Assembly: GCF_900637975.1 (NCBI RefSeq)
Contig: NZ_LR134477.1
Coordinates: 62,001 to 126,000, forward strand
Source of the DNA: Actinomyces viscosus
GTDB taxonomy: Bacteria > Actinomycetota > Actinomycetes > Actinomycetales > Actinomycetaceae
Reading direction: 5' to 3'
Length of the DNA: 64,000 bases
Below are positions 1-64,000 of this stretch, piece by piece. Position 1 is the stretch's first letter. Each line of letters opens with the position of its first letter. The notes under the pieces are model-generated. The model saw only the letters and a list, made by a program, of their open reading frames with translations, searched no databases and was not told the origin of the DNA. The translations under genes and the position numbers were made by a program.

Positions 1-12
1 TTGTTCTGACAA
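1..12. promoter_or_regulatory. IolR-like operator, site 1
   Basis: TTGTTCTGACAA is an imperfect palindrome 157 bp upstream of iolA. It matches the consensus TTGTYNNRACAA shared with 1937-1948, 4317-4328, 8649-8660 and 12073-12084. From memory, the GntR-type IolR of Corynebacterium glutamicum binds a KGWCHTRACA-like motif, which this site fits at 9 of 10 positions. The regulator gene is not in the window. Confidence 0.55.
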
Positions 13-168
13 AATGACGTGAACAGCCGCCTAGGACGTTAGGGTGGGGGTACATGCAAGGCGCTGGGTGCCCGACCGGTCCCCACTGAGACCTTGGTCG
101 GGGTTGTGCCCGGCCGACCCCATAGGCGGGGACGGGCCCGCGAAACCGACAATCAGGAGTCGATAACG

Positions 169-1662
<1,494 letters not shown>

Positions 1663-1698
1663 GAGCGGCCGCTCCGCATCCGATCGCCATCTGATCGC

Positions 1699-1768
1699 CG
1701 CGGACGCACCCTAGGTCTCGAGGACTGATCCTGTGGGATGAGTCCGCGGGCTCCAAGGTGCGTCCGCG
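1699..1768. repeat. 70-bp intergenic inverted-repeat element, copy 1
   Basis: The 12-bp arms CGCGGACGCACC (1699-1710) and GGTGCGTCCGCG (1757-1768) are perfect inverted repeats around a 46-bp centre. A second element with identical arms and the same 70-bp length lies at 54833-54902. This copy sits 36 bp after the iolA stop codon, so it may also end transcription, although no U-run follows. Confidence 0.7.
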
Positions 1769-1798
1769 CGGGTTTGAAGGGCTGAGGTCAGGGGCGCG

Positions 1799-1876
1799 GG
1801 GGTGAGGCGAGGAGGTGAGGCGAGGGGATGAGGCGAGAGGGTGAGGCGAGGGGGTGAGGCGAGGGGGTGAGGCGAG
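1799..1876. repeat. Six 13-bp tandem repeats
   Basis: Six consecutive units of GGGGTGAGGCGAG with one or two changes each fill 1799-1876. They make up most of what is visible in the gene-free stretch between iolA and iolE, together with the 70-bp element before them and the operator after them. No coding function is apparent. Confidence 0.85.
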
Positions 1877-1936
1877 GGGATAGGAGAGGAGGGCAACGGG
1901 CCGGGAGTCCTGTCGCTCGCTGAAGATCAGACATCA

Positions 1937-1948
1937 TTGTTAGAACAA
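1937..1948. promoter_or_regulatory. IolR-like operator, site 2
   Basis: TTGTTAGAACAA lies 84 bp upstream of the iolE start and matches the palindromic consensus shared with the other inositol-gene upstream regions. Confidence 0.5.
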
Positions 1949-2032
1949 AGTCCTAGGTTTCCGGCTGGTGGGGGTGTACGGTGGATGTCACATCCGAAAC
2001 GATTCGGAAATCGCCTCACCAAGGAGACAACG

Positions 2033-2962
2033 ATGTCCAAAGCCGTCAACACCAGCGACCCCAAGTACTCCCAGCTCACCATCGGCGTCTGCCCCGACCA
2101 GTGGGGCGTCTGGTTCCCCGAGGACCCCAAGCAGATGGACCCCCGTCAGGCCTGGGAGGAGATGGCCGAGGCGGGCTTCGAGGTCATCGAGACCGGCCCC
2201 TTCGGCTACTTCCCGACCGACCCCAAGGAGCTCCAGAAGTGGTGCGACGAGTTCGGCATGCGGGTGGTGGCCGGCACCGGCTGGGGCATCCTGCACAAGC
2301 AGGACGCCTGGGAGACCACGCTCAAGACCTTCCGCGCCATCGCCGAGACCCACGCCGCCGTCGGCGCCGAGTACATCGTCCACCTGCCCCCGCTCTACCG
2401 TGACGACAAGACCTGGGAGTGGACCGACGACCGCGTCCTGTCCGACGACGCCTGGAAGCTCTACATCGAGCACGCCAACGCCCTGGGCCAGATGCTCCTG
2501 GACGAGTACGGCCTCAAGATGGTCCTCCACCCCCACGGCGACTCCCACATCGAGACGCCCGAGGAGATCGCCCGCATCTTCGACGCCACCGACCCGACCT
2601 ACGTCAACCTGTGTCTGGACTCCGGGCACGTCGTCTACGGCGGCGGCGACCCGGTCGAGCTGTGCAGGAAGTACCCCGAGCGCATCACCTACGTCCACAT
2701 CAAGGCCTTCGACGAGGACATCACCCGCGAGGCCCACGAGAAGGACTGGCCCTTCGGCGAGGCCGTCACCAAGGGCGCCTCGGTCTGCCCGCCGGCCGGC
2801 CTGCCCGAGATGCACGAGTTCGTCGACGCCCTGGCGGCCCTGGACAAGCCCATCTACGCGATCTGCGAGCAGGACTGCTACCCCTGCGACCCCTCCTTCC
2901 CCAAGCAGAACGCCATCAACATGCGCACGTACCTGGCCGAGTGCGGCCTGGGCCTGGCCTGA
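2033..2962 (+). CDS. iolE: IolE-like inosose dehydratase (sugar phosphate isomerase/epimerase fold)
   Basis: This 309-residue TIM-barrel protein of the xylose-isomerase-like AP-endonuclease-2 superfamily is the likely scyllo-inosose dehydratase, the second inositol step. Candidate metal ligands typical of the fold are a Glu after strand 2 (FEVIETGPFGYFP), Asp in LCLDSGH, His in YVHIK and Glu in AICEQD near the C-terminus. The start is the ATG at 2033, with AAGGAG at 2021-2026; the upstream ATG at 1937 would begin inside the operator. It is followed by iolG about 100 bp downstream. The superfamily is broad, so the exact substrate comes from the neighbours (iolA, iolG, iolH). Confidence 0.75.
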   Translation: MSKAVNTSDPKYSQLTIGVCPDQWGVWFPEDPKQMDPRQAWEEMAEAGFEVIETGPFGYFPTDPKELQKWCDEFGMRVVAGTGWGILHKQDAWETTLKTFRAIAETHAAVGAEYIVHLPPLYRDDKTWEWTDDRVLSDDAWKLYIEHANALGQMLLDEYGLKMVLHPHGDSHIETPEEIARIFDATDPTYVNLCLDSGHVVYGGGDPVELCRKYPERITYVHIKAFDEDITREAHEKDWPFGEAVTKGASVCPPAGLPEMHEFVDALAALDKPIYAICEQDCYPCDPSFPKQNAINMRTYLAECGLGLA

Positions 2963-3061
2963 GGGCGCTCCAACCGCTCAACCCGTCGCTCACTCGCGCA
3001 CTCACTCACCACTGACTCTCACTGACTCACCAATCGCTCACGCTCAACGAGGAGACACATC

Positions 3062-4069
3062 ATGACTGTACGCATCGGACTTATCGGCGCCGGCGGCATG
3101 GGCCGCGCCCATGTCGAGCGCATCGAGAACGAGCTGGCCGGCGGCAGGATCGTCGCCGTGGCCGACCTCAACCTCGAGGGCGCCAAGGCCGTGGCCGAAC
3201 CCCTGGGCGCCAAGGCCTACGGCAGCGGTGCCGAGCTCATCGCCGACCCCGACGTCGACGCCGTCCTCATCGCCACCTTCGGCAAGGTCCACGCCCCCGA
3301 CGTCATCGCCGCCGTCGAGGCCGGCAAGTACGTCCTGTGCGAGAAGCCCCTGGCCACCACCCCCGAGGACTGCATCGCCATCATGGAGGCCGAGCAGAAG
3401 GCCGGCAAGAAGCTGGTCACGGTCGGCTTCATGCGGCGCTTCGACGCCGGCTACCAGGAGATGCGCGCTGCCCTGGAGAGCGGGGAGCTGGGCTACGCCA
3501 CGCTCGTCCACTGCCGCCACCGCAACCCCTCGGTCCCGGAGAACTACACCACCCGCAACATGATCGACGACACCGCGATCCACGAGATCGACATCTGTCG
3601 CTACCTGCTGGACGACGAGATCGTCTCGGTGCGCGTGGACGCGCCCCGCTCCACCTCTCATCGCTTCGACCACCTCCAGGACCCGCTCGTCCTCGTGGCC
3701 AGGACCGCCTCGGGCGTGCTCATCGACGACGAGATCAACGTCAACATCCAGTTCGGCTACTCCATCGAGTGCGAGCTGGTCATGGAGGCCGGCACCATCC
3801 GCCTCAGCGACCAGAACACGGTCATCACCCGGGACTCCTACGGCAACCGCAACCCGATCTGCCGCAGCCACATCGACCGCTTCCACGATGCCTTCAACCA
3901 GGAGGTCCAGCAGTGGATCCGCGCCGTCGAGCGCGATGAGCACACCGGGTCCACGGCCTGGGACGGCTACGCCGCCACCTGCGTGGTCGACGCCGGCCTG
4001 GCCTCCCTGGAGGACGGCGGCCGCCAGGTCGACGTCGAGATGATCGCCAAGCCCGCCTTCTACGCCTGA
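3062..4069 (+). CDS. iolG: Inositol 2-dehydrogenase (Gfo/Idh/MocA family)
   Basis: This 335-residue NAD-dependent dehydrogenase would oxidise myo-inositol to scyllo-inosose, the first committed step. It shows a Rossmann GAGGMG at 9-14, the family EKP motif with catalytic Lys95, and the MIDDTAIHEID segment providing Asp170 and His174, matching the Lys/Asp/His set of bacterial inositol dehydrogenases. AGGAG precedes the ATG at good spacing. It lies between the IolE-like and IolH-like genes, which supports inositol rather than another sugar as substrate. Confidence 0.85.
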   Translation: MTVRIGLIGAGGMGRAHVERIENELAGGRIVAVADLNLEGAKAVAEPLGAKAYGSGAELIADPDVDAVLIATFGKVHAPDVIAAVEAGKYVLCEKPLATTPEDCIAIMEAEQKAGKKLVTVGFMRRFDAGYQEMRAALESGELGYATLVHCRHRNPSVPENYTTRNMIDDTAIHEIDICRYLLDDEIVSVRVDAPRSTSHRFDHLQDPLVLVARTASGVLIDDEINVNIQFGYSIECELVMEAGTIRLSDQNTVITRDSYGNRNPICRSHIDRFHDAFNQEVQQWIRAVERDEHTGSTAWDGYAATCVVDAGLASLEDGGRQVDVEMIAKPAFYA

Positions 4070-4316
4070 CCAGCCTCCCGTCGTCGTCCGCCCCGGCCCT
4101 GGTTGACGGCCGAGACGCTGGCGATTGCTGCGTGTTCGCCGGCGCCCCGGCCCTGCGCCGGGCGGGCGGCGGCGGGACCAATCCACCGCACTCGTCCCGG
4201 GAGGCACTCGGCCCCGCCTCCCGGGGCAACGACTTTTCGTTGGCAGGACGGCATAAACCTGTCGCGCCGTCGAAAGGATCGAAAACGACCGCTCTCAACC
4301 ACTTCCCCCGACGCTA
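4070..4316. other. Gene-free leader before iolH
   Basis: The space between iolG and the iolH operator holds no convincing coding sequence. A small perfect hairpin, CAACGA-CTTT-TCGTTG, lies at 4227-4242. Nothing else stands out. Confidence 0.5.
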
Positions 4317-4328
4317 TTGTCATGACAT
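4317..4328. promoter_or_regulatory. IolR-like operator, site 3
   Basis: TTGTCATGACAT contains the perfect palindrome TGTCATGACA and fits the remembered C. glutamicum IolR motif KGWCHTRACA at all ten positions. It lies about 45 bp upstream of the preferred iolH start, a natural place for repression. Confidence 0.6.
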
Positions 4329-4373
4329 TATGGGGGTGTCGACATGGCCGTCGGCCCCCGAGAGGAGACCTCC

Positions 4374-5243
4374 TTGGTAGACATCGCCCTTGACCCGAAC
4401 ATGTACTACCGCACCATGTCCACGGTGCGGACCCTCGACAAGGCAGCCGAGCTGGGCTTCGAGTACGTCGAGCTCTCGCCCAACGCGGACTTCCACTTCT
4501 GGCACCACCGTCCCGCCGCCGACGACGCCTTCGTCGCCGAGCTCAACAGGGCTCAGAAGGAGACGGGCGTCAAGGTGCGCACCCTCAACCCCGTCTTCAA
4601 CTGGTCCTCACCCGATGAGGAGGAGCGGCGCGCCCAGGTGTCCAACTGGCGCCGGCTGCTCGAGCTCGCCGACCAGATCGACGTCCGGGAGATCACCTCG
4701 GAGTTCTCCGGGGACCGCAACCAGGCCCGCCGCAGCGAGGAGCAGTGGTTCCGCTCCATCGAGGAGCTCATTCCCGACTTCGAGCGCTACGGCATCCGCC
4801 TCAACATGGAGGCCCACCCCTACGACTTCGTCGAGCTGCACGACCCCGCCCTGAACCTGGTGCGCGCGGTCAACAAGGACTGGCTCGGCTACGAGTTCTG
4901 CTGCCCGCACGCCTTCCACCTCTCCGACGGCGCAGGTGACGTCGAGCGCATGATCCGCACCGCCCACGAGGCCGGAAAGCTGCGTGAGGTCCACATCGCC
5001 GACGGCTTCAACCACCGCGCCAACGACGGCAACCGCTACATCGTCAACCCTCCCGGCGCGGACGTCACTGTCCACCAGCACAATGAGGTCGGCAACGGCG
5101 AGGTCGACTGGGACGCCGTCTTCTCCACACTGCGGGACATCGACTTCGACGGCGTGCTCTCCGTGTGCGTCTTCGGCTGGCACGAGCACGCCGACGACAT
5201 CAACCGCCGAGTGCTGGCCCGGCTCCACAAAGAGCTCGGCTGA
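4374..5243 (+). CDS. iolH: IolH-like sugar phosphate isomerase/epimerase
   Basis: This TIM-barrel protein of about 289 residues is related to IolE/IolI and most similar in its N-terminus (IALDPNMY...LGFEYVELSPNADF) to what I recall of IolH of inositol clusters; its biochemical role in those clusters is not settled. Possible metal ligands are Glu in LNMEAHP, Asp/His in the EVHIAD segment and the C-terminal VFGWHEHADD. The TTG at 4374 is preferred because GAGAGGAG ends six bases before it; an in-frame ATG at 4344 has no such site and would add ten residues. It has its own operator at 4317. Confidence 0.68.
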   Translation: MVDIALDPNMYYRTMSTVRTLDKAAELGFEYVELSPNADFHFWHHRPAADDAFVAELNRAQKETGVKVRTLNPVFNWSSPDEEERRAQVSNWRRLLELADQIDVREITSEFSGDRNQARRSEEQWFRSIEELIPDFERYGIRLNMEAHPYDFVELHDPALNLVRAVNKDWLGYEFCCPHAFHLSDGAGDVERMIRTAHEAGKLREVHIADGFNHRANDGNRYIVNPPGADVTVHQHNEVGNGEVDWDAVFSTLRDIDFDGVLSVCVFGWHEHADDINRRVLARLHKELG

Positions 5244-5250
5244 CCCTCAT

Positions 5251-5278
5251 CGGTCCGCACTGTCTACAGTGAGGACCG
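5251..5278. terminator. Inverted repeat between iolH and the transporter
   Basis: CGGTCCGCACTGT and ACAGTGAGGACCG pair over 12 of 13 positions around a two-base centre, eight bases after the iolH stop. No U-run follows, so it could be an attenuating hairpin or an operator (core CACTGTCTACAGTG) for the downstream transporter. Confidence 0.5.
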
Positions 5279-5404
5279 CACATGCTGCCGGCCGCCGCTC
5301 CTGCGCTGCGGGGCGGCAGTCGGCGGATCGGGACTCCCGGTCCATTCAGCAGCGCCCGCTTTCGCCTCCGCCAACGACGGCGGACGACCCAAGGAGTTCC
5401 TTCC

Positions 5405-7021
5405 ATGTCCACACCATCGAATTCTGCGGCGCAGTACACGCCGGAGAAGATCCAGGAGCTGGTCGACCAGACTCCTGCCTCGGGGCCGAAGCGCTCGCTG
5501 GGGCTCATTGCCCTGGTCGCCACCCTCGGATCGCTGCTCTTCGGCTACGACACCGGCGTCATCTCAGGCGCCCTGCCCTACATGTACCTCCCGCACGGCG
5601 CCAACGGCCTGCAGATCACCTCCTGGGAGGAGGGATGGATCGGCGGCCTGCTCTGCCTGGGCGCCGCCCTGGGCGCCTCGGTGGGCGGCAAGCTCTCCGA
5701 CAAGTACGGGCGCCGGCACAACATCATGCTCCTGGCCCTGGTCTTCTTCGTCGGGGCCCTGGGGTGCACCCTCTCCCCGAACATCTGGGTCCTCTACTTC
5801 TTCCGGATCGTGCTGGGCTTCGCCGTCGGTGGCGCCTCGGCGATCGTTCCCGTCTTCCTCGGTGAGACGGCCCCCAAGCGCATCCGCGGCACCCTCGTGG
5901 CCGTCGACCAGATGATGATCGTCTTCGGCCAGTTCCTCGCCTTCTCCATGAACGCAGTCCTCGCTCGCATGCACGGAGGCCCGGAGGTCACCGTTGCCAA
6001 CGACGTCGTCAACAGCTCCGGAGAGGTCGTCGCCAAGGCCGGTGAGACAGTCGCCTGGGAGACCGTGCAGCACCTGAACAACGTCATGGTCGAGTCCGGC
6101 AACGGGATGACCTGGCGCTACATGCTCGTGCTGGCCACCCTGCCCGCTGTGGCCCTGTGGTTCGGCATCCGCCTCATGCCGGAGTCCTCGCGCTGGTACG
6201 TCGCCAACCTGCGTATCGCCGAGGCCATCGGCTCCCTCAAGCGGGTGCGCGACGAGTCCAAGGACGGCTCCATCGCCGAAGAGGTCGACGAGATGCTGGA
6301 GATCCAGCGTAAGGAGGCCAACCAGGAGAAGTGGGGCCTGGCGCAGATCATGGGCGTCAAGTGGACCCGGCACCTGCTGTTCATCGGCATCATCCTGGGC
6401 CTGGCCGACCAGCTCACCGGTATCAACACGGCCATGTACTACACGCCCAAGGTGCTCTCGGCCGCCGGCCTGCCCATGAGTGACGCGATCTCCCTCAACG
6501 TCGTCTCCGGCTTCGTCTCCTTCGTCGGCTCGGCCGTCGGCCTGTGGCTGGTCACCAAGTTCGCGCGCCGGCACGTGGGCATCTACCAGGAGGCCAGCAT
6601 CGTGGTCTCCCTGGGGCTCCTGGCCGCGGTGTTCTACTTCCTCATCCAGCCCTACCAGGACGCCGACGGCAACATCAAGGGCGCCCCCACCTTCGCCCCC
6701 TACCTGGTGCTGCTCATCGTCTCGCTGTTCGTGTTCGCCAAGCAGTCCGGGACGGTCACCTGGGTCCTCATCGCGGAGATCTATCCCGCCAAGGTCCGTG
6801 GCACGGCCATGGGGCTGGCCGTGGGCACCCTGTGGATCGCCAACGCCATCGTCGCCGCGGTCTTCCCCGTCATGATGGAGAAGCTCGGCGGATCGCTGAC
6901 CTACCTCATCTTCTGCCTGTTCAACGTCTTCTCGCTGATCTTCTACATGAGGTTCGTGCCCGAGACGAAGTACCACTCCCTGGAGGAGCTCGAGGCCCGT
7001 TTCGAGAAGGAGTACAGCTGA
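5405..7021 (+). CDS. iolT: MFS sugar porter, probable myo-inositol transporter
   Basis: This 538-residue twelve-segment permease of the sugar porter family probably imports myo-inositol by proton symport. Family marks in order: GYDTGVISGALPYM in helix 1, DKYGRR in the loop 2-3, PESSRWY before the central loop, QLTGINTAMYYTP in helix 7, and PETKYHSLEELEARF after helix 12. A long insertion after helix 5 (about residues 190-230) is unusual. The ATG at 5405 follows AAGGAG at 5391-5396; reading from the upstream ATG at 5282 would add 41 residues with no homology. The assignment to inositol rests on the iol neighbours. Confidence 0.82.
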   Translation: MSTPSNSAAQYTPEKIQELVDQTPASGPKRSLGLIALVATLGSLLFGYDTGVISGALPYMYLPHGANGLQITSWEEGWIGGLLCLGAALGASVGGKLSDKYGRRHNIMLLALVFFVGALGCTLSPNIWVLYFFRIVLGFAVGGASAIVPVFLGETAPKRIRGTLVAVDQMMIVFGQFLAFSMNAVLARMHGGPEVTVANDVVNSSGEVVAKAGETVAWETVQHLNNVMVESGNGMTWRYMLVLATLPAVALWFGIRLMPESSRWYVANLRIAEAIGSLKRVRDESKDGSIAEEVDEMLEIQRKEANQEKWGLAQIMGVKWTRHLLFIGIILGLADQLTGINTAMYYTPKVLSAAGLPMSDAISLNVVSGFVSFVGSAVGLWLVTKFARRHVGIYQEASIVVSLGLLAAVFYFLIQPYQDADGNIKGAPTFAPYLVLLIVSLFVFAKQSGTVTWVLIAEIYPAKVRGTAMGLAVGTLWIANAIVAAVFPVMMEKLGGSLTYLIFCLFNVFSLIFYMRFVPETKYHSLEELEARFEKEYS

Positions 7022-7102
7022 TCGCTCGCCCGGGAGCCGTGACAGCGTGACACGCCAGGTGACAGACGCGATGGCCGACCAGATGACTGGCCAGTTGGCT
7101 GT

Positions 7103-7126
7103 CCGGTTGGTTGACCGGTTGGTTGA
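7103..7126. repeat. Two 12-bp direct repeats
   Basis: CCGGTTGGTTGA occurs twice in direct succession in the 278-bp gap between the two MFS genes. No other signal is clear in that gap. Confidence 0.6.
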
Positions 7127-7299
7127 CCACAGCCCTGGCGGATCCGAGCGGAACGAATTGAAGCCGACCGCCCGGTTCTGACACACTGTCGCAGTTCCCG
7201 ACCGAGATCATCAGCGCCTGCCGGCGCCGATCCCTGAGTAGACCTCTGAGCAGATCTTCCAACCCATATGCCGCCCATGACGTACACGGTGACTGGTCC

Positions 7300-8580
7300 A
7301 TGAACCCGCATCCGCCGCGCAGTGCGCCGCCCGCCCCGGTTCGCCTCCGCCTGTACGCATGGGCGGCAGGTCTGTTCCTGGGAGCCCTCGAGGGGGCGCT
7401 GGCCGTCGCCGTCGCGGGCGCCCGCGACGACGCCCTGCCGTTGGTGTGCGTCGTCGGCGTCGCCATGGTGCTGGGAACCGTCGCCGCCAGACCCCTCGCC
7501 CGGCACGCCGGCCGCAGGCCGACCGGGCTGGCCACGGCCCTGCTGGCCGCGATTGGGGCAGGGCTCGCTGCCGGACTCGACGGCCTCTCCTCCCTCGTCG
7601 GAGCCGGGCTTGCGGGACTGGCCGCGGGCGGGGTGCTCGTCGTCGCGCCGCTGGTCTGCCACGAGCTGTCCCTGCGCGGGCACAAGCGCCTCATGCCGCA
7701 GGCCATGGCGCTCGGACCCGCCGGGGCCGGCGTGGTGGTACTGCTGGCGTGGTGGAGCCCGGCGCGAGTGACCACCGCCTGGGCGGTAGTCGCCGTCGCC
7801 GCGCTCATCTACCTGGTCTGCGCCCTGCGTCTGCCCGAGAGCCCGGTCTGGCTCGTGAGGCAGGACCGCGACGTTGAGGCCTTCGAGGCGCTGCGCCGCC
7901 TGCACGGGACCCTGGAGGCCTCCGTGGCCATCGACTGGACCCGTCTGGACGCCGAGATGATGGCCGAGCAGCAGGCCCTGACCCCCGCCGAGCTGCGGGT
8001 GCCCGAGGTGCGCGCCGCCGTCCTGACCGGCGCCGTCCTCATCCTGGCCCAGGAGGCGCCGCTGGGGGCCGCGGCCCTGGTCCTGGCCCCGCTGATCGTG
8101 GCCGAGCTCGGACTCGGCTCGCTCGCTCTCGCCGTCAGTGCCGTGACCTGGGTAGGGCTGGCGCTCCTCGCCCTGGCGCTGGTCACCCGGGTCGAGCAGC
8201 TGCGCTTCCTGCGCGTCGTGCTGGGCGCCGTCGTCGCCGTTCTGGGGGCGACCTTCCTCGTCGCCGGACTGACCCTCGGGGGAGGCGCGGGTGCCTGGAC
8301 GATCGTCGTCTCACTGACGGTCCTCGTGGCCAGCCAGTCGGTGCTGGTCCTGCCCGCCTGCCAGGGTGCGATCGACCCGCGGATCCCGCCGTGGCTGGTT
8401 GAGGCTCAGCGACGAGCCTCGGCGACCGGAGGAGCCCTGGCGCGCGCCGGTGTCCTCATCGCGGCGCTGCTCGTCGTGGTCCGCCTTGGGGCGCCCGTCC
8501 TGTACTGGGCGGCCTTCGCGCTGTCACTGGTGAGCGTCGTCGTCGTGCTCCTGCGGCTGCCGCGCGAGCTGAAGGTCTGA
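7300..8580 (+). CDS. Degenerate MFS-type membrane protein
   Basis: This 426-residue, very Ala/Leu/Val-rich protein has about twelve hydrophobic segments. A stretch LPESPVWLVRQDRDVEAFEALRRLHG resembles the PESPRWL and central-loop start of sugar porters, but the helix 1 GYD motif, the QxxGxN motif of helix 7 and the C-terminal PETK motif are absent, and helix 7 reads LAQEAPLGAAALV. It directly follows the iolT-like gene in the same direction. It is probably a diverged or non-transporting paralog; substrate unknown. No strong ribosome site is seen before the ATG, so the start is uncertain. Confidence 0.6.
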   Translation: MNPHPPRSAPPAPVRLRLYAWAAGLFLGALEGALAVAVAGARDDALPLVCVVGVAMVLGTVAARPLARHAGRRPTGLATALLAAIGAGLAAGLDGLSSLVGAGLAGLAAGGVLVVAPLVCHELSLRGHKRLMPQAMALGPAGAGVVVLLAWWSPARVTTAWAVVAVAALIYLVCALRLPESPVWLVRQDRDVEAFEALRRLHGTLEASVAIDWTRLDAEMMAEQQALTPAELRVPEVRAAVLTGAVLILAQEAPLGAAALVLAPLIVAELGLGSLALAVSAVTWVGLALLALALVTRVEQLRFLRVVLGAVVAVLGATFLVAGLTLGGGAGAWTIVVSLTVLVASQSVLVLPACQGAIDPRIPPWLVEAQRRASATGGALARAGVLIAALLVVVRLGAPVLYWAAFALSLVSVVVVLLRLPRELKV

Positions 8581-8648
8581 AGGCCTCCTCGCGAGTGTGG
8601 GGCGCCGCTCGGGGCCGGCACCCGCGCATCCGACTTCAGACCTATGGT

Positions 8649-8660
8649 TTGTCAGGACAA
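8649..8660. promoter_or_regulatory. IolR-like operator, site 4
   Basis: TTGTCAGGACAA lies 82 bp upstream of the alcohol dehydrogenase start and links that gene to the inositol regulon by motif. A possible -10 element (TAGAGT) follows within about 10 bp. Confidence 0.5.
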
Positions 8661-8741
8661 ATATCGTAGAGTGTGGGCGTGGCCGGACGAGGCCGCCCGA
8701 CGGCCCGACGTCGTCGACACCCGACAGAGAGGCAGCTGAGC

Positions 8742-9920
8742 ATGACGAGCAACGAGGCAGTCCAGACCTCAGAGACAACCGAGTCCATCACAGGGTCCAT
8801 CCCTGAGACCATGAGAGCCGCGGTCCTGCGGGACCACGAGGTCGGCCTTGAGATCGAGACCCTGCGCACTCCCCGCCCCAAGAGTGGCGAGGTCCTCATC
8901 AAGGTGGCCGCCTGCGGGCTGTGCCACTCCGACCTCCACGTCATCGGGGGCGCCATCGCCTTCCCGCTGCCGGCGGTGCTCGGACACGAGGTCTCCGGCA
9001 CCATCGTGGAGCTCGGCCCCGGCAACGAGCACACCGGGCTGGAGGTCGGGCAGAAGGTCGCCGGCGGCTTCCTCATGCCCTGCGGCCAGTGCGACGCCTG
9101 CGCCTCGGGCCGCGACGAGCTGTGCGGACCCTTCTTCGACCTCAACCGCCTCAAGGGCGTCCTCTACGACGGCACCACCCGCCTGGCCACCCTCGATGGC
9201 GAGCCGGTGGCCATGTACTCCATGGGCGGGCTGGCCGAGTACGCCGTCGTGCCCTCCACCGCCGTGGCCCCCGTGCCCGAGACCATCGACATGGTGCCGG
9301 CCGCCATCCTGGGCTGCGCCGTCATGACCGGCTACGGGGCCGTACGCCGCGGCGCCGACCTGCGCTACGGGGAGACCGTCGCCGTGGTCGCCACCGGCGG
9401 CGTGGGCACCAACATCGTCCAGATCGCCCGCGCCTTCGGCGCCAGCCAGGTCATCGCCATCGACGTCGACGACGACAAGCTCGCCCCCATGCTCGACTAC
9501 GGGGCCACCGCCGTGGTCAACTCCGTCACCCAGGACGCCCGCGAGGAGGTCTTCCGGCTCACCGGCGGCAAGGGCGTCGACGTCTCCTTCGAGGCGCTGG
9601 GCATCCCCGCCACCTGGACCACGGCCCTGGACGTCCTGGCCGACGGCGGCCGCATGGTCCCGATCGGCCTGGGCGCCGGCGTGCAGACCGCCGGGGTGGA
9701 GATCAACCGCACCGTGCGCCGCTCGCAGTCGATCCTCGGTTCCTACGGGGCGCGCACCCGCCAGGACCTGCCTGCCGTCGTTGACCTGGCCGACAAGGGC
9801 GTCATCAACTACCGCGACGTCGTCTCGCGCCGCCTGCCGCTCGAGGAGGCCGGCGCCGGCTACGCCGCCCTGCGCAACCGCGAGATCCAGGGGCGCGCCG
9901 TCGTCGACATGTCGCTGTAG
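8742..9920 (+). CDS. Zinc-dependent alcohol dehydrogenase (MDR superfamily)
   Basis: This 392-residue medium-chain dehydrogenase has catalytic zinc ligands in ACGLCHSDLH and GHEVSG, a structural zinc cluster PCGQCDACASGRDELC, and a nucleotide-binding ATGGVGTNIVQIAR followed by an acidic strand end (AIDVDDD) that predicts NAD(H) use. The ATG at 8742 is preceded by a weak GAGAGGCAG-type site. An operator of the inositol type lies just upstream, so it may oxidise an inositol, an inosose or a related polyol. The exact substrate is unknown. Confidence 0.8.
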   Translation: MTSNEAVQTSETTESITGSIPETMRAAVLRDHEVGLEIETLRTPRPKSGEVLIKVAACGLCHSDLHVIGGAIAFPLPAVLGHEVSGTIVELGPGNEHTGLEVGQKVAGGFLMPCGQCDACASGRDELCGPFFDLNRLKGVLYDGTTRLATLDGEPVAMYSMGGLAEYAVVPSTAVAPVPETIDMVPAAILGCAVMTGYGAVRRGADLRYGETVAVVATGGVGTNIVQIARAFGASQVIAIDVDDDKLAPMLDYGATAVVNSVTQDAREEVFRLTGGKGVDVSFEALGIPATWTTALDVLADGGRMVPIGLGAGVQTAGVEINRTVRRSQSILGSYGARTRQDLPAVVDLADKGVINYRDVVSRRLPLEEAGAGYAALRNREIQGRAVVDMSL

Positions 9921-9969
9921 TCCCAAGCGGTGAGCCCTGACCGTTGGGGCTCCCGCAGCTCTCACTCTT

Positions 9970-10010
9970 GCGCCTCCCGCTCGGGCCTTGCCGGCTTGAG
10001 CGGGAGGCGC
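9970..10010. terminator. Strong hairpin after the alcohol dehydrogenase
   Basis: GCGCCTCCCGCTC (9970-9982) pairs perfectly with GAGCGGGAGGCGC (9998-10010) around a 15-base loop, 50 bp after the stop codon. No U-run follows; it probably ends the inositol block by pausing or protects the mRNA 3' end. Confidence 0.6.
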
Positions 10011-10046
10011 GATGCGTGCTTTGAAACCGAGGCGGAAGGTGCTGCG

Positions 10047-10166
10047 TGTCCAAATCTGTAACAAAGGAGTATGTCAGTCCTCCGGGCCGCAGGAAGAACC
10101 GCAGAATCGTGCGGTTTTCTTTTGGTGGTTGGAGCCTTGGGGCGGCCTTTGCTACAGATTTGGACA
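10047..10166. repeat. 120-bp element bounded by 21-bp inverted repeats
   Basis: TGTCCAAATCTGTAACAAAGG (10047-10067) recurs inverted at 10146-10166 with one mismatch. The interior contains a terminator-like hairpin. It codes for nothing obvious. It may be a non-autonomous mobile element remnant or an RNA with a long closing stem. Confidence 0.75.
10097..10121 (+). terminator. Rho-independent terminator inside the inverted-repeat element
   Basis: AACCGCA, loop GAATCG, TGCGGTT, then TTCTTTT on the plus strand: a short but canonical intrinsic terminator. Confidence 0.6.
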
Positions 10167-10183
10167 TCTCGGGCATCGCTGCC

Positions 10184-11095
10184 TCAGCTCTGCGTCAGCG
10201 CTTTCCACGTCTCGATGCTGGCGGCGATGTCGCCGCTGACGGCGATGGAGCGCTCCGCGATCTGACGGGGAATCTCCGTCTCCAGGTTGAGGGTGGCGAA
10301 GGTGACCGACGCGTTGGCGTAGGTCCGCTGCCAGAACGGGAACTTGATAAGCGAGGGCGTGTTCCACCCCACCCCGATCTCCAGGTAGAGGACCCGGCCG
10401 GTCTCATGGCGCGACAGGAACCGGCGGTAGCGCTCGGCCGCGGCATGCCAGTGTGAGTCCTCCACGAAGGTGGCGTCCACCCGCAGGTTCATGGCCGCGG
10501 GCTCCCCACACCTGGGGCACACGGGCAGCAGGGACGAAGGGATGCGCAGGTCCCGCTGCCGGGCCGCCATCTCGCGCACGGCCGACTCGTTGGACCACGT
10601 CCCGTCATGGCAGGGGACCGAGCACTGCCACAACCCGTAGTCGCCCTGGGTGGCGAACAGGCGTGACTCGTCGAAGCCGTTGCGGGCGAAGGCGTGGTCC
10701 ACATTGGTGGTGATGACGAAGTAGTCCGTGCTTCCCAATCCGTCCAGGATCTCCCTCAGGTCCTGGTAGAGCGGAAGAACGGGCTCGCTGTAGCGGTCGG
10801 CCATGATGTGCCGGGACCAGTAGGCCCACCGGTGCTCCGGCGTCGGGAACGGGTAGAAGCCCGAGGAGTACATGTCGGTGAGGCCGAACGCGTCGATGAA
10901 GTCCGGGAAGAGACGCTGGAAGCGGGGACCCGAGTAGGTCAGGCCCGCCGCGGTTGACAGCCCCGACCCGGCCCCGACCACGACGGCGTCGGCCCGCTCG
11001 GCGGCATCGGCCAGATGCCGGATCGCCTCCGAGCGTTCAGCGGTCGGGGCCCAGGAGGCTGCGGTAGATCGATTCGTCGGTCGGGTCGAAGACAT
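10184..11095 (-). CDS. Class M sirtuin (SirTM-like ADP-ribosyltransferase)
   Basis: This 303-residue Sir2-fold protein has the NAD-binding motif VVVGAGSGLSTAAGLTYSGPRF, the TTNVDHAF segment, and a zinc-binding VCPRCGEPAAMNL. At the usual catalytic His position the sequence is ATQGDYGLWQC, so the His is replaced. This is the signature of class M sirtuins, which ADP-ribosylate protein (the lipoyl-carrier GcvH-L in Staphylococcus and Streptococcus) rather than deacetylate, and are encoded beside a macrodomain, as here. The most plausible start is the ATG at 11095, overlapping the macrodomain reading frame by 59 nt and implying coupled translation. No GcvH-L or LplA gene is nearby. Confidence 0.78.
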   Translation of the reverse strand: MSSTRPTNRSTAASWAPTAERSEAIRHLADAAERADAVVVGAGSGLSTAAGLTYSGPRFQRLFPDFIDAFGLTDMYSSGFYPFPTPEHRWAYWSRHIMADRYSEPVLPLYQDLREILDGLGSTDYFVITTNVDHAFARNGFDESRLFATQGDYGLWQCSVPCHDGTWSNESAVREMAARQRDLRIPSSLLPVCPRCGEPAAMNLRVDATFVEDSHWHAAAERYRRFLSRHETGRVLYLEIGVGWNTPSLIKFPFWQRTYANASVTFATLNLETEIPRQIAERSIAVSGDIAASIETWKALTQS

Positions 11096-11486
11096 TGAAG
11101 ACCACCTTTGTGAGTGACTGGCAGTGGGGGAGGAGGTCGCGGACGGTGCGTACCGCAACGGTGGCGGCCTCGGCCTTGGGGTAGCCGAAGACGCCGGTGG
11201 AGATGCAGCACAGCGCGATGCTGGAGGCGCCCAGATCCTCAGCGGCGCGCAGGCAGGACCGGTATGAGGAGGCCAGGAGCGCCTCCTGCTCTGTCGTCGG
11301 CTCGCCCTGCACGATCGGGCCGACGGTGTGGATGACGTGGGCGGTCGGCAGGTGGTAGCCGCCGGTTGCCGTCGCGGTGCCGGTGGGCTCGGGGCGGCCT
11401 CGAGCGCCCATGATGTCGGCGCACTCCTGGCGCAGTCCGGGCCCGGCGGCCGAGATGGCTTCCAGGAGTTGCTGCGCCTCGGGCAC
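11037..11486 (-). pseudogene. Macrodomain protein, N-terminally truncated
   Basis: The sequence EPTGTATATGGYHLPTAHVIHTVGPIVQG and SIALCCISTGVFGYPKAEAATVAVRTVRD is the C-terminal two thirds of a macrodomain, which in this context would remove ADP-ribose added by the neighbouring sirtuin. The expected NAAN-containing ADP-ribose loop and zinc-binding N-terminus of sirtuin-linked macrodomains are missing. The frame stays open upstream to a stop near 11570 but reads unrelated residues, and neither of the other two minus-strand frames supplies the lost part. The first usable start is the GTG at 11486, with no clear ribosome site. A 5' deletion is the simplest explanation. Confidence 0.7.
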
Positions 11487-11529
11487 GAGAAGAGGGGCGC
11501 CGCCGGTGCGGTGCCCCTCGGGTTGCCAT

Positions 11530-11559
11530 GGCTGCGCGGGCTTCCTTGGCCGCGCAGCC
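11530..11559 (-). terminator. Hairpin terminator of the small membrane protein gene
   Basis: GGCTGCGCGG and CCGCGCAGCC pair perfectly around a 10-base loop, about 110 bp after the minus-strand stop at 11666. No strong U-run is present. Confidence 0.5.
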
Positions 11560-11665
11560 TCGTTGTTCTATGCCCTTCCGGGCTGGATCCGGGATGTGCG
11601 TTGCTCGTGGTGCGTGGTCCGGACCCGGTGGTGAGCTCAGGCGAGCTCGTCGGAGTCGTCTACGC

Positions 11666-11938
11666 TCAGCGGGCCTCAAGGAGGTTGACGCCGGTGTAGA
11701 TGCCCACGCCCATGGTGATCGCGGCCAGGACGGAGGCGGCGAACATGATGGTCGGGATGCCGGTGACGGCGCCGACGACGGCCATGACCATGACCGCGAC
11801 CATGACGGCGATCATGGCAACGGCGAAGGTGAGGCGGTTGGCCTCGGCCTGCGTGTTGGTGGAGGTCGCCTGGGTGGTGGTGGCCGCAGCGGTGGTCTCG
11901 ACGGTCTGGGTGGGGCGCTCGGTGGTGGTAGCAGTCAT
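11666..11938 (-). CDS. Small two-helix membrane protein
   Basis: This 90-residue protein has a Thr/Ala-rich, hydrophilic N-terminus (1-33) and two hydrophobic segments, about 36-62 and 64-86. On the minus strand GAGAGGA lies 8 bases before the ATG, so translation is well supported. I do not recognise the family. It is followed by a hairpin at 11530-11559, and an IolR-like palindrome lies about 135 bp upstream. Confidence 0.65.
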   Translation of the reverse strand: MTATTTERPTQTVETTAAATTTQATSTNTQAEANRLTFAVAMIAVMVAVMVMAVVGAVTGIPTIMFAASVLAAITMGVGIYTGVNLLEAR

Positions 11939-12390
11939 GTGAGTGTTCCTCTCGATGTGTGTCGAGCAGGTCCGCCTGACTACCAGTCGTGCGTCCCTGC
12001 ACGACGGTGTGCAGCCCGTGGGCCGGACGGATGTTTCTCCGTCGAGTAGAACTCTAGGAAGGCCCCACCCAATTGTCTAGACAAAGGATGGTGATCTGCG
12101 CGGCGTCGACGACTGCTGAATCACAGGTGACGACTGGAGGGGTCACGGTTCGGTTGCGAGGCCCTCTGGGTGGAAACGGCGCCATGCTGGGACTTGTGGG
12201 TGCCCGGAGGTGACCCGGAGTCGCAGGTGGATCCTGTGCCACGACGAGTTTGATCTGGGAACGTGACCCGCGTTGCAGCAGGGTGAGACGGGTCGCTGGT
12301 CTAGTCCTCCTGTGCCGACGTCGGAGCCCGAAGCGCCGCTGGGCAGCGGGGAGAAAGGCGTTCGGCCACCGCCCCGGCTATCCTGTCCAG
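11939..12390. other. Gene-free divergent region before guaA
   Basis: About 450 bp between the divergent small membrane protein gene and guaA. It holds the palindrome at 12073-12084. No coding sequence, terminator or riboswitch is recognised, and the guaA start has only a weak ribosome site. Confidence 0.5.
12073..12084. promoter_or_regulatory. Perfect palindrome of the IolR-like operator class, site 5
   Basis: TTGTCTAGACAA is fully symmetric and fits TTGTYNNRACAA. It lies outside the inositol block, upstream of the minus-strand small membrane protein and 306 bp before guaA. Confidence 0.45.
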
Positions 12391-13977
<1,587 letters not shown>

Positions 13978-14036
13978 GGCGTCTGGGGCGGGGCACCGGC
14001 GCGCATTAGCTTGGTATCTCTTCTCGCGACACGACC

Positions 14037-14684
14037 TCACTCATGGGCCGATGATGATCCGTCGGTCGAGGCGTCAGCGACGTCGTCCGCTGGGAAGGAG
14101 GGGAAAAGGCGTTCCGTGATCGCGCTGAATGTGCCCATGAGGCGCTCCTCGTCGTGATCCGGATCCTCAGTGACCCACCAGCGGACGGCCCCGAGCAGAC
14201 CTGAGGCGTAGAAGTGCGCCAGCACATCGACGTCGTCGTTGCCGCAGTCCTGGCTGCCTCCGACGTTGGCGGCGCGTGCGGCGCTCGCGGTCTGCACGAT
14301 GCGGTGGGCGAACTCCTGTGCCAGCTCAACCACGAGCACCTCGACGACCGTCTCGAAGGCCCTGTCCTGCTGATGGAGCTGCAGGAGCGGCCAGTTCGCG
14401 CTGATGAGTCCCACAAGCCGGCGCGTCATGACCTGGCAGTACTCGGCCAGGGGGACGTCGAGGGCCTCGCCCATGGTCCGCTCCTGGATAAGGGCGCGTT
14501 GCTGGCGGAACAGATAGGTCAGCAGCTCCTCCTTGTCCGCGAAATGGCGGTAGAAGGTTGCGCGTCGCACCATGGCGCGCTCGCAGATCTCGCTCACGGA
14601 GATCTGCGAGTAGGGCTTTTCCCTGAGCAGACCGAGAAGGGAGCTGCTCAGAAGCGTGAGAGTGCGTTCCTTACGCAGATCCAT
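14037..14684 (-). CDS. TetR/AcrR family transcriptional regulator
   Basis: This 215-residue repressor has the N-terminal helix-turn-helix YSQISVSEICERAMVRRATFYRHFADKEELLTYLF (about 25-60) and a C-terminal helical ligand domain. The ATG at 14684 is preferred because GAGGAAGG stands just before it; the upstream ATG at 14714 would place the start inside the operator-like palindrome at 14697-14722. It is divergent from an NAD(P)H oxidoreductase, the usual arrangement for a repressor that controls its neighbour and itself. Confidence 0.85.
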   Translation of the reverse strand: MDLRKERTLTLLSSSLLGLLREKPYSQISVSEICERAMVRRATFYRHFADKEELLTYLFRQQRALIQERTMGEALDVPLAEYCQVMTRRLVGLISANWPLLQLHQQDRAFETVVEVLVVELAQEFAHRIVQTASAARAANVGGSQDCGNDDVDVLAHFYASGLLGAVRWWVTEDPDHDEERLMGTFSAITERLFPSFPADDVADASTDGSSSAHE

Positions 14685-14696
14685 GGCCTTCCTCAC

Positions 14697-14722
14697 TGTG
14701 ACACTGCCGCTCATCTGTCACA
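14697..14722. promoter_or_regulatory. Probable TetR operator
   Basis: TGTGACA and TGTCACA form a perfect inverted repeat separated by 12 bases, immediately upstream of the TetR start and within the divergent promoter region. Confidence 0.55.
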
Positions 14723-14817
14723 TAACACGTCGTCGACACGGTGACTGTACCTGTCCCGGAGGTCTCCGCCTCCATACCGTTCAGGTGCTACCGAACTCGG
14801 CGTCCTGAGGAGCAGAT

Positions 14818-15417
14818 ATGCACAATCTCATCGTCTTCGACCACCCCTACGGCTGCCAGGCCAGTGAGAACGAGCCCCATAACCGATCCTTCAGCGCAGC
14901 TCTGTACAAGAGCGTGCGCAACAAGCTCGAGGCCCGCGGCGAGAGCGTCGATGTCATCGACCTCGCCGCCGACGGCTTCAACCCGGTCATGTCTGCCCAG
15001 GACCTGGCCAACTGGCGCAAAGGCGTGCCCATGGATGAGCGTGTGGCCGACTATCAGCGCCGTCTCGCTGCCGCGGATCGGCTCATCCTCATCTTCCCCG
15101 TGTGGTGGGAGCTCATGCCCGCCTCCACCAAGGGCTTCATCGACAAGGTCTATGCCAAGGACATCCTCTACACGGCCGGGGAAGGCAGGTTCGGGATGCG
15201 CACCCGTCTGCCGGGAACCGAGGTCGTGGCAATCACGACCATGGGTACCCCAGTGGCCGCCTACAAGTACCTGTTCGGCAAGCCACTGGTCAAGGCCCTT
15301 TCCGTGGGGTTGTGTCGGAAGACGGGGATGAAGCGCTTCCGGTGGATCCCCTTCTCCGGGGTGGACAGGCTGACCCTCGAACAGCGTCAGAAGATGCTGG
15401 CTGAGGTCAGGATCTGA
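14818..15417 (+). CDS. NAD(P)H dehydrogenase (quinone), flavodoxin fold
   Basis: This 199-residue protein of the MdaB/YwrO/KefF-type flavodoxin-like family is a likely FMN or FAD enzyme that reduces quinones by two electrons. It shows the N-terminal flavin-binding strand LIVFDHPY, the LIFPVWWELMPASTKGFIDKVY signature (about 92-113) and the TTMGTP loop. GAGGAG precedes the ATG. It is divergent from a TetR regulator, which fits induction by an electrophile or quinone. Confidence 0.85.
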   Translation: MHNLIVFDHPYGCQASENEPHNRSFSAALYKSVRNKLEARGESVDVIDLAADGFNPVMSAQDLANWRKGVPMDERVADYQRRLAAADRLILIFPVWWELMPASTKGFIDKVYAKDILYTAGEGRFGMRTRLPGTEVVAITTMGTPVAAYKYLFGKPLVKALSVGLCRKTGMKRFRWIPFSGVDRLTLEQRQKMLAEVRI

Positions 15418-15440
15418 CGGGACGATACGCGTCCCGTCAG
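15414..15440 (+). terminator. Hairpin overlapping the oxidoreductase stop codon
   Basis: CTGACGGGACG and CGTCCCGTCAG pair perfectly over 11 bp around ATACG. The TGA stop lies inside the left arm. No U-run follows. Confidence 0.6.
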
Positions 15441-15694
15441 GCGACGTCAGTGATATAGCCGCGGCCGCAGGAAGTCCTCACTGTCACTGACGTCCTGACA
15501 CAAGCGGCACCCCATGTTTCAGGACATTATAAAATCACTGCAAGGTCTATATTGGTTTGCAACTTTTGGTACTCGGTGGAGACAAAAGTATGAGCTTTTT
15601 AAAGGAGTGAATAGTCGTTAAAGTTCTGTGTCTTCAGGGGGTGGTGGCGGTGCTACGATCGCGCTGATCAGGTGCACTCAATGGAGGTGTGGGA
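15441..15694. other. AT-rich intergenic region
   Basis: From about 15505 to 15640 the DNA is strikingly AT-rich for this replicon, for example TTATAAAAT and TTTTTAAAGG. No coding sequence is evident. It probably holds the promoter of the DUF2510-SHOCT gene and may mark acquired DNA. Confidence 0.5.
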
Positions 15695-16739
15695 ATGTCT
15701 GCCCCGGCGGGTTGGTATGACGATGGTTCTGGGCGTCAACGATGGTGGGACGGCAATGCGTGGGGTGTCTACGCGCAGGATGTCTCCTCGGCCCAGCTGG
15801 AGGTTCGTCCGGTTGGTTACGGTGAAGTAGGCACTCCGGTCGCTCAGCCTGCGAAGGTGCCTGGATTGTTCAATGCGCTGGGGCAAGCCGTCAGGAATGC
15901 TGCTGCTGAGCAGAAGGAGGCGGCGATCGGGAGGCTGACTGCAGGAGCGAAGGCGCGTCGGGAGCGTGAAGAACTTGAGAGGCAGGCGAGACTCCGACAG
16001 GCTGAACATGCTCGGATGGCGGGTTACAAGTGGGGAGTTCGGTACGTCGACGGTCGAGATTTATGAGAATGGTTATGTTCGGGTGGCTGGCCCCGGTGAC
16101 GAAGGATACTTATGTCAAATTGAAGACTCAGACCCGTATGAAAATCTGATCTCTATTTCCTTCGAACGTCCCGACAGTGGAAGCTCTGGCTCGACTGGTA
16201 TGGTGGGGGCGGCTGGTTTACCGAAAATGCCTTCGGCTGCTATGGCCGGCACCGCTATAAAGGCGGTGTCTATGATCGCTAAACGCAGTCCTATGGGGAT
16301 GGCGGTAACCGCTGGTGTTGGTGTCGCTGCTGCCAGCGCTGGCGTTGCGGTCGCCGGTGCTGGTGCGGTTGCCAAGATCATGTCCGCAAAGGCTGTTCTG
16401 ACGATTACAACCGACCAGAGAATCCATGTGCTGACCAATCAGGCGAAGCATCCGACGACAGGCATGATGATGCCGAGGAGGGATCATGAAAGTGTTGGTG
16501 AGGTTCTCGAACGGGCAGGAAATTCGGTTCTGACTGCCCTCGGACGTGGGCCGTCGATCGCGAGCACCCCTGCTCTGCCATCTGGGCAGGTTGAGGTTTC
16601 TCGGGAGGTGAGTTCTCCGATGATGTCTTCTGAGGACATCGCGGGACGTTTGCGAGAATTGGCCATGTTGCGCGAGGAAAACATCCTTGACGATAGCGAG
16701 TACTTCGAAGCCAAGCGCAAGCTGCTGGGTAAGCTCTAA
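15695..16739 (+). pseudogene. DUF2510-SHOCT membrane-associated protein, frameshifted
   Basis: The first frame starts at ATG 15695 with the DUF2510 signature PAGWYDDGSGRQRWWDGNAWG, continues through a charged coiled-coil-like helix (REREELERQARLRQAEHAR) and stops at 16066. A second frame then carries TVEIYENGYVRVAG, a Gly/Ala-rich hydrophobic stretch and, at the C-terminus, a SHOCT domain (ISSEDIAGRLRELAMLREENILDDSEYFEAKRKLLGKL-type, 16625-16736). Dropping one G from the G4 run at 16032-16035 joins the frames as YKWEFGTSTVEIYENG. This is therefore one gene broken by a one-base insertion, a sequencing error, or a programmed shift. Function unknown. Confidence 0.65.
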
Positions 16740-16956
16740 GGGAGTGTCTTCCGATGCTGGGAATGGTTACGATGTGAATGATTTTTACTCGGTAGGTATG
16801 TGGCTATTTTGAAACGTTAGAATCGGCTGTTTTTCGGATGTGGGTATTCGGTGACAGTGCTGCGCTGACTACGATGGACGATGCAGTAGATGTCGCTGCA
16901 CTCGTTTGTCTCAAGTCTGTCTCATGTCGACGTCTTGTCGGATAACAGGAGCCACA

Positions 16957-17817
16957 ATGTCATGCCCTCCCCAGTCGTATCCATCCCAGCCGTACCCGCC
17001 GCAAGGTCAAGTGCCTATGCCGATGCAGCAGGCGCCAGTACCCGTGAAGAAGGAACGCAATACAGTCGGAATCGTCGCCCTCGTCATGGCGGTGGTCGGG
17101 TTCATCTTCGCCTGCATCCCCGGTGCCCTCATTGTTGGCTGGATCCTCCTGCCGGTCTCCTTCATCCTGGGGCTGGTGGGCCTCTTCCAGAAGGGCAAGG
17201 CGTCTTGGCCCGCGATCACGGCGGTGATCGTCTCGGTGGTCGGCACGATCGTCGGCGTCATCGTCTTCCTCGCATTCCTGGGGAACGCGATCGATGATGC
17301 CGTCTCCTCCACCAGCGCCGTCTCGGCGTCGGTGGCCCCCGGTGGAACGTCATCGGATGCCGGAGGAGCGGGATTGTCGGCACAGGGGATGGCCCGAGAG
17401 AATCCCTATCCGCTGGGAACCGAGATCTCCAGCAAGGACTGGAAGGTCGTCATCAACTCGGTCACGTTCAACGCCAATGACGCGGTGGCTGCGGCCAACG
17501 AGTTCAACGATCCGCCTGCCGACGGAAAAGAGTATGTCCTCATCAACTACACCGCCACCTACGTCGGCAACGAGGCCGGTGGAGAGTCTCCGGCATTCGT
17601 CTCGGTCGACTATGTGACGCCGGACGGTGTGACCATTGACGGAACCGACTCGATGGCCGTCGCCCCGGACGCCCTCGACTCCCTGACGACGCTGTACAAC
17701 GGTGCGAGCGTCACCGGAAACGTTGTCCGGGCCGTTCCTGTCGACCGCGCGCAGGACGGAGTTCTGGCGGTTCGTCCCGGACTGCTCGCTGACAAGGTCT
17801 TCGTCGCCGTGAAGTAG
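16957..17817 (+). CDS. DUF4352 (telokin-like) membrane-anchored protein
   Basis: This 286-residue protein has a Pro/Gln-rich N-terminus (1-32), two membrane segments (about 38-62 and 68-103, with the pattern of DUF4190-like proteins), and an extracytoplasmic beta-rich domain from about 155 on (NPYPLGTEISSKDWKVVINSV...EYVLINYTATYVG) typical of DUF4352. AGGAG precedes the ATG at 16957 at 5-base spacing. Related proteins are cell-envelope or secreted immunity-like proteins of unknown role. It stands alone, after the frameshifted DUF2510 gene. Confidence 0.72.
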   Translation: MSCPPQSYPSQPYPPQGQVPMPMQQAPVPVKKERNTVGIVALVMAVVGFIFACIPGALIVGWILLPVSFILGLVGLFQKGKASWPAITAVIVSVVGTIVGVIVFLAFLGNAIDDAVSSTSAVSASVAPGGTSSDAGGAGLSAQGMARENPYPLGTEISSKDWKVVINSVTFNANDAVAAANEFNDPPADGKEYVLINYTATYVGNEAGGESPAFVSVDYVTPDGVTIDGTDSMAVAPDALDSLTTLYNGASVTGNVVRAVPVDRAQDGVLAVRPGLLADKVFVAVK

Positions 17818-17975
17818 CGCCGAAAGCGATGTCGGTCTGAAGCCGTATATCGTGATGTCGGGGCCTGCCGCCGTCTGGTGGCCGGCCCCGACGCCGCTCG
17901 TGGTAGACGCCGTCCGGCTGTCCTCATCGGCTATCCCGCTGCCTGTCCAAGGAATGGACTGTGACGGCAGCGACA

Positions 17976-18007
17976 TTGACAGACTTCGGTGATGGTCCGC
18001 ATATGAT
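17976..18007 (+). promoter_or_regulatory. Sigma-70-like promoter of the sulfur-type operon
   Basis: TTGACA at 17976-17981 is followed by CATATG after 18 bases, or TATGAT after 20 bases. It is about 60 bp upstream of the leader peptide start, so the leader would be on a short 5' UTR. Confidence 0.5.
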
Positions 18008-18063
18008 TGCGCCGAACGCGCCGCCGGCACTGGGCCGCGGTCGCACACCCCGAAGGACACACC

Positions 18064-18213
18064 ATGACGAGCACCGGACGCCGCGCCACCGCGCTGCCGC
18101 TCGTCGTACGCACCGCGCGGACTGAGCGCGCCGCTGCGCCCTCCTCGTCCTTCGCCCCCTCACATGCCATGAACCAGCAGGTCATGGCGTGTTGTTGTCG
18201 CTGTATGCCGTAG
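18064..18213 (+). CDS. Cysteine-rich leader peptide (putative attenuator)
   Basis: This 49-codon open frame starts at the ATG 18064, with GAAGGA at 18052-18057, and ends ACCCRCMP-stop, with codons TGT TGT TGT CGC TGT at 18190-18204. Four cysteines in five codons next to the stop would stall ribosomes when charged tRNA-Cys is scarce. Poly-cysteine short ORFs that act as cysteine-responsive attenuators upstream of sulfur genes are described in mycobacteria (established for that group; applied here by analogy). The peptide itself has no recognisable domain. The ABC importer gene follows 173 bp downstream. Confidence 0.7.
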   Translation: MTSTGRRATALPLVVRTARTERAAAPSSSFAPSHAMNQQVMACCCRCMP

Positions 18214-18386
18214 GGCGTCCGTACTCCTGGCAGCCCCCGCATGATCGCGACCCGACGCTTGCACGTCGGGCACGCCCCGGGCCGGCTAGCAGTCCACCTG
18301 TGCGGACGTCCTCACCCCCTCCCAGGGCCGTGAGCGCAGCGACGTCCGTAGCGCGCGGCCACCGAACCGGGACCGAAGGAACTCCT
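18214..18386 (+). promoter_or_regulatory. Attenuator region between leader and importer genes
   Basis: The hairpin CCCGACG-CTTGCA-CGTCGGG lies at 18251-18270, 38 bp after the leader stop. No U-run is present, so control could be Rho-dependent or act by folding over the AAGGA at 18377-18381 that serves the first permease. I could not resolve alternative structures by eye. Confidence 0.4.
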
Positions 18387-19424
18387 GTGTCTGCCGCCTC
18401 TTCAACCCTCCCCGCCACCGCGACCTCCACTGCGGCCCCCACTACCACCCGCGACTCCGACGAGGCTCGCGCCGTCCGCTCCGCCAGGCGCCGCGCCACC
18501 GCGCGATTCGCCCTCACCCGCCTCATCCAAGGCGCCTTCGTCGTCTGGATCGCCGTCACCATCACCTTCATCGGCCTGCACCTGGCCCCCGGCGACATCG
18601 TCGACACCCTCCTGGGCCAGGACCGCGACGACGCCGAGCTGCGCGCTAAGGTCATCGCCGAATGGGGCCTGGACCGCCCGGTCATCGTCCAGTACTTCAG
18701 CTACCTCGCCGGCATCCTGCGCGGCAACTTCGGCACCAGCTACACCCAGCACAAGCCGGTCCTCGACATCTTCACCTCCCAGATCGGCGCTACCCTCCAG
18801 CTGGCCGGAGCGGCCCTGGCGATCGCCGTCGTCGTGTCCCTGAGCCTGTCCCTGTGGCTCGCGGGAAGGCGCGGCACCGCCCGCACCGTCGTGGGCAGTG
18901 CGGAGCTCGCGGTCCTGTCCGTTCCCAGTTTCTGGCTCGGCCTCATCCTGCTGACCGTCTTCTCCTTCCGGCTGCACTGGTTCCCCGTCGTCGGGAACAA
19001 CGGCCTGAGCTCCCTGGTCCTGCCGGCCCTGGCCATCGGGATCCCACAGGGCGCCTACCTCACCCAGGTGCTCCGCGAGGACCTCGACGGCGAGCTGGAG
19101 CGCCCCTACGTCCTGACCGCCCGCTCCCGAGGAGCCTCCCTGGCCCGCACCAAACGGGTCCACGCCCTGCGCCACGCCTCCCTGCCGGCCGTCACCATCG
19201 GAGGGCTCATCGTCGGTGGACTCCTGGGAGGCGCCGCCATCACCGAGGAGGTCTTCGGCCGCCCCGGCCTGGGACACATCGCCGTCAGCGCCGTCCAGAG
19301 CCAGGACATGCCCGTGGTCCTGGGCGTGGCCTTCTTCGCCAGCCTTGTCTTCGTCATCGCCTCCACCCTCGTCGACCTGGCCGCCCTCGCCCTCGACCCG
19401 CGTCTGCGCCAGGCCCGTTCCTGA
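18387..19424 (+). CDS. ABC transporter permease, Opp/Dpp type (DppB-like)
   Basis: This 345-residue inner-membrane subunit of a peptide/nickel-type importer has the N-terminal first-helix region RFALTRLIQGAFVVWIAVTITFIGLHLAPGD with the family LxPGD motif, five further membrane segments, and the EAA-type coupling loop around LTARSRGASLARTKRVHALRHA. The GTG at 18387 follows AAGGA at good spacing. It is the first gene after the cysteine leader and works with the permease and double ATPase that follow. No substrate-binding protein is encoded in the cluster. Confidence 0.85.
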   Translation: MSAASSTLPATATSTAAPTTTRDSDEARAVRSARRRATARFALTRLIQGAFVVWIAVTITFIGLHLAPGDIVDTLLGQDRDDAELRAKVIAEWGLDRPVIVQYFSYLAGILRGNFGTSYTQHKPVLDIFTSQIGATLQLAGAALAIAVVVSLSLSLWLAGRRGTARTVVGSAELAVLSVPSFWLGLILLTVFSFRLHWFPVVGNNGLSSLVLPALAIGIPQGAYLTQVLREDLDGELERPYVLTARSRGASLARTKRVHALRHASLPAVTIGGLIVGGLLGGAAITEEVFGRPGLGHIAVSAVQSQDMPVVLGVAFFASLVFVIASTLVDLAALALDPRLRQARS

Positions 19425-19494
19425 GGCGGGCCCGCCCCGCTCGGAACCTCGACGCCGCCTCAGCATCCCTGCGTCCTCGCCTCAGGAGTCCCTC

Positions 19495-20418
19495 ATGACC
19501 AGCACCACCAACGAATCGACCTCCTTCCGCCTGTCCTCCAGAGCCGCCGGCACCGGCCTGGGCGGAGTCCTCACCCGCCTCGTCCAGCTCAGACGCGCAC
19601 TGCACGTCTCACGCCGCCCCCGCGTCACCACGGTCGTCGCCGCCATCGTCTTCGGAGCGGTCGTCCTGGCAGCCATCGCCCCGGGCCTGTTCACCCGCAC
19701 CGACCCGCTGGCCATCGACGCCCTCCAGTTCAACGAGCCGCCGTCGGCCGAGCACCTGCTGGGCACCGACTACCTCGGGCGCGACCTCCTGGCCCGTGTC
19801 ATTCACGGCGCCCGCTACTCCCTGACCATCGGGCTCGTCGCCACCGCCGTCGCCGTCACCTTCGGCCTGGTCATCGGGCTGCTGGCGGGCATCTCCCCGC
19901 GCTGGCTGGATACGGCCCTGGCGCGCCTCATCGACGTCCTGGCATCCTTCCCCGCGATCCTCCTGGCCCTGGTCGTCATCGGCATCACCGGCACCGGCAT
20001 CGTCAACCTCGCCATCACCCTGGGCATCGCCACGATCCCCACCTACGCCCGGGTGGTGCGCGCCCAGACCCACCGGGTCATCCGCTCCGACTACGTCGCC
20101 CAGGCCCGCACCTTCGGCCTGACCCCCGGACGGCTCGTCCTGCGCCACGTCCTGCCCAACGCTCTGGGGGTCGTCCCCGTCGTCGCCACCATCGAGCTGG
20201 GCGGAGCGATCATCGGCGCCGCCTCCCTGTCCTTCCTCGGGCTCGGACCGCAGCCGCCCACACCCGAGTGGGGCGCCATCCTGGCCGACTCCCGCGACTT
20301 CCTCATGCTCGCCCCCTGGACCGGGATCCTCCCCGGCCTCGTCCTGACCGCCACCGTCATCAGCGCCAACATCCTGGGCCGCGCCATCAAGCGCCGCTAC
20401 GAGAGGAGGAGCGCATGA
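19495..20418 (+). CDS. ABC transporter permease, Opp/Dpp type (DppC-like)
   Basis: This 307-residue second permease shows the DppC-type segment DPLAIDALQFNEPPSAEHLLGTDYLGRDLLARVIHGARYSL before the first core helix, and the coupling loop YVAQARTFGLTPGRLVLRHVLPNAL. The ATG at 19495 follows CAGGAG; reading further upstream enters the previous gene. Its stop codon overlaps the ATPase start by ATGA, so the two are translationally coupled. Confidence 0.87.
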   Translation: MTSTTNESTSFRLSSRAAGTGLGGVLTRLVQLRRALHVSRRPRVTTVVAAIVFGAVVLAAIAPGLFTRTDPLAIDALQFNEPPSAEHLLGTDYLGRDLLARVIHGARYSLTIGLVATAVAVTFGLVIGLLAGISPRWLDTALARLIDVLASFPAILLALVVIGITGTGIVNLAITLGIATIPTYARVVRAQTHRVIRSDYVAQARTFGLTPGRLVLRHVLPNALGVVPVVATIELGGAIIGAASLSFLGLGPQPPTPEWGAILADSRDFLMLAPWTGILPGLVLTATVISANILGRAIKRRYERRSA

Positions 20419-22172
20419 GCGCCCCCACCACCACCCCTGCGCCCACGGCCTCCACCGACGCCGAGAGCCGCCTCATCGAGGTCGAGAACCTCACCGTCAC
20501 CTTCCACCGGCCCGGCGCCGATGGCGGGCACGAGGTGCGGGCCGTGCGCGGCCTGGACCTGACCATCGCCCCCGGAGAGGCCGTCGGCATCGTGGGGGAG
20601 TCCGGGTCCGGCAAGTCCGTCACCGCCCGCACCCTCATCGGCCTGACCGGGGGAGATCCTCAGATCTCCGCCACCCGCCTGGAGGTTGCCGGGCAGGACG
20701 CCACCGACCTGACCGACGCCCAGTGGCGCACCATCCGCGGCCGACGCATCGGGCTCATCCTCCAGGACGCCCTCACCTCACTCGACCCGCTGCGCACCAT
20801 CGGCAAGGAGATCGCCGAGGCTCTGCGCCTGGCCGACGTCGTCAACACCGAGCGCCGGGCCACGGGCGAGCGCCCCCTGTCCGGACGCGCCCTGGCGGCC
20901 GCCGAGCGGGAGCAGGCCATCGCCCTGCTGGAGGAGGTGGGCATCCCCGAGGCCGACCTGCGAGTCGACCAGTACCCCCACGAGCTCTCCGGCGGTCTGC
21001 GCCAACGCGCCCTCATCGCCTCCGCTATCGCCGGACGCCCCGACCTCATCATCGCCGACGAGCCCACCACGGCCCTCGACGTCACCGTCCAGGCCCAGGT
21101 CCTCGACGTCCTGGCGGCCCGCCGCGCCACCGGCTCCGCCCTGCTGCTCATCAGCCACGACCTGGCCGTCGTCGGGCAGGTCTGCGACCGGATCCTGGTG
21201 ATGAAGGACGGGGAGGTCGTCGAGTCCGGCCCCTCCCAGGCCGTCCTGACCAGCCCCCGCCACGCCTACACGCGCCGGCTCCTGGCCGCCGTCCCGTCAG
21301 CCGCCTCCCGCGGGCGGCTCCTGGCCACCGATGCGCGCGCCCCGCAGCGCCAGAACCTCTCCGAGAGCGCCGACGCCGAGCCCCTGCTCGCCGCCCGCGA
21401 CCTCGTCAAGGACTACCCCGGCCCCGGCGGCACGGTGCGCCGCGCCGTCGGCGGTGTCGACGTCGAGGTCCGCCCCGGCCAGACCCTCGGCGTCGTCGGC
21501 GAGTCCGGGTCCGGCAAGTCGACCCTGGCCCGCCTGCTCATCGCGCTCACCGAGCCCGACACCGGCACCATCGCCCTCGACGCCGAGCCCTGGTCCCCGC
21601 TGCCGGACCGCCGCCGTCGCACCCGGCGCCACCGCATCCAGATCATCAACCAGGACCCGATCTCCTCCTTCGACCCGCGCTACAGCGTGCGCGACGTTAT
21701 CGCCGAGCCGCTGCGCTCCCCGGCCGCCGGCCGGCGCCGCCCCGGCCGCGCCCAGGTCGCCGAACGGGTGCGCGAGGTCGCCGAGCTCGTGGGGCTGCCC
21801 CTGGAACGTCTCGACGCCAGCCCGCTGGCGCTCTCCGGCGGGCAGCGTCAGCGCGTCGCCATAGCCCGCGCCCTGGTCACCGAGCCCGACATCCTCATCG
21901 CCGACGAGCCCGTCTCCGCCCTCGACGTGTCCATCCAGGCCCAGATCCTCGACCTGCTGGTCGAGGTCCGCGCCCGCACCGGGGCCGCCATCATCTTCAT
22001 CAGCCACGACCTGGGCGTCGTCCACCACCTCGCCGACGACGTCCTGGTCATGAAGGACGGCCAGGTGGTCGAGTCCGGTGACGTCGACACCGTCTTCACC
22101 CGGCCCGCCCACCCCTACACGCGCCGGCTGCTTGAGGCCCTGCCCTCCCTGCCCGCGGCCGAGGCCGCCTGA
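20415..22172 (+). CDS. Fused double ABC ATPase, Opp/Dpp type (DppD-DppF)
   Basis: This 585-residue protein joins two nucleotide-binding domains. Domain 1 (about 15-285) has Walker A GESGSGKS, signature LSGGLRQRALIA and Walker B LIIADEPTTALDVT. Domain 2 (about 325-575) has GESGSGKS, LSGGQRQRVAIA and ILIADEPVSALDVS. Each ends in the HPYTRRLL-like C-terminal motif of oligopeptide ATPases (HAYTRRLLAA and HPYTRRLLEA). It powers the two upstream permeases. The start overlaps the permease stop by four bases, with AGGAGG just before. Confidence 0.92.
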   Translation: MSAPTTTPAPTASTDAESRLIEVENLTVTFHRPGADGGHEVRAVRGLDLTIAPGEAVGIVGESGSGKSVTARTLIGLTGGDPQISATRLEVAGQDATDLTDAQWRTIRGRRIGLILQDALTSLDPLRTIGKEIAEALRLADVVNTERRATGERPLSGRALAAAEREQAIALLEEVGIPEADLRVDQYPHELSGGLRQRALIASAIAGRPDLIIADEPTTALDVTVQAQVLDVLAARRATGSALLLISHDLAVVGQVCDRILVMKDGEVVESGPSQAVLTSPRHAYTRRLLAAVPSAASRGRLLATDARAPQRQNLSESADAEPLLAARDLVKDYPGPGGTVRRAVGGVDVEVRPGQTLGVVGESGSGKSTLARLLIALTEPDTGTIALDAEPWSPLPDRRRRTRRHRIQIINQDPISSFDPRYSVRDVIAEPLRSPAAGRRRPGRAQVAERVREVAELVGLPLERLDASPLALSGGQRQRVAIARALVTEPDILIADEPVSALDVSIQAQILDLLVEVRARTGAAIIFISHDLGVVHHLADDVLVMKDGQVVESGDVDTVFTRPAHPYTRRLLEALPSLPAAEAA

Positions 22173-22184
22173 GGCGGGGACACG

Positions 22185-23669
22185 ATGAGCACTGACAACA
22201 TCGGCAGCACCGGCGGCCCTGGTAGCTCTGGCAGCGCTGGCAGCCCTGTGAGGGTGCGGCTCGCCGAGCCGGCCGACTACGACGCCGTACGCGCCCTGTT
22301 GCTGCGGGCCTACGAGTCCCGCTTCTGGATCACCTCCGCCTACCGGTCCATGCTCCTGGACATCGAGGGGCACGTGGCCCGCTCCCGCCCCGACGGTCAC
22401 GGCGGGCAGACCGGCGGGGAGGACCTCCTCCTGGCGGTCGACGGCGAGGCGATCCTCGGCGCCGTCTTCGTCCCGAGGGACACGCACACCGGACCCGACG
22501 GCGCGGTGGAGCAGTCCTTCGGCCGCCTCGGCGTCGACCCGGCCGCTGCGGGCCGCGGCGTCGCTCGCACCCTCGTGGAGCACGTCGAGGACCTGGCCCG
22601 AGACCGTGGAGCCGAGCGCATCGCCATTCACTCCGGCCCCCAGATGCACGGCGCCCACCGCATGTACGAGCACCTCGGTTACCGGCGCCGCCCCGAGCGC
22701 GAGGACCTCGTCGTCGACTCCGGGCAACGGCTGCTCGTCTACACCCGCGAGCTGGACCGCTCCGATGACGTCACCGGCGTCTTCGGACAGGCCGACCTCC
22801 CTGTGGCCTCCGGTCGCTACCGGCTACTTGCCTCCGCCGCCGACGACTGGTCCCGCCTGCAGGCCATCGTCCTGCGCCTGACCGGTCTCGATCAGCACGT
22901 GGCGATCGAGTGGACCGACGACGGCGCTGCCGGCACTGCTACAGGCCCGGTCGTGCCGCCAGCCGTCTACGACTCTCTCACCGACCGACGCATCAGCTCA
23001 GATGGCTACCTGCTGTCTTATGAGTGGGAGACGGTGTGGCGGTCGTTGCATTCGGTGGGGGCTGTGGATCTGTATCCGGTGGATCTGCGTGATGAGATTG
23101 ATGCGTTGAATCAGCAGCTGTTTGATGATGTGAATAATGGTCCGTACAAGGTGTTGTTCGCTGGTTCTCTGGGGGCTGCCAGGGTGGCGAAGGGGGTGTG
23201 GGAGGCCAGGCTTGCGGAGCTGGACTTTCGGTTGGCTTCTCGTCGGTACCTGTTCGGGGAGAGGTTGACGGGCTCCGATGTGCGGTTGTTTGTCACGTTG
23301 GCGTCGTTTGATCAGGGTTATCGGCCGTCGTTCCCGGCTGAGCTGGGTGCGGCGGCGCGGATCACTGACTTCCCGAACCTGTGGGCCTACGCCCGCGACC
23401 TGCACGCCACCCCCGGATTCGCCACGCAGCGCGAGGACCGTGCCAACGGGATCCTGCCGCGCAAGGACGGCACCTGGCGCAGCGCCTTCGGCGAGCCCGG
23501 GGACGGCAAACCGGTCGACGGCAACCCCACCGAGCGCTGGAACGCCCCCGCGAACCGCGAGCACCTGGGCGGCTCACCCCTGTTCTCCGGGCCCGGCGGA
23601 GCCGGCAGCTGGGAGCAGCTGCGCGGATGGACCGAGGCCCGACGCGCCGGCCGGATCACCGGGCTCTGA
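22185..23669 (+). CDS. GNAT acetyltransferase fused to a Cys-less glutathionyl-hydroquinone-reductase-like domain
   Basis: This 494-residue protein begins 12 bp after the ATPase. Residues 22-190 are a GNAT domain with the acetyl-CoA loop RLGVDPAAAGRGVARTL (114-130). Residues 205-410 align by eye with Xi-class glutathione transferases (glutathionyl-hydroquinone reductases): RYRLLAS, DLYPVDLRDEIDALN, VNNGPYK, RYLFGERLTGSDVRLFVTL and FPNLWAYARDLHATPGF. The catalytic CPW of that family is replaced by D220-D221-W222, so thiol chemistry is unlikely. The remaining role may be binding a thiol conjugate that the GNAT acetylates (inference). Codon use changes abruptly at about 22985-23365. Function not established. 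Confidence 0.75.
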   Translation: MSTDNIGSTGGPGSSGSAGSPVRVRLAEPADYDAVRALLLRAYESRFWITSAYRSMLLDIEGHVARSRPDGHGGQTGGEDLLLAVDGEAILGAVFVPRDTHTGPDGAVEQSFGRLGVDPAAAGRGVARTLVEHVEDLARDRGAERIAIHSGPQMHGAHRMYEHLGYRRRPEREDLVVDSGQRLLVYTRELDRSDDVTGVFGQADLPVASGRYRLLASAADDWSRLQAIVLRLTGLDQHVAIEWTDDGAAGTATGPVVPPAVYDSLTDRRISSDGYLLSYEWETVWRSLHSVGAVDLYPVDLRDEIDALNQQLFDDVNNGPYKVLFAGSLGAARVAKGVWEARLAELDFRLASRRYLFGERLTGSDVRLFVTLASFDQGYRPSFPAELGAAARITDFPNLWAYARDLHATPGFATQREDRANGILPRKDGTWRSAFGEPGDGKPVDGNPTERWNAPANREHLGGSPLFSGPGGAGSWEQLRGWTEARRAGRITGL

Positions 23670-23829
23670 GGCCCTTCGGGCCACTCGTCCCGGGAGAAGA
23701 CGGGCAAGGATCTGGGACAGTATCTGTGACAGTCTGTAACAGCCTTTAACGACGCTGCCCGAGAAGCCCCCTGAAAGACGGGAACGGCCCGCCCGGCCGA
23801 GCCCACCGTACCCCGACCGAGGACCCGCC
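23670..23829. other. Spacer inside the putative sulfur operon
   Basis: GGCCCTTCGGGCC forms a short hairpin right after the fusion gene stop. Then three imperfect 10-bp repeats (CTGGGACAGT, CTGTGACAGT, CTGTAACAGC) precede the amidohydrolase. An internal promoter or operator is possible. Confidence 0.4.
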
Positions 23830-25326
23830 ATGACCGATCAGCCCACCGAGCCCGCCGAGCCCACTGCGTCCGCTGCCCCCGCCGGAGGAGCCGCCCACTG
23901 GACCACCCCTCCCACCGACGGCGGTGAGCGCCTCGATGGACGCTCGGCCGCCTTGGTGAGCGCCGACCGGGTCCTCACCGGCCGGCGCGGCCAGGCCGAG
24001 GGCAGCCTCGAGACCGTCGGCATCCAGTCCGACATCCACAGCGAGGCGGAGGAGGCCGAGGCTCTCGTGGCCGGCCGGGGCGGGGCCGTCCTCCTGCGAG
24101 GACGGGACATCCTGGCCGTCGGGACCTCGGCCGAGCTCGAGGGCCGCCTGAGCGAGCTCCTTCCCGACGTCGACCCCCGTGAGATCAGGCGAGTGGACCT
24201 GCCCGGAGCCACTCTCATGCCCGGGCTCATCGAGACCCACGACCACCTGCCCACCTCCGACACCGACGTCGAGTACCCCGACTACGGGCCGCACGAGGTT
24301 GCCCGCCTGACCCTCAACGCCGCCCGCGCCGCGCGCGAGCTGCTCAGCGAGGGCGTCACCAGCGTCCAGTCCCTCGGGGCGCGCCACTACGTTGACGTCG
24401 CCCTGCGCGACGCCGTCGACGCCGGAGACCTGCGCGGGCCTCGAATCATCGCCTCCGGGCCGCAGATCACCACCACCGGCGGGCACGCCCACCACGCCGG
24501 TGGCGCCGCCGACTCCCTGGACGAGATCCGCCACCAGGTCCGCCACCACCACCTCATGGGGGCCGACACGATCAAGGTGATGGCCACCGGCGGCTTCATG
24601 ACCGGAGGCTCCGCCCCCTGGTTCGCCCAGTTCACCACCGAGGAGCTGCGGGTCCTGTTCGACGAGGCGCACCGCCTGGGCAGGTGGACGGCCGCCCACG
24701 CCCACGGCACCCAGGGCATCGAGCGGGCCGTGCGCGCCGGGGTGGACTACATCGCCCACGCCTCCTTCGTCTCGGCGGCCGGGCGCACCGAGTTCGACCC
24801 CCACCTGGCCGACGAGATGGCGCGCGCAGGCGTCTACGTCGACTGCACGATCGTGGCGGGCCTGCCCGGCATCATCGCGGCCGACCCCGCCTTCGCCCCG
24901 CCCGCCCGCCAGCTGTGGGAGCACGGGGTGCGGATCGTCGCCGGCCACGACGCCGGCATCCCCGCCTCCCCGCAGCGCGCCTACGTCGGTGGGCTGAGGG
25001 CCCTGGAGGCCGTGGGACTGCCCCGCACCGAGGTGCTGCTGGCCGCCACCTCCCGGGCCGCCGCCGCCATCGGACGCGCCGGCGTCACCGGGGTGCTGGC
25101 CCCCGGCTTCGAGGCCGACCTCATCGCCGTGGCCGGGGACCCGCGCCAGGACCTGGCCGTCCTGCACGACCTGCGCCTGGTGGTGGCCCGCGGACGCGAG
25201 TTCCGCCCCGACCGGGTCGAGGGCCTGGCCGCCTCCGAGCCACCCACCGAGGAGGCCGGACCCGCCGCGACCCTGGCCGAGTGGCGCGAGCGCAGCGCCC
25301 GCGCCGCCCGCCACCCGGAGGTGTGA
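23830..25326 (+). CDS. Metal-dependent amidohydrolase (prolidase/imidazolonepropionase-like)
   Basis: This 498-residue cytoplasmic amidohydrolase has the binuclear metal site of the superfamily: H137-x-H139 (ETHDH), the carboxylated Lys249 (DTIKVMATGG), His290 or His292 (AAHAHG), His310 (IAHAS) and Asp373 (GHDAG). The nearest relatives by motif are Xaa-Pro dipeptidase-like and N-acyl or peptidyl amide hydrolases. The first 35 residues are low-complexity and the true start could be later. With the upstream acetyltransferase and downstream peptidase it suggests breakdown of imported peptides or N-acyl amino acids. It overlaps the next gene by GTGA. Confidence 0.82.
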   Translation: MTDQPTEPAEPTASAAPAGGAAHWTTPPTDGGERLDGRSAALVSADRVLTGRRGQAEGSLETVGIQSDIHSEAEEAEALVAGRGGAVLLRGRDILAVGTSAELEGRLSELLPDVDPREIRRVDLPGATLMPGLIETHDHLPTSDTDVEYPDYGPHEVARLTLNAARAARELLSEGVTSVQSLGARHYVDVALRDAVDAGDLRGPRIIASGPQITTTGGHAHHAGGAADSLDEIRHQVRHHHLMGADTIKVMATGGFMTGGSAPWFAQFTTEELRVLFDEAHRLGRWTAAHAHGTQGIERAVRAGVDYIAHASFVSAAGRTEFDPHLADEMARAGVYVDCTIVAGLPGIIAADPAFAPPARQLWEHGVRIVAGHDAGIPASPQRAYVGGLRALEAVGLPRTEVLLAATSRAAAAIGRAGVTGVLAPGFEADLIAVAGDPRQDLAVLHDLRLVVARGREFRPDRVEGLAASEPPTEEAGPAATLAEWRERSARAARHPEV

Positions 25327-27167
25327 GCGTGCGCTCCCGGGAGGCCGGGGACGCCTGGGGATCGGCGAGCACCCGGCTGATCGACCTGGCCGACGACTAC
25401 GCCCGCCTCCTGGCCGCGCAGGACCCTGTGGCGGCCGAGGCCACCGGCCTGCCCAGCCGTGCGCTCCTGCCGGAGGTCGGCCCCGAGGCTCTGGCTGAGA
25501 GGAGCGTCGTCGAGCGCAGGCTGCGCCAGCTCGTTCGCGAGGTCGAGGCGCCCCGGTCCGCGAGTGCACCCGGAGCCAGGGGCGACGACGCCGGAGACGA
25601 TGACACGCACAACGCTGCTCCCCGGACCAGCGCCTCTCGGAACGGCGACCCGTGGGACGCAGCGCCCCGGGCGGTGCGGGTCCTGCGCGCCCACCTGCTC
25701 GACCGCCTGGAGACCTCCATCGAGCTCATTGACTCCGGTGACCAGGGCGCCGAGCTCAACATCCTCACCTCGGCCTTCCAACGCGTGAACCGCCGGCTCA
25801 CCGCCCTGCCATCCGGGCCTGGCGGTCCGGGCCGGGCCGCGCCGGACTGGGCGGGCCTGACCGCCAGGTACCGCGCCGCGCCCCGAGCCCTCGCGGGCAT
25901 TCGAGACTCCCTGGCGTCCAGCGCCGCCCAGGGCGTCACGCCTCCCCGCGGCCAGGTCGAGGCCGTCGCCCGGCAGACCGACGAGCTGGCGCGCCTCATG
26001 ACCTCCCGAGCCCACGGCGACCTGGGCGGCTACCCCACCGCGCCGGAGGACGCCCTGGCACGAGACCTTCACAGCGCCGCCGCCGACGCCGCCCGGGCCG
26101 CCGCCGACCTGGGCGTCTACCTGCGCCGTGAGCTGTCCCGGCTCACCTCACCGCGCGAGGGCGTGGGGCTACAGCGCCACGCCCGCTGGGTGCGGCGCAT
26201 GCTTGGCACCTCCTTCGACGCCGCCGAGGTCTACCAGTGGGCGCGCCAGGAGCTGGCCGACGTCGTCGCCGCCCAGGACGCCCTGGCCGCCGAGGTCCTC
26301 GGGCCCGGAGCCCGAGCCACCGACCTCGACGCCCACCTGCGCGCCGATCCCGGCACCGGGATGAGCCCCGAGGACTTCCCGCGCTGGGCCAAGGAGGTGG
26401 CTGACGAAGCCTGGGACACCGTCGTCGGCCGCCTGCTCGACGTGCCCGGCGACCTGGGCCGCCCGGGGGTCCTGCTCGATGCTCCTGGCGGCGGTGTCCA
26501 CTACGAGGAGCCCGACCCCGTCCGCGGGCTTCCCGGCAGGGTCCTGCGCTCCTTCGCCGCCGGTGATGAGACGGTCTGGCCCTGGGCGGAGCGCACGACG
26601 GTCCTGCACGAGTCGGTTCCTGGGCACCACGCCCACTCCGGCGCCCAGAGCCTCGATGACTCCCTGACCACCTGGCAGCGGCACCTGGGGAAGGTCCCCG
26701 GATGCAACGAGGGCTGGGCCCTGTACGCCGAGAGGCTCGCGCTCGAGACCGGGCTGCTGAGCGAGCCGGCCGACCGCTTCGGCTGGCTGGCGGCGAGGCG
26801 CTGGCGGATCGTGAGGATCCTGATCGACCTCGGCGTCCACTCCTGGCTCCCGGTACCGGACGAGATCGCCTCCCTGCCCGGCGCCAGCGGCAGCGCACAG
26901 TGGGACCGGCCCACGGTCGAGGCGGTGCTGCGCGCCCATACGGTCCTGGGGGAGGGCTTCATCCAGTTCGAGGTGGACAAGCAGCTGGGATGGCCGGCCC
27001 AGGGCCTGTCCTACGTGCTCGGCGAGCGGGTGTGGCTGGAGGGACGCTCCCGGGCCCGGCACCGGGCCCGAGCGGCGGGGGAGGAGCTCGACCTGCGGGC
27101 CTTCCACAACTGCGGCATCGGCCTGGGCAGCGTGGGCCTGGACCTCCTGGCCGGCGAGCTCACCTGA
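25323..27167 (+). CDS. DUF885 family metallopeptidase-like protein
   Basis: This 614-residue helical protein of the DUF885 family carries HESVPGHHAHSGAQ near residue 429, the zinc-binding HExxxGHH-type motif that relates the family to M3/M32-like peptidases, followed by a second helix with EGWALYAERLALE supplying another probable metal Glu. The GTG at 25323 overlaps the amidohydrolase stop, so the genes are coupled. A Gly/Ser/Ala-rich insert at about 75-100 is strain-specific in appearance. It is likely a cytoplasmic oligopeptidase acting on imported peptides. A hairpin follows at 27169. Confidence 0.78.
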   Translation: MSVRSREAGDAWGSASTRLIDLADDYARLLAAQDPVAAEATGLPSRALLPEVGPEALAERSVVERRLRQLVREVEAPRSASAPGARGDDAGDDDTHNAAPRTSASRNGDPWDAAPRAVRVLRAHLLDRLETSIELIDSGDQGAELNILTSAFQRVNRRLTALPSGPGGPGRAAPDWAGLTARYRAAPRALAGIRDSLASSAAQGVTPPRGQVEAVARQTDELARLMTSRAHGDLGGYPTAPEDALARDLHSAAADAARAAADLGVYLRRELSRLTSPREGVGLQRHARWVRRMLGTSFDAAEVYQWARQELADVVAAQDALAAEVLGPGARATDLDAHLRADPGTGMSPEDFPRWAKEVADEAWDTVVGRLLDVPGDLGRPGVLLDAPGGGVHYEEPDPVRGLPGRVLRSFAAGDETVWPWAERTTVLHESVPGHHAHSGAQSLDDSLTTWQRHLGKVPGCNEGWALYAERLALETGLLSEPADRFGWLAARRWRIVRILIDLGVHSWLPVPDEIASLPGASGSAQWDRPTVEAVLRAHTVLGEGFIQFEVDKQLGWPAQGLSYVLGERVWLEGRSRARHRARAAGEELDLRAFHNCGIGLGSVGLDLLAGELT

Positions 27168-27168
27168 A

Positions 27169-27196
27169 CCGGCAGGGTCCTGGTGGGACCTGCCGG
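27169..27196 (+). terminator. Hairpin ending the putative sulfur operon
   Basis: CCGGCAG (27169-27175) pairs with CTGCCGG (27190-27196) and GTCC with GGAC, with one bulged G, directly after the peptidase stop. Confidence 0.5.
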
Positions 27197-27390
27197 GGCC
27201 TGACAGGGCCACCCAGGGCCGGGATCGTGCGGAGCAGGCCGTGGTAGCGTCGAAAACGAGCGCCCGGTGAGGCTGCGGTGAGGCCGGTCCTCTCCTGTCG
27301 TCTCCCGCGGGCCTCCACGAGGTGCGGTCGCGGCTGCCGTCGATGCCGTCGTCGGCAGCCGGGAGCCGCTCGATCCTGAAAGGACAGATG

Positions 27391-28020
27391 ATGGAGTACA
27401 CCCAGCTCGGCACCACGGACATCACCATCCCCAGGCTGTGCGTCGGAGGGATGAGCTTCGGCAAGGTCTTCCCGGACTTCCACCAGTGGGTCATCGACCA
27501 GGAGGCCACCCAGGCCGTCATCGCCCGAGCCCTGGAGAAGGGCGTCAACTTCATCGACACCGCCAACGTCTACGCCTACGGCACGAGCGAGGAGTTCATC
27601 GGGACCTCGCTGAAGAACCTCGGTGTCAGGCGCGAGGACGTGGTGCTGGCCTCCAAGGTCTACTTCAACGAGGGGCACCTGTCGCGCGCGGCCATCGAGC
27701 GCGAGACCGACATGCCCATCATCGAGCGCGTCGCCTCTGTCGCCGAGCGTCACGGGGCGCCCATGTCCGACGTCGCCTTGGCCTGGCTGTGGGCCAAGGG
27801 CGTGGCCGCCCCCATCGTCGGCTGCTCGCGTCCGAGCCGCCTCGACGACGCCGTGCGGGCCCTCGACCTGAGGCTCACCGAGGAGGAGGTCGCCTTCCTC
27901 GAGGAGCCCTACCGGGCCCACGAGCTCGTGGGCCCGCTGGCCCGCCCCGGGGAGGGCGTGCTGCCCGGCTCGACGACCGATCGGGTGACGTCGACCGGGC
28001 AGGACGCCTCACAGCGATGA
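27391..28020 (+). pseudogene. Aldo/keto reductase with internal deletion
   Basis: The frame encodes 209 residues where the family has about 320-330. The N-terminal part (YTQLGTTDITIPRLCVGGMSFG, ANVYAYGTSEEFIG with the catalytic Tyr, and ASKVYFNEGHLSR with the Lys) and the C-terminal part (HGAPMSDVALAWLWAKGVAAPIVGCSRPSRLDDAV) are well preserved. Between AIERE and DMPIIERV about 110 residues of the barrel, including the catalytic His, are missing without a frame change. An in-frame deletion is the likely cause and the product cannot form the barrel. AAAGGA precedes ATG 27391. The 3' end overlaps the convergent ABC permease by 12 nt. Confidence 0.75.
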
Positions 28021-29193
28021 CCTCGCCCGGCTGCGGCCCACGGCCATGGCGACGGCGAAGATCGCGACGGCGAACAGGGCGCAGATCCCGCAGTTGACGA
28101 GCAGGGAGCCGATGACATCCGCGGACATCGAGGTGGCGGTGTAGGCCCCGGAGATCGCCTGGTCCGCCCAGTACCCGGGCGTGAGCCTGGCGACTTGGGC
28201 GACGGCGTCGGGCAGCCACTCGACGGGAACCCAGGCTCCGGCCAGGAAGGACAGCGCCATGCCGCCGATATTGGCGATGGCGTTGGCCGCGTTCTGGCCC
28301 AGGCCGATCTGCCCCATGAGGAACCCCACCGAGACCGCCACGAGCATGTAGGCGCCCAGGGCCGCCCCGACCACGCCCAGGAGCGGAGCCGAGGTCGTCA
28401 CGGCGTCGGCCCCGAAGGCCGCGACCCCCAGACCGAAGATCCACAGCCACCCGACGGCGCCGGCGATGAGGCACGCCCCCAGCAGCCCGAGGTTTCGGGT
28501 CCTGCCGCTGACCGGGGCGGCGTCGAGGCGGGAGCGGACCGCGCGGCGCCCCAGCGACGTCATGAGCGTCGAGATGGTGACGATTGCGAAGGCCAGGAGC
28601 GGGTAGAAGGAGAACCTGGCGTAGACGACGAGGTTGTGTGGCAGGGGAGTCGTGTCCTGGGCGATCCGCTCGGCCGCGGCGGAGTGGTCCATCGTGTCCT
28701 TGGCCAGGGCGACGGCGCGTGCCGGGTCGTCGGTGAGCGTCGACAGGTAGTCGGCGACCTGCCTCGTGTAGGAGCCAGTGCGCACGTCCATCAGCGCCCC
28801 CGAGGCCGACTCGTAGCTGATGACCGTGTCCATCCGGGGAGGCTCGGCGCCCTGGCGTGCGGCCTGCTGAAGGTCTTGCCCGTAGCCGGCGGGGATGATG
28901 AGGACGTAGTTGACGCGGTTCTGCGCGATGGCGTCCTGGATGTCCTGCCTGGAGTCCTCAAGCGGCTGAACCTTGCCGACGGACTCGACGTAGTCCCTGA
29001 TCCCGTGGGAGACCGCGGAGTCGTCGCGGTCAATGACGGCCACGCTGGCCGTAGCTTTCGTGACCTGGCTGGAGTAGTCCTCGGACCGGGCCACCCCGGT
29101 CAGCAGACCGAACAGGGACATCACCACCAGGTAGATGAGGACGTAGGCCCGGTGGGCGGCCACGATTCTCAGACACGTCTTAAAGGTGCTCAT
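28009..29193 (-). CDS. ABC-2 type transporter permease (second subunit)
   Basis: This 394-residue permease has a first membrane helix at about 17-35, a long extracytoplasmic region (about 40-180) with SVAVIDRDDSAVSHGIRDYVESVG typical of ABC-2 exporters of the YhgE/DrrB/LnrN type, then five helices from about 185 to the C-terminus. Its start overlaps the end of the upstream permease by 14 nt. With 29180-30322 and the ATPase it forms an efflux system, probably for a lipid-soluble drug or peptide (inference from family). Confidence 0.82.
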   Translation of the reverse strand: MSTFKTCLRIVAAHRAYVLIYLVVMSLFGLLTGVARSEDYSSQVTKATASVAVIDRDDSAVSHGIRDYVESVGKVQPLEDSRQDIQDAIAQNRVNYVLIIPAGYGQDLQQAARQGAEPPRMDTVISYESASGALMDVRTGSYTRQVADYLSTLTDDPARAVALAKDTMDHSAAAERIAQDTTPLPHNLVVYARFSFYPLLAFAIVTISTLMTSLGRRAVRSRLDAAPVSGRTRNLGLLGACLIAGAVGWLWIFGLGVAAFGADAVTTSAPLLGVVGAALGAYMLVAVSVGFLMGQIGLGQNAANAIANIGGMALSFLAGAWVPVEWLPDAVAQVARLTPGYWADQAISGAYTATSMSADVIGSLLVNCGICALFAVAIFAVAMAVGRSRARSSL

Positions 29194-30322
29194 GGTTCAT
29201 CCTCCGGGCACGGATCAGGGCAATGGTCAGGAACAGGCAGGTCATGCCCAGCAGGGCCGCGCAGCTGCGGGCGAAGGGCGTCAGGGAGTCGTAGTAGAGC
29301 AGCCCGTAGAAGCAGCGGGCCGCCTGCCACAGGGGGTTGGCCTGCGCCAGCAGCGGGACGTTGCGCTCCACACTGGTGGCCAGTGACTGGGCCGCGGGCC
29401 CGTACAGGCCGGTGAACAGCGACAGCAGGGAGCTGATCCCGGAGAGTGGACCGACGCCCAGGCGCCCGATCGTCCCCAGGGCGGCGCCGGCGGCACTGGA
29501 CATGAGGCTGCACACCCCGATCGCCACCAGGCACAGGAGCACGTGAGGGCCGAAGTCCACGCCCACCACCGTGGCCATGAAGACGAAGGCGACGAGCAGG
29601 CAGCCCAGGACGCACACCCAGGAGGCCGCGAGCGTGGCCGTGAGGACCTTCCACCGCGGCAGACCCGCCATGGTGTGCCGCGCCCCCAGTGGTGAGGTGG
29701 CCATGATGCCCTGGACCGCGACCAGCGCGACGGTCGCCCCCATGCCGCAGGCGAAGGCCAGCAGTGAGAAGTAGTACTGCGTCTCGGGCTTGACCGGGGC
29801 CGGCGTCACCGAGATCGAGCGGGTGAAGGAGCGCTCGGCCTGGAGCGCGGCCACCTGCTCCGGAGGCGTCCCGGCCTTGAGGATGACCTCGTGCTCGGCC
29901 CGCCTCTGAGTGTAGGAGTCCATGACCACCCGCAGGACCCGGGTCGTCTCGGCCTCGTTGCCCTTCTGGGTCACGTGCAGCACGGGCTCGCCGTCCTCGA
30001 CGGCCAGGTAGCCGTTGGTGTCCCCCCGCTTCGCGGCGGCCTCGGCCTCGGAGGCGGTCGGGTGGGTGACCTTGGTGATGAGGTGGGGGTCGGCGTCGTC
30101 GGAGGAGATCTGCTCGACGACGGCGTCCAGCCCGGGAGCCTCCCGGTAGGCCTCGTCCTGGACGACGCCGAAGCTCATGGGCGTGGCCTCGTAGGCCTTG
30201 TCCAGGTTGGAGAACATCGCCATGAAGATGAGGGACAGGACGACCGGGAAGCCGAGCGTCCACACGAGCAGGACCCGATCGCGCAGGAGCCGGAGCACCT
30301 GGTAGGAGAAGACGGTCAGCAT
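29180..30322 (-). CDS. ABC-2 type transporter permease (first subunit)
   Basis: This 380-residue permease has the same layout as its partner: helix 1 at about 18-40, an extracytoplasmic domain (about 45-170) containing MSFGVVQDEAYREAPGLDAVVEQI, and five C-terminal helices. It lies one base after the ATPase stop and overlaps the next permease. The two subunits are only distantly alike, so they form a heterodimer. Confidence 0.82.
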   Translation of the reverse strand: MLTVFSYQVLRLLRDRVLLVWTLGFPVVLSLIFMAMFSNLDKAYEATPMSFGVVQDEAYREAPGLDAVVEQISSDDADPHLITKVTHPTASEAEAAAKRGDTNGYLAVEDGEPVLHVTQKGNEAETTRVLRVVMDSYTQRRAEHEVILKAGTPPEQVAALQAERSFTRSISVTPAPVKPETQYYFSLLAFACGMGATVALVAVQGIMATSPLGARHTMAGLPRWKVLTATLAASWVCVLGCLLVAFVFMATVVGVDFGPHVLLCLVAIGVCSLMSSAAGAALGTIGRLGVGPLSGISSLLSLFTGLYGPAAQSLATSVERNVPLLAQANPLWQAARCFYGLLYYDSLTPFARSCAALLGMTCLFLTIALIRARRMNHEHL

Positions 30323-30323
30323 C

Positions 30324-31307
30324 TCAGGCCGCCTCGTCGCGTAGGGCCCGCCCGGTGATCTCCAGGAAGACGTCGTTGAGGGTCGGGGGCTCTGAGGTCA
30401 CACGGCCGCAGGTCACTCCCGCCTCGTCCAGCGCCCGCATGACGTCGGAGAGGTTGTGCGAACCGGAGGAGCACTCGACGGTGACCTCTCCCTCCCGATA
30501 GGTCACCGTGCGCACGTGCTCCAGGCGCCGCAGCGTCTCCAGGACCTCCTCGCCCAGGGGGACGGGGTCGACGATCCCGACCCGGATCCGCTCGCCGATG
30601 CCGATCATCGCCTTGAGCTCATCGGAGGTCCCGGCCGCCACCTGCCGGCCGGAGTCCATGATGACGATCCGGTCGCACAGCTGCTCCACCTCCTCCATGT
30701 AGTGGCTCGTGTAGATGATCGTGGCGCCGCGCTCGTTGAGCCGCTTGATGCCGTCCAGGATGGCGCTCCGGCTCTGCGGGTCGACGGCGACCGTGGGCTC
30801 GTCGAGGATGATGAGGTCGGGGCCGTGGGCGATCCCGCAGGCGATGTTGAGGCGGCGCAGCAGGCCGCCGGAGAGCTTCCTGGGCTTGAACCTCACGAAT
30901 TTCTCCAGGCCCACGAAGGCGATCGCCTCGGCCACCAGGCGGCGCCGCTCGGCGCGGTCGCGCACGTAGAGGGCGCAGAAGGCGTTGACGTTCTCCGCCA
31001 CGGTCAGCTCATCGAAGACGGCCACGTCCTGGGGCACCACGCCGATACGGCGCTTGAGCCCGTAGGCGGTGGGAGTCATTGGCTCACCGAAGACGCGGAT
31101 CGAGCCCTTGTCATAGGTGAGCAGCTGGAGGATGCAGCTGATCGTCGTCGTCTTGCCCGAGCCGTTGGGGCCGAGCAGCCCCAGCACCTGCCCGCGCGGG
31201 ATCCTCAGCGACAGCCCGTCGACCGCGACGAGCTCCCCGTAGCGCTTGACCAGGGACTCGACCTCCACGGCCTGGCCGGTGTCCCCGTCCTTGTCCTTCA
31301 CTGTCAT
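30324..31307 (-). CDS. ABC transporter ATPase (drug/antibiotic exporter type)
   Basis: This 327-residue ATPase has Walker A GPNGSGKTTT, signature LSGGLLRRLNIA, Walker B LIILDEPTVAVD and switch His in YTSHYMEEVEQLCDRI. A C-terminal domain of about 90 residues follows (QVAAGTSDELKAMIG...), as in DrrA/LnrL-type exporters. It is the first gene of a three-gene minus-strand operon and is divergent from the two-component system at 31501-33308, which probably controls it. Confidence 0.9.
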   Translation of the reverse strand: MTVKDKDGDTGQAVEVESLVKRYGELVAVDGLSLRIPRGQVLGLLGPNGSGKTTTISCILQLLTYDKGSIRVFGEPMTPTAYGLKRRIGVVPQDVAVFDELTVAENVNAFCALYVRDRAERRRLVAEAIAFVGLEKFVRFKPRKLSGGLLRRLNIACGIAHGPDLIILDEPTVAVDPQSRSAILDGIKRLNERGATIIYTSHYMEEVEQLCDRIVIMDSGRQVAAGTSDELKAMIGIGERIRVGIVDPVPLGEEVLETLRRLEHVRTVTYREGEVTVECSSGSHNLSDVMRALDEAGVTCGRVTSEPPTLNDVFLEITGRALRDEAA

Positions 31308-31500
31308 CGTGGCTCCTCTTCTCGTCCGCCGGTGTCTGCCGGCTCATGACTCCCATGCTCCTGCGGGAGCAGCCGGCTCAGAAGTGCCCGCTGTCATGAC
31401 CTGGACGGGCAGCCATGACTTCTGTCATGAGACTTGCAAGCAGGGTCACCGAAGCGGCTTGCCGGCTTCATGTGCTGCCGCGATCGTCGATAATCGAGGC
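31308..31500. promoter_or_regulatory. Divergent control region of the exporter and two-component system
   Basis: TGTCATGA occurs as a direct repeat at about 31391 and 31423, with CCATGAC between. These are candidate binding sites for the adjacent LuxR-type regulator. No -10/-35 pair is convincing. Confidence 0.4.
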
Positions 31501-32637
31501 GTGAAGGTCCTGGTCGACAAAGGCGTGATCCTGTGCGGCTGCCTCCTGCTGGCCCTGCTCGCCGGGGAGGCGGACGCGGCCGGTGTGGTCTGGCTGCTCG
31601 CGGCCGTGACCGTCGGAGCACTGAGCACGCTCACCGATCAGCACCGCTGGGTCGTCGCCGTCCCGGCCGCCTACCTCCTGCTCGGAACCCTCACGACGGC
31701 CTCCGTGCCCGGGGCCCCGCTGGTCGCCTACGCCCTGTCCCGCCTCGCCGCCGTCGGGTCCCGGAGGCAGCGGGTAGCGGCGGTCATCAGCTGTGTGCCC
31801 TTCCTGGTGGTCCTGGGAAGGCGGGCGCTGGGAGCACCCGCGGTGGCCCTGGCTCTGCTCGTCTGCGCGCTCGCGGCCCTCCTGGCGCTGCGCACCGCAC
31901 AGGAGGAGGAGACGCGCAGGAGCCTGCACACCGTGCGAGACGACCTGCGTGAGAAGGTCCTGACCCTGCAGGACACGAACGCCCAGCTGCTCCAGGCCCA
32001 GGACCACGAGCTGCGCGCCGCCGCCCTGTCCGAGCGCACCAGGATCGCCCGGGAGATCCACGACGGCGTCGGGCACCTGCTCACCCGCCTCCTGCTGCAG
32101 GTCAAGGCCCTGCAGGTCACCCACCGGGGCGAGCCGGGCGTCGTCGCCGACCTCGCCTCCCTGGATGCGGGCCTCGATGAGGCCCTGGCCTCCATGCGCC
32201 GCTCCGTCCACGCCCTGTCCGACGAGGGCGAGGAGCTGGCCACCTCCCTCAACCTGCTGGGCTCACGGTGCGGCATTGACGCCGTGAGCATCGACTGCTC
32301 CACCGACGTCGAGCCGCCGCCGGCCGTGGCGCGCTGCGTCGTCGCCGTCGTGCGCGAGGCCCTCACCAACGCCGCCCGCCACGGTCGGGCCCGCTCGGCC
32401 CGCGTGACGGTCACCGACTACCCTGCGTTCTGGCAGGTCACGGTCGACAATGACGGCATCGTCCCCGCCGAGGGTGAGCCGGCCGTCGATGGTGGCGCGA
32501 GCTCGGGCATGGGCCTGCGCTCCATGACCGAGCGGGTCGAGGCCCTGGGCGGCAGGGTCCGGATCACGCCGCGGCCGCGGTTCACGGTCTTCGCCACGAT
32601 CCCCAGGAACCAGGCAGACAGGGAAGGAACATCATGA
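31501..32637 (+). CDS. Sensor histidine kinase, NarL-partner type (HisKA_3)
   Basis: This 378-residue membrane kinase has about six short helices (1-140), a coiled-coil linker, the phosphoacceptor motif RIAREIHDGVGHLLTRLL, and an ATPase domain with VVREALTNAARHG (N-box) and SGMGLRSMTERVEALGG (G-box). The GTG at 31501 is chosen because membrane helix 1 starts at once and upstream sequence is not conserved-looking. ATGA overlap couples it to the regulator. Its setting opposite an ABC-2 exporter resembles the LnrJK-LnrLMN drug-sensing arrangement. Confidence 0.88.
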   Translation: MKVLVDKGVILCGCLLLALLAGEADAAGVVWLLAAVTVGALSTLTDQHRWVVAVPAAYLLLGTLTTASVPGAPLVAYALSRLAAVGSRRQRVAAVISCVPFLVVLGRRALGAPAVALALLVCALAALLALRTAQEEETRRSLHTVRDDLREKVLTLQDTNAQLLQAQDHELRAAALSERTRIAREIHDGVGHLLTRLLLQVKALQVTHRGEPGVVADLASLDAGLDEALASMRRSVHALSDEGEELATSLNLLGSRCGIDAVSIDCSTDVEPPPAVARCVVAVVREALTNAARHGRARSARVTVTDYPAFWQVTVDNDGIVPAEGEPAVDGGASSGMGLRSMTERVEALGGRVRITPRPRFTVFATIPRNQADREGTS

Positions 32638-33308
32638 AGGTCCTCATCGTCGACGACGACGCCCTCGTCGCCCAGTCCCTGTCCACGATCCTGTCGGTCG
32701 AGGACGACGTCGACGTCGTCGGCCTGGGCGGCTCGGGGCCGGAGGCCATCGAGCGGTACCGGGAGCTGGACCCCGACATCCTCCTCATGGACATCCAGAT
32801 GCCCGGAGGCGACGGGCTCAGCGCGGCCGAGCAGATCCTGGCCGAGGACGCAGGAGCGCGCATCGTCTTCCTCACCACCTTCTCCGACGAGGAGTACATC
32901 GTGCGGGCCCTCAAGATGGGGTCGCGCGGCTACCTCATCAAGCAGGACGTCGCCCAGGTGGCCCCGGCGCTGCGCTCGGTCATGGCCGGGGTGTGCGTGC
33001 TGGAGGGGGAGGTGCTTGAGCGCAGCGCCACCATGGGGCTGAGCGCCCGGTCGAGTCAGCAGGGTCAGGAGCAGCCGGGTGGTAGCCGTGGGAACCTGCG
33101 GAGGACCGCCTTCGCGGCCCTGACCGACCGCGAGTACGAGGTGGTCGAGGCCGTGGCCGAGGGGCTGGACAACGCCGAGACGGCGGCGCGGCTGTTCATG
33201 AGCGAGGGCACGGTGCGCAACCACATCAGCTCGATCCTGGCCAAGCTGGGCCTGCGCAACCGCACCCAGGTCGCGGTCATGTACTACCGCTCCGCCCAGG
33301 CCGGGTAG
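32634..33308 (+). CDS. Response regulator, NarL/LuxR family
   Basis: This 224-residue protein has a receiver domain (acidic pair VDDD at 6-9, phosphoacceptor Asp in DILLMDIQMPGGDG, Lys in GYLIKQ) and a C-terminal LuxR helix-turn-helix (LTDREYEVVEAVAEGLDNAETAARLFMSEGTVRNHISSILAKLGLRNRTQVAV). It is the partner of the preceding kinase and the likely activator of the divergent exporter operon. Confidence 0.92.
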   Translation: MKVLIVDDDALVAQSLSTILSVEDDVDVVGLGGSGPEAIERYRELDPDILLMDIQMPGGDGLSAAEQILAEDAGARIVFLTTFSDEEYIVRALKMGSRGYLIKQDVAQVAPALRSVMAGVCVLEGEVLERSATMGLSARSSQQGQEQPGGSRGNLRRTAFAALTDREYEVVEAVAEGLDNAETAARLFMSEGTVRNHISSILAKLGLRNRTQVAVMYYRSAQAG

Positions 33309-33388
33309 AGGGGCCCGTTGACGTATCGGCGTCGCCGTGTCTCATTGTGATACTTCGTGTTACCCTCACCTGGAGGGAGGAGGACGCG

Positions 33389-33670
33389 ATGTCGACTGCT
33401 ATGGAGAATCTCAACGTCAAGATCGACGCCGAGGACAAGCGCCTGTTCGTTGAGCTCGCTCATCGGATGGGGACGACCCCCTCCAACGCCGTACGTATGT
33501 TCGTGCGTGCGTTCAATGACTTCCAGGGCTTCCCCTTCGACACCTCTCGCCCTTACGGCATGAGTGCTGAGGCGCGCCGTGCCTACGAAGAGGCCGACGC
33601 GGCTATCGCCGCAGGTACCGCCAAGCGCTATCGCAGTGTTGCTGACCTGCGCAAAGACCTGGATCTGTGA
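33389..33670 (+). CDS. RelB/DinJ-family antitoxin
   Basis: This 93-residue protein has a ribbon-helix-helix N-terminus (MENLNVKIDAEDKRLFVELAHRMGTTPSNAVRMFVRAF) and a toxin-wrapping C-terminus (YEEADAAIAAGTAKRYRSVADLRKDLD). GGAGGGAGGAGG precedes the ATG at 33389. It overlaps the following YafQ-like toxin remnant by one base, the usual antitoxin-toxin arrangement. Confidence 0.85.
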   Translation: MSTAMENLNVKIDAEDKRLFVELAHRMGTTPSNAVRMFVRAFNDFQGFPFDTSRPYGMSAEARRAYEEADAAIAAGTAKRYRSVADLRKDLDL

Positions 33671-33891
33671 TGCTCGAGATCGTCATCTCGAACAAGTGCA
33701 AGAAGGACCTTAAGCGAGCGAAGAAGCGTGGTCTTGACCTGAGTGCATTCTTCGCCGTCGTTGAGATGCTTCAGCGCCAGGAGACGTTGCCCGCCCGCTA
33801 CCGTGACCATGCGCTCACGGCGGACCGACCTTGTAGGCAAGCCCGGGATGGTCACAGGTTCTCGGCGAAGAAGGGCCCGACGATTCGCTGA
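33670..33891 (+). pseudogene. YafQ-family toxin, C-terminally truncated
   Basis: The first 50 residues (LEIVISNKCKKDLKRAKKRGLDLSAFFAVVEMLQRQETLPARYRDHALT) are a clear YafQ/RelE-type mRNA interferase start. After DHALT the sequence changes to RPCRQARDGHRFSAKKGPTIR, whereas the family continues with about 40 residues that carry most of the active-site residues. The sequence then runs into the 3' end of the convergent flavodoxin-fold gene, so a deletion or recombination junction near 33825 is likely. The product should be inactive. Confidence 0.72.
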
Positions 33892-34321
33892 CGCAGGGCC
33901 GGGATGCTGTGGGCGCCGTCGGCGATGCCGAGCAGCGGCATCCGGTATACGTCAGTGAGCCGTTCGATCGTCGTGTGCATGACCTCGGTGACGGCCGGGC
34001 CGGGCCCGGAGCCCTGGAAGAAGAAGGCCAGGGGAGTCCCGGCGATATGCTCGGCGGGCTCGTCGTTCATCCGCTCGATGAGGGTCTTGAGGGCACCGGT
34101 CATGCCGTGCCAGTAGACCGGAGTGCCCCACACGAGCACGTCCGCCGCGCACACGCGCTCCCAGACCCGGGGCCACTGATCCCGGGCAGCGATGAGCCGC
34201 GAGAGTGGATGGCGTAGTCGATGAGGTGGAGCGTCTCGTAGCCGGTTCCTGCCAGAAGCCTGTCTGCCATGGCGGTCGTGTTGCCGTCGCGCTTGGAGGA
34301 GGCGTTGACGAACAGAATCAT
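33852..34321 (-). pseudogene. Flavodoxin-fold NAD(P)H oxidoreductase, frameshifted
   Basis: From the minus-strand ATG at 34321 one frame reads ILFVNASSKRDGNTTAMADRLLAGTGYETLHLIDYAIHS, a flavin-reductase N-terminus with the phosphate loop SSKRDGNT. Near 34195-34205 the homology moves to another frame (DQWPRVWERVCAADVLVWGTPVYWHGMTGALKTLIERM... to the C-terminus at 33852). Neither frame alone covers the protein. It was probably an FMN-dependent NADPH reductase. Confidence 0.7.
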
Positions 34322-34559
34322 GAGTGTCCTTTCGACGCAGCCGGGCCAAGGGCAACGGTAGCCGCTGCCCCTCAAGCGACGAGTTCGACCGGTGTTCTGT
34401 ACAGGCGTCTCCTGCCAAGCCAGCGGCGGGGGATGACTCTCCCTGGTTCTGCAGATTCCTCACTTCGAGTCCTGCAAACTCCTCACTACAGCACCTGCAA
34501 ATTCCCTACTAGCTGTATGAGGTCATGAGGTTGTCGTCGTAGGGTGTGGGGGCAGCCGC

Positions 34560-34826
34560 ATGAGTCACCGCGGCAGTGAGCCGGCAGCGATGACGAAGGC
34601 GAGGAGCGACGTCGCCCGCCGAATCCGCGCCCTGCGTGTGGACACTGTGGCCCCGGCGCCGCTGTGGCGCCTGACCGCCCTCATGACGGAGCGGTTCCCC
34701 GGACAGGTGCTGACCTCTCAGATGCTCACCGACTCCGAGGTGGAGGCCGGGGTCGTCGACGGCGATCTCGACCTGGGCATCAGCCTGCGGCCGCTGCCGA
34801 TTTTGCTTTCGGACGGCGAGCGTTGA
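34560..34826 (+). pseudogene. Possible LysR effector-domain fragment
   Basis: The segment LWRLTALMTERFPGQVLTSQMLTDSEVEAGVVDGDLDLGIS resembles the start of a LysR-type ligand-binding domain. There is no helix-turn-helix before it and the rest of the domain is missing. It lies within a run of decayed genes. Identification is by eye and weak. Confidence 0.35.
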
Positions 34827-34933
34827 GGCCCAGTGATATCGGCGCAACAACATGTTGCTCGACGCCGGGGTCGGGCCGTGGTTTCCTGATGAAGATGGCT
34901 GTGCAGAGGGCCACGAAAAAGAAAGGGATCAGC

Positions 34934-35386
34934 ATGAGTATCGGAGAGGTCATTAGCGCAGCCCGGGAGGCTCAAGGGATGACTCAGAGCGACCTGGCGG
35001 GCAAGGTCCTTGTCACCCGCCAAGCCGTCTCGAGGTGGGAGACCGGAGTCACGACTCCGGGCGTCGACATGTGCAAGCTCCTCGCCGGTGCGCTCGATGT
35101 TCCGGTCACACGGCTTCTGGAGATGCCTCCGGAGCCGTGCTGTCAGAGCTGCGCTCTCCCCTTGGGTAAGGATGCGGATTATGGCGCCGAGTCCGATGGC
35201 ACGAAGTCGGAGGAGTACTGCACCTGGTGCTATCCGGACGGGTCCTTCGCCGGAGAGGAGTCGCTCGATGCCTTCATTGAGCACACTGCCCCTTATGTGG
35301 CTGAGGGGATCGGCATCTCTCAGGACGAAGCCGTCTCCTACCTGGCTGTCGTCCTACCAACCCTCAAGCGGTGGGCTCCCCGGTGA
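34934..35386 (+). CDS. XRE-type regulator with C-terminal zinc ribbon
   Basis: This 150-residue protein has an N-terminal HTH_3 domain (IGEVISAAREAQGMTQSDLAGKVLVTRQAVSRWETGVTTPGVDMCKLLAGALDV) followed from about residue 65 by CCQSCALPLGKDADYGAESDGTKSEEYCTWCYPDGSF, the four-Cys pattern of the Putative zinc ribbon domain (PF12674-like), and a short helical tail. AAAGGGATCAGC precedes the ATG. It appears intact among decayed neighbours. Target unknown. Confidence 0.8.
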   Translation: MSIGEVISAAREAQGMTQSDLAGKVLVTRQAVSRWETGVTTPGVDMCKLLAGALDVPVTRLLEMPPEPCCQSCALPLGKDADYGAESDGTKSEEYCTWCYPDGSFAGEESLDAFIEHTAPYVAEGIGISQDEAVSYLAVVLPTLKRWAPR

Positions 35387-36066
35387 CGGGACGGGCGAGA
35401 TCGCGGCGAGCTGTTCGGCAGTCAGTGGTGATGGGTGCCGGTCGTCCCTGGGGCGTGTTGCGGGAGTCTGTGACGAGCTGAGTACCTTGGTGCGGCCCTT
35501 CAGTCGCTGATCGGGGTGTTGCGCTCAGGTGATATGTCGCCATCTGAGGTGTATGTCCCGAAACCGCAGGAGCTGAGCCGTGGTCAGGTTGAGCTGGGCT
35601 TGATCCGTGCCGGCTCAGATGGCTGGATGTGAGCAGGCGTCACATCGCCACGGCGTCCTCACCGAAACCCCTGCTGAGGATAGAAACGTCGACGGGTATC
35701 TGGGTTGATCGTTGGTTCCCGGAGAAGTTGTGAAGGTGGCGTGCGGTGGGACTCGCATGCTGAATGTGTCCGTCTGGGACGACTTTGACTGAACGGTTCA
35801 GGTGGCGTGTTTGCGTTTGCGCAGGTCAGAGCCTTTTCGGCTCGGAGGTGAGAGCAGACCGGGTCTCAAAGTCGTCCCTGGTGGACACCAGCCGCCTTAC
35901 CGAGGCCGTAACGGGCCGCTGTTCCTACTGGCAACCACCACGACAGGCTCCGCGAGTAAGCCTCATGCTCTCAGTCGGCAGTTAGGTCAGCGGTGGCTCG
36001 TAGGCCATCTGGTCTCCCTTGTGCGTGCTCGGTCCATCTGACATCGTCGCACGTCCCGTGTGACGG
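35387..36066. other. Gene-free region
   Basis: No frame here shows codon bias or recognisable motifs, although short open frames exist. The notable content is the 13-bp inverted repeat pair at 35776-35878. It is likely eroded DNA next to the pseudogene cluster. Confidence 0.55.
35776..35878. repeat. 103-bp segment bounded by 13-bp inverted repeats
   Basis: GGGACGACTTTGA (35776-35788) recurs inverted as TCAAAGTCGTCCC (35866-35878), a perfect match. The interior has no gene. Size and layout resemble the element at 10047-10166, but the arm sequences differ. Confidence 0.6.
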
Positions 36067-36104
36067 CGATTACCGCCATACTTTACCGCCAGTGGCGGTA
36101 ATCG
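36067..36104 (-). terminator. Terminator hairpin of the esterase gene
   Basis: CGATTACCGCCA and TGGCGGTAATCG pair perfectly over 12 bp, starting 8 bp after the minus-strand stop at 36112. A third ACCGCCA lies in the loop and could form an alternative stem. Confidence 0.6.
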
Positions 36105-36111
36105 AGCGCGG

Positions 36112-37134
36112 TCAGGCCAGCTCCCCGGTGATGAGGCGGGCCAGGTCGCGGCGGGCCCGGTGGCCCTCGGGGGTGGGGAACATCGGGTAGACGTGGTTGA
36201 GGCTCTCGCCGACGTGCAGCGTCGAGTCGACCCCGGCCTCCAGGAGCTTGGCGTGGAAGAGCGCGTTGTCCGGCAGGAAGATCTCCCGGGTCCCCACGAA
36301 GGTCGTCACCTTCCGCAGGCCCGACAGCTCACCGTAGATGGGGGAGAGGTGCCAGTCCGTCAACGGGGTCTCGCCTGCCCAGGACCGGCCGATCTCGGCG
36401 AGGGGCTCAGGCGCCATGAGCGGGTCGGCGTCGACGTAGTCGGAGATATCCGGGTTGGCGTTGGTGATGTCGACCCAGGGTGAGATAAGCGCGAGCTCGT
36501 CGGGCTGGGCGTCGCCGGCCTCGGCCAGGGACAGGGCGATGACCGCCGCCAGGCCCCCACCGGCGCTGTCACCCATGAGGATGATCCGCTTGCCCGGGTT
36601 CTCGGCGACCGTGCGCCGGTAGAGGTCCAGCACCAGCCGGTGCGCCTCCTTCCACGTGTGGTGGGGCGTCAGCGGGTAGAGCGGCATGATGAACTCCGCC
36701 CCCGTCCTGCGGGCGAGATGGTCCACGAGCCAGGCGTGCGCCGAGGCCGCCGTCTGGATGTACCCACCGCCGTGGAGGTAGATGACGATCGTGTTCGACG
36801 GCGTGCGCCCACGGACGTAGTAGACGGGCATCCCCTCGTCCTCGCGCCGCTGAAGGTCGTAGAAGATGCGGCCCCAGGCGGGGAAGGCGACGGCGCGGCG
36901 GGGCTCGGGACGGCTGGCCAGGCGAGCGATCCGGTTAGTGATCGACATGTGGGTGTACGCCATCTTGACCGGCCGGGTGCCGTACTCCGCGAGGGTCGCC
37001 GCGGCCGAGCGCCGGTAGCGTTTGCGCGAGTAGGCGCTGAAGGCTCCCAGCGCCAGGCTCGTGCCCGCGATGCCGAGGGCGGTCTTCAGGGTCGTGCTCC
37101 GACCGGTCTTCCGGGACTTGCGGCTCATCATCAT
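36112..37134 (-). CDS. Alpha/beta hydrolase, hormone-sensitive-lipase family esterase
   Basis: This 340-residue protein has an N-terminal hydrophobic anchor (about 15-35), the oxyanion-hole motif LHGGGYIQ, the nucleophile in LMGDSAGGGLAAV, and a late His in SLNHVYPMFP. The usual catalytic Asp position reads VGTREIFLPDN, so Glu or the nearby Asp may serve. It probably hydrolyses short acyl esters at the inner face of the membrane. It is divergent from the GH3 gene. Confidence 0.8.
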   Translation of the reverse strand: MMMSRKSRKTGRSTTLKTALGIAGTSLALGAFSAYSRKRYRRSAAATLAEYGTRPVKMAYTHMSITNRIARLASRPEPRRAVAFPAWGRIFYDLQRREDEGMPVYYVRGRTPSNTIVIYLHGGGYIQTAASAHAWLVDHLARRTGAEFIMPLYPLTPHHTWKEAHRLVLDLYRRTVAENPGKRIILMGDSAGGGLAAVIALSLAEAGDAQPDELALISPWVDITNANPDISDYVDADPLMAPEPLAEIGRSWAGETPLTDWHLSPIYGELSGLRKVTTFVGTREIFLPDNALFHAKLLEAGVDSTLHVGESLNHVYPMFPTPEGHRARRDLARLITGELA

Positions 37135-37322
37135 TCCTCCACGTCACCGGGCGCCGGACGTCGTGTAGCAACGCCTCCGAATCCGGTGCCCTCGGCGTCT
37201 ATCGTAGGTCGTGGAGCCCCGCGATGACGGGGCAGACCCTGCCCTTCCGCTCAGTGCGGAGAGGCATACCCGGATCCCCAGCCTCGCCTCCGGCGCCAGC
37301 CCTGACAAGGAGACAATGCGGC

Positions 37323-39827
37323 ATGGAAACCTACGAGACCGACCACCTCGATATCGTCCGCGCCCTGGCGCCCGAGTGCATGGTGCTGCTGCGCTCCGAC
37401 GGCGCCTTCCCCCTGGCAGGACCCGGCGAGATCGCCCTGTTCGGCTCCGGCGCCCGCCGCACCGTCAAGGGCGGCACCGGCAGCGGCGACGTCAACTCCC
37501 GCCACGTCACCACCATCGAGGAGGGCCTGGAGGCGGCCGGTTTCACCGTCGTGACCAAGCCCTGGCTGGACGCCTACGACCGCGTCCACGACCAGGCCCA
37601 CCAGGACTTCATCGCCGGTATCAGGGCCGAGGCCGCCGAACGAGACGTGCCCGCCATCATGATCGGCATGGGCTCGGTCATGGCCGAGCCCGAGCACGAG
37701 ATCCCCCTCGACGTCGAGACCGACGTCGACCCCCAGACGGCTGTCTACGTCCTGGCCCGCACCTCCGGCGAGGGCAGTGACCGTACCCCCGACGCCGGCG
37801 ACCTCAGGCTCACCGCCTCCGAGATCCGTGACATCCGCGCCCTGAGCAAGCGCTTCGAGCGCTTCCTGCTCGTCCTCAACGTGGGCGGCGTCGTCGACCT
37901 CAGTACGCTGGGGGACGTCACCAACATCCTCCTGCTCTCCCAGCTCGGCGCGACCATCGGCGACGCCTTCACCGACGTCCTCCTGGGGCGGGCCTACCCT
38001 TCCGGCAAGCTGGCCACCACCTGGGCCGCCTGGGACGAGGCCGAGCAGATCGGCGACTTCGGCGACCCCGACGACACCCGCTACCGAGAGGGCGTCTACG
38101 TCGGCTACCGTTTCTACGACTCGATCGGCAAGGAACCGCTCTTCCCCTTCGGGTTCGGTCTGGGCTACACGACCTTCGACCTCCGCACCCACCAGGTGAG
38201 CCTCGACGGGGCGCGCGTGAGCATCGACGTCGACGTCACCAATACCGGTTCCCATCCCGGCAAGGAGACCGTCCAGGTATATGCCGCTGTTCCGCCCGGC
38301 CGCCTCGACCAGCCGCTCCAGGCGCTGGCCGGCTTTACCAAGACCGGTCAGATCGCCCCGAGGGAGACGGCGCGCGTCACCGTGGACGTCGACCTGACCG
38401 ACCTGGCCTCCTACGACGAGGCCGCCCACGCCACCGTCCTGGAGGCCGGTCGCTACCTGCTGCGGGTGGGGACCTCCAGCCGGCACCTGAGCCCCGTCGC
38501 CGTCGTCGGGCTCGGCGAGGACGCGATCGTGCGCCGCCTGACCGGAGACCTGGGCGAGCCCGGCTTCACCGACTGGAGGCCCGAGACCCCGGCGGCCCTC
38601 GACATCCCGGCAGACCTGCCGGTGCTCGCCGTCGACCCGGCCCGCCTGCGCCTGCCCGACCGCGCTGAGCCCGCCAGCGCCGCCGACCTCGACGAGGCAC
38701 TCGCCCTGGCCCGGACCCTGTCCGACGACGAGCTCATCCACACCGTCCTGGGCGACTACCGCAGCGGCGAGGAGTCAGGCTCCATCATCGGGGCGGCCTC
38801 CACCACCGTCGTCGGCGCGGCGGGCCAGTCAACCACCCGCATCGCCGGGGTGCCCAGCATCATCATGGCCGACGGGCCCGCCGGCCTGCGCCTGGCCCCC
38901 ACCTACGGCGTCGACGCCGAGGGTTCCTTCTCCCTGGGTGACTCCAGCCTGCCGGCCACCTTCCTCGAGCTCATGGACGACGCCGGACGCGAGGTCCTGG
39001 GCATCGCGGACGAGCCCGAGCCCCGCGAACCCGCTGAGATCCGCGAGCAGTACGCCACGGCCATCCCCATCGGCACCGCGCTCGCCCAGTCCTGGAACCC
39101 GGTGCTGGCCGAGCGGCTCGGCGACGTCGTGGGGGCCGAGATGGAGCGCTTCAGCGTCCACCTCTGGCTCGCCCCGGCCTTCAACCTGCACCGATCCGTC
39201 CTGTGCGGACGCAACTTCGAGTACCTCTCCGAGGACCCGCTGCTGGCCGGGCGCATCGCCGCCGCCATCACCCGAGGCGTCCAGTCCCACCCCGGGCGGG
39301 GCGTGACCATCAAGCACCTGGCCTGCAACAACCAGGAGACCAACCGTCTCAACTCCAACAGCCGGGTCAGCCCGCGCGCCCTGCGGGACCACTACCTGCG
39401 CCCCTTTGAGATCTGCGTGCGTCGGGCCCGTCCCGCCGCCGTCATGACCTCCTACAACCTCATCAACGGCGTCCACACCTCCGAGTCCGCCCAGCTGCTC
39501 GAGGTCATCCTGCGTCAGGAGTGGGGCTTCGACGGCCTGGTCATGACCGACTGGGTCGTCGACGGCATGACCCACAGCGACATGAAGCACCCGCGTGCCA
39601 CCGCCGCCGCCACCGTCAAGGCCGGTAACGAGCTCTTCATGCCCGGAGGCGAGCCGGACCGCCAGAACCTCCTGGCCGCCCTGCGCCGGGGGAGTGAGAA
39701 CCTCGGGGCGGCCGGCCGGCCCGAGCAGTCCGACGACGCCGTGAGCCTGACGCGCACCGAGCTCGAGACGCAGGCCGCCCGCGTCATCCGCATGGCCCGG
39801 AGGCTTGCCGTGAGCCCGGCATCTTGA
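37323..39827 (+). CDS. GH3 family glycoside hydrolase with permuted domain order
   Basis: This 834-residue probable beta-glucosidase (or related activity) carries the GH3 domains in swapped order. The alpha/beta sandwich comes first (ALFGSGARRTVKGGTGSGDV; VLLGRAYPSGKLATTW; YREGVYVGYRFYDS), then a fibronectin-III-like domain (VTNTGSHPGKETVQVYAAVP), then the TIM barrel (TRIAGVPSIIMADGPAGLRL; SYNLINGVHTSES; GFDGLVMTDW with the nucleophile Asp743). No signal peptide is seen, so it acts in the cytoplasm on imported oligosaccharides. AAGGAG lies 10 bases before the ATG. Confidence 0.88.
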   Translation: METYETDHLDIVRALAPECMVLLRSDGAFPLAGPGEIALFGSGARRTVKGGTGSGDVNSRHVTTIEEGLEAAGFTVVTKPWLDAYDRVHDQAHQDFIAGIRAEAAERDVPAIMIGMGSVMAEPEHEIPLDVETDVDPQTAVYVLARTSGEGSDRTPDAGDLRLTASEIRDIRALSKRFERFLLVLNVGGVVDLSTLGDVTNILLLSQLGATIGDAFTDVLLGRAYPSGKLATTWAAWDEAEQIGDFGDPDDTRYREGVYVGYRFYDSIGKEPLFPFGFGLGYTTFDLRTHQVSLDGARVSIDVDVTNTGSHPGKETVQVYAAVPPGRLDQPLQALAGFTKTGQIAPRETARVTVDVDLTDLASYDEAAHATVLEAGRYLLRVGTSSRHLSPVAVVGLGEDAIVRRLTGDLGEPGFTDWRPETPAALDIPADLPVLAVDPARLRLPDRAEPASAADLDEALALARTLSDDELIHTVLGDYRSGEESGSIIGAASTTVVGAAGQSTTRIAGVPSIIMADGPAGLRLAPTYGVDAEGSFSLGDSSLPATFLELMDDAGREVLGIADEPEPREPAEIREQYATAIPIGTALAQSWNPVLAERLGDVVGAEMERFSVHLWLAPAFNLHRSVLCGRNFEYLSEDPLLAGRIAAAITRGVQSHPGRGVTIKHLACNNQETNRLNSNSRVSPRALRDHYLRPFEICVRRARPAAVMTSYNLINGVHTSESAQLLEVILRQEWGFDGLVMTDWVVDGMTHSDMKHPRATAAATVKAGNELFMPGGEPDRQNLLAALRRGSENLGAAGRPEQSDDAVSLTRTELETQAARVIRMARRLAVSPAS

Positions 39828-39836
39828 TCCTCATGC

Positions 39837-39842
39837 TGTACA
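39837..39842. promoter_or_regulatory. TGTACA core of a YefM/Phd-type operator
   Basis: TGTACA lies 33 bp upstream of the antitoxin start and overlaps a -10-like TACAAT (39839-39844). The yefM-yoeB operators of E. coli are built around this hexamer, so autoregulation is likely. Confidence 0.45.
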
Positions 39843-39875
39843 ATTAATCGAAGAATTCGACAGCAGGAGGGTGTC

Positions 39876-40145
39876 ATGCCGACGATCAAGCCAGTGTCCG
39901 ATCTGAGGAGCTACACGGAGGTTCTCAAGGACGTTGCGGAGGACTCACCTGTTTTCCTCACCAAGAATGGTCATGGTAGATATGTCCTTCTCGACATGAA
40001 GGATTACGACCGCATCAAGGCTGGTCATCGTCTGATTCGAGAGGTTGAGATCGGCCGGATCTCTGGTGAGGAGCAAGGGTGGATCAGCGCTGCAGACGTG
40101 CGTGCGCACTTTGTCGCACGACGGGCATCGGCTAATGAGTGCTGA
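39876..40145 (+). CDS. Phd/YefM-family antitoxin
   Basis: This 89-residue protein has the YefM/Phd fold signature PVSDLRSYTEVLKDVAEDSPVFLTKNGHGRYVLLDMKDYDRIK and a C-terminal toxin-binding tail. AGGAGG precedes the ATG. It overlaps the toxin start by 11 nt. Confidence 0.9.
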   Translation: MPTIKPVSDLRSYTEVLKDVAEDSPVFLTKNGHGRYVLLDMKDYDRIKAGHRLIREVEIGRISGEEQGWISAADVRAHFVARRASANEC

Positions 40146-40452
40146 GGTCGTCTACTCCGCTGATGCTCTTATCGATCTTGATGAGGCATGGGACTTCACG
40201 GTGGAGGCTTCCGGTGACCCGGAATTGGCATTCCAGCAGGTAGATGCCTTGCTTGAGGCGGTTGAAGGGGTTCGGAGCTTTCCGTCGTCCGGGAGCAGGC
40301 TGGACGTCGTTGTTGGTATTCCAACAGAGGGCCGCTATGTTGTGGCAGGCCACTTGCTCGCTGTTTACGGCATTGAGGATCACTTCATCCGGGTGGATCG
40401 GATCTTCGATACTCGGCAGGACTGGGTTTCTGTGCTCGTCCAGCGCAGCTGA
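40135..40452 (+). CDS. ParE/RelE-superfamily toxin
   Basis: This 105-residue protein matches the ParE/RelE layout: VVYSADALIDLDEAWDFTVEASGDPELAFQQVDALLEAVEGVRSFPSSGSRL, a YVVAGHLLAVYGIEDHFIRVDRIFDTRQDW core and a short tail. It begins inside the antitoxin gene, so the pair is translated together. Whether it poisons gyrase (ParE) or cuts mRNA (RelE) cannot be told; the DxR and YxV segments look nearer ParE. Confidence 0.85.
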   Translation: MSAEVVYSADALIDLDEAWDFTVEASGDPELAFQQVDALLEAVEGVRSFPSSGSRLDVVVGIPTEGRYVVAGHLLAVYGIEDHFIRVDRIFDTRQDWVSVLVQRS

Positions 40453-40549
40453 GACGCTGTGTTCTGAGTAGGGGTGCTGGGGTCTGTTGCCCGGGCGGTA
40501 GACGTGACATGCTCAGGACAAGCCGCCCGCACATCGTAAGGAGCCCTCC

Positions 40550-41329
40550 ATGGCGCTGACACCCCAGGCACGCGAGACCTTCACCAGGCTGTTCGGGGTG
40601 GAGCCCCAACCGCACCCCACGGACCCCGAGCTGTTCGACATCCTCCAGAACGGGATCTTCGACGAGGCCTTCTCCACGGGCGTCCTCACCGACGTCGAGC
40701 GCGAGCTGCTCACCGTCACCGTCCTGACCGCCATGCAGACCCTCCCGCAGCTCAAGGCCCACGTGGGTGCCGCCCTCAACATCGGCGCCAGCCCCCTGCA
40801 GCTGCGCGAGACCATCTACCAGTGCGCCCCCTACATCGGATTCCCCAAGACCCTCAACGCCATCGGTGTGGCCAACGAGGTCTTCGAGGCGCACGGCATC
40901 TCCCTGCCCCTGGAGAACGCCGGCACTGTTGACGCCACCGACCCCAGTGCCCGGGAGCAGGCGGGTGCCGCCATCCAGACCCCGCTGTACGGCAACGAGG
41001 TTAGGGAGGTCTTCTCCGCCCTGCCCGAGCCCTTCGATGAGTTCGTGCCCCACCTGCTGACCTCCTGGGCATTCGGCGACTTCGCCACCCGCGGCGGGCT
41101 CGACGTCGCCCAGCGCGAGCTCGTCAGCCTCGTGGCCATCGCCGCCATCGGCGCAGCCACCCAGCTGCGCCCGCACGTGGCCGGGGCCATCAAGGCCGGG
41201 TCCTCCCGGCAGAAGGTGGCCGCCGCGCTGGTTCAGGTTATGCCCTACATCGGTGGCCCCTACACCCTGTCCGGTCTCGTCCTGGTGGCCAAGTACGACG
41301 CGAACGCCTCCTCAGAGGCCTACCGCTGA
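40550..41329 (+). CDS. Carboxymuconolactone decarboxylase family protein
   Basis: This 259-residue protein has two CMD domains (about 28-112 and 150-245), each with the helical motif ERELLTVTVLTA or QRELVSLVAIAA and a YIG(F/G)P segment (YQCAPYIGFPKTLNAIGVA; VMPYIGGPYTLSGLVL). No CxxC peroxidatic pair is present, so a decarboxylase-like or binding role is more likely than AhpD activity. It sits before an SDR gene in the same direction with a 228-bp gap. Confidence 0.8.
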   Translation: MALTPQARETFTRLFGVEPQPHPTDPELFDILQNGIFDEAFSTGVLTDVERELLTVTVLTAMQTLPQLKAHVGAALNIGASPLQLRETIYQCAPYIGFPKTLNAIGVANEVFEAHGISLPLENAGTVDATDPSAREQAGAAIQTPLYGNEVREVFSALPEPFDEFVPHLLTSWAFGDFATRGGLDVAQRELVSLVAIAAIGAATQLRPHVAGAIKAGSSRQKVAAALVQVMPYIGGPYTLSGLVLVAKYDANASSEAYR

Positions 41330-41557
41330 GAGGCGCCGGCTGATTCCGGGCCTGTCGACGAGATGACATGGTGTGACGGGCAGCACTTTCTCGACTCGAC
41401 GTCATCTCGCTCAGGTCAACACCGGATTCATCATATGTACTAACAACTCTCTTCCTCGTAGTTTCTTGATCGCCGGGGTGCTCAGCCCTGGCGCCCATAC
41501 CTCTGGGCCAACCGGCCCGGGAACGACTCAAGAATGACTCAAGGAAGAGAGACGACC

Positions 41558-42334
41558 ATGGACCGCAACTACTTCGACCTGACCGGGCAGGTGGCTCTCG
41601 TGACCGGCTGCTCGTCAGGCATCGGCATCCAGATGGCCAAGGCGCTGGCCAGCGCCGGAGCCAATATCGTCGCGGTGGCCCGCCGTGTCGAGCGCGTCGA
41701 GGCCGTTGCCAAGGAGATCGCCGACGAGTTCGGGGTCAAGACCCTGGCCCTGCACTGCGACGTGCGCGACACCGTCAGCGTTGAAGCCGCCGTCGATGCC
41801 GCCCTGGAGACCTTCGGCCGCCTCGACATCGTGGTCAACAACGCCGGAACCGGCAGCTTCGGCCCCGCCGAGGACCTGACCGACGAGCAGTTCGACACCG
41901 AGGTGGACATCGACCTGTACGGCATCTTCCGCGTCTCGCGCGCCGCGGCGAAGAAGGCCATGATCCCCGCCGGCTACGGACGCATCATCAACGTCGCCTC
42001 CATGTACGGCATGGTCGGCTCCAACGTCGCCGGCATGGCTGCCTACCACGCCGCCAAGGGCGGCGCCGTCAACCTCACCCGCGCCCTGGCGGCCGAGTGG
42101 GCCAAGTACGGCATCACCGTCAACGCCCTGTGTCCCGGCTACTTCTACTCCGAGCTGACCACCGACGTCCTGGACGCCGAGGACACCGGATCGGCCTTCC
42201 GCGCCATGATCCCGCTGGACCGCTTCGGCAAGGAGGGCGAGCTCGACACCGCCATCCTGTTCCTGGCCTCGAAGGCCTCCGGCTACGTCGTCGGATCGCC
42301 CATCCTCGTCGACGGCGGCTACAGCGCCATCTGA
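41558..42334 (+). CDS. Short-chain dehydrogenase/reductase
   Basis: This 258-residue classical SDR has the cofactor loop TGCSSGIG, NNAG in VVNNAGTG, catalytic Ser in NVASMYG and YxxxK in AAYHAAKGG, and C-terminal YVVGSPILVDGGY. It resembles gluconate 5-dehydrogenases and other sugar-alcohol SDRs. The ATG at 41558 has AAGGAAGAGAG upstream; an in-frame ATG at 41534 lacks a site. It is followed by an alpha/beta hydrolase, perhaps in the same operon. Confidence 0.87.
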   Translation: MDRNYFDLTGQVALVTGCSSGIGIQMAKALASAGANIVAVARRVERVEAVAKEIADEFGVKTLALHCDVRDTVSVEAAVDAALETFGRLDIVVNNAGTGSFGPAEDLTDEQFDTEVDIDLYGIFRVSRAAAKKAMIPAGYGRIINVASMYGMVGSNVAGMAAYHAAKGGAVNLTRALAAEWAKYGITVNALCPGYFYSELTTDVLDAEDTGSAFRAMIPLDRFGKEGELDTAILFLASKASGYVVGSPILVDGGYSAI

Positions 42335-42479
42335 GGGTCTGCTCCGACCGCGTCCTCGCGCGAGAGACGGCCCCGCCCCGGCGGCCCGTCCACCGTGGCT
42401 CTCCTGTGCCTCTCCCATGGCTCTACCATGGCTGCCGGGCCGGGCGCCTTCCGCCCGCCCCAGACGGCAAGGAGAACAC

Positions 42480-43262
42480 GTGACGACGACGCAGCCCTAC
42501 CTCTCACGGCAGGTCACCTTCACCGCCCAGGGGCAGAGGATCGGGGGACTGGCCTACGTCCCATCCGCGGCGGCGTCGGTGCCCGCGCCCCTGGTCATCT
42601 GCTGCCACGGCATGGAGGGCTCCCACACCCGCGTCGCCCCCATGGCACGGCGCTTCGCCGCAGCAGGTGCGGTCGCCGTCTGCTTCGACTTCCGCGGGGG
42701 CGGCGGCAGCGCCAGCCAGGGCCAGGCCACCGCGATGTCGGCCCTCACTGAGCTGGCCGACCTCGAGGCAGTCCTCACCACAGCCTGCGCCTGGCCGGAG
42801 GTGGACGCCTCCCGGGTCGCCCTGTTCGGGCTGAGCCTGGGAGGGGCGGTCGCGGCGCTCGCGGCCGCCCGGCACCCGCAGCGGATCGCCGCCCTGGCCC
42901 TGTGGTACCCGGCCCTGCGGCTGGGGGAGAACCTGCGCGCCGCTTTCCGCACCCTGGCGGCCGTGCCCGAGGAGTTCGACTGGGCGGGTACCCGGCTGGG
43001 GCGCGCCTACGCCGTCGACGGCTGGAACCTGGAGGTCGGGGCCGAGCTGGCCACCTATCGCCGCCCCGTCCTCATCGTCCACGGGGAGCAGGACCGCTCC
43101 GTGCCCATCGAGGTCTCCCGGGCCGCCGTGCGCGCCCTGCCTGACGCCGAGCTCGTCACCATCCCCGGCGCCGCCCACGGGTTCGGGGACGCCAACTGGG
43201 AGGAGGCCATGCGCCGCACCACCGACTTCCTGGCGTGGAACGGCGTCCTGGAGGAGGACTGA
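42480..43262 (+). CDS. Alpha/beta hydrolase (dienelactone-hydrolase/YqiA-like)
   Basis: This 260-residue serine hydrolase has the oxyanion region ICCHGMEGSHT, nucleophile LFGLSLGGAVAAL, Asp in HGEQDRSVP and His in GAAHGFGDANWEEA. The GTG at 42480 follows AAGGAG. The substrate is probably a small ester or lactone. It is convergent with the downstream aldo/keto reductase. Confidence 0.83.
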   Translation: MTTTQPYLSRQVTFTAQGQRIGGLAYVPSAAASVPAPLVICCHGMEGSHTRVAPMARRFAAAGAVAVCFDFRGGGGSASQGQATAMSALTELADLEAVLTTACAWPEVDASRVALFGLSLGGAVAALAAARHPQRIAALALWYPALRLGENLRAAFRTLAAVPEEFDWAGTRLGRAYAVDGWNLEVGAELATYRRPVLIVHGEQDRSVPIEVSRAAVRALPDAELVTIPGAAHGFGDANWEEAMRRTTDFLAWNGVLEED

Positions 43263-43315
43263 GCCGCACACCGCACGACTACACCGGAGGGCCCGCGCAG
43301 GTTGGGGTGCAGTCC

Positions 43316-44293
43316 TCAGGCCATCGGGCTCTCCCACGAGCCCCGGGTGTCGACGCCGGAGGCCTGGGCGGCCTCCTCCAGCCTGGCGACCTCCTCTGTG
43401 CTCAGCGTCAGGTTGACGGCCTTGGCGGCGTCGTCGACCTGGGTCGGCGTGGTGACGCCGATGATCGGGATGGTTCCCTTGGCGATGGCCCAGGCGACGC
43501 TGACCTGGGCGGGGGCGACGTCGTGGGCCGCGGCGATGGCGCGCAGCGTCTCCAGCAGGGCTCCGAGCCTGGGCAGCAGCGGGTTGTAGGTGCGGCCGCG
43601 CTGGGAGTCGGCCGGCATGAGGTGGTCGGCGTCGTACTTGCCGGACAGGGCTCCCTGCTCCAGGGTCATGTAGGCGAAGAAGTCGATGCCGTTGTCATGG
43701 CAGTAGTCCAGGAGGCCCGCGTCCTCGCTCGAGCGGTACAGGAGCGAGTAGTGGTTCTGGATGGCGGAGAGGCGGACGCCCTTGGCGGACAGGATCTCCT
43801 CAACCCGCTTGATCTGGGCGAGGTTGTGGTTCGAGACGCCCACGCGCCCGACCTTGCCCTCCGCGGCCAGCCGGGCCACCAGCGGGGTCCACCGCTCGAC
43901 GTCGCCGGGGTTGTGGATCCAGTAGAGGTCGATCTCGGTGGTGCCGAGGTTCTGCTCGGACTGCGCCAGCTCGTCGGCGACCGGGTCGGCCCCGTCTCCG
44001 GCGATCTGCGGAGTGAACTTGGTGGAGATGATGACGTCCTGGCGCGGGACGTCGGCGATGAGGGTGCCGAGTGCGCGCTCGGAGGCGCCCATGCCGTAGA
44101 CGAGCGCCGTGTCCCACAGGCGCAGGCCCTGGCTCATGGCGGCGTCGAACACCTGCTTGAGGTCGTCGTTCGTGAGGTGGTTGCCGAAGACCTGGTCGCC
44201 TCCGGCGGCGCCCGATCCCCAGGACCAGGTTCCCAGGGCGATGCGGGGCAGGGGAGCGTTCGATGTGGTGGGTGAGGCGGAAGAGTCGGACAC
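43316..44293 (-). CDS. Aldo/keto reductase
   Basis: This 325-residue NADPH-dependent reductase has an intact barrel: IALGTWSWGSG, WDTALVYGMGASE (catalytic Asp/Tyr), ISTKFTPQ (Lys), DLYWIHNPGD (His) and the C-terminal TIPIIGVTTPTQVDDAAKA cofactor loop. The minus-strand GTG at 44293 has AGGAG seven bases upstream. It is divergent from the truncated MerR gene, a frequent pairing. Confidence 0.88.
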   Translation of the reverse strand: MSDSSASPTTSNAPLPRIALGTWSWGSGAAGGDQVFGNHLTNDDLKQVFDAAMSQGLRLWDTALVYGMGASERALGTLIADVPRQDVIISTKFTPQIAGDGADPVADELAQSEQNLGTTEIDLYWIHNPGDVERWTPLVARLAAEGKVGRVGVSNHNLAQIKRVEEILSAKGVRLSAIQNHYSLLYRSSEDAGLLDYCHDNGIDFFAYMTLEQGALSGKYDADHLMPADSQRGRTYNPLLPRLGALLETLRAIAAAHDVAPAQVSVAWAIAKGTIPIIGVTTPTQVDDAAKAVNLTLSTEEVARLEEAAQASGVDTRGSWESPMA

Positions 44294-44394
44294 GATGTTC
44301 TCCTGAGGTAGGCGGTGAGACGGGCGGTGGGGTGGATGCCGGGGTGGCTTCCTCCCCGTGGGCCGTTGTTACTACCCTCGGATATGAAGTGCGC

Positions 44395-44408
44395 TTCAGA
44401 TCAAGCGC
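44395..44408. promoter_or_regulatory. MerR-type operator between the reductase and MerR gene
   Basis: TGAAG and CTTCA form a short inverted repeat around TGCG (TGAAGTGCGCTTCA) in the divergent promoter region. Confidence 0.45.
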
Positions 44409-44465
44409 CGGGTGAGTGAGGTGCTGCACGGATCCGCTCGCCGAGGAGACGAACAGGAGGACGTC

Positions 44466-44627
44466 ATGGTGATGCCGGTGGCCGCCGACCAGGAACGCAC
44501 CTACGGCATTGGTGAGGCCTCGCAGGCCACGGGGCTGACGACGTCGGCCCTGCGCTTCTACGACCGTGAGGACCTGCCGCCCAGGATCCGCCGCATCAAG
44601 GAGGCCTGCGGCATCCACCGGTACTGA
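44466..44627 (+). pseudogene. MerR-family regulator, truncated
   Basis: The MerR DNA-binding start TYGIGEASQATGLTTSALRFYDREDLPP is present, but the frame ends 20 residues later (RIRRIKEACGIHRY) with no second wing helix, coiled coil or effector domain. Only 53 residues remain of the usual 110-140 or more. CAGGAGG lies upstream of the ATG. It probably once controlled the divergent aldo/keto reductase. Confidence 0.7.
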
Positions 44628-44730
44628 ACCGCTGCCGAGCTGTGCAGGTCGACGTCGGGCATCGAGGGGCGGCGAGAGATATCGTGACGGTGGTAGCGAG
44701 CTGCGGCGTCGGAGTCACAGAATTGACCGT

Positions 44731-45558
44731 ATGAGCGCATACGAGACAGCAGACCTGAACGGGGTCAGCAAGACGATGCTGCTGACCCTCCACGCTAGGG
44801 CGCAGCACACGCTCTCCGACCGGCCGCGCTTCACGGATCCCGCCGCCGTCGAGCTCGTCTCCCGGATCGACTACGACTTCACCATGGCGAGCCAGGACCG
44901 GCTCATGGCCGACGGCGTCGTGCTGCGCACCCTCACCCTCGACCCGCTCGTCGCCGGCTACCTCGCCACCCACCCTGGCTGCACGGTGGTCAACATCGCC
45001 TGCGGGCTCGACACCCGCTTCCAGCGCCTCGACGATGGGCTCGTCACCTGGTACGACCTCGACCTGCCCGACGTCATCGAGCTGCGGCGCCGGCTGCTCG
45101 ATGACGGCGAGCGCCACCACACGATCGCCGCCTCCGCCCTCGACCCCGACTGGCCCGACCGGCTAGGAGAGGACAAGGCCGGCGGCAGGACGAGCGGCGA
45201 CGTGCTCGTCATCATTGAGGGACTGAGCATGTACCTCGAGCAGGACGAGGTGCGCTCCTTGTTGGACATCATCGCTGCGAGGCTGCCCGGCGCGACGGTT
45301 CTCATCGAGGTCATGGCCCGCCTGTTCCAGAAGTACGGTCGAGAGCGCTCGGTGGAGGACGCGGGGGCGCGATACACCTACGGCTGCTCCAGCGCCGCTG
45401 AGTTTCAGCGCACGGTCGCTCCCGGCTTCACGCTGCTCCACGACGTCCCCTTCACCGACACCATTGCACGCTACAACCCTGTGCTCGCGCCCCTGGTGCG
45501 GTTGCCGCTGGTGGGGCGGCTCTCCGAGCGCATCGTGGTACTGCGCGCGCCGGCCTGA
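44731..45558 (+). CDS. Class I SAM-dependent methyltransferase (LCM/PCMT-like family)
   Basis: This 275-residue protein of the leucine carboxyl methyltransferase-like family has the SAM-binding motif VVNIACGLDTRFQRL, the acidic YDLDLPDVIELRRRLL and IIEGLSMYL. Related bacterial proteins O-methylate polyketides or small carboxylates; the substrate here is unknown. The ATG at 44731 is the first residue of the homologous region; no strong ribosome site is visible. Confidence 0.8.
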   Translation: MSAYETADLNGVSKTMLLTLHARAQHTLSDRPRFTDPAAVELVSRIDYDFTMASQDRLMADGVVLRTLTLDPLVAGYLATHPGCTVVNIACGLDTRFQRLDDGLVTWYDLDLPDVIELRRRLLDDGERHHTIAASALDPDWPDRLGEDKAGGRTSGDVLVIIEGLSMYLEQDEVRSLLDIIAARLPGATVLIEVMARLFQKYGRERSVEDAGARYTYGCSSAAEFQRTVAPGFTLLHDVPFTDTIARYNPVLAPLVRLPLVGRLSERIVVLRAPA

Positions 45559-45560
45559 GC

Positions 45561-45653
45561 GCATTCTTCCGGCCGGGGACATTCGACGCCGTCGGGGACA
45601 GAAATTCTGCACCCGCACGCGTGACATGTCCCCGGCCAGAAGAATGTGCACCC
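45561..45653. repeat. Roughly 90-bp inverted element, left copy
   Basis: It aligns in inverted orientation with 49540-49632: about 75 of 90 positions match, with a 34-bp identical core (45569-45602 against 49588-49621). Internally ATTCTTCYGGCCGGGGACAT recurs inverted, giving a long stem. A further 41-bp step copy of its right end (GCACCC...ATGTCCCCGGCC) follows at 45650-45678. It lies 125 bp before mcrB. Confidence 0.75.
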
Positions 45654-45777
45654 ATACGCGTGGCATGTCCCCGGCCGGAGGCGGCCGCACCCGGCCGGTA
45701 CCGATGGCCGACGGTGGCACTACTATTCTCCCTGGACGTGCTCGCAGCGCCGCGAGCACGGGTGATGAGGAGGAACC

Positions 45778-47763
45778 ATGAGTGAGCCGGTGACGACGTC
45801 GGCCGAGGACGTGCCTGAGACGGTTGAGGAACGGGAGCGCCGGTACTGGCTCTACGTCCCCGGTGAGGGCGCCGGGAAGTGGGAGGAGTTTCAGGCGGCC
45901 GGAATCATGGCTCTCAACTGGGACCGGATCGGCGACCCCGCGAGCTACCCGAACGAGGAGGCGATTCTTGAGGCGCTGGAGTCCAGCTACGGAGACTGGG
46001 GAGGGCGTCCGAGGGGCGCGGCGAGAATGATCCGGGACTTCGTCCACACCATCCGTCCCGGCGACGTCATCTACGCCCGGCGCACTCCGACCGAGATCAT
46101 CGGACGCGGCGTCGTCCGCTCCGGGTTCCGCTACGACGACGTCCGGTCCTCCTACCGCTGCGTGCACGACGTCGAGTGGACGCATATCGGCTCCTGGACG
46201 CTCGATCGTCGGGTTGGCGCCGTGACCCTGCAACGCGTCACGGAGAACACGAGCTACAACCCGGCCCAGCTCGAGTCGCTGTTCAGGGAGCGCAAGGAGC
46301 TGGCACCGTCCCCGGACGCCATCCAGACCCCGGGCGCCGAGGAGCATGATTGTCAGCACTGGCTCTACACCCCGGGTGAGGGCGCGGTCAGATGGGATGA
46401 GTTCCGAACCGCTGGGATCATGGCTCTCAACTGGGACCGGATCGGTGACCTGTCTCTTTTCCCCGACAAGGAGACGCTCTTGGAGGCGCTCTACGACCAC
46501 TACGGGGACTGGGGCGGTCGTCCGCGTAAGGCTGCGGACTCGGTGTGGGACTACGTCCATGTCATGAGACCGGGTGACGTTATCTTTGTCCGCCGTGGCT
46601 TCAACGAGATCGTAGGACGCGGAGTGGTTCGCTCCGACTACCGCTATGACGAGGACCGCTCATCCTTCCGGGCGGTGCGCGACGTCGAGTGGACGCACGT
46701 CGGTTCCTGGCCGCTCGAACAGCGAGTCGGCAGACTGATGCTGCACCGTCTCACCGAGAACACGAAGTACACGCCGGACCAGCTCAACGCACTCATCGGG
46801 ATCGAGGAGACGCATTCGCCTTCAGTCGTAGACGACCAGCACGAGGAAGACGATCTTGATGAGGCGGTCGAGGGCTATACCAGTGTCGACTTCCTGGAAG
46901 AGGTCTTTCTCGACCCCGAGGACCTGGAGCAGATGCTCGGGCTGCTGCGGCGCAAGAAGAACCTCATCCTTCAGGGCGCTCCCGGTACGGGGAAGACCTT
47001 CGCGGCCAAGCGCCTGGCCTATGCGCTCATGGGGCAGGTGGACGACTCGCGGGTGGAGATGGTGCAGTTCCACCAGTCGACCGCCTACGAGGACGTCGTC
47101 GTCGGGCTGCGGCCCACGAGCGAGGGCGGGTTCGCGGCCGCCGAGGGCGTGTTCGCCAGGTTCTGCCGGCGCGCCGCCGCCGACCCGGGCCGGGACTACG
47201 TCTTCATCATCGACGAGATCAACCGCGCCAACATCTCCAAGGCCTTCGGCGAGCTGCTCATGCTCATCGAGGCCGAGCACCGCGGCGATGCGCTGCGCCT
47301 GCCGGTCTCCGGGGAGCTGCTGGCCGTCCCGGAGCGGCTCCACCTCATCGGCATGATGAATACCGCCGACCGGGGACTCGCCCTCATCGACTACGCGCTA
47401 CGGCGCCGCTTCGCCTTCTTCGAGATGAGACCGGCCCTCGACCACCCCGCCTTCCTCCGGCACATCGCCACCGTGGGCAGCCCGAGGCTGGAGGCCCTGG
47501 TCGACGTCGTACATCGCCTCAACCGGCGGATCGTTGAGGACGAGGCCCTCGGTCCCGGGTTCCAGATCGGCCACTCCTACCTGTGCCTGCCGACCAGAAG
47601 CTCGGAAGGGCCCGGGAGCACTGAGGGTGCCGAGTCCAGCATGGACAGCGACATCGCCTCAGTGGTGCGCTACGAGCTCGAACCGCTGGTGCGCGAGTAC
47701 TGGTTCGACAACCGGGCCGCCATGGAGGAGAGCATTCACCAGCTGGAGAGCGTCCTGCTGTGA
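45778..47763 (+). CDS. mcrB: McrB-type AAA+ GTPase with two tandem EVE-like domains
   Basis: This 661-residue motor and specificity subunit of a modification-dependent restriction system has two repeats of an EVE/PUA-like domain, about 23-168 and 194-340. Both carry (Y/H)WLY(V/T)PGEGA..W, GIMALNWDRIGD, YGDWGGRPR, RPGDVI, GRGVVRS and DVEWTH. Such domains bind modified bases. The AAA+ module has Walker A GAPGTGKT (400-407), Walker B FIIDE (476-480), the NRANISKAFGELLMLIE segment and the McrB signature MNTADRGLALIDYALRRRFAF (527-547). GTGA overlap with mcrC shows a shared operon. Confidence 0.9.
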   Translation: MSEPVTTSAEDVPETVEERERRYWLYVPGEGAGKWEEFQAAGIMALNWDRIGDPASYPNEEAILEALESSYGDWGGRPRGAARMIRDFVHTIRPGDVIYARRTPTEIIGRGVVRSGFRYDDVRSSYRCVHDVEWTHIGSWTLDRRVGAVTLQRVTENTSYNPAQLESLFRERKELAPSPDAIQTPGAEEHDCQHWLYTPGEGAVRWDEFRTAGIMALNWDRIGDLSLFPDKETLLEALYDHYGDWGGRPRKAADSVWDYVHVMRPGDVIFVRRGFNEIVGRGVVRSDYRYDEDRSSFRAVRDVEWTHVGSWPLEQRVGRLMLHRLTENTKYTPDQLNALIGIEETHSPSVVDDQHEEDDLDEAVEGYTSVDFLEEVFLDPEDLEQMLGLLRRKKNLILQGAPGTGKTFAAKRLAYALMGQVDDSRVEMVQFHQSTAYEDVVVGLRPTSEGGFAAAEGVFARFCRRAAADPGRDYVFIIDEINRANISKAFGELLMLIEAEHRGDALRLPVSGELLAVPERLHLIGMMNTADRGLALIDYALRRRFAFFEMRPALDHPAFLRHIATVGSPRLEALVDVVHRLNRRIVEDEALGPGFQIGHSYLCLPTRSSEGPGSTEGAESSMDSDIASVVRYELEPLVREYWFDNRAAMEESIHQLESVLL

Positions 47764-48878
47764 CGGCCACCGCATTCCCCGGCCGGGTAGCCAGCGGGGA
47801 GTCCGGCCGGCCCCACCCCGAGGGTCCCAGCACCGTGCTGCTCAAGAACGTCTACTACATGCTCGCCTACGCCTTCACTGCGCTGGAGACCGGCGAGCAC
47901 CGGCGCCTGGCGGCCGAGGACTTCGACCATGTCCACGACCTGCTCGCCGCCGTCCTCGCCGAGGGGCTCGACAACCAGCGCCGACGCGGCTTCGAGCGGG
48001 ACTACGAGCCCTTCACCGAGGACCTGGCCCTCGTGCGGGGACGCATCGACCCCGCCGCCACCATGCGGCTACAGGCCCGTTGCAGGGGGCTCGTGCGCTG
48101 CGGCTACGACGAGCGCACCGACAACACCCTCATGAACCGGCTCCTCAAGACCGCCGCCCTGCGCCTGATCCTGCACGGCCGCATCACCCCGGCCCGCAGG
48201 ACCAGGCTGAAGTCCACGCTGCTCGTCATGGGGGGCGTCGAGCTGATGAGCGTGGGCGAGCTGGAGCGTCTTCGCTGGGAGACGCTGCGCTTCCATCGCG
48301 GTAACCGCTCCTACCGGCTGCTCATGGGGGTGTGCCGGCTCGTCCTGGACCAGCGGCTGCTCAGTGACGACGACGGCGCAGTCAGTCTTGCGGACCTCCT
48401 CGACCCCCAGGAGCTGAGCGCCCTGTACGAGCGCTTCGTCCTGGCCTACTTCCGGCGCCATCATCCCCGCCTGCGCGCCGGGGCGCCGTGGGTGAGCGGC
48501 GGCATCGAGGACGCCCCGGTCTTCCTGCCGGGACTGCACACGGACATCGTCCTGACCGGGGCGACGCGGACCCTCATCATCGACACCAAGTGCTACGGGC
48601 GGATCCTCGGGTCCCGTTTCGACAGGCAGATCCTGTCCCCGGCCAACCGCAACCAGATCTACAGCTACGTCATGCACGAGACCAGCGACCCCCGCCAGAG
48701 CGGGCGCGAGGTCGAGGGCATGCTGCTCTACGCCCAGACCACCGTCGACCCGCCGATCCGCGAGACCTGGACCGAGAACGGGCACCGCTTCCACGTGCGC
48801 ACCCTCGACCTGGATCGGGACTTCACCGAGATCGCCGCCCAGCTCGACGACGTCGCCGCCCTGCTCCTTCCCGCCTGA
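47760..48878 (+). CDS. mcrC: McrC-type nuclease subunit
   Basis: This 372-residue partner of McrB has an N-terminal McrB-contacting domain (VLLKNVYYMLAYAF...) and a PD-(D/E)xK nuclease core with LHTDIVLTGATRTLIIDTKCYG (about 260-282), followed by QIYSYVMHE and the late LLYAQTTVD. These are typical of 5-methylcytosine-specific restriction McrC. The GTG start overlaps the mcrB stop by four bases. Together they would cut DNA carrying the modified bases recognised by the EVE-like domains. Confidence 0.9.
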   Translation: MTATAFPGRVASGESGRPHPEGPSTVLLKNVYYMLAYAFTALETGEHRRLAAEDFDHVHDLLAAVLAEGLDNQRRRGFERDYEPFTEDLALVRGRIDPAATMRLQARCRGLVRCGYDERTDNTLMNRLLKTAALRLILHGRITPARRTRLKSTLLVMGGVELMSVGELERLRWETLRFHRGNRSYRLLMGVCRLVLDQRLLSDDDGAVSLADLLDPQELSALYERFVLAYFRRHHPRLRAGAPWVSGGIEDAPVFLPGLHTDIVLTGATRTLIIDTKCYGRILGSRFDRQILSPANRNQIYSYVMHETSDPRQSGREVEGMLLYAQTTVDPPIRETWTENGHRFHVRTLDLDRDFTEIAAQLDDVAALLLPA

Positions 48879-48892
48879 TCCACTGCGAGTAT

Positions 48893-49270
48893 CTACTCCG
48901 AGTCGTGAGCGTGCCATCGTGAGAGCGTCTCGGTGATCTCCTCCAGTGATGGCTCTCCAGCCGCGACGGCGATCACCAGCTGGTAGGCGTCGTCGTCGGG
49001 AGCCTCGATCCAGTGGCCGTTGACATCGAGAAAGACCAGCGTGGCCAACCATCCCAACCGCTTGTTGCCGTCTATCAGCGGATGATTGCGGACCAGGGAG
49101 TCGAGCAGGGCCGCAGCCTTCTCGTCGATCGTGGTGTAGGCGTCGCGTCCCCAGAGAGCGGCCGCAGGCCGGTGCAGCGCCGAGTCGAGCAGGCCGAGGT
49201 CCCGGACCGGTCCCACGGCGAGATCCTCGATGAGCGAGAGGGCGTCCTCGAGTGTCAGGTACTCGACCAT
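48893..49270 (-). CDS. doc: Doc-type Fic-family toxin
   Basis: This 125-residue protein has the Doc/Fic core HPLIDGNKRLGW (63-74), with the catalytic His and NKR anion hole, plus VEYLTLEDALSLIEDL at the N-terminus and GLLDSALHRP as in Doc. Doc phosphorylates EF-Tu to stop translation (known for P1 Doc). It lies 21 bp after a ribbon-helix-helix antitoxin rather than the classical Phd, and ends 14 bp from mcrC in the opposite direction. Confidence 0.87.
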   Translation of the reverse strand: MVEYLTLEDALSLIEDLAVGPVRDLGLLDSALHRPAAALWGRDAYTTIDEKAAALLDSLVRNHPLIDGNKRLGWLATLVFLDVNGHWIEAPDDDAYQLVIAVAAGEPSLEEITETLSRWHAHDSE

Positions 49271-49291
49271 CTGCGGTTGGCCGGCGACCGA

Positions 49292-49495
49292 TCAGCGGCC
49301 GAGGCGTTCCAGGACGTCGGCGTACCGGCTGCGGACGCGGGCGGAAGCCGCTTTAACCCGCTGCTCATGTCCGCGGCGTGCGGCCACCTCGTGGATCGCC
49401 CGGATCGTCGCCTCCTGACGGCTGATCCCGTCCTCCTGTGCCAGGAGTGTCAGAAGACGCTCATCCTCCTTGCTCAAGCGCAGTGTCATCGCCAT
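49292..49495 (-). CDS. Ribbon-helix-helix (CopG-like) antitoxin
   Basis: This 67-residue protein has TLRLSKEDERLLTLLAQEDGISRQEATIRAIHEVAARR, a CopG/Arc-type RHH fold, then a charged helix (VRSRYADVLERLGR) that probably covers the toxin. It is the first gene of the minus-strand toxin-antitoxin pair and has a palindromic operator immediately upstream at 49514-49530. Confidence 0.82.
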   Translation of the reverse strand: MAMTLRLSKEDERLLTLLAQEDGISRQEATIRAIHEVAARRGHEQRVKAASARVRSRYADVLERLGR

Positions 49496-49513
49496 GCGCC
49501 AAGAGTACCAGGT

Positions 49514-49530
49514 GATACCAAAGTGGTATC
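49514..49530. promoter_or_regulatory. Operator of the RHH/Doc module
   Basis: GATACCA-AAG-TGGTATC is a perfect inverted repeat, with an additional TACCA half-site at 49505-49509, just upstream of the antitoxin start. It suits a dimeric RHH repressor. Confidence 0.6.
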
Positions 49531-49539
49531 AGAGGGGGG

Positions 49540-49632
49540 TGCACATTTTCCTGGCCGGGGACATCCTGCACGTGCGGGGACAGAAAATCTGTCCCCGACG
49601 GCGTCGAATGTCCCCGGCCGGAGGCGAGCGCA
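49540..49632. repeat. Roughly 90-bp inverted element, right copy
   Basis: This is the counterpart of 45561-45653 in opposite orientation. It contains an internal perfect hairpin CGGGGACAG-ATTTT-CTGTCCCCG-type stem (49575-49598 on the plus strand reads CGGGGACAG then CTGTCCCCG). It ends 58 bp before the alpha-amylase start. Confidence 0.75.
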
Positions 49633-49689
49633 CCTTTCGGCTGCGCGTTCGGCTTTCGCCGCCGGGGGTGGGCTGGCAGCATCGGTGCC

Positions 49690-51222
49690 GTGACCGAGAA
49701 CCACGCCCAGCCCCGCCCCACCCACTCGGACGACGTCGCCAACCCCCTCCTGCTGCAGGCCTTCGCCTGGGACCTGCCTGCCGACTCGACCCACTGGCGC
49801 GTCCTGGCCGACAACGCCGCCCTTCTGGCCGACTGCGGGGTCAGCTCGGCCTGGCTGCCGCCCGCATACAAGGGACAGGCCGGTGTGGAGGACGTCGGCT
49901 ACGGCGTCTACGACACCTACGACCTGGGCGAGTTCGACCAGAAGGGCACCGTCCCCACGAAGTACGGCACCAAGGAGGACTACCTGGCCGCCATCGAGGC
50001 GATGCACGCCGCGGGCATCAGCGTCGTGGCCGACATCGTCCTCAACCACCGCATGGGCGGCGACGACACCGAGGTCGTGCGCGCCACCCCGGTCGACCCT
50101 CACGACCGCCTGCGCCCCATCGGCGAGCCCGAGGAGATCACCGCCTGGACCCGCTACACCTTCCCGGGACGCGCTGGCGCCTACTCGGACTTCACCTGGG
50201 ACTGGACCTGCTTCCACGGCACCGACTGGGACGAGGCTCGCCACCAGCAGGGCGTGTGGCTCTTCGAGGGCAAGCAGTGGAACGAGAACGTCACCGACGA
50301 GCTCGGCAACTACGACTACCTCATGGGCTCCGACGTCCACGTCACCGACCCCGCCGTCAGCGCCGAGATGGACCGCTGGGGACGCTGGTACGTGGAGACC
50401 ACCGGCGTCGACGGCCTGCGCCTGGACGCCCTCAAGCACGTCGGCGCCGACTTCTTCGCCCGCTGGCTGCCCGAGCTGCGCCGCGCCACCGGACGCGACC
50501 TGCCGGCCGTGGGCGAGTACTGGTCCCGCGACGTCGCCGACCTGGAGGGCTACCTGGAGGCCGTCCCCTTCACGAGCCTGTTCGACGTCCCCCTCCACTT
50601 CCACCTGCACGCCGCCTCCGCCTCCAACGGCGACGTCGACCTGTCCCGCCTCTTCGAGGGCACCCTCGTGGCCACCGACCCCGCGCGCGCCGTCACCTTC
50701 GTGGAGAACCACGACACCCAGCCGGGCCAGTCGCTGGCCTCCACCATCGAGTCGTGGTTCAAGCCCTCGGCCTACGCCCTCATCCTCCTGCGTGAGGCCG
50801 GAACCCCCTGCGTCTTCTGGGGAGACCTGTTCGGCACGCCCGAGACCGGCGACCTGCCGGCCGTCACCGAGCTGCCACTGCTCATGACCATGCGGCGCGC
50901 CCTGGCCCACGGCCCCCAGCACGACGCCCTCGATGAGCCCGACGTCGTCGGCTTCGCACGCGAGGGCGACGACGCCCACCCCGGTTCCGGGCTCACCGTC
51001 GTCCTGTCCGACCGCCGCGCCGGAGCCAAGCGACTCCACGTCGGAGCCCGTCACGCCGGTGAGCAGTGGGTCTGCGTCCTGGGCGGGCACGAGCCGGTTA
51101 CCATCGGCGACGACGGCGGAGTCGAGCTGCCCGTCTCCGATGGGGGCCTGAGCGTCTACGCGCCCGAGACCGCCCGCCCGATCCTGGAGCGCGCCGAGCA
51201 GCACCTCCTGCGTCAGCGCTGA
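49690..51222 (+). CDS. Cytoplasmic alpha-amylase (GH13)
   Basis: This 510-residue GH13 enzyme with no signal peptide resembles the AmyA-type intracellular amylases. Conserved regions are VVADIVLNHRMGG (region I), DGLRLDALKH with the nucleophile Asp (II), AVGEYWSRD with the acid Glu (III) and FVENHDTQPGQS (IV), followed by a C-terminal beta domain. It would hydrolyse internal alpha-1,4 links of glycogen or imported maltodextrins. The GTG at 49690 gives a full-length protein. Confidence 0.92.
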   Translation: MTENHAQPRPTHSDDVANPLLLQAFAWDLPADSTHWRVLADNAALLADCGVSSAWLPPAYKGQAGVEDVGYGVYDTYDLGEFDQKGTVPTKYGTKEDYLAAIEAMHAAGISVVADIVLNHRMGGDDTEVVRATPVDPHDRLRPIGEPEEITAWTRYTFPGRAGAYSDFTWDWTCFHGTDWDEARHQQGVWLFEGKQWNENVTDELGNYDYLMGSDVHVTDPAVSAEMDRWGRWYVETTGVDGLRLDALKHVGADFFARWLPELRRATGRDLPAVGEYWSRDVADLEGYLEAVPFTSLFDVPLHFHLHAASASNGDVDLSRLFEGTLVATDPARAVTFVENHDTQPGQSLASTIESWFKPSAYALILLREAGTPCVFWGDLFGTPETGDLPAVTELPLLMTMRRALAHGPQHDALDEPDVVGFAREGDDAHPGSGLTVVLSDRRAGAKRLHVGARHAGEQWVCVLGGHEPVTIGDDGGVELPVSDGGLSVYAPETARPILERAEQHLLRQR

Positions 51223-51319
51223 TTCCGTGCCCCGAGCCGTTGCCTTCACGGCCGGCGCCGTGGGCGCGTAGGGTGATGGCGGCAGCCGCACAAGCTGAGA
51301 CGACCTTCCTGGAGGAGAC

Positions 51320-51913
51320 ATGCCCGCATTCCACGCGCCCACCGATCAGAGGACCGACAAGTCCGTCGCCGTCCTCATCGCTCCGGGACTGGAGGAGGTT
51401 GAGGCACTGGCGACTGTGGACATCCTCTTCCGCGCCGGCATCCCGACGACGATGATCTCCGTGACCTCCGAGCGGACCGTCACCTCCTCCCACAACATCG
51501 TGGTCACCTGCGACCTCACTCTGGCTGAGGCGGACCTCGCCGACTACGACATGCTCGTCCTGCCCGGCGGCATCCCCGGCACCCCCAACCTCAAGGCGGT
51601 CGAGCCGCTCATGGCCGAGGTCACCGAGCGGGTCCGCGCCGGACGGCCGGTGGCCGCCATCTGCGCCGCCCCCTCGATCCTGGCCGAGCTGGGCCTGCTC
51701 GAGGGGCGCCAGGCGACGTCGAACCCCGGATTCGTCGGTGTCCTGGCCGACCACGGGGCACGGGTCAGCCAGGCGGCCGTGGTGACCGACGGTCCTGTCA
51801 TCACCTCCCGCGGCATGGGCACCGCCATCGACTTCGGCCTGGAGATCGTGCGCCACTACCTGGGCGAGGAGGCCGTCGACGACGTCAAGGCCAAGATCGT
51901 CTACCAGGGCTGA
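51320..51913 (+). CDS. DJ-1/PfpI (YajL-like) family protein
   Basis: This 197-residue protein has the DJ-1 core: acidic GLEEVEALATVDILFRAGI near the N-terminus, VLPGGIPGTPNL, and the nucleophile elbow Cys in AAICAAPSILAELGLL, then ITSRGMGTAIDFGLEIV. The family includes glyoxalase III or deglycase and redox-stress proteins; activity here is not provable. GGAGGAG precedes the ATG. Confidence 0.87.
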   Translation: MPAFHAPTDQRTDKSVAVLIAPGLEEVEALATVDILFRAGIPTTMISVTSERTVTSSHNIVVTCDLTLAEADLADYDMLVLPGGIPGTPNLKAVEPLMAEVTERVRAGRPVAAICAAPSILAELGLLEGRQATSNPGFVGVLADHGARVSQAAVVTDGPVITSRGMGTAIDFGLEIVRHYLGEEAVDDVKAKIVYQG

Positions 51914-51989
51914 TGACCGGGAGACGCCATGCTTCGATAACAGGCTCGGCTTCGACCAGGTCACCTCGTCTGACGACAATGCTGTGGTA

Positions 51990-52084
51990 TCAGCTGCCTG
52001 TGTGACTGGAGGTGGCTTCAGCAGTTGACTGCTGGGTCGCGGTCGAGGGGCTGGCTGAGGAGGTGTTATTGCCGCACGTCCCCA
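51990..52084 (-). pseudogene. Displaced 3' end of the lipoprotein gene
   Basis: Removing the insertion sequence and one copy of the 10-bp duplication joins this segment in frame to 53379-54009. It supplies 31 more residues (beginning VGTCGNNTSSASP) and a TGA stop at 51990-51992. It is now cut off from its gene. Confidence 0.8.
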
Positions 52085-52094
52085 CGTCGGCGGT
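52085..52094. repeat. 10-bp target site duplication, left
   Basis: CGTCGGCGGT directly abuts the left inverted repeat of the insertion sequence and is repeated exactly at 53379-53388. Confidence 0.9.
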
Positions 52095-53378
52095 CAGGGG
52101 GTCGGCAAAGTCGGTTTAGGTGGGGGTTTGGGTGAGTAGTCTGATGGCTCGTTTGGGTTGTCGTGACAGGGATCTGGTGGTGCTGGCGATGGAGGTGCCG
52201 GTGCCGTGGAAGAGTCGGATGAGGCTGATGGCCAGGTTACGCAGGGTGGCCATGACCTGTGGGCCGTTGCCGATGCGCAGCTGGTGGCGGTCCTCATCGA
52301 AGACCACGTCCCTGACCCAGTGAAGTCGGTTCTCGATTCCCCAGCGCCCTTGGACCCAGGCCGCGACGACCTCGGGCTGGGCATCGGTCATAGGGAGGGA
52401 GCAGATCAGGTAGACCACCTCAACATGCTTCCTGCTCTTGATGGTCCTGGTGCGTCGGAGCTGGACCACCTGCGCAGCCCCGGGGAAGTCCACCCAGGCG
52501 GGAGCCTCAATCGCCTTGGCAGTGCGCCGCACCCGCCGACCGTGACCGGCATCGACGCTTGAGACGGACGGGACACTCTTCCAGGGCAGCGCCTTGAGCG
52601 TCTTGCGAAGGGTCTTCTGGTTGCCCTTGACCGTCAGCACGTAGTGACCACCACGCCGGGTGATCCACCGGGCTGTGCCTGTCTGGGTGTGCATCGCATC
52701 GGCGCTCACCACCACCCCTTCCAGGTCCAAGGGTTCGAGAAGCTCCCTGAGCGCGGGGATCTCGTTGGACTTGCCTGCCACCCGCTGCTGGGTCGGTACG
52801 GCGCCGGTGGCGTGGTCCAAGGCGGCCAGGAGGTGCGGCGCTGGGTCCTTGCTGGTGCGGGCGCCGCGCATGGTCTTGCCGTCCACGGCGATCACTGTGC
52901 GGCCGTTGATGGTGCCGGTACGCGTGCACAACCATGACCTCAGGTGGGCGTCAACGTCAGCGGGGTCCAGGTCCTGCAGGACTCGGCGGATGGTCGACTC
53001 TGAGGGCAGGGCCTGGCCCGCCGCTAGTCCCAGGGCCTCCAGGTCGGCGCCGGTCAGGTCGGTGGTGCGCTCCCATATCGCCGTCAGGCTGCGACAGCCG
53101 GCCAGCACCCCGGTCACGGCCAGGGACAGGACCGTAGACAGGTTATGACGCACGCCCCGACGGTCCCTGGGATCAGCCACGTTCCTGAGAACCTGGACCA
53201 GGGGCCGGCGCGACAAGGCGGTCGTGGTGGAAGATGACATCGGCGCGGGCTCCCAGGACGAAGGGATGACTAGACACCACTCATCGTCCCTGCGGGGCCC
53301 GCGCCCCCGTCCTAGCGACACACCACCCCCGTCAAAACGGCTCAGACACCCCCACCCACCAACTTTGCCGACCCCCTG
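52095..53378. mobile_element. ISAs1-family insertion sequence, complete
   Basis: The element is 1284 bp long. The left end CAGGGGGTCGGCAAAGTCGG (52095-52114) is matched inverted at 53359-53378 with one mismatch. It carries one transposase gene and is flanked by a perfect 10-bp target duplication, so insertion is recent and the copy looks intact. It interrupts the 3' part of a lipoprotein gene. Confidence 0.92.
52116..53240 (-). CDS. ISAs1-family transposase
   Basis: This 374-residue DDE transposase has an N-terminal LVQVLRNVADPRDRRGVRHNLSTVLSLAVTGVLAGC domain and a catalytic core with Asp in VIAVDGKTMRGAR, Asp in VVSADAMHTQTGTARW and Glu in WGIENRLHWVRDVVFDED. The ATG at 53240 gives the family-typical length; an upstream in-frame ATG at 53321 adds 27 residues without homology. 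No frameshift or stop is present, so it is probably active. Confidence 0.92.
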   Translation of the reverse strand: MSSSTTTALSRRPLVQVLRNVADPRDRRGVRHNLSTVLSLAVTGVLAGCRSLTAIWERTTDLTGADLEALGLAAGQALPSESTIRRVLQDLDPADVDAHLRSWLCTRTGTINGRTVIAVDGKTMRGARTSKDPAPHLLAALDHATGAVPTQQRVAGKSNEIPALRELLEPLDLEGVVVSADAMHTQTGTARWITRRGGHYVLTVKGNQKTLRKTLKALPWKSVPSVSSVDAGHGRRVRRTAKAIEAPAWVDFPGAAQVVQLRRTRTIKSRKHVEVVYLICSLPMTDAQPEVVAAWVQGRWGIENRLHWVRDVVFDEDRHQLRIGNGPQVMATLRNLAISLIRLFHGTGTSIASTTRSLSRQPKRAIRLLTQTPT

Positions 53379-54009
53379 CGTCGGCGGTACGTTGCTGCTT
53401 CACCACCCATTTTTTGTCGTCATTGAGAACCAGCGTCGTTTCGACTCTATACTTTCCTATATCTGTCGACATGGTGACGTCCTCACCCTTGGTGTTGACA
53501 GCCTTGCTCTCGTTCAGGTCAAGACAGGTGGTCACCTGAGCCAGGTCGCGTTTATTGGCTTCAAATTCCACGATGTCAATCGACACCTTGATGGGTGCTG
53601 TGCGGTGCACTCTCCTCGGAAATTCTGGATTCTCGATGAGGTCGTCCCGGGCCTTGTCGATCGCAAGTGAGTCGGGGTTGTCAGCGGACTTTCCGGTGAT
53701 GTTGAGACGCCAGAATGCTTGGTCATAGGCAACGGACGCCTTGAGGATCGGAAGCTTCTCGTCCGTCATCTCGGGGGTGACTTCGGTGACTATGTAACCC
53801 AGTTCCGTATCTGAGACGGATTCGGGTGACACTGTCACGTTCTTGGCTGTGGGAGTTGGGGAAGCGCTGATCGACTGTGTCGCGGAACTGCTTGCGGGCG
53901 CCCCTGCCGTACTGCCTCCGGAAGAGCATCCTGTCAACGCGCATGATCCAGTGATCACTGCTCCGCCCAGCATGGTGGTGAGGCGATGGCGACGAATGAG
54001 TTTGCGCAT
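53332..54009 (-). CDS. Secreted lipoprotein with an insertion-altered C-terminus
   Basis: This 225-residue precursor has a signal peptide (basic MRKLIRRHR, a hydrophobic core and the lipobox LTGC), a Ser/Thr/Ala-rich linker (about 30-60) and a domain with no family I recognise (LGYIVTEVTPEMTDEKLPILKASVAYDQAFWRLNITG...VVKQQRTAD). Native sequence ends with D at the insertion point; the last 15 residues (AGGRQSWWVGVSEPF) come from the insertion sequence. The ancestral protein ended 31 residues further. The globular part is intact, so the lipoprotein may still function. Confidence 0.7.
   Translation of the reverse strand: MRKLIRRHRLTTMLGGAVITGSCALTGCSSGGSTAGAPASSSATQSISASPTPTAKNVTVSPESVSDTELGYIVTEVTPEMTDEKLPILKASVAYDQAFWRLNITGKSADNPDSLAIDKARDDLIENPEFPRRVHRTAPIKVSIDIVEFEANKRDLAQVTTCLDLNESKAVNTKGEDVTMSTDIGKYRVETTLVLNDDKKWVVKQQRTADAGGRQSWWVGVSEPF
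53379..53388. repeat. 10-bp target site duplication, right
   Basis: CGTCGGCGGT, identical to 52085-52094, directly follows the right inverted repeat. Confidence 0.9.
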
Positions 54010-54384
54010 AGCGATTCCTTGCGTGCGGTAGAAGGGAATTGAAATGAATCAAAATGGGGGTAGCTGAACGGTATCTCGCCTCCGGATTGATGGCCAGGCT
54101 GGTCTCAAAATATGGACCGTTAGGAAAGGTGTCGCGACCGACGTGAGATGCTCCGGAGGGTGTTTCTGTTTAAAAAAATGCGTCGATTATTCTGATTGGA
54201 TTCACGCTACGACTGAGGGTCCATGGTCGGGGTCGTTGTGGTCTACGGAAAAATTCTTGTTCGAGGGCCGGGAGAAAGCGTCTTAGGTCCTTGGGGTCTT
54301 GATTTTGTAAGGAAGACGTCGCTGGTGATCCCTCGAAAGGTGCATCCTTCTCGAATTTATCTGACGTCGGTTGTCTAGATGGGT
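54010..54384. other. Gene-free region
   Basis: This is AT-richer than its surroundings (for example TTTAAAAAAATG near 54172) and without recognisable genes. It carries the lipoprotein promoter side and the 3' flank of the SdpI-like gene. Confidence 0.5.
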
Positions 54385-54759
54385 TCAGTTCGCATTTCTT
54401 AGAAGGTGTGTTCGGCACCTGCGGGCTTGAACATGAATCAGCGCGACCCCGGCAACCATCTGAATGAACATGACGGCCATGGGGATCAGGATCGAGATCG
54501 CCTCGGGCAGGGCCGCCTGAATGGCGAACAGGAGAGCCGAGTCGATGAAGACCACTCCCAGTCCCATGGTGGCTGTCGCGCACCGGGCCTGCATCTCATA
54601 CCAGTTCTCCTCGGACTGGAGGGCCACTGCGTACCGCACCCCGGCCCACGAGTTCGGCGGGAGTTTGCGCTGAGACATCCTGCGTCCGGTGACCAGGAGC
54701 AATATCCCCGCCGCGCCCAGGAGCAGGATCATGAGCACGGAGAACGCGGTCTCAGCCAT
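54385..54759 (-). CDS. SdpI-family membrane protein
   Basis: This 124-residue protein has three hydrophobic segments (about 6-26, 65-85, 88-108) and the cytoplasmic loop RKLPPNSWAGVRYAVALQSEENWYEMQ, which matches the GxRT...W pattern of SdpI/YfhL-type proteins. In Bacillus SdpI gives immunity to the SdpC toxin; here no toxin gene is adjacent, so the role is unknown. Confidence 0.7.
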   Translation of the reverse strand: MAETAFSVLMILLLGAAGILLLVTGRRMSQRKLPPNSWAGVRYAVALQSEENWYEMQARCATATMGLGVVFIDSALLFAIQAALPEAISILIPMAVMFIQMVAGVALIHVQARRCRTHLLRNAN

Positions 54760-54832
54760 CAGTGATCCTCGCTCTCATCGGTCTGGCAAAAAATCGTGGA
54801 GACGGTAAGTTTCTCGTACTAGGGTATACCCG

Positions 54833-54902
54833 CGCGGACGCACCCGAGGGATCGCGTGCCCACCCGTGAGGGATGGTCGGCGAGCTCTCAGGTGCGTCCG
54901 CG
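54833..54902. repeat. 70-bp intergenic inverted-repeat element, copy 2
   Basis: Arms CGCGGACGCACC (54833-54844) and GGTGCGTCCGCG (54891-54902) and total length are identical to the copy at 1699-1768; the 46-bp centres are only partly alike. It lies just beyond the 3' end of the minus-strand gene at 54944. Confidence 0.7.
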
Positions 54903-54943
54903 CGCGGTGGTCGTGAGTGGCAGTGGTGGTCGGACCGCCTGGA

Positions 54944-55630
54944 TCAGGGCTTGATGCTGCGGCGTCGTTTGGGAATGAGAGCGGCGACGACGAGCAGGGC
55001 CCCCAGCCCCGCCAGGCAGACGATGGCCGTCGTCGTGAAGTCGAAGCGCAACCCCAGACCCGCTGCGATGAGCAGCCCGCCCACCAGGAGCAGGAACGCT
55101 CCCCACAGGAGCGTGGAGCCCCTGATGTCGCTGGGCGCCTGCGGCTGCTGGTCCTTGCCGGCCACCGTCCCTGCGCTCCACACCGAGTCGGATGCCGACG
55201 ACGCGGGTGCCGAGTCCGCTGACTCGCCGCGGTTCCTGCCGTCCTGACCGAAGGGGGCGGCATCGAAGGCGGTGGAGAAGCCGTCCTGGTTCGAGGCCGG
55301 GCTCGAGGCCGGAGAGGTGATGACGTCAGTGGCCGCCATCGCCTCGGTCTCGGTGTCATCCGAGGGGGTGTTCGGGTTGCTGCCGCCCGGTGCCTCCCCG
55401 GTGCTCAGGACGTCGGTGGCGACGGCGTCGGAGGTGGGAAGCGGCTGAGTCAGGGGCTGAGTCAACGGTTGCGTCAACGGTTGCGTCAGCGGTTGAGTCA
55501 GGTGCTGGGTGTCTCCCGAGGCCGGGAGGGGCGCCGTGGGGTTCTCAGTGGTGCCCTCAGCGGTGCTGTCGGTGGTGTCTGTGGCTTCTGTGCTCGTGTC
55601 GTCTGGCGAGGTCGCGGACGAGGTGCTCAT
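54944..55630 (-). CDS. Membrane protein with LTQP repeats
   Basis: This 228-residue protein has a long, acidic, Ser/Thr-rich cytoplasmic or disordered N-terminal region that includes five LTQP tandem units (about 44-63, encoded at 55441-55500). Two membrane helices follow (about 173-192 and 198-217), then the basic tail KRRRSIKP. AAGGAG lies before the ATG at 55630. It is the last gene after the PspC protein and probably co-transcribed. Function unknown. Confidence 0.72.
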   Translation of the reverse strand: MSTSSATSPDDTSTEATDTTDSTAEGTTENPTAPLPASGDTQHLTQPLTQPLTQPLTQPLTQPLPTSDAVATDVLSTGEAPGGSNPNTPSDDTETEAMAATDVITSPASSPASNQDGFSTAFDAAPFGQDGRNRGESADSAPASSASDSVWSAGTVAGKDQQPQAPSDIRGSTLLWGAFLLLVGGLLIAAGLGLRFDFTTTAIVCLAGLGALLVVAALIPKRRRSIKP

Positions 55631-55717
55631 GGGAGTCTCCTTGCGTGAGGTCCGGGCAGTGCCCGGAAGAGGTCTGGGTGTCTGGAGCGAGTGCGGGTGC
55701 ACGGGTGGTCGGGCCGA

Positions 55718-57802
55718 TCAGCCGGCGTCCGCCGGGGCGTCGGCGGGAGGCTGCTGCTCAGCCGGAGCCGGGGACGGTGCCGGCGTGGCCGTTCCTGAGG
55801 GACTCGCGCTCGGCTGGGCCGCGGGCTGCCTGGACAGGGCCTTCTGCACGCAGGCGTCGTAGGAACCGCGCTCCTTGGAGGTGAGCTCGGACAGGTTGCG
55901 CCAGGTGACGCCCTCGCTGCGATTGTCCTTGTCCTCGCTCTCGTGGGCCGTGCGGATGCAGGCCTCGGCGTCGTCGGCCGTGACGGCCTGGTGGCTCATG
56001 CCCGGAACCGGGAGGGTGCCGTAGTGGGCCTCCCCTTTCTCGTCGTACCAGAAGCTCACGATCCACACGGGCTCCTCGGCGTTGCCGTACCAGGAGACGG
56101 CGCCGCTGCGCTCCTCGACCTCGATCGTCCCGGTGTCCACCGAGGCGTTGACCGTGATGGTCGGCCGGCCGTCCTCGTCACTGGAGGGGGACGGGGAGGT
56201 CAAGGTGGACGTGACGTTCAGACCGCCTCGGGAGCTCCTGTAGGTGGGAACGGTTGCGCCGTTCACGTCATAGGTGGTCGGGCTCTCGTCGTCCTTCTCC
56301 ATCTGCCTGCCGTCGATGCTCCAGGCCCGGGAGACCCGCGACTCGACCCCGCCCATGTCGACGTCGGTCTTGACCGTCACCCGCTGGTTGCCGTCGGTCC
56401 TGATGATCAGGCGTCCGACGTCGAGGTGGGCGTTGATCGTGGAGATCCTGCCGACCTCATCGGCGGGCACGCCGCGCAGGTCCAGGGTGAGGTTGCCGAC
56501 GTCCTTGCTGTAGGTGACGCCGCCGTTGCTGGCCGATGACGTCAGCTCCTTCCAGGTCACCGTGCTCGAGTCGTAGGTGGACGCGTTCGTGATGGTTCCG
56601 AAGGGCATGCGGGTCAGGCTCGTGGGCGTGACCGAGGCGATCACGAGAGCCGGGATCGCCATGACGAACAGGACCGGCCAACCCAGTACCGTCATCCAAC
56701 CGCCGCTACGACGGCGCAGGCCACTGAGGAGGATGCCTGCGCCCAGGAGCGCGACCAGGGTGCCGATGAGGACGAACTGACCCTGGAGCAGGCCGATGCG
56801 GTGGGTCGCTGTGCCGTACCAGATGCCCGCTCCGGTCAGGAGCCCCAGGCCCAGCACCGCCAGGGAGATCGAGGAGCCGGGGCCGGGACGGCGCGGGCGC
56901 GGCGGGCGGACCGGCACGGGCGCCGACTGGTAGGGCTGGTACTGCCGGTAGGAGCGGTTCTGCCAGGCCGGACCGCTCGGGGGCCGGCTGAAGGCCGAGG
57001 CGCCGGAGCCGGGTGCTCGGGAGGAGTCCGAGGCCGCCGACGGGCCGGCCGCCGGGGCGGTGCCCGCCTGACCGCTCTGGTCACGGGGTTGGGTCCCCGG
57101 TGCCTGCGCGGTGCTGCTGTTCCAGGTGGTCTGCCAGGGTTGCGGTCCCTGGGGGCTCTGGGGACTCTGGGGGCCCTGAGGCGCGCTCCTGCTGCTGCGA
57201 CGGTTCTGGACGAAGCGGACGGCGAAGATGACGGCCAGGATGGTCAGCCCCAGCCAGAAGAGTGACCAGACGGGGGCGGCGATGCCCGGAATGCCCCACA
57301 GATTGACGTACCAGCCGGGGATGAAGCCGTTGTCGATCGTCGACATGCCGACGATCGTGGTGCCGATGGCGCCCGCCAGGCCGGCGTTGAAGCGCCCGGC
57401 CAGGGCCTCCTCCAGGTGGATGCGCCCGTCGGACTCCTCGGGCAGGAGCGCCCAGGCCACGCCGTACAGGACCAGCCCGACGCCTGAGAAGATCGAGAGC
57501 ACCACCCACACGCAGCGCACCAGGATGGGGTCCAGGCCGAAGCGGTAGGCGACGCCGCCGGCCACCCCGGCGATCCAGCGGTCGTTGGCGCGCATGAGGC
57601 CCGAGCCGCGCAGGGAGTCGAAGAAGCGGTGGGTCGCGCCGCCCTCGGGATCGGGTCGAGGCGAGCCGTACTGCTGGTGGGAGGGCGCGGGGCCGGGCTG
57701 AGGTCCAGCAGTGCCGTTGCTGCTGGCGGAACCGGGGAATCCTGGGAATGAGGAGTCGGCGGCGGAGCTGCCGTCTGACGGGGGAGTGGGCGTGTCGTTC
57801 AT
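55718..57802 (-). CDS. PspC-domain membrane protein
   Basis: This 694-residue protein has a Pro/Gly/Ser-rich N-terminus (1-60), a PspC domain (about 68-128: RANDRWIAGVAGGVAYRFGLDPILVRCVWVVLSIFSGVGLVLYGVAWALLP), several membrane helices (to about 395), then a beta-rich region with LTLDLRGVPADEVGRISTINAHLDVGRLIIRTDG like the LiaF/DUF4097 adhesin-like domain, and a Pro/Ala-rich tail. It is divergent from a PspC-kinase. Such proteins sense envelope stress in Gram-positives. Confidence 0.85.
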   Translation of the reverse strand: MNDTPTPPSDGSSAADSSFPGFPGSASSNGTAGPQPGPAPSHQQYGSPRPDPEGGATHRFFDSLRGSGLMRANDRWIAGVAGGVAYRFGLDPILVRCVWVVLSIFSGVGLVLYGVAWALLPEESDGRIHLEEALAGRFNAGLAGAIGTTIVGMSTIDNGFIPGWYVNLWGIPGIAAPVWSLFWLGLTILAVIFAVRFVQNRRSSRSAPQGPQSPQSPQGPQPWQTTWNSSTAQAPGTQPRDQSGQAGTAPAAGPSAASDSSRAPGSGASAFSRPPSGPAWQNRSYRQYQPYQSAPVPVRPPRPRRPGPGSSISLAVLGLGLLTGAGIWYGTATHRIGLLQGQFVLIGTLVALLGAGILLSGLRRRSGGWMTVLGWPVLFVMAIPALVIASVTPTSLTRMPFGTITNASTYDSSTVTWKELTSSASNGGVTYSKDVGNLTLDLRGVPADEVGRISTINAHLDVGRLIIRTDGNQRVTVKTDVDMGGVESRVSRAWSIDGRQMEKDDESPTTYDVNGATVPTYRSSRGGLNVTSTLTSPSPSSDEDGRPTITVNASVDTGTIEVEERSGAVSWYGNAEEPVWIVSFWYDEKGEAHYGTLPVPGMSHQAVTADDAEACIRTAHESEDKDNRSEGVTWRNLSELTSKERGSYDACVQKALSRQPAAQPSASPSGTATPAPSPAPAEQQPPADAPADAG

Positions 57803-57927
57803 GCCGTCAATTCTTCGCGTCGGCGCCCCTCCCCACGATCAGGGGACCCCCTGAATGATCCCCGATTGTCCCCCGAATCCTCCGGGGGACAGCCGGGTCG
57901 GGGACCCTGACGTGCCACGATGGTGCC
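57803..57927. promoter_or_regulatory. Divergent PspC promoter region with GGGGAC palindromes
   Basis: TCAGGGG-ACC-CCCTGA lies at about 57839-57854 and GTCCCCCG-AATCCTC-CGGGGGAC at 57868-57890, both between the divergent starts. They are candidate operators for the response regulator at 59339. Confidence 0.5.
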
Positions 57928-59274
57928 ATGACGACAGCTCAGCAGTGGGGCGCGCAGCCCGGGACCGCACCCGCGGGTCCGGGGCGACCGTGGAATCCCC
58001 CGCCGCCCCCGCAGCGCCCCCCTCTGCGACGCCTGCCCCACCACCTGGGGCCGGCCCCGGCCGATCTGCCCGAGGACGCCGTCCGGCTGCGCAGGCCCGC
58101 CCGCATCGCCGGGGTCTGTGCGGGGCTGAGCGTCCACCTGGGCATCCCCGTGCGCTACGTTCGCGCGGCGATGGCCGTCCTCGGGCTCGGCGGCGGTGCG
58201 GGCGCCTTCCTCTACGCCCTGCTGTGGGCGACCCTGCCCGGGGAGAGCGCCCCGGCGGGACCCGACTCGGCCTCTCCGGTCTCCCGGTCCCGCCTGGCCA
58301 CCCGTCCCGCGGACGGTGGCGCCGAAGGCCACGGCACCGGCGCCCTCCCCGGCCTGTCGCAGACGGTCATCGACGGCGGCTCCCTGCTCCTGGCGGCCCT
58401 CTTCCTGGCCTCCTGGCGCTTCGGGCTGCTGGACCGGGTCGGTGCGGTGGGAATCGTCATCGTCATCATCGCGGGGGCGGCACTGGCCTGGTCCCAGATG
58501 GACAACCTCGTCGGCCCCGACCGCAACCTGGGCGCCATCGTGCGGGTCGCGGGAGGGGTGTGCCTGGCCGTCGTCGGCATCCTGGTGTGGGTGGTCGCGG
58601 ACAGCTCCCCCTACAAGCTCATCTCCGGGCTCGTCACCGGCGGGGCGCTCGTGGCCGGGATCGGCGTGGTCCTGGCGCCCCTGTGGCTGCGGACCAACCG
58701 GGCCCTGGCCGACACCCGCGCCGCCGAGATCCGCGAGGCCGAGCGCGCCGACATCGCCGCCCACCTGCACGACTCCGTCCTGCAGACCCTCACCCTCATC
58801 CGCAGGCGCGCCGAGGAGCCCGAGACCGTCGCCCGCCTGGCCCGCTCCCAGGAGCGCGAGCTGCGCGCCTGGCTCTACACCGACCGCCCGGCCCCGGGCA
58901 CCTCCGTGGCCGACGCCTTCACCGACCTGGCCGGCGAGATCGAGGACCGCCACGGCGTGGCCGTCGATACCGTGTGCGTCGGCGACCGCGCCCCCGACCG
59001 CGACACCGAGGTCATCGTCGCCGCCACCCGCGAGGCCCTGTCCAACGCCGTGCGCCACGGGGCCCCGCCGGTCTCCCTCTACGTCGAGGCCGGCGACCAG
59101 CGCCTCGAGGTGTTCGTGCGCGACCACGGCCCCGGATTCGACCTCGACGCCATCGCCGAGGACCGCCACGGCGTGCGCGAGTCCATCATCGCCCGCATGG
59201 AGCGCCACGGCGGCAGCGCCCGGGTGCGTCGCATGGCCACCGGCACGGAGGTCGCCCTGTCCCTGCCGGCCTGA
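57928..59274 (+). CDS. PspC-domain sensor histidine kinase
   Basis: This 448-residue kinase has a Pro-rich start, a PspC domain (about 50-108: LRRPARIAGVCAGLSVHLGIPVRYVRAAMAVLG...LYALLWATLP), four further helices (about 145-255), a HisKA_3 box ADIAAHLHDSVLQTLTLIRR with the phospho-His, and an ATPase domain with AATREALSNAVRHG and DHGPGFDLDAIAEDRHGVRESIIARME. It pairs with the downstream regulator and, by position, with the divergent PspC protein: an envelope-stress system comparable to LiaFSR. Confidence 0.9.
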   Translation: MTTAQQWGAQPGTAPAGPGRPWNPPPPPQRPPLRRLPHHLGPAPADLPEDAVRLRRPARIAGVCAGLSVHLGIPVRYVRAAMAVLGLGGGAGAFLYALLWATLPGESAPAGPDSASPVSRSRLATRPADGGAEGHGTGALPGLSQTVIDGGSLLLAALFLASWRFGLLDRVGAVGIVIVIIAGAALAWSQMDNLVGPDRNLGAIVRVAGGVCLAVVGILVWVVADSSPYKLISGLVTGGALVAGIGVVLAPLWLRTNRALADTRAAEIREAERADIAAHLHDSVLQTLTLIRRRAEEPETVARLARSQERELRAWLYTDRPAPGTSVADAFTDLAGEIEDRHGVAVDTVCVGDRAPDRDTEVIVAATREALSNAVRHGAPPVSLYVEAGDQRLEVFVRDHGPGFDLDAIAEDRHGVRESIIARMERHGGSARVRRMATGTEVALSLPA

Positions 59275-59338
59275 GGCGCCCCTGCTGTCTATCGTTGTCC
59301 CCATCACACCCCATCGCCGTCACGACCAGGAAGACCCC

Positions 59339-60052
59339 ATGGCTGACACCCCCGCAGCAACCCCATCAGACAACCGCCCGCCCGCCTCGGCGACCGCGCC
59401 CCTGCGGGTCCTGGTCGTCGACGACCACGCCCTGGTCCGCTCCGGGGTCCGTTCCGAGCTGACCGCTCACGCCCCCGACCTGGACGTCATCGCCGAGGCC
59501 GACGACGTCGAGGGCGCCATCGCCGCCGTTCACGCACTGAGGCCCGACGTCGTGCTGCTCGACGTCCACCTGCCCGGCGGTAACGGCGGGGGAGGGGCCG
59601 AGGTCGTCGTCTCCTGCCACGACGTGCCCGAGACGCGCTTCCTGGCCCTGAGCGTCTCTGACGCCAGCGACGACGTCGTCGGCGTCATCAGGGCCGGCGC
59701 CCGCGGCTACGTCACCAAGGCCATCTCCACCGAGGACCTGGCCCAGGCCGTGCGGCGTGTGGCCGCCGGGGACGCGGCCTTCTCCCCGCGCCTGGCCGGC
59801 TTCGTCCTGGACGCCTTCGGGGCGGGGACGGGGGAGGTGGCCGTGGCCGACACCGAGCTCGACCGCCTCTCGGCGCGCGAGCGGGAGGTCATGCGGCTCA
59901 TCGCCCGCGGCTACACCTACAAGGAGTGCGCCTCCGAGCTGTTCATCTCGGTCAAGACTGTCGAGACCCATGTCTCCGCGGTCCTGCGCAAGCTCCAGCT
60001 GTCCAACCGCAACGAGCTCACCCGCTGGGCCGTGGCCCGCCGCATCGTCTAG
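59339..60052 (+). CDS. Response regulator, NarL/LuxR family
   Basis: This 237-residue protein has a receiver with LVVDDHALVRSGV, phospho-Asp in VVLLDVHLPGG and Lys in GYVTKAIS, a short linker, and a LuxR helix-turn-helix (LSAREREVMRLIARGYTYKECASELFISVKTVETHVSAVLRKLQLSNRNEL). The ATG at 59339 follows AGGAAG. It is the partner of the PspC kinase. Confidence 0.92.
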   Translation: MADTPAATPSDNRPPASATAPLRVLVVDDHALVRSGVRSELTAHAPDLDVIAEADDVEGAIAAVHALRPDVVLLDVHLPGGNGGGGAEVVVSCHDVPETRFLALSVSDASDDVVGVIRAGARGYVTKAISTEDLAQAVRRVAAGDAAFSPRLAGFVLDAFGAGTGEVAVADTELDRLSAREREVMRLIARGYTYKECASELFISVKTVETHVSAVLRKLQLSNRNELTRWAVARRIV

Positions 60053-60181
60053 CCGCATCGTCTGGAGCGGGCCGAGTCGGGGGACCCGCGGGTGATGGAC
60101 GGCGGTAGCAGGTGACGGTCCGGCATCGCGGCCCGGCCCACACCGCCGCACTGTCCCGCCACCGGATCGATCCGTGGCAGG

Positions 60182-60919
60182 ATGCGGGACGTGAGCCACC
60201 CCCCGCAGCCCTCCGCGAGCACCGCTCATCCCCACCCCGACCCCATCCAACCGGCCTGCGAGCACCTGCGTGCAGGCGGGCTCGTCATCCTGCCCACGGA
60301 CACCGTCTACGGCATCGGCTGCGACGCCGCCGATGCCGGGGTGGTCGAGCGGCTGCTGGCCGCCAAGGGGCGCGGACGCCAGATGCCCCCTCCGGTGCTC
60401 GTGGCCGACCCCGCCGACCTGGCCGGCGTCGTCACCGACGTGCCCGGTGCCGCCCGCGCCCTCATGGATGCCTTCTGGCCCGGGCCGCTGACCCTCATCC
60501 TTGACGCCGACGAGTCCCTGACCTGGGACCTGGGGGAGACCGGCGGCACCATCGCGGTGCGCATGCCCGACCACGAGCTCGCCCTGGACCTCCTGCGCCG
60601 CAGCGGCCCGCTCGCGGTGACCTCCGCCAACCCCACCGGAGCACCGCCCGCCCCCGACGCCGCCTCCGCCCGGGCCGCCTTCCCCGGACGGGTCCGGGCC
60701 CCCGGCGCCGTCGGGGGCGAGGACATCCTCCTGCTCGACGGCGGGGCCACCCCCGGCCCGGTTCCCTCTACCATCGTCACCCTCGCCGGAGCGCACGCCC
60801 GCGCTCCCCGCGTCCTGCGCCAGGGGGCTCTCACGCCCGCGGACCTGGCACGGGTGACCGGCATCGCCCCGGCCGGACGGGCAGGCGCAGCGCACGACAG
60901 GACGGAGGTGGGCGCGTGA
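60182..60919 (+). CDS. tsaC: L-threonylcarbamoyladenylate synthase (TsaC/Sua5/YrdC)
   Basis: This 245-residue enzyme makes L-threonylcarbamoyl-AMP for t6A in tRNAs that read ANN codons. The YrdC signature is clear: LPTDTVYGIGCDA, AAKGRGRQMPPPVLVAD, FWPGPLTLIL, TIAVRMPDHELALDLL, PLAVTSANPTGAPPA and PSTIVTL. The ATG at 60182 or the GTG at 60191 could start it; neither has a strong ribosome site. It overlaps the next gene by GTGA. Its position just before wecA and atp genes is conserved in actinobacteria. Confidence 0.92.
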   Translation: MRDVSHPPQPSASTAHPHPDPIQPACEHLRAGGLVILPTDTVYGIGCDAADAGVVERLLAAKGRGRQMPPPVLVADPADLAGVVTDVPGAARALMDAFWPGPLTLILDADESLTWDLGETGGTIAVRMPDHELALDLLRRSGPLAVTSANPTGAPPAPDAASARAAFPGRVRAPGAVGGEDILLLDGGATPGPVPSTIVTLAGAHARAPRVLRQGALTPADLARVTGIAPAGRAGAAHDRTEVGA

Positions 60920-62166
60920 GGGTCTACCTGCTGGTCATGGCCATCGCCACCGTGACCACCTACGTGGCCGTGCCGATCATCCGGCACGTCGCCCTGGTGG
61001 GCAACGCGCTCACCCCCGTGAGGGCCCGCGACGTCCACTCCACCCCCATCCCGCGCCTGGGCGGGGTGGCCATGTTCTTCGGCCTGTTCTCCGCGATCTC
61101 CGTGGCCTCCCAGATCCCCTACCTCTCCGACGTCATCGACTCCAGCGCCTGGGCCGTGGTCCTGGGAGCGGGGCTCGTGTGCCTGCTCGGCGTCGTCGAC
61201 GACCTGTGGGAGCTGGACTGGATGACCAAGCTCGCCGGCCAGATCCTGGCCGCCGGCGTCATGGCCTGGCAGGGGGTCCAGCTCCTCACCTTCCCCGTGG
61301 CGGGGCTGACGATCGGCTCCTCGCGCCTGTCCCTGATCTCCACCGTCATCGTCGTCGTGGCCGCCATCAACGCCGTCAACTTCGTCGACGGGCTCGACGG
61401 GCTGGCCGCCGGCATCATCGGGATCGGGTCGACCGCCTTCTTCCTCTACACCTACGTCCTCACGCGAGCCACGAGCCCGGGCTCCTACAGCTCCCTGGCC
61501 GCCACGATCGTGGCCGCGCTCATCGGTGTGTGCCTGGGCTTCCTGCCCCACAACTTCAACCCGGCCACCATCTTCATGGGCGACTCCGGGGCGATGCAGC
61601 TGGGCCTGGTCTCGGCCGCCTCCACCATCATCGTCACCGGCCAGATCGACCCCGGCAGCTTCGACGGCTCACGCGCCCTGCCCGCCTTCATGCCGATCCT
61701 CCTGCCGCTGGCCATCCTCCTGCTGCCCTTGACCGACATGCTCATGGCGATCGTGCGCCGCACCCGCAAGGGGCTCAGCCCCACCCATCCCGACCGTATG
61801 CACATGCACCACCGGCTCCTGGCGGCTGGGCACTCCCACCGCCGCGCCGTGCTGGTCATGTACCTGTGGGCCGCCGTCGCCTCCTTCCCCGTGGCCGCCA
61901 TGGCCTTCTTCCCCCTGCCCTGGGTGATGGTCGGAGCCGCCATCGCGGTCCTGTTCGCCTTCGTCGTCACCGTCGACCTCATGCCCGGGGTGCGCCACGG
62001 ACTGCGCTCGGCGCTGCGGCGCCGCCAGGACCGCCAGGAGCAGCGGATCGTCATCTCCCGCAACGTGTCGGGAACCGGTGAGGTGACGCGCCCGGCCGAG
62101 GGGCAGGCGCCGCACGGGGCCGCCGCGGCGGCATCGCCCAGACCAGCGGAGGGGACACAGCAGTGA
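60916..62166 (+). CDS. wecA: Undecaprenyl-phosphate GlcNAc-1-phosphate transferase (WecA/TagO/Rfe-like)
   Basis: This 416-residue polytopic membrane enzyme transfers a sugar-1-phosphate to undecaprenyl phosphate to begin wall glycopolymer or arabinogalactan-like synthesis. The family motifs are LGVVDDLWELDWMTKL, NAVNFVDGLDGLAAG, FMGDSGAM and HMHHRLLAAGHSHR. About ten helices precede a charged tail. The GTG overlaps tsaC. It is followed by atpI with another GTGA overlap. Confidence 0.92.
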   Translation: MRVYLLVMAIATVTTYVAVPIIRHVALVGNALTPVRARDVHSTPIPRLGGVAMFFGLFSAISVASQIPYLSDVIDSSAWAVVLGAGLVCLLGVVDDLWELDWMTKLAGQILAAGVMAWQGVQLLTFPVAGLTIGSSRLSLISTVIVVVAAINAVNFVDGLDGLAAGIIGIGSTAFFLYTYVLTRATSPGSYSSLAATIVAALIGVCLGFLPHNFNPATIFMGDSGAMQLGLVSAASTIIVTGQIDPGSFDGSRALPAFMPILLPLAILLLPLTDMLMAIVRRTRKGLSPTHPDRMHMHHRLLAAGHSHRRAVLVMYLWAAVASFPVAAMAFFPLPWVMVGAAIAVLFAFVVTVDLMPGVRHGLRSALRRRQDRQEQRIVISRNVSGTGEVTRPAEGQAPHGAAAAASPRPAEGTQQ

Positions 62167-62633
62167 GTGACGTGAGCGAGTCGGGCGGCGCCAACGCCCG
62201 CAGCCTGCGCGAGGCCTCCGCCCGCCTGCGCCGGATCCTGACCGTGGCCGCCGTGGTCCTCACGGTCGGTGAGGCCCTGTGGTGCCTCATCGGCGGCTCC
62301 CGCGGCGCCGTGACCCAACCGCTGGGCACGCTGCCGGCCGCAGTGGGCTCGACGACGGTGCTTCTGGCTGCGACCTGGTGGTTCCTGGACCGCATGGTCC
62401 GCTCCGACATGGGGGCCCTCATCGCCTGGATGGCGGGCGGATACCTGGGAAAGGTCGCGATCCTGGCCGTGGCGCTCCTGGGAGGACGGGCCCTGGGACT
62501 CGACACCAGAGTGATTGGGCTCTCACTCATCGCCGCGATCCTGGTGGGCATGCTCACCGAGGCCACAGTGCTGGCACAGGCACGAATCCTTGCCGTGGAG
62601 CCGATGCGGGGCGACTCGACGGACCGGTCCTGA
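62163..62633 (+). CDS. atpI: ATP synthase protein I-like membrane protein
   Basis: This 156-residue protein has four helices (about 26-45, 52-73, 80-107, 112-135). Overall pattern and location before atpB identify it as AtpI-like, a factor that aids c-ring assembly or Mg2+ uptake in other bacteria. The GTG start overlaps the wecA stop. The sequence itself is poorly conserved, so the call depends on position. Confidence 0.7.
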   Translation: MSDVSESGGANARSLREASARLRRILTVAAVVLTVGEALWCLIGGSRGAVTQPLGTLPAAVGSTTVLLAATWWFLDRMVRSDMGALIAWMAGGYLGKVAILAVALLGGRALGLDTRVIGLSLIAAILVGMLTEATVLAQARILAVEPMRGDSTDRS

Positions 62634-62791
62634 CCGAGGTGCAGGCTCGTCAGGGGAAGCGGCGAGTGCGGTGCGCCGGCAGGAGGCCGGCCGGTTCGCT
62701 TCGTTGAAACATCCCTAGGCGCTAGCATTGCCAGTGGTTAGCAGGCCTGTGAGGACAGACCTCGAAGCGTGAGAGACATCGGGAGGATCTC

Positions 62792-64000
<1,209 letters not shown>

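Follow-up and report, generated by a model that had tools for sequence, protein, structure and literature searches.

A 49-codon open reading frame (ORF) that ends in a run of cysteine codons lies directly upstream of a peptide-importer operon in Actinomyces viscosus, within the 64,000-nucleotide stretch of DNA analysed here (the window). We favour, at a probability of roughly 70%, the reading that the short ORF is a cysteine-sensing leader and that the operon behind it salvages blocked cysteine, with the window copy shortened by recombination or by assembly collapse. The short ORF is very likely a Cys-sensing attenuator, since such leaders are also found before cysK and a second Opp operon of the same chromosome. 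Judged from sequence, the operon would most likely serve to take up blocked cysteine thiols and recover them when cysteine is short.

The leader ORF and the operon behind it

The predicted leader, MTSTGRRATALPLVVRTARTERAAAPSSSFAPSHAMNQQVMACCCRCMP* (asterisk, stop), runs from the ATG at 18064 to a TAG ending at 18213 on the plus strand. It closes with TGT TGT TGT CGC TGT ATG CCG TAG (peptide tail CCCRCMP*), with the Cys run TGT TGT TGT CGC TGT at 18190..18204, just as the first-pass annotation had read it. The ribosome-binding site GAAGGA (18052..18057) ends 6 bases 5' of the ATG, and its AAGGA is found in all five aligned sequences, those of the window and four relatives. Its predicted position 5' of the ATG speaks against a leaderless transcript of the mycobacterial kind. 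Of the promoter proposed earlier, TTGACA begins at 17976 and TATGAT at 18002 (17976..18007, plus strand), and five of five aligned sequences show TTGAC together with a hexamer resembling a -10 box, but the spacer is 20 bases, and a promoter scan allowing spacers of 16–18, a range that leaves this pair out, found none.

The operon genes are all on the plus strand, closely packed and in some cases overlapping. They encode Opp/Dpp-type permeases B (18387..19424; 345 aa, GTG start with AAGGA upstream) and C (19495..20418; 307 aa), each with a BPD_transp_1 domain; a double ABC ATPase (20415..22172; 585 aa, ABC_tran twice and oligo_HPY); a GNAT acetyltransferase-GST fusion (22185..23669; GNAT and GST_C_2); an amidohydrolase (23830..25326; PF01979, Amidohydro_1), whose nearest solved relative by sequence is the L-arginine carboxypeptidase Cc2672; and a DUF885 protein (25323..27167; PF05960, start codon assumed). 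Domains and coordinates agree with the gene set and tight spacing first described. A shortened aldo-keto reductase gene (27388..28020, plus strand) 3' of the DUF885 gene is a putative further member; it apparently lacks about 130 middle residues found in the relative G023, and at locus L033 the protein gives two separate matches 400 bases apart. The window operon encodes no substrate-binding protein (SBP).

A hairpin had also been noted behind the leader. A possible helix with arms at 18213-18224 and 18300-18311 (plus strand, within 18213..18311), at and after the leader stop, does form 12 pairs in the minimum-energy fold, and 96.6% of the cells in its alignment are paired, but the z-score of the whole stretch is -1.4 and covariation is not above that of shuffles. 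No intrinsic terminator was found behind the leader, and an Rfam search of the window gave no match. For 16 of the 18 leaders compared, at least 17 shuffled sequences in 100 did as well as the helices that use the Cys codons, and an alternative-fold comparison of leader regions, from which the window's ribosome-at-stop state was excluded, gave nothing firm.

An apparently rearranged module of sulfur-poor proteins

In relatives the module also includes a binding protein and a GST that has the active-site Cys; the window copy has neither. The GST part of the window fusion is a chimera of a GST1 head, which lacks the active-site Cys, and a GST2 tail: it reads ASAADDWSR where GST2 of relatives has AGCGWSRR, and the whole GNAT-GST protein has no Cys anywhere. 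In the crossover stretch (23070..23430, plus strand), similarity to GST1 of G023 and similarity to its GST2 are about the same. Recombination or deletion between the two GST genes, or else assembly collapse, would have produced the chimera, with loss of the binding protein and of the catalytic head of the GST. The metagenome forms P0001 and P0006 also point to a collapse over the stretch that the two genes share. The comparison suggests that this strain carries a rearranged copy of a conserved, sulfur-poor salvage system seen in relatives.

With neither the binding protein nor the catalytic GST of its relatives, the window copy may be non-functional in its present form. The strongest rival to our reading is accordingly a decaying remnant, with leader and importer kept and the operon useless here. 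We consider this unlikely, though it deserves serious attention: the rest of the genome holds no orthologous SBP (29% identity at best; another match has 34% over 146 residues), the aldo-keto reductase is shortened, and the modules of G026, G046 and G005 carry further deletions. Yet no frame is broken in the permease, ATPase, amidohydrolase and DUF885 genes, which share 89-97% identity with those of G023, the second Opp operon could supply its SBP, and the chimera could be no more than a collapse in assembly.

The operon proteins are poor in sulfur, with 0.67% Cys+Met (4 Cys and 15 internal Met in 2843 aa) versus 2.51% for 163 other ORFs of the same genome; the lowest of 108 six-ORF blocks elsewhere has 1.15%. 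The amidohydrolase is less extreme (1.21%, with 15 of the 163 ORFs lower). In the GST family that partners the operon, which is Xi-like with a CGWxRR motif, most members are similarly depleted: among the 83 CGW proteins of 300-410 aa (of 120 listed), 64 have one Cys and 70 have no internal Met. The value is 2.0% over the aligned parts of 23 CPWA-type Xi GSTs from related genomes, and the 21 CPW-type GSTs among the listed proteins are fairly poor as well (0.87%). Over 438 aligned residues, the second Opp operon's SBP has no Cys or Met at all, so sulfur poverty is not specific where SBPs are concerned. The idea that the leader marks loci of lower sulfur content was rejected, as content did not differ with and without it. 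Proteins poor in Cys and Met would be expected if they are made under sulfur shortage.

The earlier proposal that the operon acquires sulfur or cysteine gains support from this composition and from some sulfur-metabolism neighbours in relatives. GST2 is accompanied at L037 by a PatB-type C-S lyase and MetX, both over cut-off, and an O-acetylhomoserine-sulfhydrylase-like ORF; at L076 by an amino-acid importer, with cystine models as the closest for both its permease and its ATPase but at scores under the cut-offs; and at L091 by an SsuA-like SBP, below cut-off. The SBP of G008 reaches 239.5 of the 468.5 bits required by the curated cut-off of TIGR04028 and 114.5 of 594 for the GsiB type. A neighbourhood survey based on TIGR04028 and TIGR04027 was dropped, as the two models matched in 85 and 92 of 98 genomes, with almost every score under the cut-off.

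The GSTs also raise the prospect that the ORF is a Cys attenuator but the operon serves detoxification, with Xi-type GSTs, GNAT and importer handling thiol adducts or quinone conjugates, and with cysteine sensed because of the drain that adducts put on the thiol pool. GST2 is Xi-like in sequence and fold (that of the relative P0010 has a predicted Xi fold, Foldseek E 1.5e-23 to 4pts). The Xi-class mycothiol S-transferase MstX of C. glutamicum, as described in the accessible part of PMC6815410, likewise has one active-site Cys; it takes mycothiolyl-hydroquinone as a substrate and is important during oxidative stress. It carries a CPWA motif, whereas GST2 mostly has CGW[SAN]RR, and its operon context differs. 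The CPWA motif with its nucleophilic Cys is absent from GST2, which has CGWxRR, and from the window protein, which has no Cys there; in Acidipropionibacterium GST2, Ser replaces the Cys. We think detoxification rather improbable, as an importer in the same operon and the sulfur poverty fit nutrition better, and sulfur-metabolism genes lie among some of the neighbours.

Predicted cysteine leaders in the genus and beyond

The leader's Cys motif, with up to two mismatches, was found in 5 of 49 genus genomes, all five with the operon or its remnants. The GNAT-GST protein gives matches at E <1e-19 in six genus genomes, the window's own included (G000, G023, G008, G005, G026 and G046), and the five motif genomes are all among these; G005 is the one without the motif. 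That the Cys run might not be conserved at orthologous loci was checked directly: it is present in all five aligned genus sequences, identical in four and TGT TGT CGC TGC TGT in the fifth (G008). When the four close sequences are aligned, the leader is free of gaps, and single-base gaps appear just 3' of it.

Across 73 upstream regions of related modules, ORFs with at least three Cys in the last 10 codons occur in 12, versus 2.6 expected (from a rate of 0.036 in 4294 random 700-mers) and 5 of 73 in an antisense control; with a looser criterion of two Cys in the last eight codons, the two strands give the same picture (19 sense, 20 antisense). Cys-rich short ORFs also precede related modules in other genera of Actinomycetota. 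In a 50-locus set judged by reading, a credible leader was seen at 11 of the 21 loci from Actinomycetota other than Bifidobacteriaceae; among these 11, L090 is the genus genome G023. The module is present in many Bifidobacteriaceae, with no convincing leader at the 20 loci, out of 22, that have an operon start to scan, and the set's six proteobacterial loci and one clostridial locus have none. L077, L114 and L119 have no operon start to scan, and L091 offers 250 bases only. Several candidates were set aside: a Cys-rich ORF at L095 that overlaps the GST2 frame out of frame; one at L091 that lies 5' of the ATPase match but within permease sequence; a weak one at L099; and those at L101, L103 and L097, with two Cys near the stop.

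Elsewhere on the window's chromosome, cysK is preceded, 248 bases upstream, by MMATTVMRTMFSAFSVPSAPCAPMCCCCRCR (tail APMCCCCRCR) with an AGGAGG ribosome site, and the second Opp operon by MAKRMWSCCCR* with AAGGAG. Counterparts of the latter operon in five other genomes have the order leader, permC, permB, SBP, ATPase, GST, with Pfam domains determined for L188 only. A search of the genome for TGT-rich Cys runs gave 12 matches versus 15 in the control; among these the window leader alone was judged leader-like, with the short frames L156 and L161 undecided, and a separate pattern search also matched the cysK leader. Two Cys-tailed minus-strand ORFs at a sulfate-reduction locus (L165) were judged non-leaders.

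The proposed attenuator is thus supported by the conserved run and by a leader of the same type before cysK. A working small peptide, for example a metal-binding one, would account for the ORF without any sensing, and the whole peptide sequence is indeed alike in four close genus sequences, beyond the Cys codons. We give this little credence: outside the genus the shared part is the Cys run near the stop, save in close-relative pairs such as L079/L086 and L120/L122, cysK has the same kind of leader, and the accessible text of PMC1262725, PMC4633059 and PMC9094748 predicts or cites an attenuator role for Cys-rich leaders in other Actinobacteria. Least probable is a chance ORF in a GC-rich genome before an ordinary peptide or nickel importer. 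Such ORFs do arise in 3.6% of random 700-mers, 255,410 bases of this genome hold two further ORFs with at least four Cys among their final 10 codons, and in NCBIfam the permeases come closest to nickel/peptide importers (below cut-off). Yet the motif keeps company with the operon in the genus, the ribosome site is conserved, cysK has a leader of the same make, and leaders favour TGT (13 leaders, counted over their entire frames, have 43 TGT versus 18 TGC) whereas the window genes mostly use TGC.

Proposed function and closest known systems

When charged Cys-tRNA is scarce, the ribosome would stall on the Cys run just 5' of the leader stop, and stalling would raise expression of the operon behind it. 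The Opp-type importer would take up peptides or conjugates with blocked cysteine, for which mycothiol, glutathione and S-alkyl cysteine are the candidates first named, and hydrolysis and thiol-dependent cleavage of the S-bond would then free cysteine. The module, comprising Opp-type importer, N-acetyltransferase, Xi-like GSTs and amidohydrolase/peptidase, may be one form of an Actinomycetota salvage module. The genome carries cysK and PAPS-reductase-family genes and may therefore make its own cysteine, which counts against salvage. More tentatively, and with less than even confidence, we propose an undescribed sulfur-starvation system of Actinomycetota and some Proteobacteria, in which an Opp-type importer works with a nearly sulfur-free CGW-type GST that reductively cuts the C-S or S-S bonds of blocked cysteine, glutathione or mycothiol conjugates brought into the cell, yielding cysteine, under Cys-leader control in Actinomycetaceae and Propionibacteriaceae. 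The regulator is of a known kind; the module itself we did not find described in the literature. If correct, the salvage reading would give a function to a recurrent GST/Opp gene set of Actinomycetota (Actinomyces, Ancrocorticia, Bifidobacterium, Propionibacteriaceae), add import and salvage genes to the biosynthesis genes that cysteine attenuation is associated with, and provide a clear example of proteins that have shed their sulfur because cells make them when it is short, perhaps in bacteria living on host or plant thiol conjugates.

The first-pass annotation likened the operon to Bacillus salvage of S-modified cysteines, where the yxe pathway includes an importer part and the deacetylase is of the M20 type. 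An N-acetyltransferase and an ABC importer are present here (GNAT and ABC domains), though the importer is of Opp type and without an SBP in the window; the amidohydrolase is PF01979, not an M20-type deacetylase, and the Pfam domains of the operon include no flavin monooxygenase or 2SL/succino lyase. With the pathway for S-(2-succino)cysteine, as far as the available text of PMC9706529 sets it out, the operon shares the logic of N-acetylation, C-S cleavage and deacetylation, but importer type and amidohydrolase family differ and a GST takes the place of the cleaving enzyme, so the likeness is functional, one of analogy only.

The leader, too, has parallels. Mycobacterial poly-cysteine leader ORFs (Canestrari et al. 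2020, as related in the accessible parts of PMC13236596, PMC9094748 and PMC4633059) are likewise short, with a Cys cluster near the end, upstream of sulfur genes; they are leaderless and precede, for example, cysA2 and nirA, whereas the window's 49 codons have a ribosome site and precede an importer/GST/amidohydrolase set. Leaders predicted for the cys operons of Mycobacterium and P. acnes and for cbs of B. longum share with ours Cys codons near the stop and, in the part of PMC1262725 available, no conserved terminator found, but they precede biosynthesis genes rather than an importer-salvage module. The metL leader of Streptomyces lividans, ending ...ARCMCRRMCAF*, comes from a leaderless transcript that its authors describe as methionine-dependent (PMC8079986, available in part); it precedes MetNIQ rather than an Opp-type importer, and like the window leader it stands, without a typical terminator, before importer genes, in its case metNIQ, for a sulfur amino acid.

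A very likely Cys leader, kept in five genomes of the genus

On sequence grounds, it is very likely that a Cys leader, a candidate cysteine sensor, stands ahead of the operon. The 49-codon leader ORF lies on the forward strand from the ATG at 18064 to the stop at 18213, with GAAGGA ahead of the start codon and the tail TGT TGT TGT CGC TGT ATG CCG TAG. TTGACA and TATGAT, with 20 bases between them, lie upstream of it; scans of the leader region found no promoter with a 16–18 spacer and no terminator, and Rfam gave no match above gathering scores anywhere in the window. Permease B, the first operon gene behind the leader, starts at GTG 18387 on the same strand. The gene list of the first-pass annotation (permease B, permease C, double ATPase, GNAT-GST, amidohydrolase and DUF885) is borne out by domain matches, and the window operon has no substrate-binding protein (SBP).

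The GNAT-GST protein is matched at E <1e-19 in six genus genomes, its own included (G000, G023, G008, G005, G026 and G046), and weaker hits in further genus genomes belong to different GNAT or GST genes, including the GST of a second Opp operon on the same chromosome. The leader motif is present in 5 of the 49 genus genomes, namely those six minus G005. Conservation of the Cys run in orthologous loci had been proposed as a check on the leader, and the run is indeed kept in all five aligned genus sequences: the block is the same in four and reads TGT TGT CGC TGC TGT in the fifth, from Actinomyces faecalis (G008), where the frame continues beyond the usual stop. When the four close sequences are aligned, the leader itself is gap-free and several single-base gaps fall 3' of it. 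G026 and G046 retain the leader ahead of an importer that is mostly deleted.

Cys leaders at other loci and beyond the genus

The window genome is a single contig of 3.49 Mb. As a positive control, it has a leader at G000:C1:1438595-1438690 (8596-8691 of locus L166), MMATTVMRTMFSAFSVPSAPCAPMCCCCRCR and a stop, with AGGAGG, 248 bases upstream of cysK, whose identity follows from TIGR01136 (411.6 bits vs a cut-off of 344.15). Similar frames, compared as frames alone and irrespective of the downstream gene, occur in G001, G007, G010, G011, G023 and G026. The leader of the second Opp operon, MAKRMWSCCCR-stop with AAGGAG (L130 5957-5992, G000:C1 2834956-2834991), lies 60 bases upstream of permease C. 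Five other genus genomes (L188-L192) share the order leader (M..RMCCCCR-stop), permease C, permease B, SBP, double ATPase and GST, with Pfam domains taken from L188 alone, where the GST has CPWCRR. In all six of these leaders the Cys codons and the bases 3' of the stop read GCTGTCG-loop-CGACAGC. The window genome has such a GST ~11 kb downstream of the second operon's ATPase; between operon and GST, at L130 12308-16036, is a DUF4011/AAA protein carrying an MTES_1575-type nuclease domain. ORFs with at least 4 Cys in their last 10 codons number three in 255,410 bases of this genome, the window leader among them. L156 and L161, from the window genome, each hold a short frame whose TGT-rich Cys run lies close to a stop.

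A wider search with an alignment (A1) of four sequences of the intact partner GST, GST2, found 50 loci: 22 from Bifidobacteriaceae, 21 from other Actinomycetota, 6 titled Proteobacteria and 1 titled Clostridiales. Permeases, ATPase, SBP, GNAT(-GST) and amidohydrolase occur in many of them, in varying order. Judged by reading, a credible Cys leader is present in 11 of the 21 non-Bifidobacteriaceae Actinomycetota loci (L078, L079, L086, L090, L100, L108, L109, L115, L118, L120 and L122). Of these, L090 belongs to the genus genome G023, and two pairs, L079 with L109 and L086 with L108, each come from a single MAG. The Ancrocorticia populi leader is MRKSMLTAQLSINCASACCCRMCCR and a stop, with GAGGGG upstream, and another is MFAFLRLGVDSAARMCASCCCR and a stop, with AGGAGG. 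L101, L103 and L097, with just two Cys near the stop, fall outside the 11. Among Bifidobacteriaceae, none of the 20 loci (of 22) with a scannable operon start has a convincing leader, L099 being weak and L095 ambiguous.

By a purely mechanical count, an ORF with at least 3 Cys among its final 10 codons turns up in 12 of 73 upstream regions, vs 5 of 73 antisense and a rate of 0.036 in random 700-mers (n=4294), and one with at least 4 among its final 12 in 7 regions, vs 2 antisense and a rate of 0.011. Two Cys in the last 8 codons do not distinguish the strands of these 73 regions (19 sense vs 20 antisense). Over their full length, the frames of 13 leaders, a set that takes in the weak L097, L101 and L103, use TGT 43 times and TGC 18 times; the counts are 0 and 4 in the window operon, and 4 and 30 in five other window genes. 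Acidipropionibacterium GST2 (P0041, L078) has Ser in place of the active-site Cys, yet is preceded by the Cys-rich leader MCMCPVCCMCCR and a stop.

A chimeric GST in the window copy

In A. faecalis the order is GNAT with a GST remnant, SBP, and GST2 with AGCGWSRR; the nearest relative, Actinomyces sp. ZJ308 (G023), has GNAT-GST1, SBP and a GST2 that is itself split across two contigs. The window GNAT-GST is nearest to G023 GST1 up to ~23010, about equally near to GST1 and GST2 over 23070-23430, and nearest to GST2 beyond 23430, where the first block favours GST2 by 59/60 vs 36/54. This switch implies that the SBP and the head of GST2 are gone, and the window has ASAADDWSR at the place of AGCGWSRR. 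No orthologous SBP was found elsewhere in the window genome, which gave four weak matches (26-34% identity). The metagenome protein P0001 is chimeric as in the window, P0004, identical up to that point, is non-chimeric, and P0002, from another species, is chimeric as well, so these forms reflect either recurring recombination or a repeat collapsed in assemblies, and either could account for the window chimera. P0014 (532 aa) is a GNAT fused to a GST retaining CGW; the fusion thus also occurs with Cys. Downstream, an aldo-keto reductase at 27388-28020 is apparently without ~130 middle residues that its nearest relative has.

Sulfur-poor proteins and a likely role in sulfur salvage

Sulfur salvage is the likely role of the operon. 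Its six proteins, 2843 residues in all, contain 4 Cys and 15 internal Met (0.67%); the background figure is 2.51%, from 163 ORFs of the same genome that were chosen by length and codon-position GC and may include non-genes. Both permeases rank below all 163, the ATPase above 3, GNAT-GST above 4, DUF885 above 5 and the amidohydrolase above 15. Among 108 six-ORF blocks the minimum is 1.15%. Elsewhere in the genome, Opp gene matches at four sites mostly have 1.5-4.5%, and one SBP stretch among them has no Cys or Met in 438 residues. The relatives' modules range from 0 to 1.8% of aligned residues; lower sulfur content in leader-bearing loci was rejected, as loci with and without a leader do not differ. 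Among 108 proteins of 300-410 aa (of 120 listed), 83 have CGW, with a single Cys in 64, no internal Met in 70 and a sum of 0.41%; 21 have CPW (0.87%) and 4 neither. In 23 CPWA-type Xi GSTs from related genomes, Cys makes up 0.99% and Met 1.02% of the aligned residues. Sulfur sparing is known from a biodesulfurizing Rhodococcus (PMC8557817).

The modelled GST2 of a relative (mean pLDDT 84.9) best matches the Xi-class GSTs 4pts, 3ppu and 3m1g, in agreement with sequence; in C. glutamicum, one member of the Xi class reduces mycothiolyl-hydroquinone (PMC6815410). The solved chain nearest to the amidohydrolase is L-arginine carboxypeptidase Cc2672. Neither the G008 SBP nor that of G063 scores above the cut-off of any family; both sit among peptide, nickel and GsiB-like proteins. 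The window genome has cysK, two PAPS-reductase-family matches and an MshC-like match below cut-off; from the first two, the strain may make its own cysteine, in which case the module would serve as a back-up. The open-licence papers searched, mostly as listings, yielded no description of the module.

GST2 neighbours include a PatB-type C-S lyase, a homoserine O-acetyltransferase and an O-acetylhomoserine-sulfhydrylase-like ORF in L037, an amino-acid importer in L076 (permease and ATPase nearest cystine models, below cut-offs) and an SsuA-like SBP in L091 (below cut-off). In L075, from Pseudothauera, GST2 occurs with a histidinol-phosphate-type aminotransferase (a non-sulfur gene), a GNAT and a TonB receptor.
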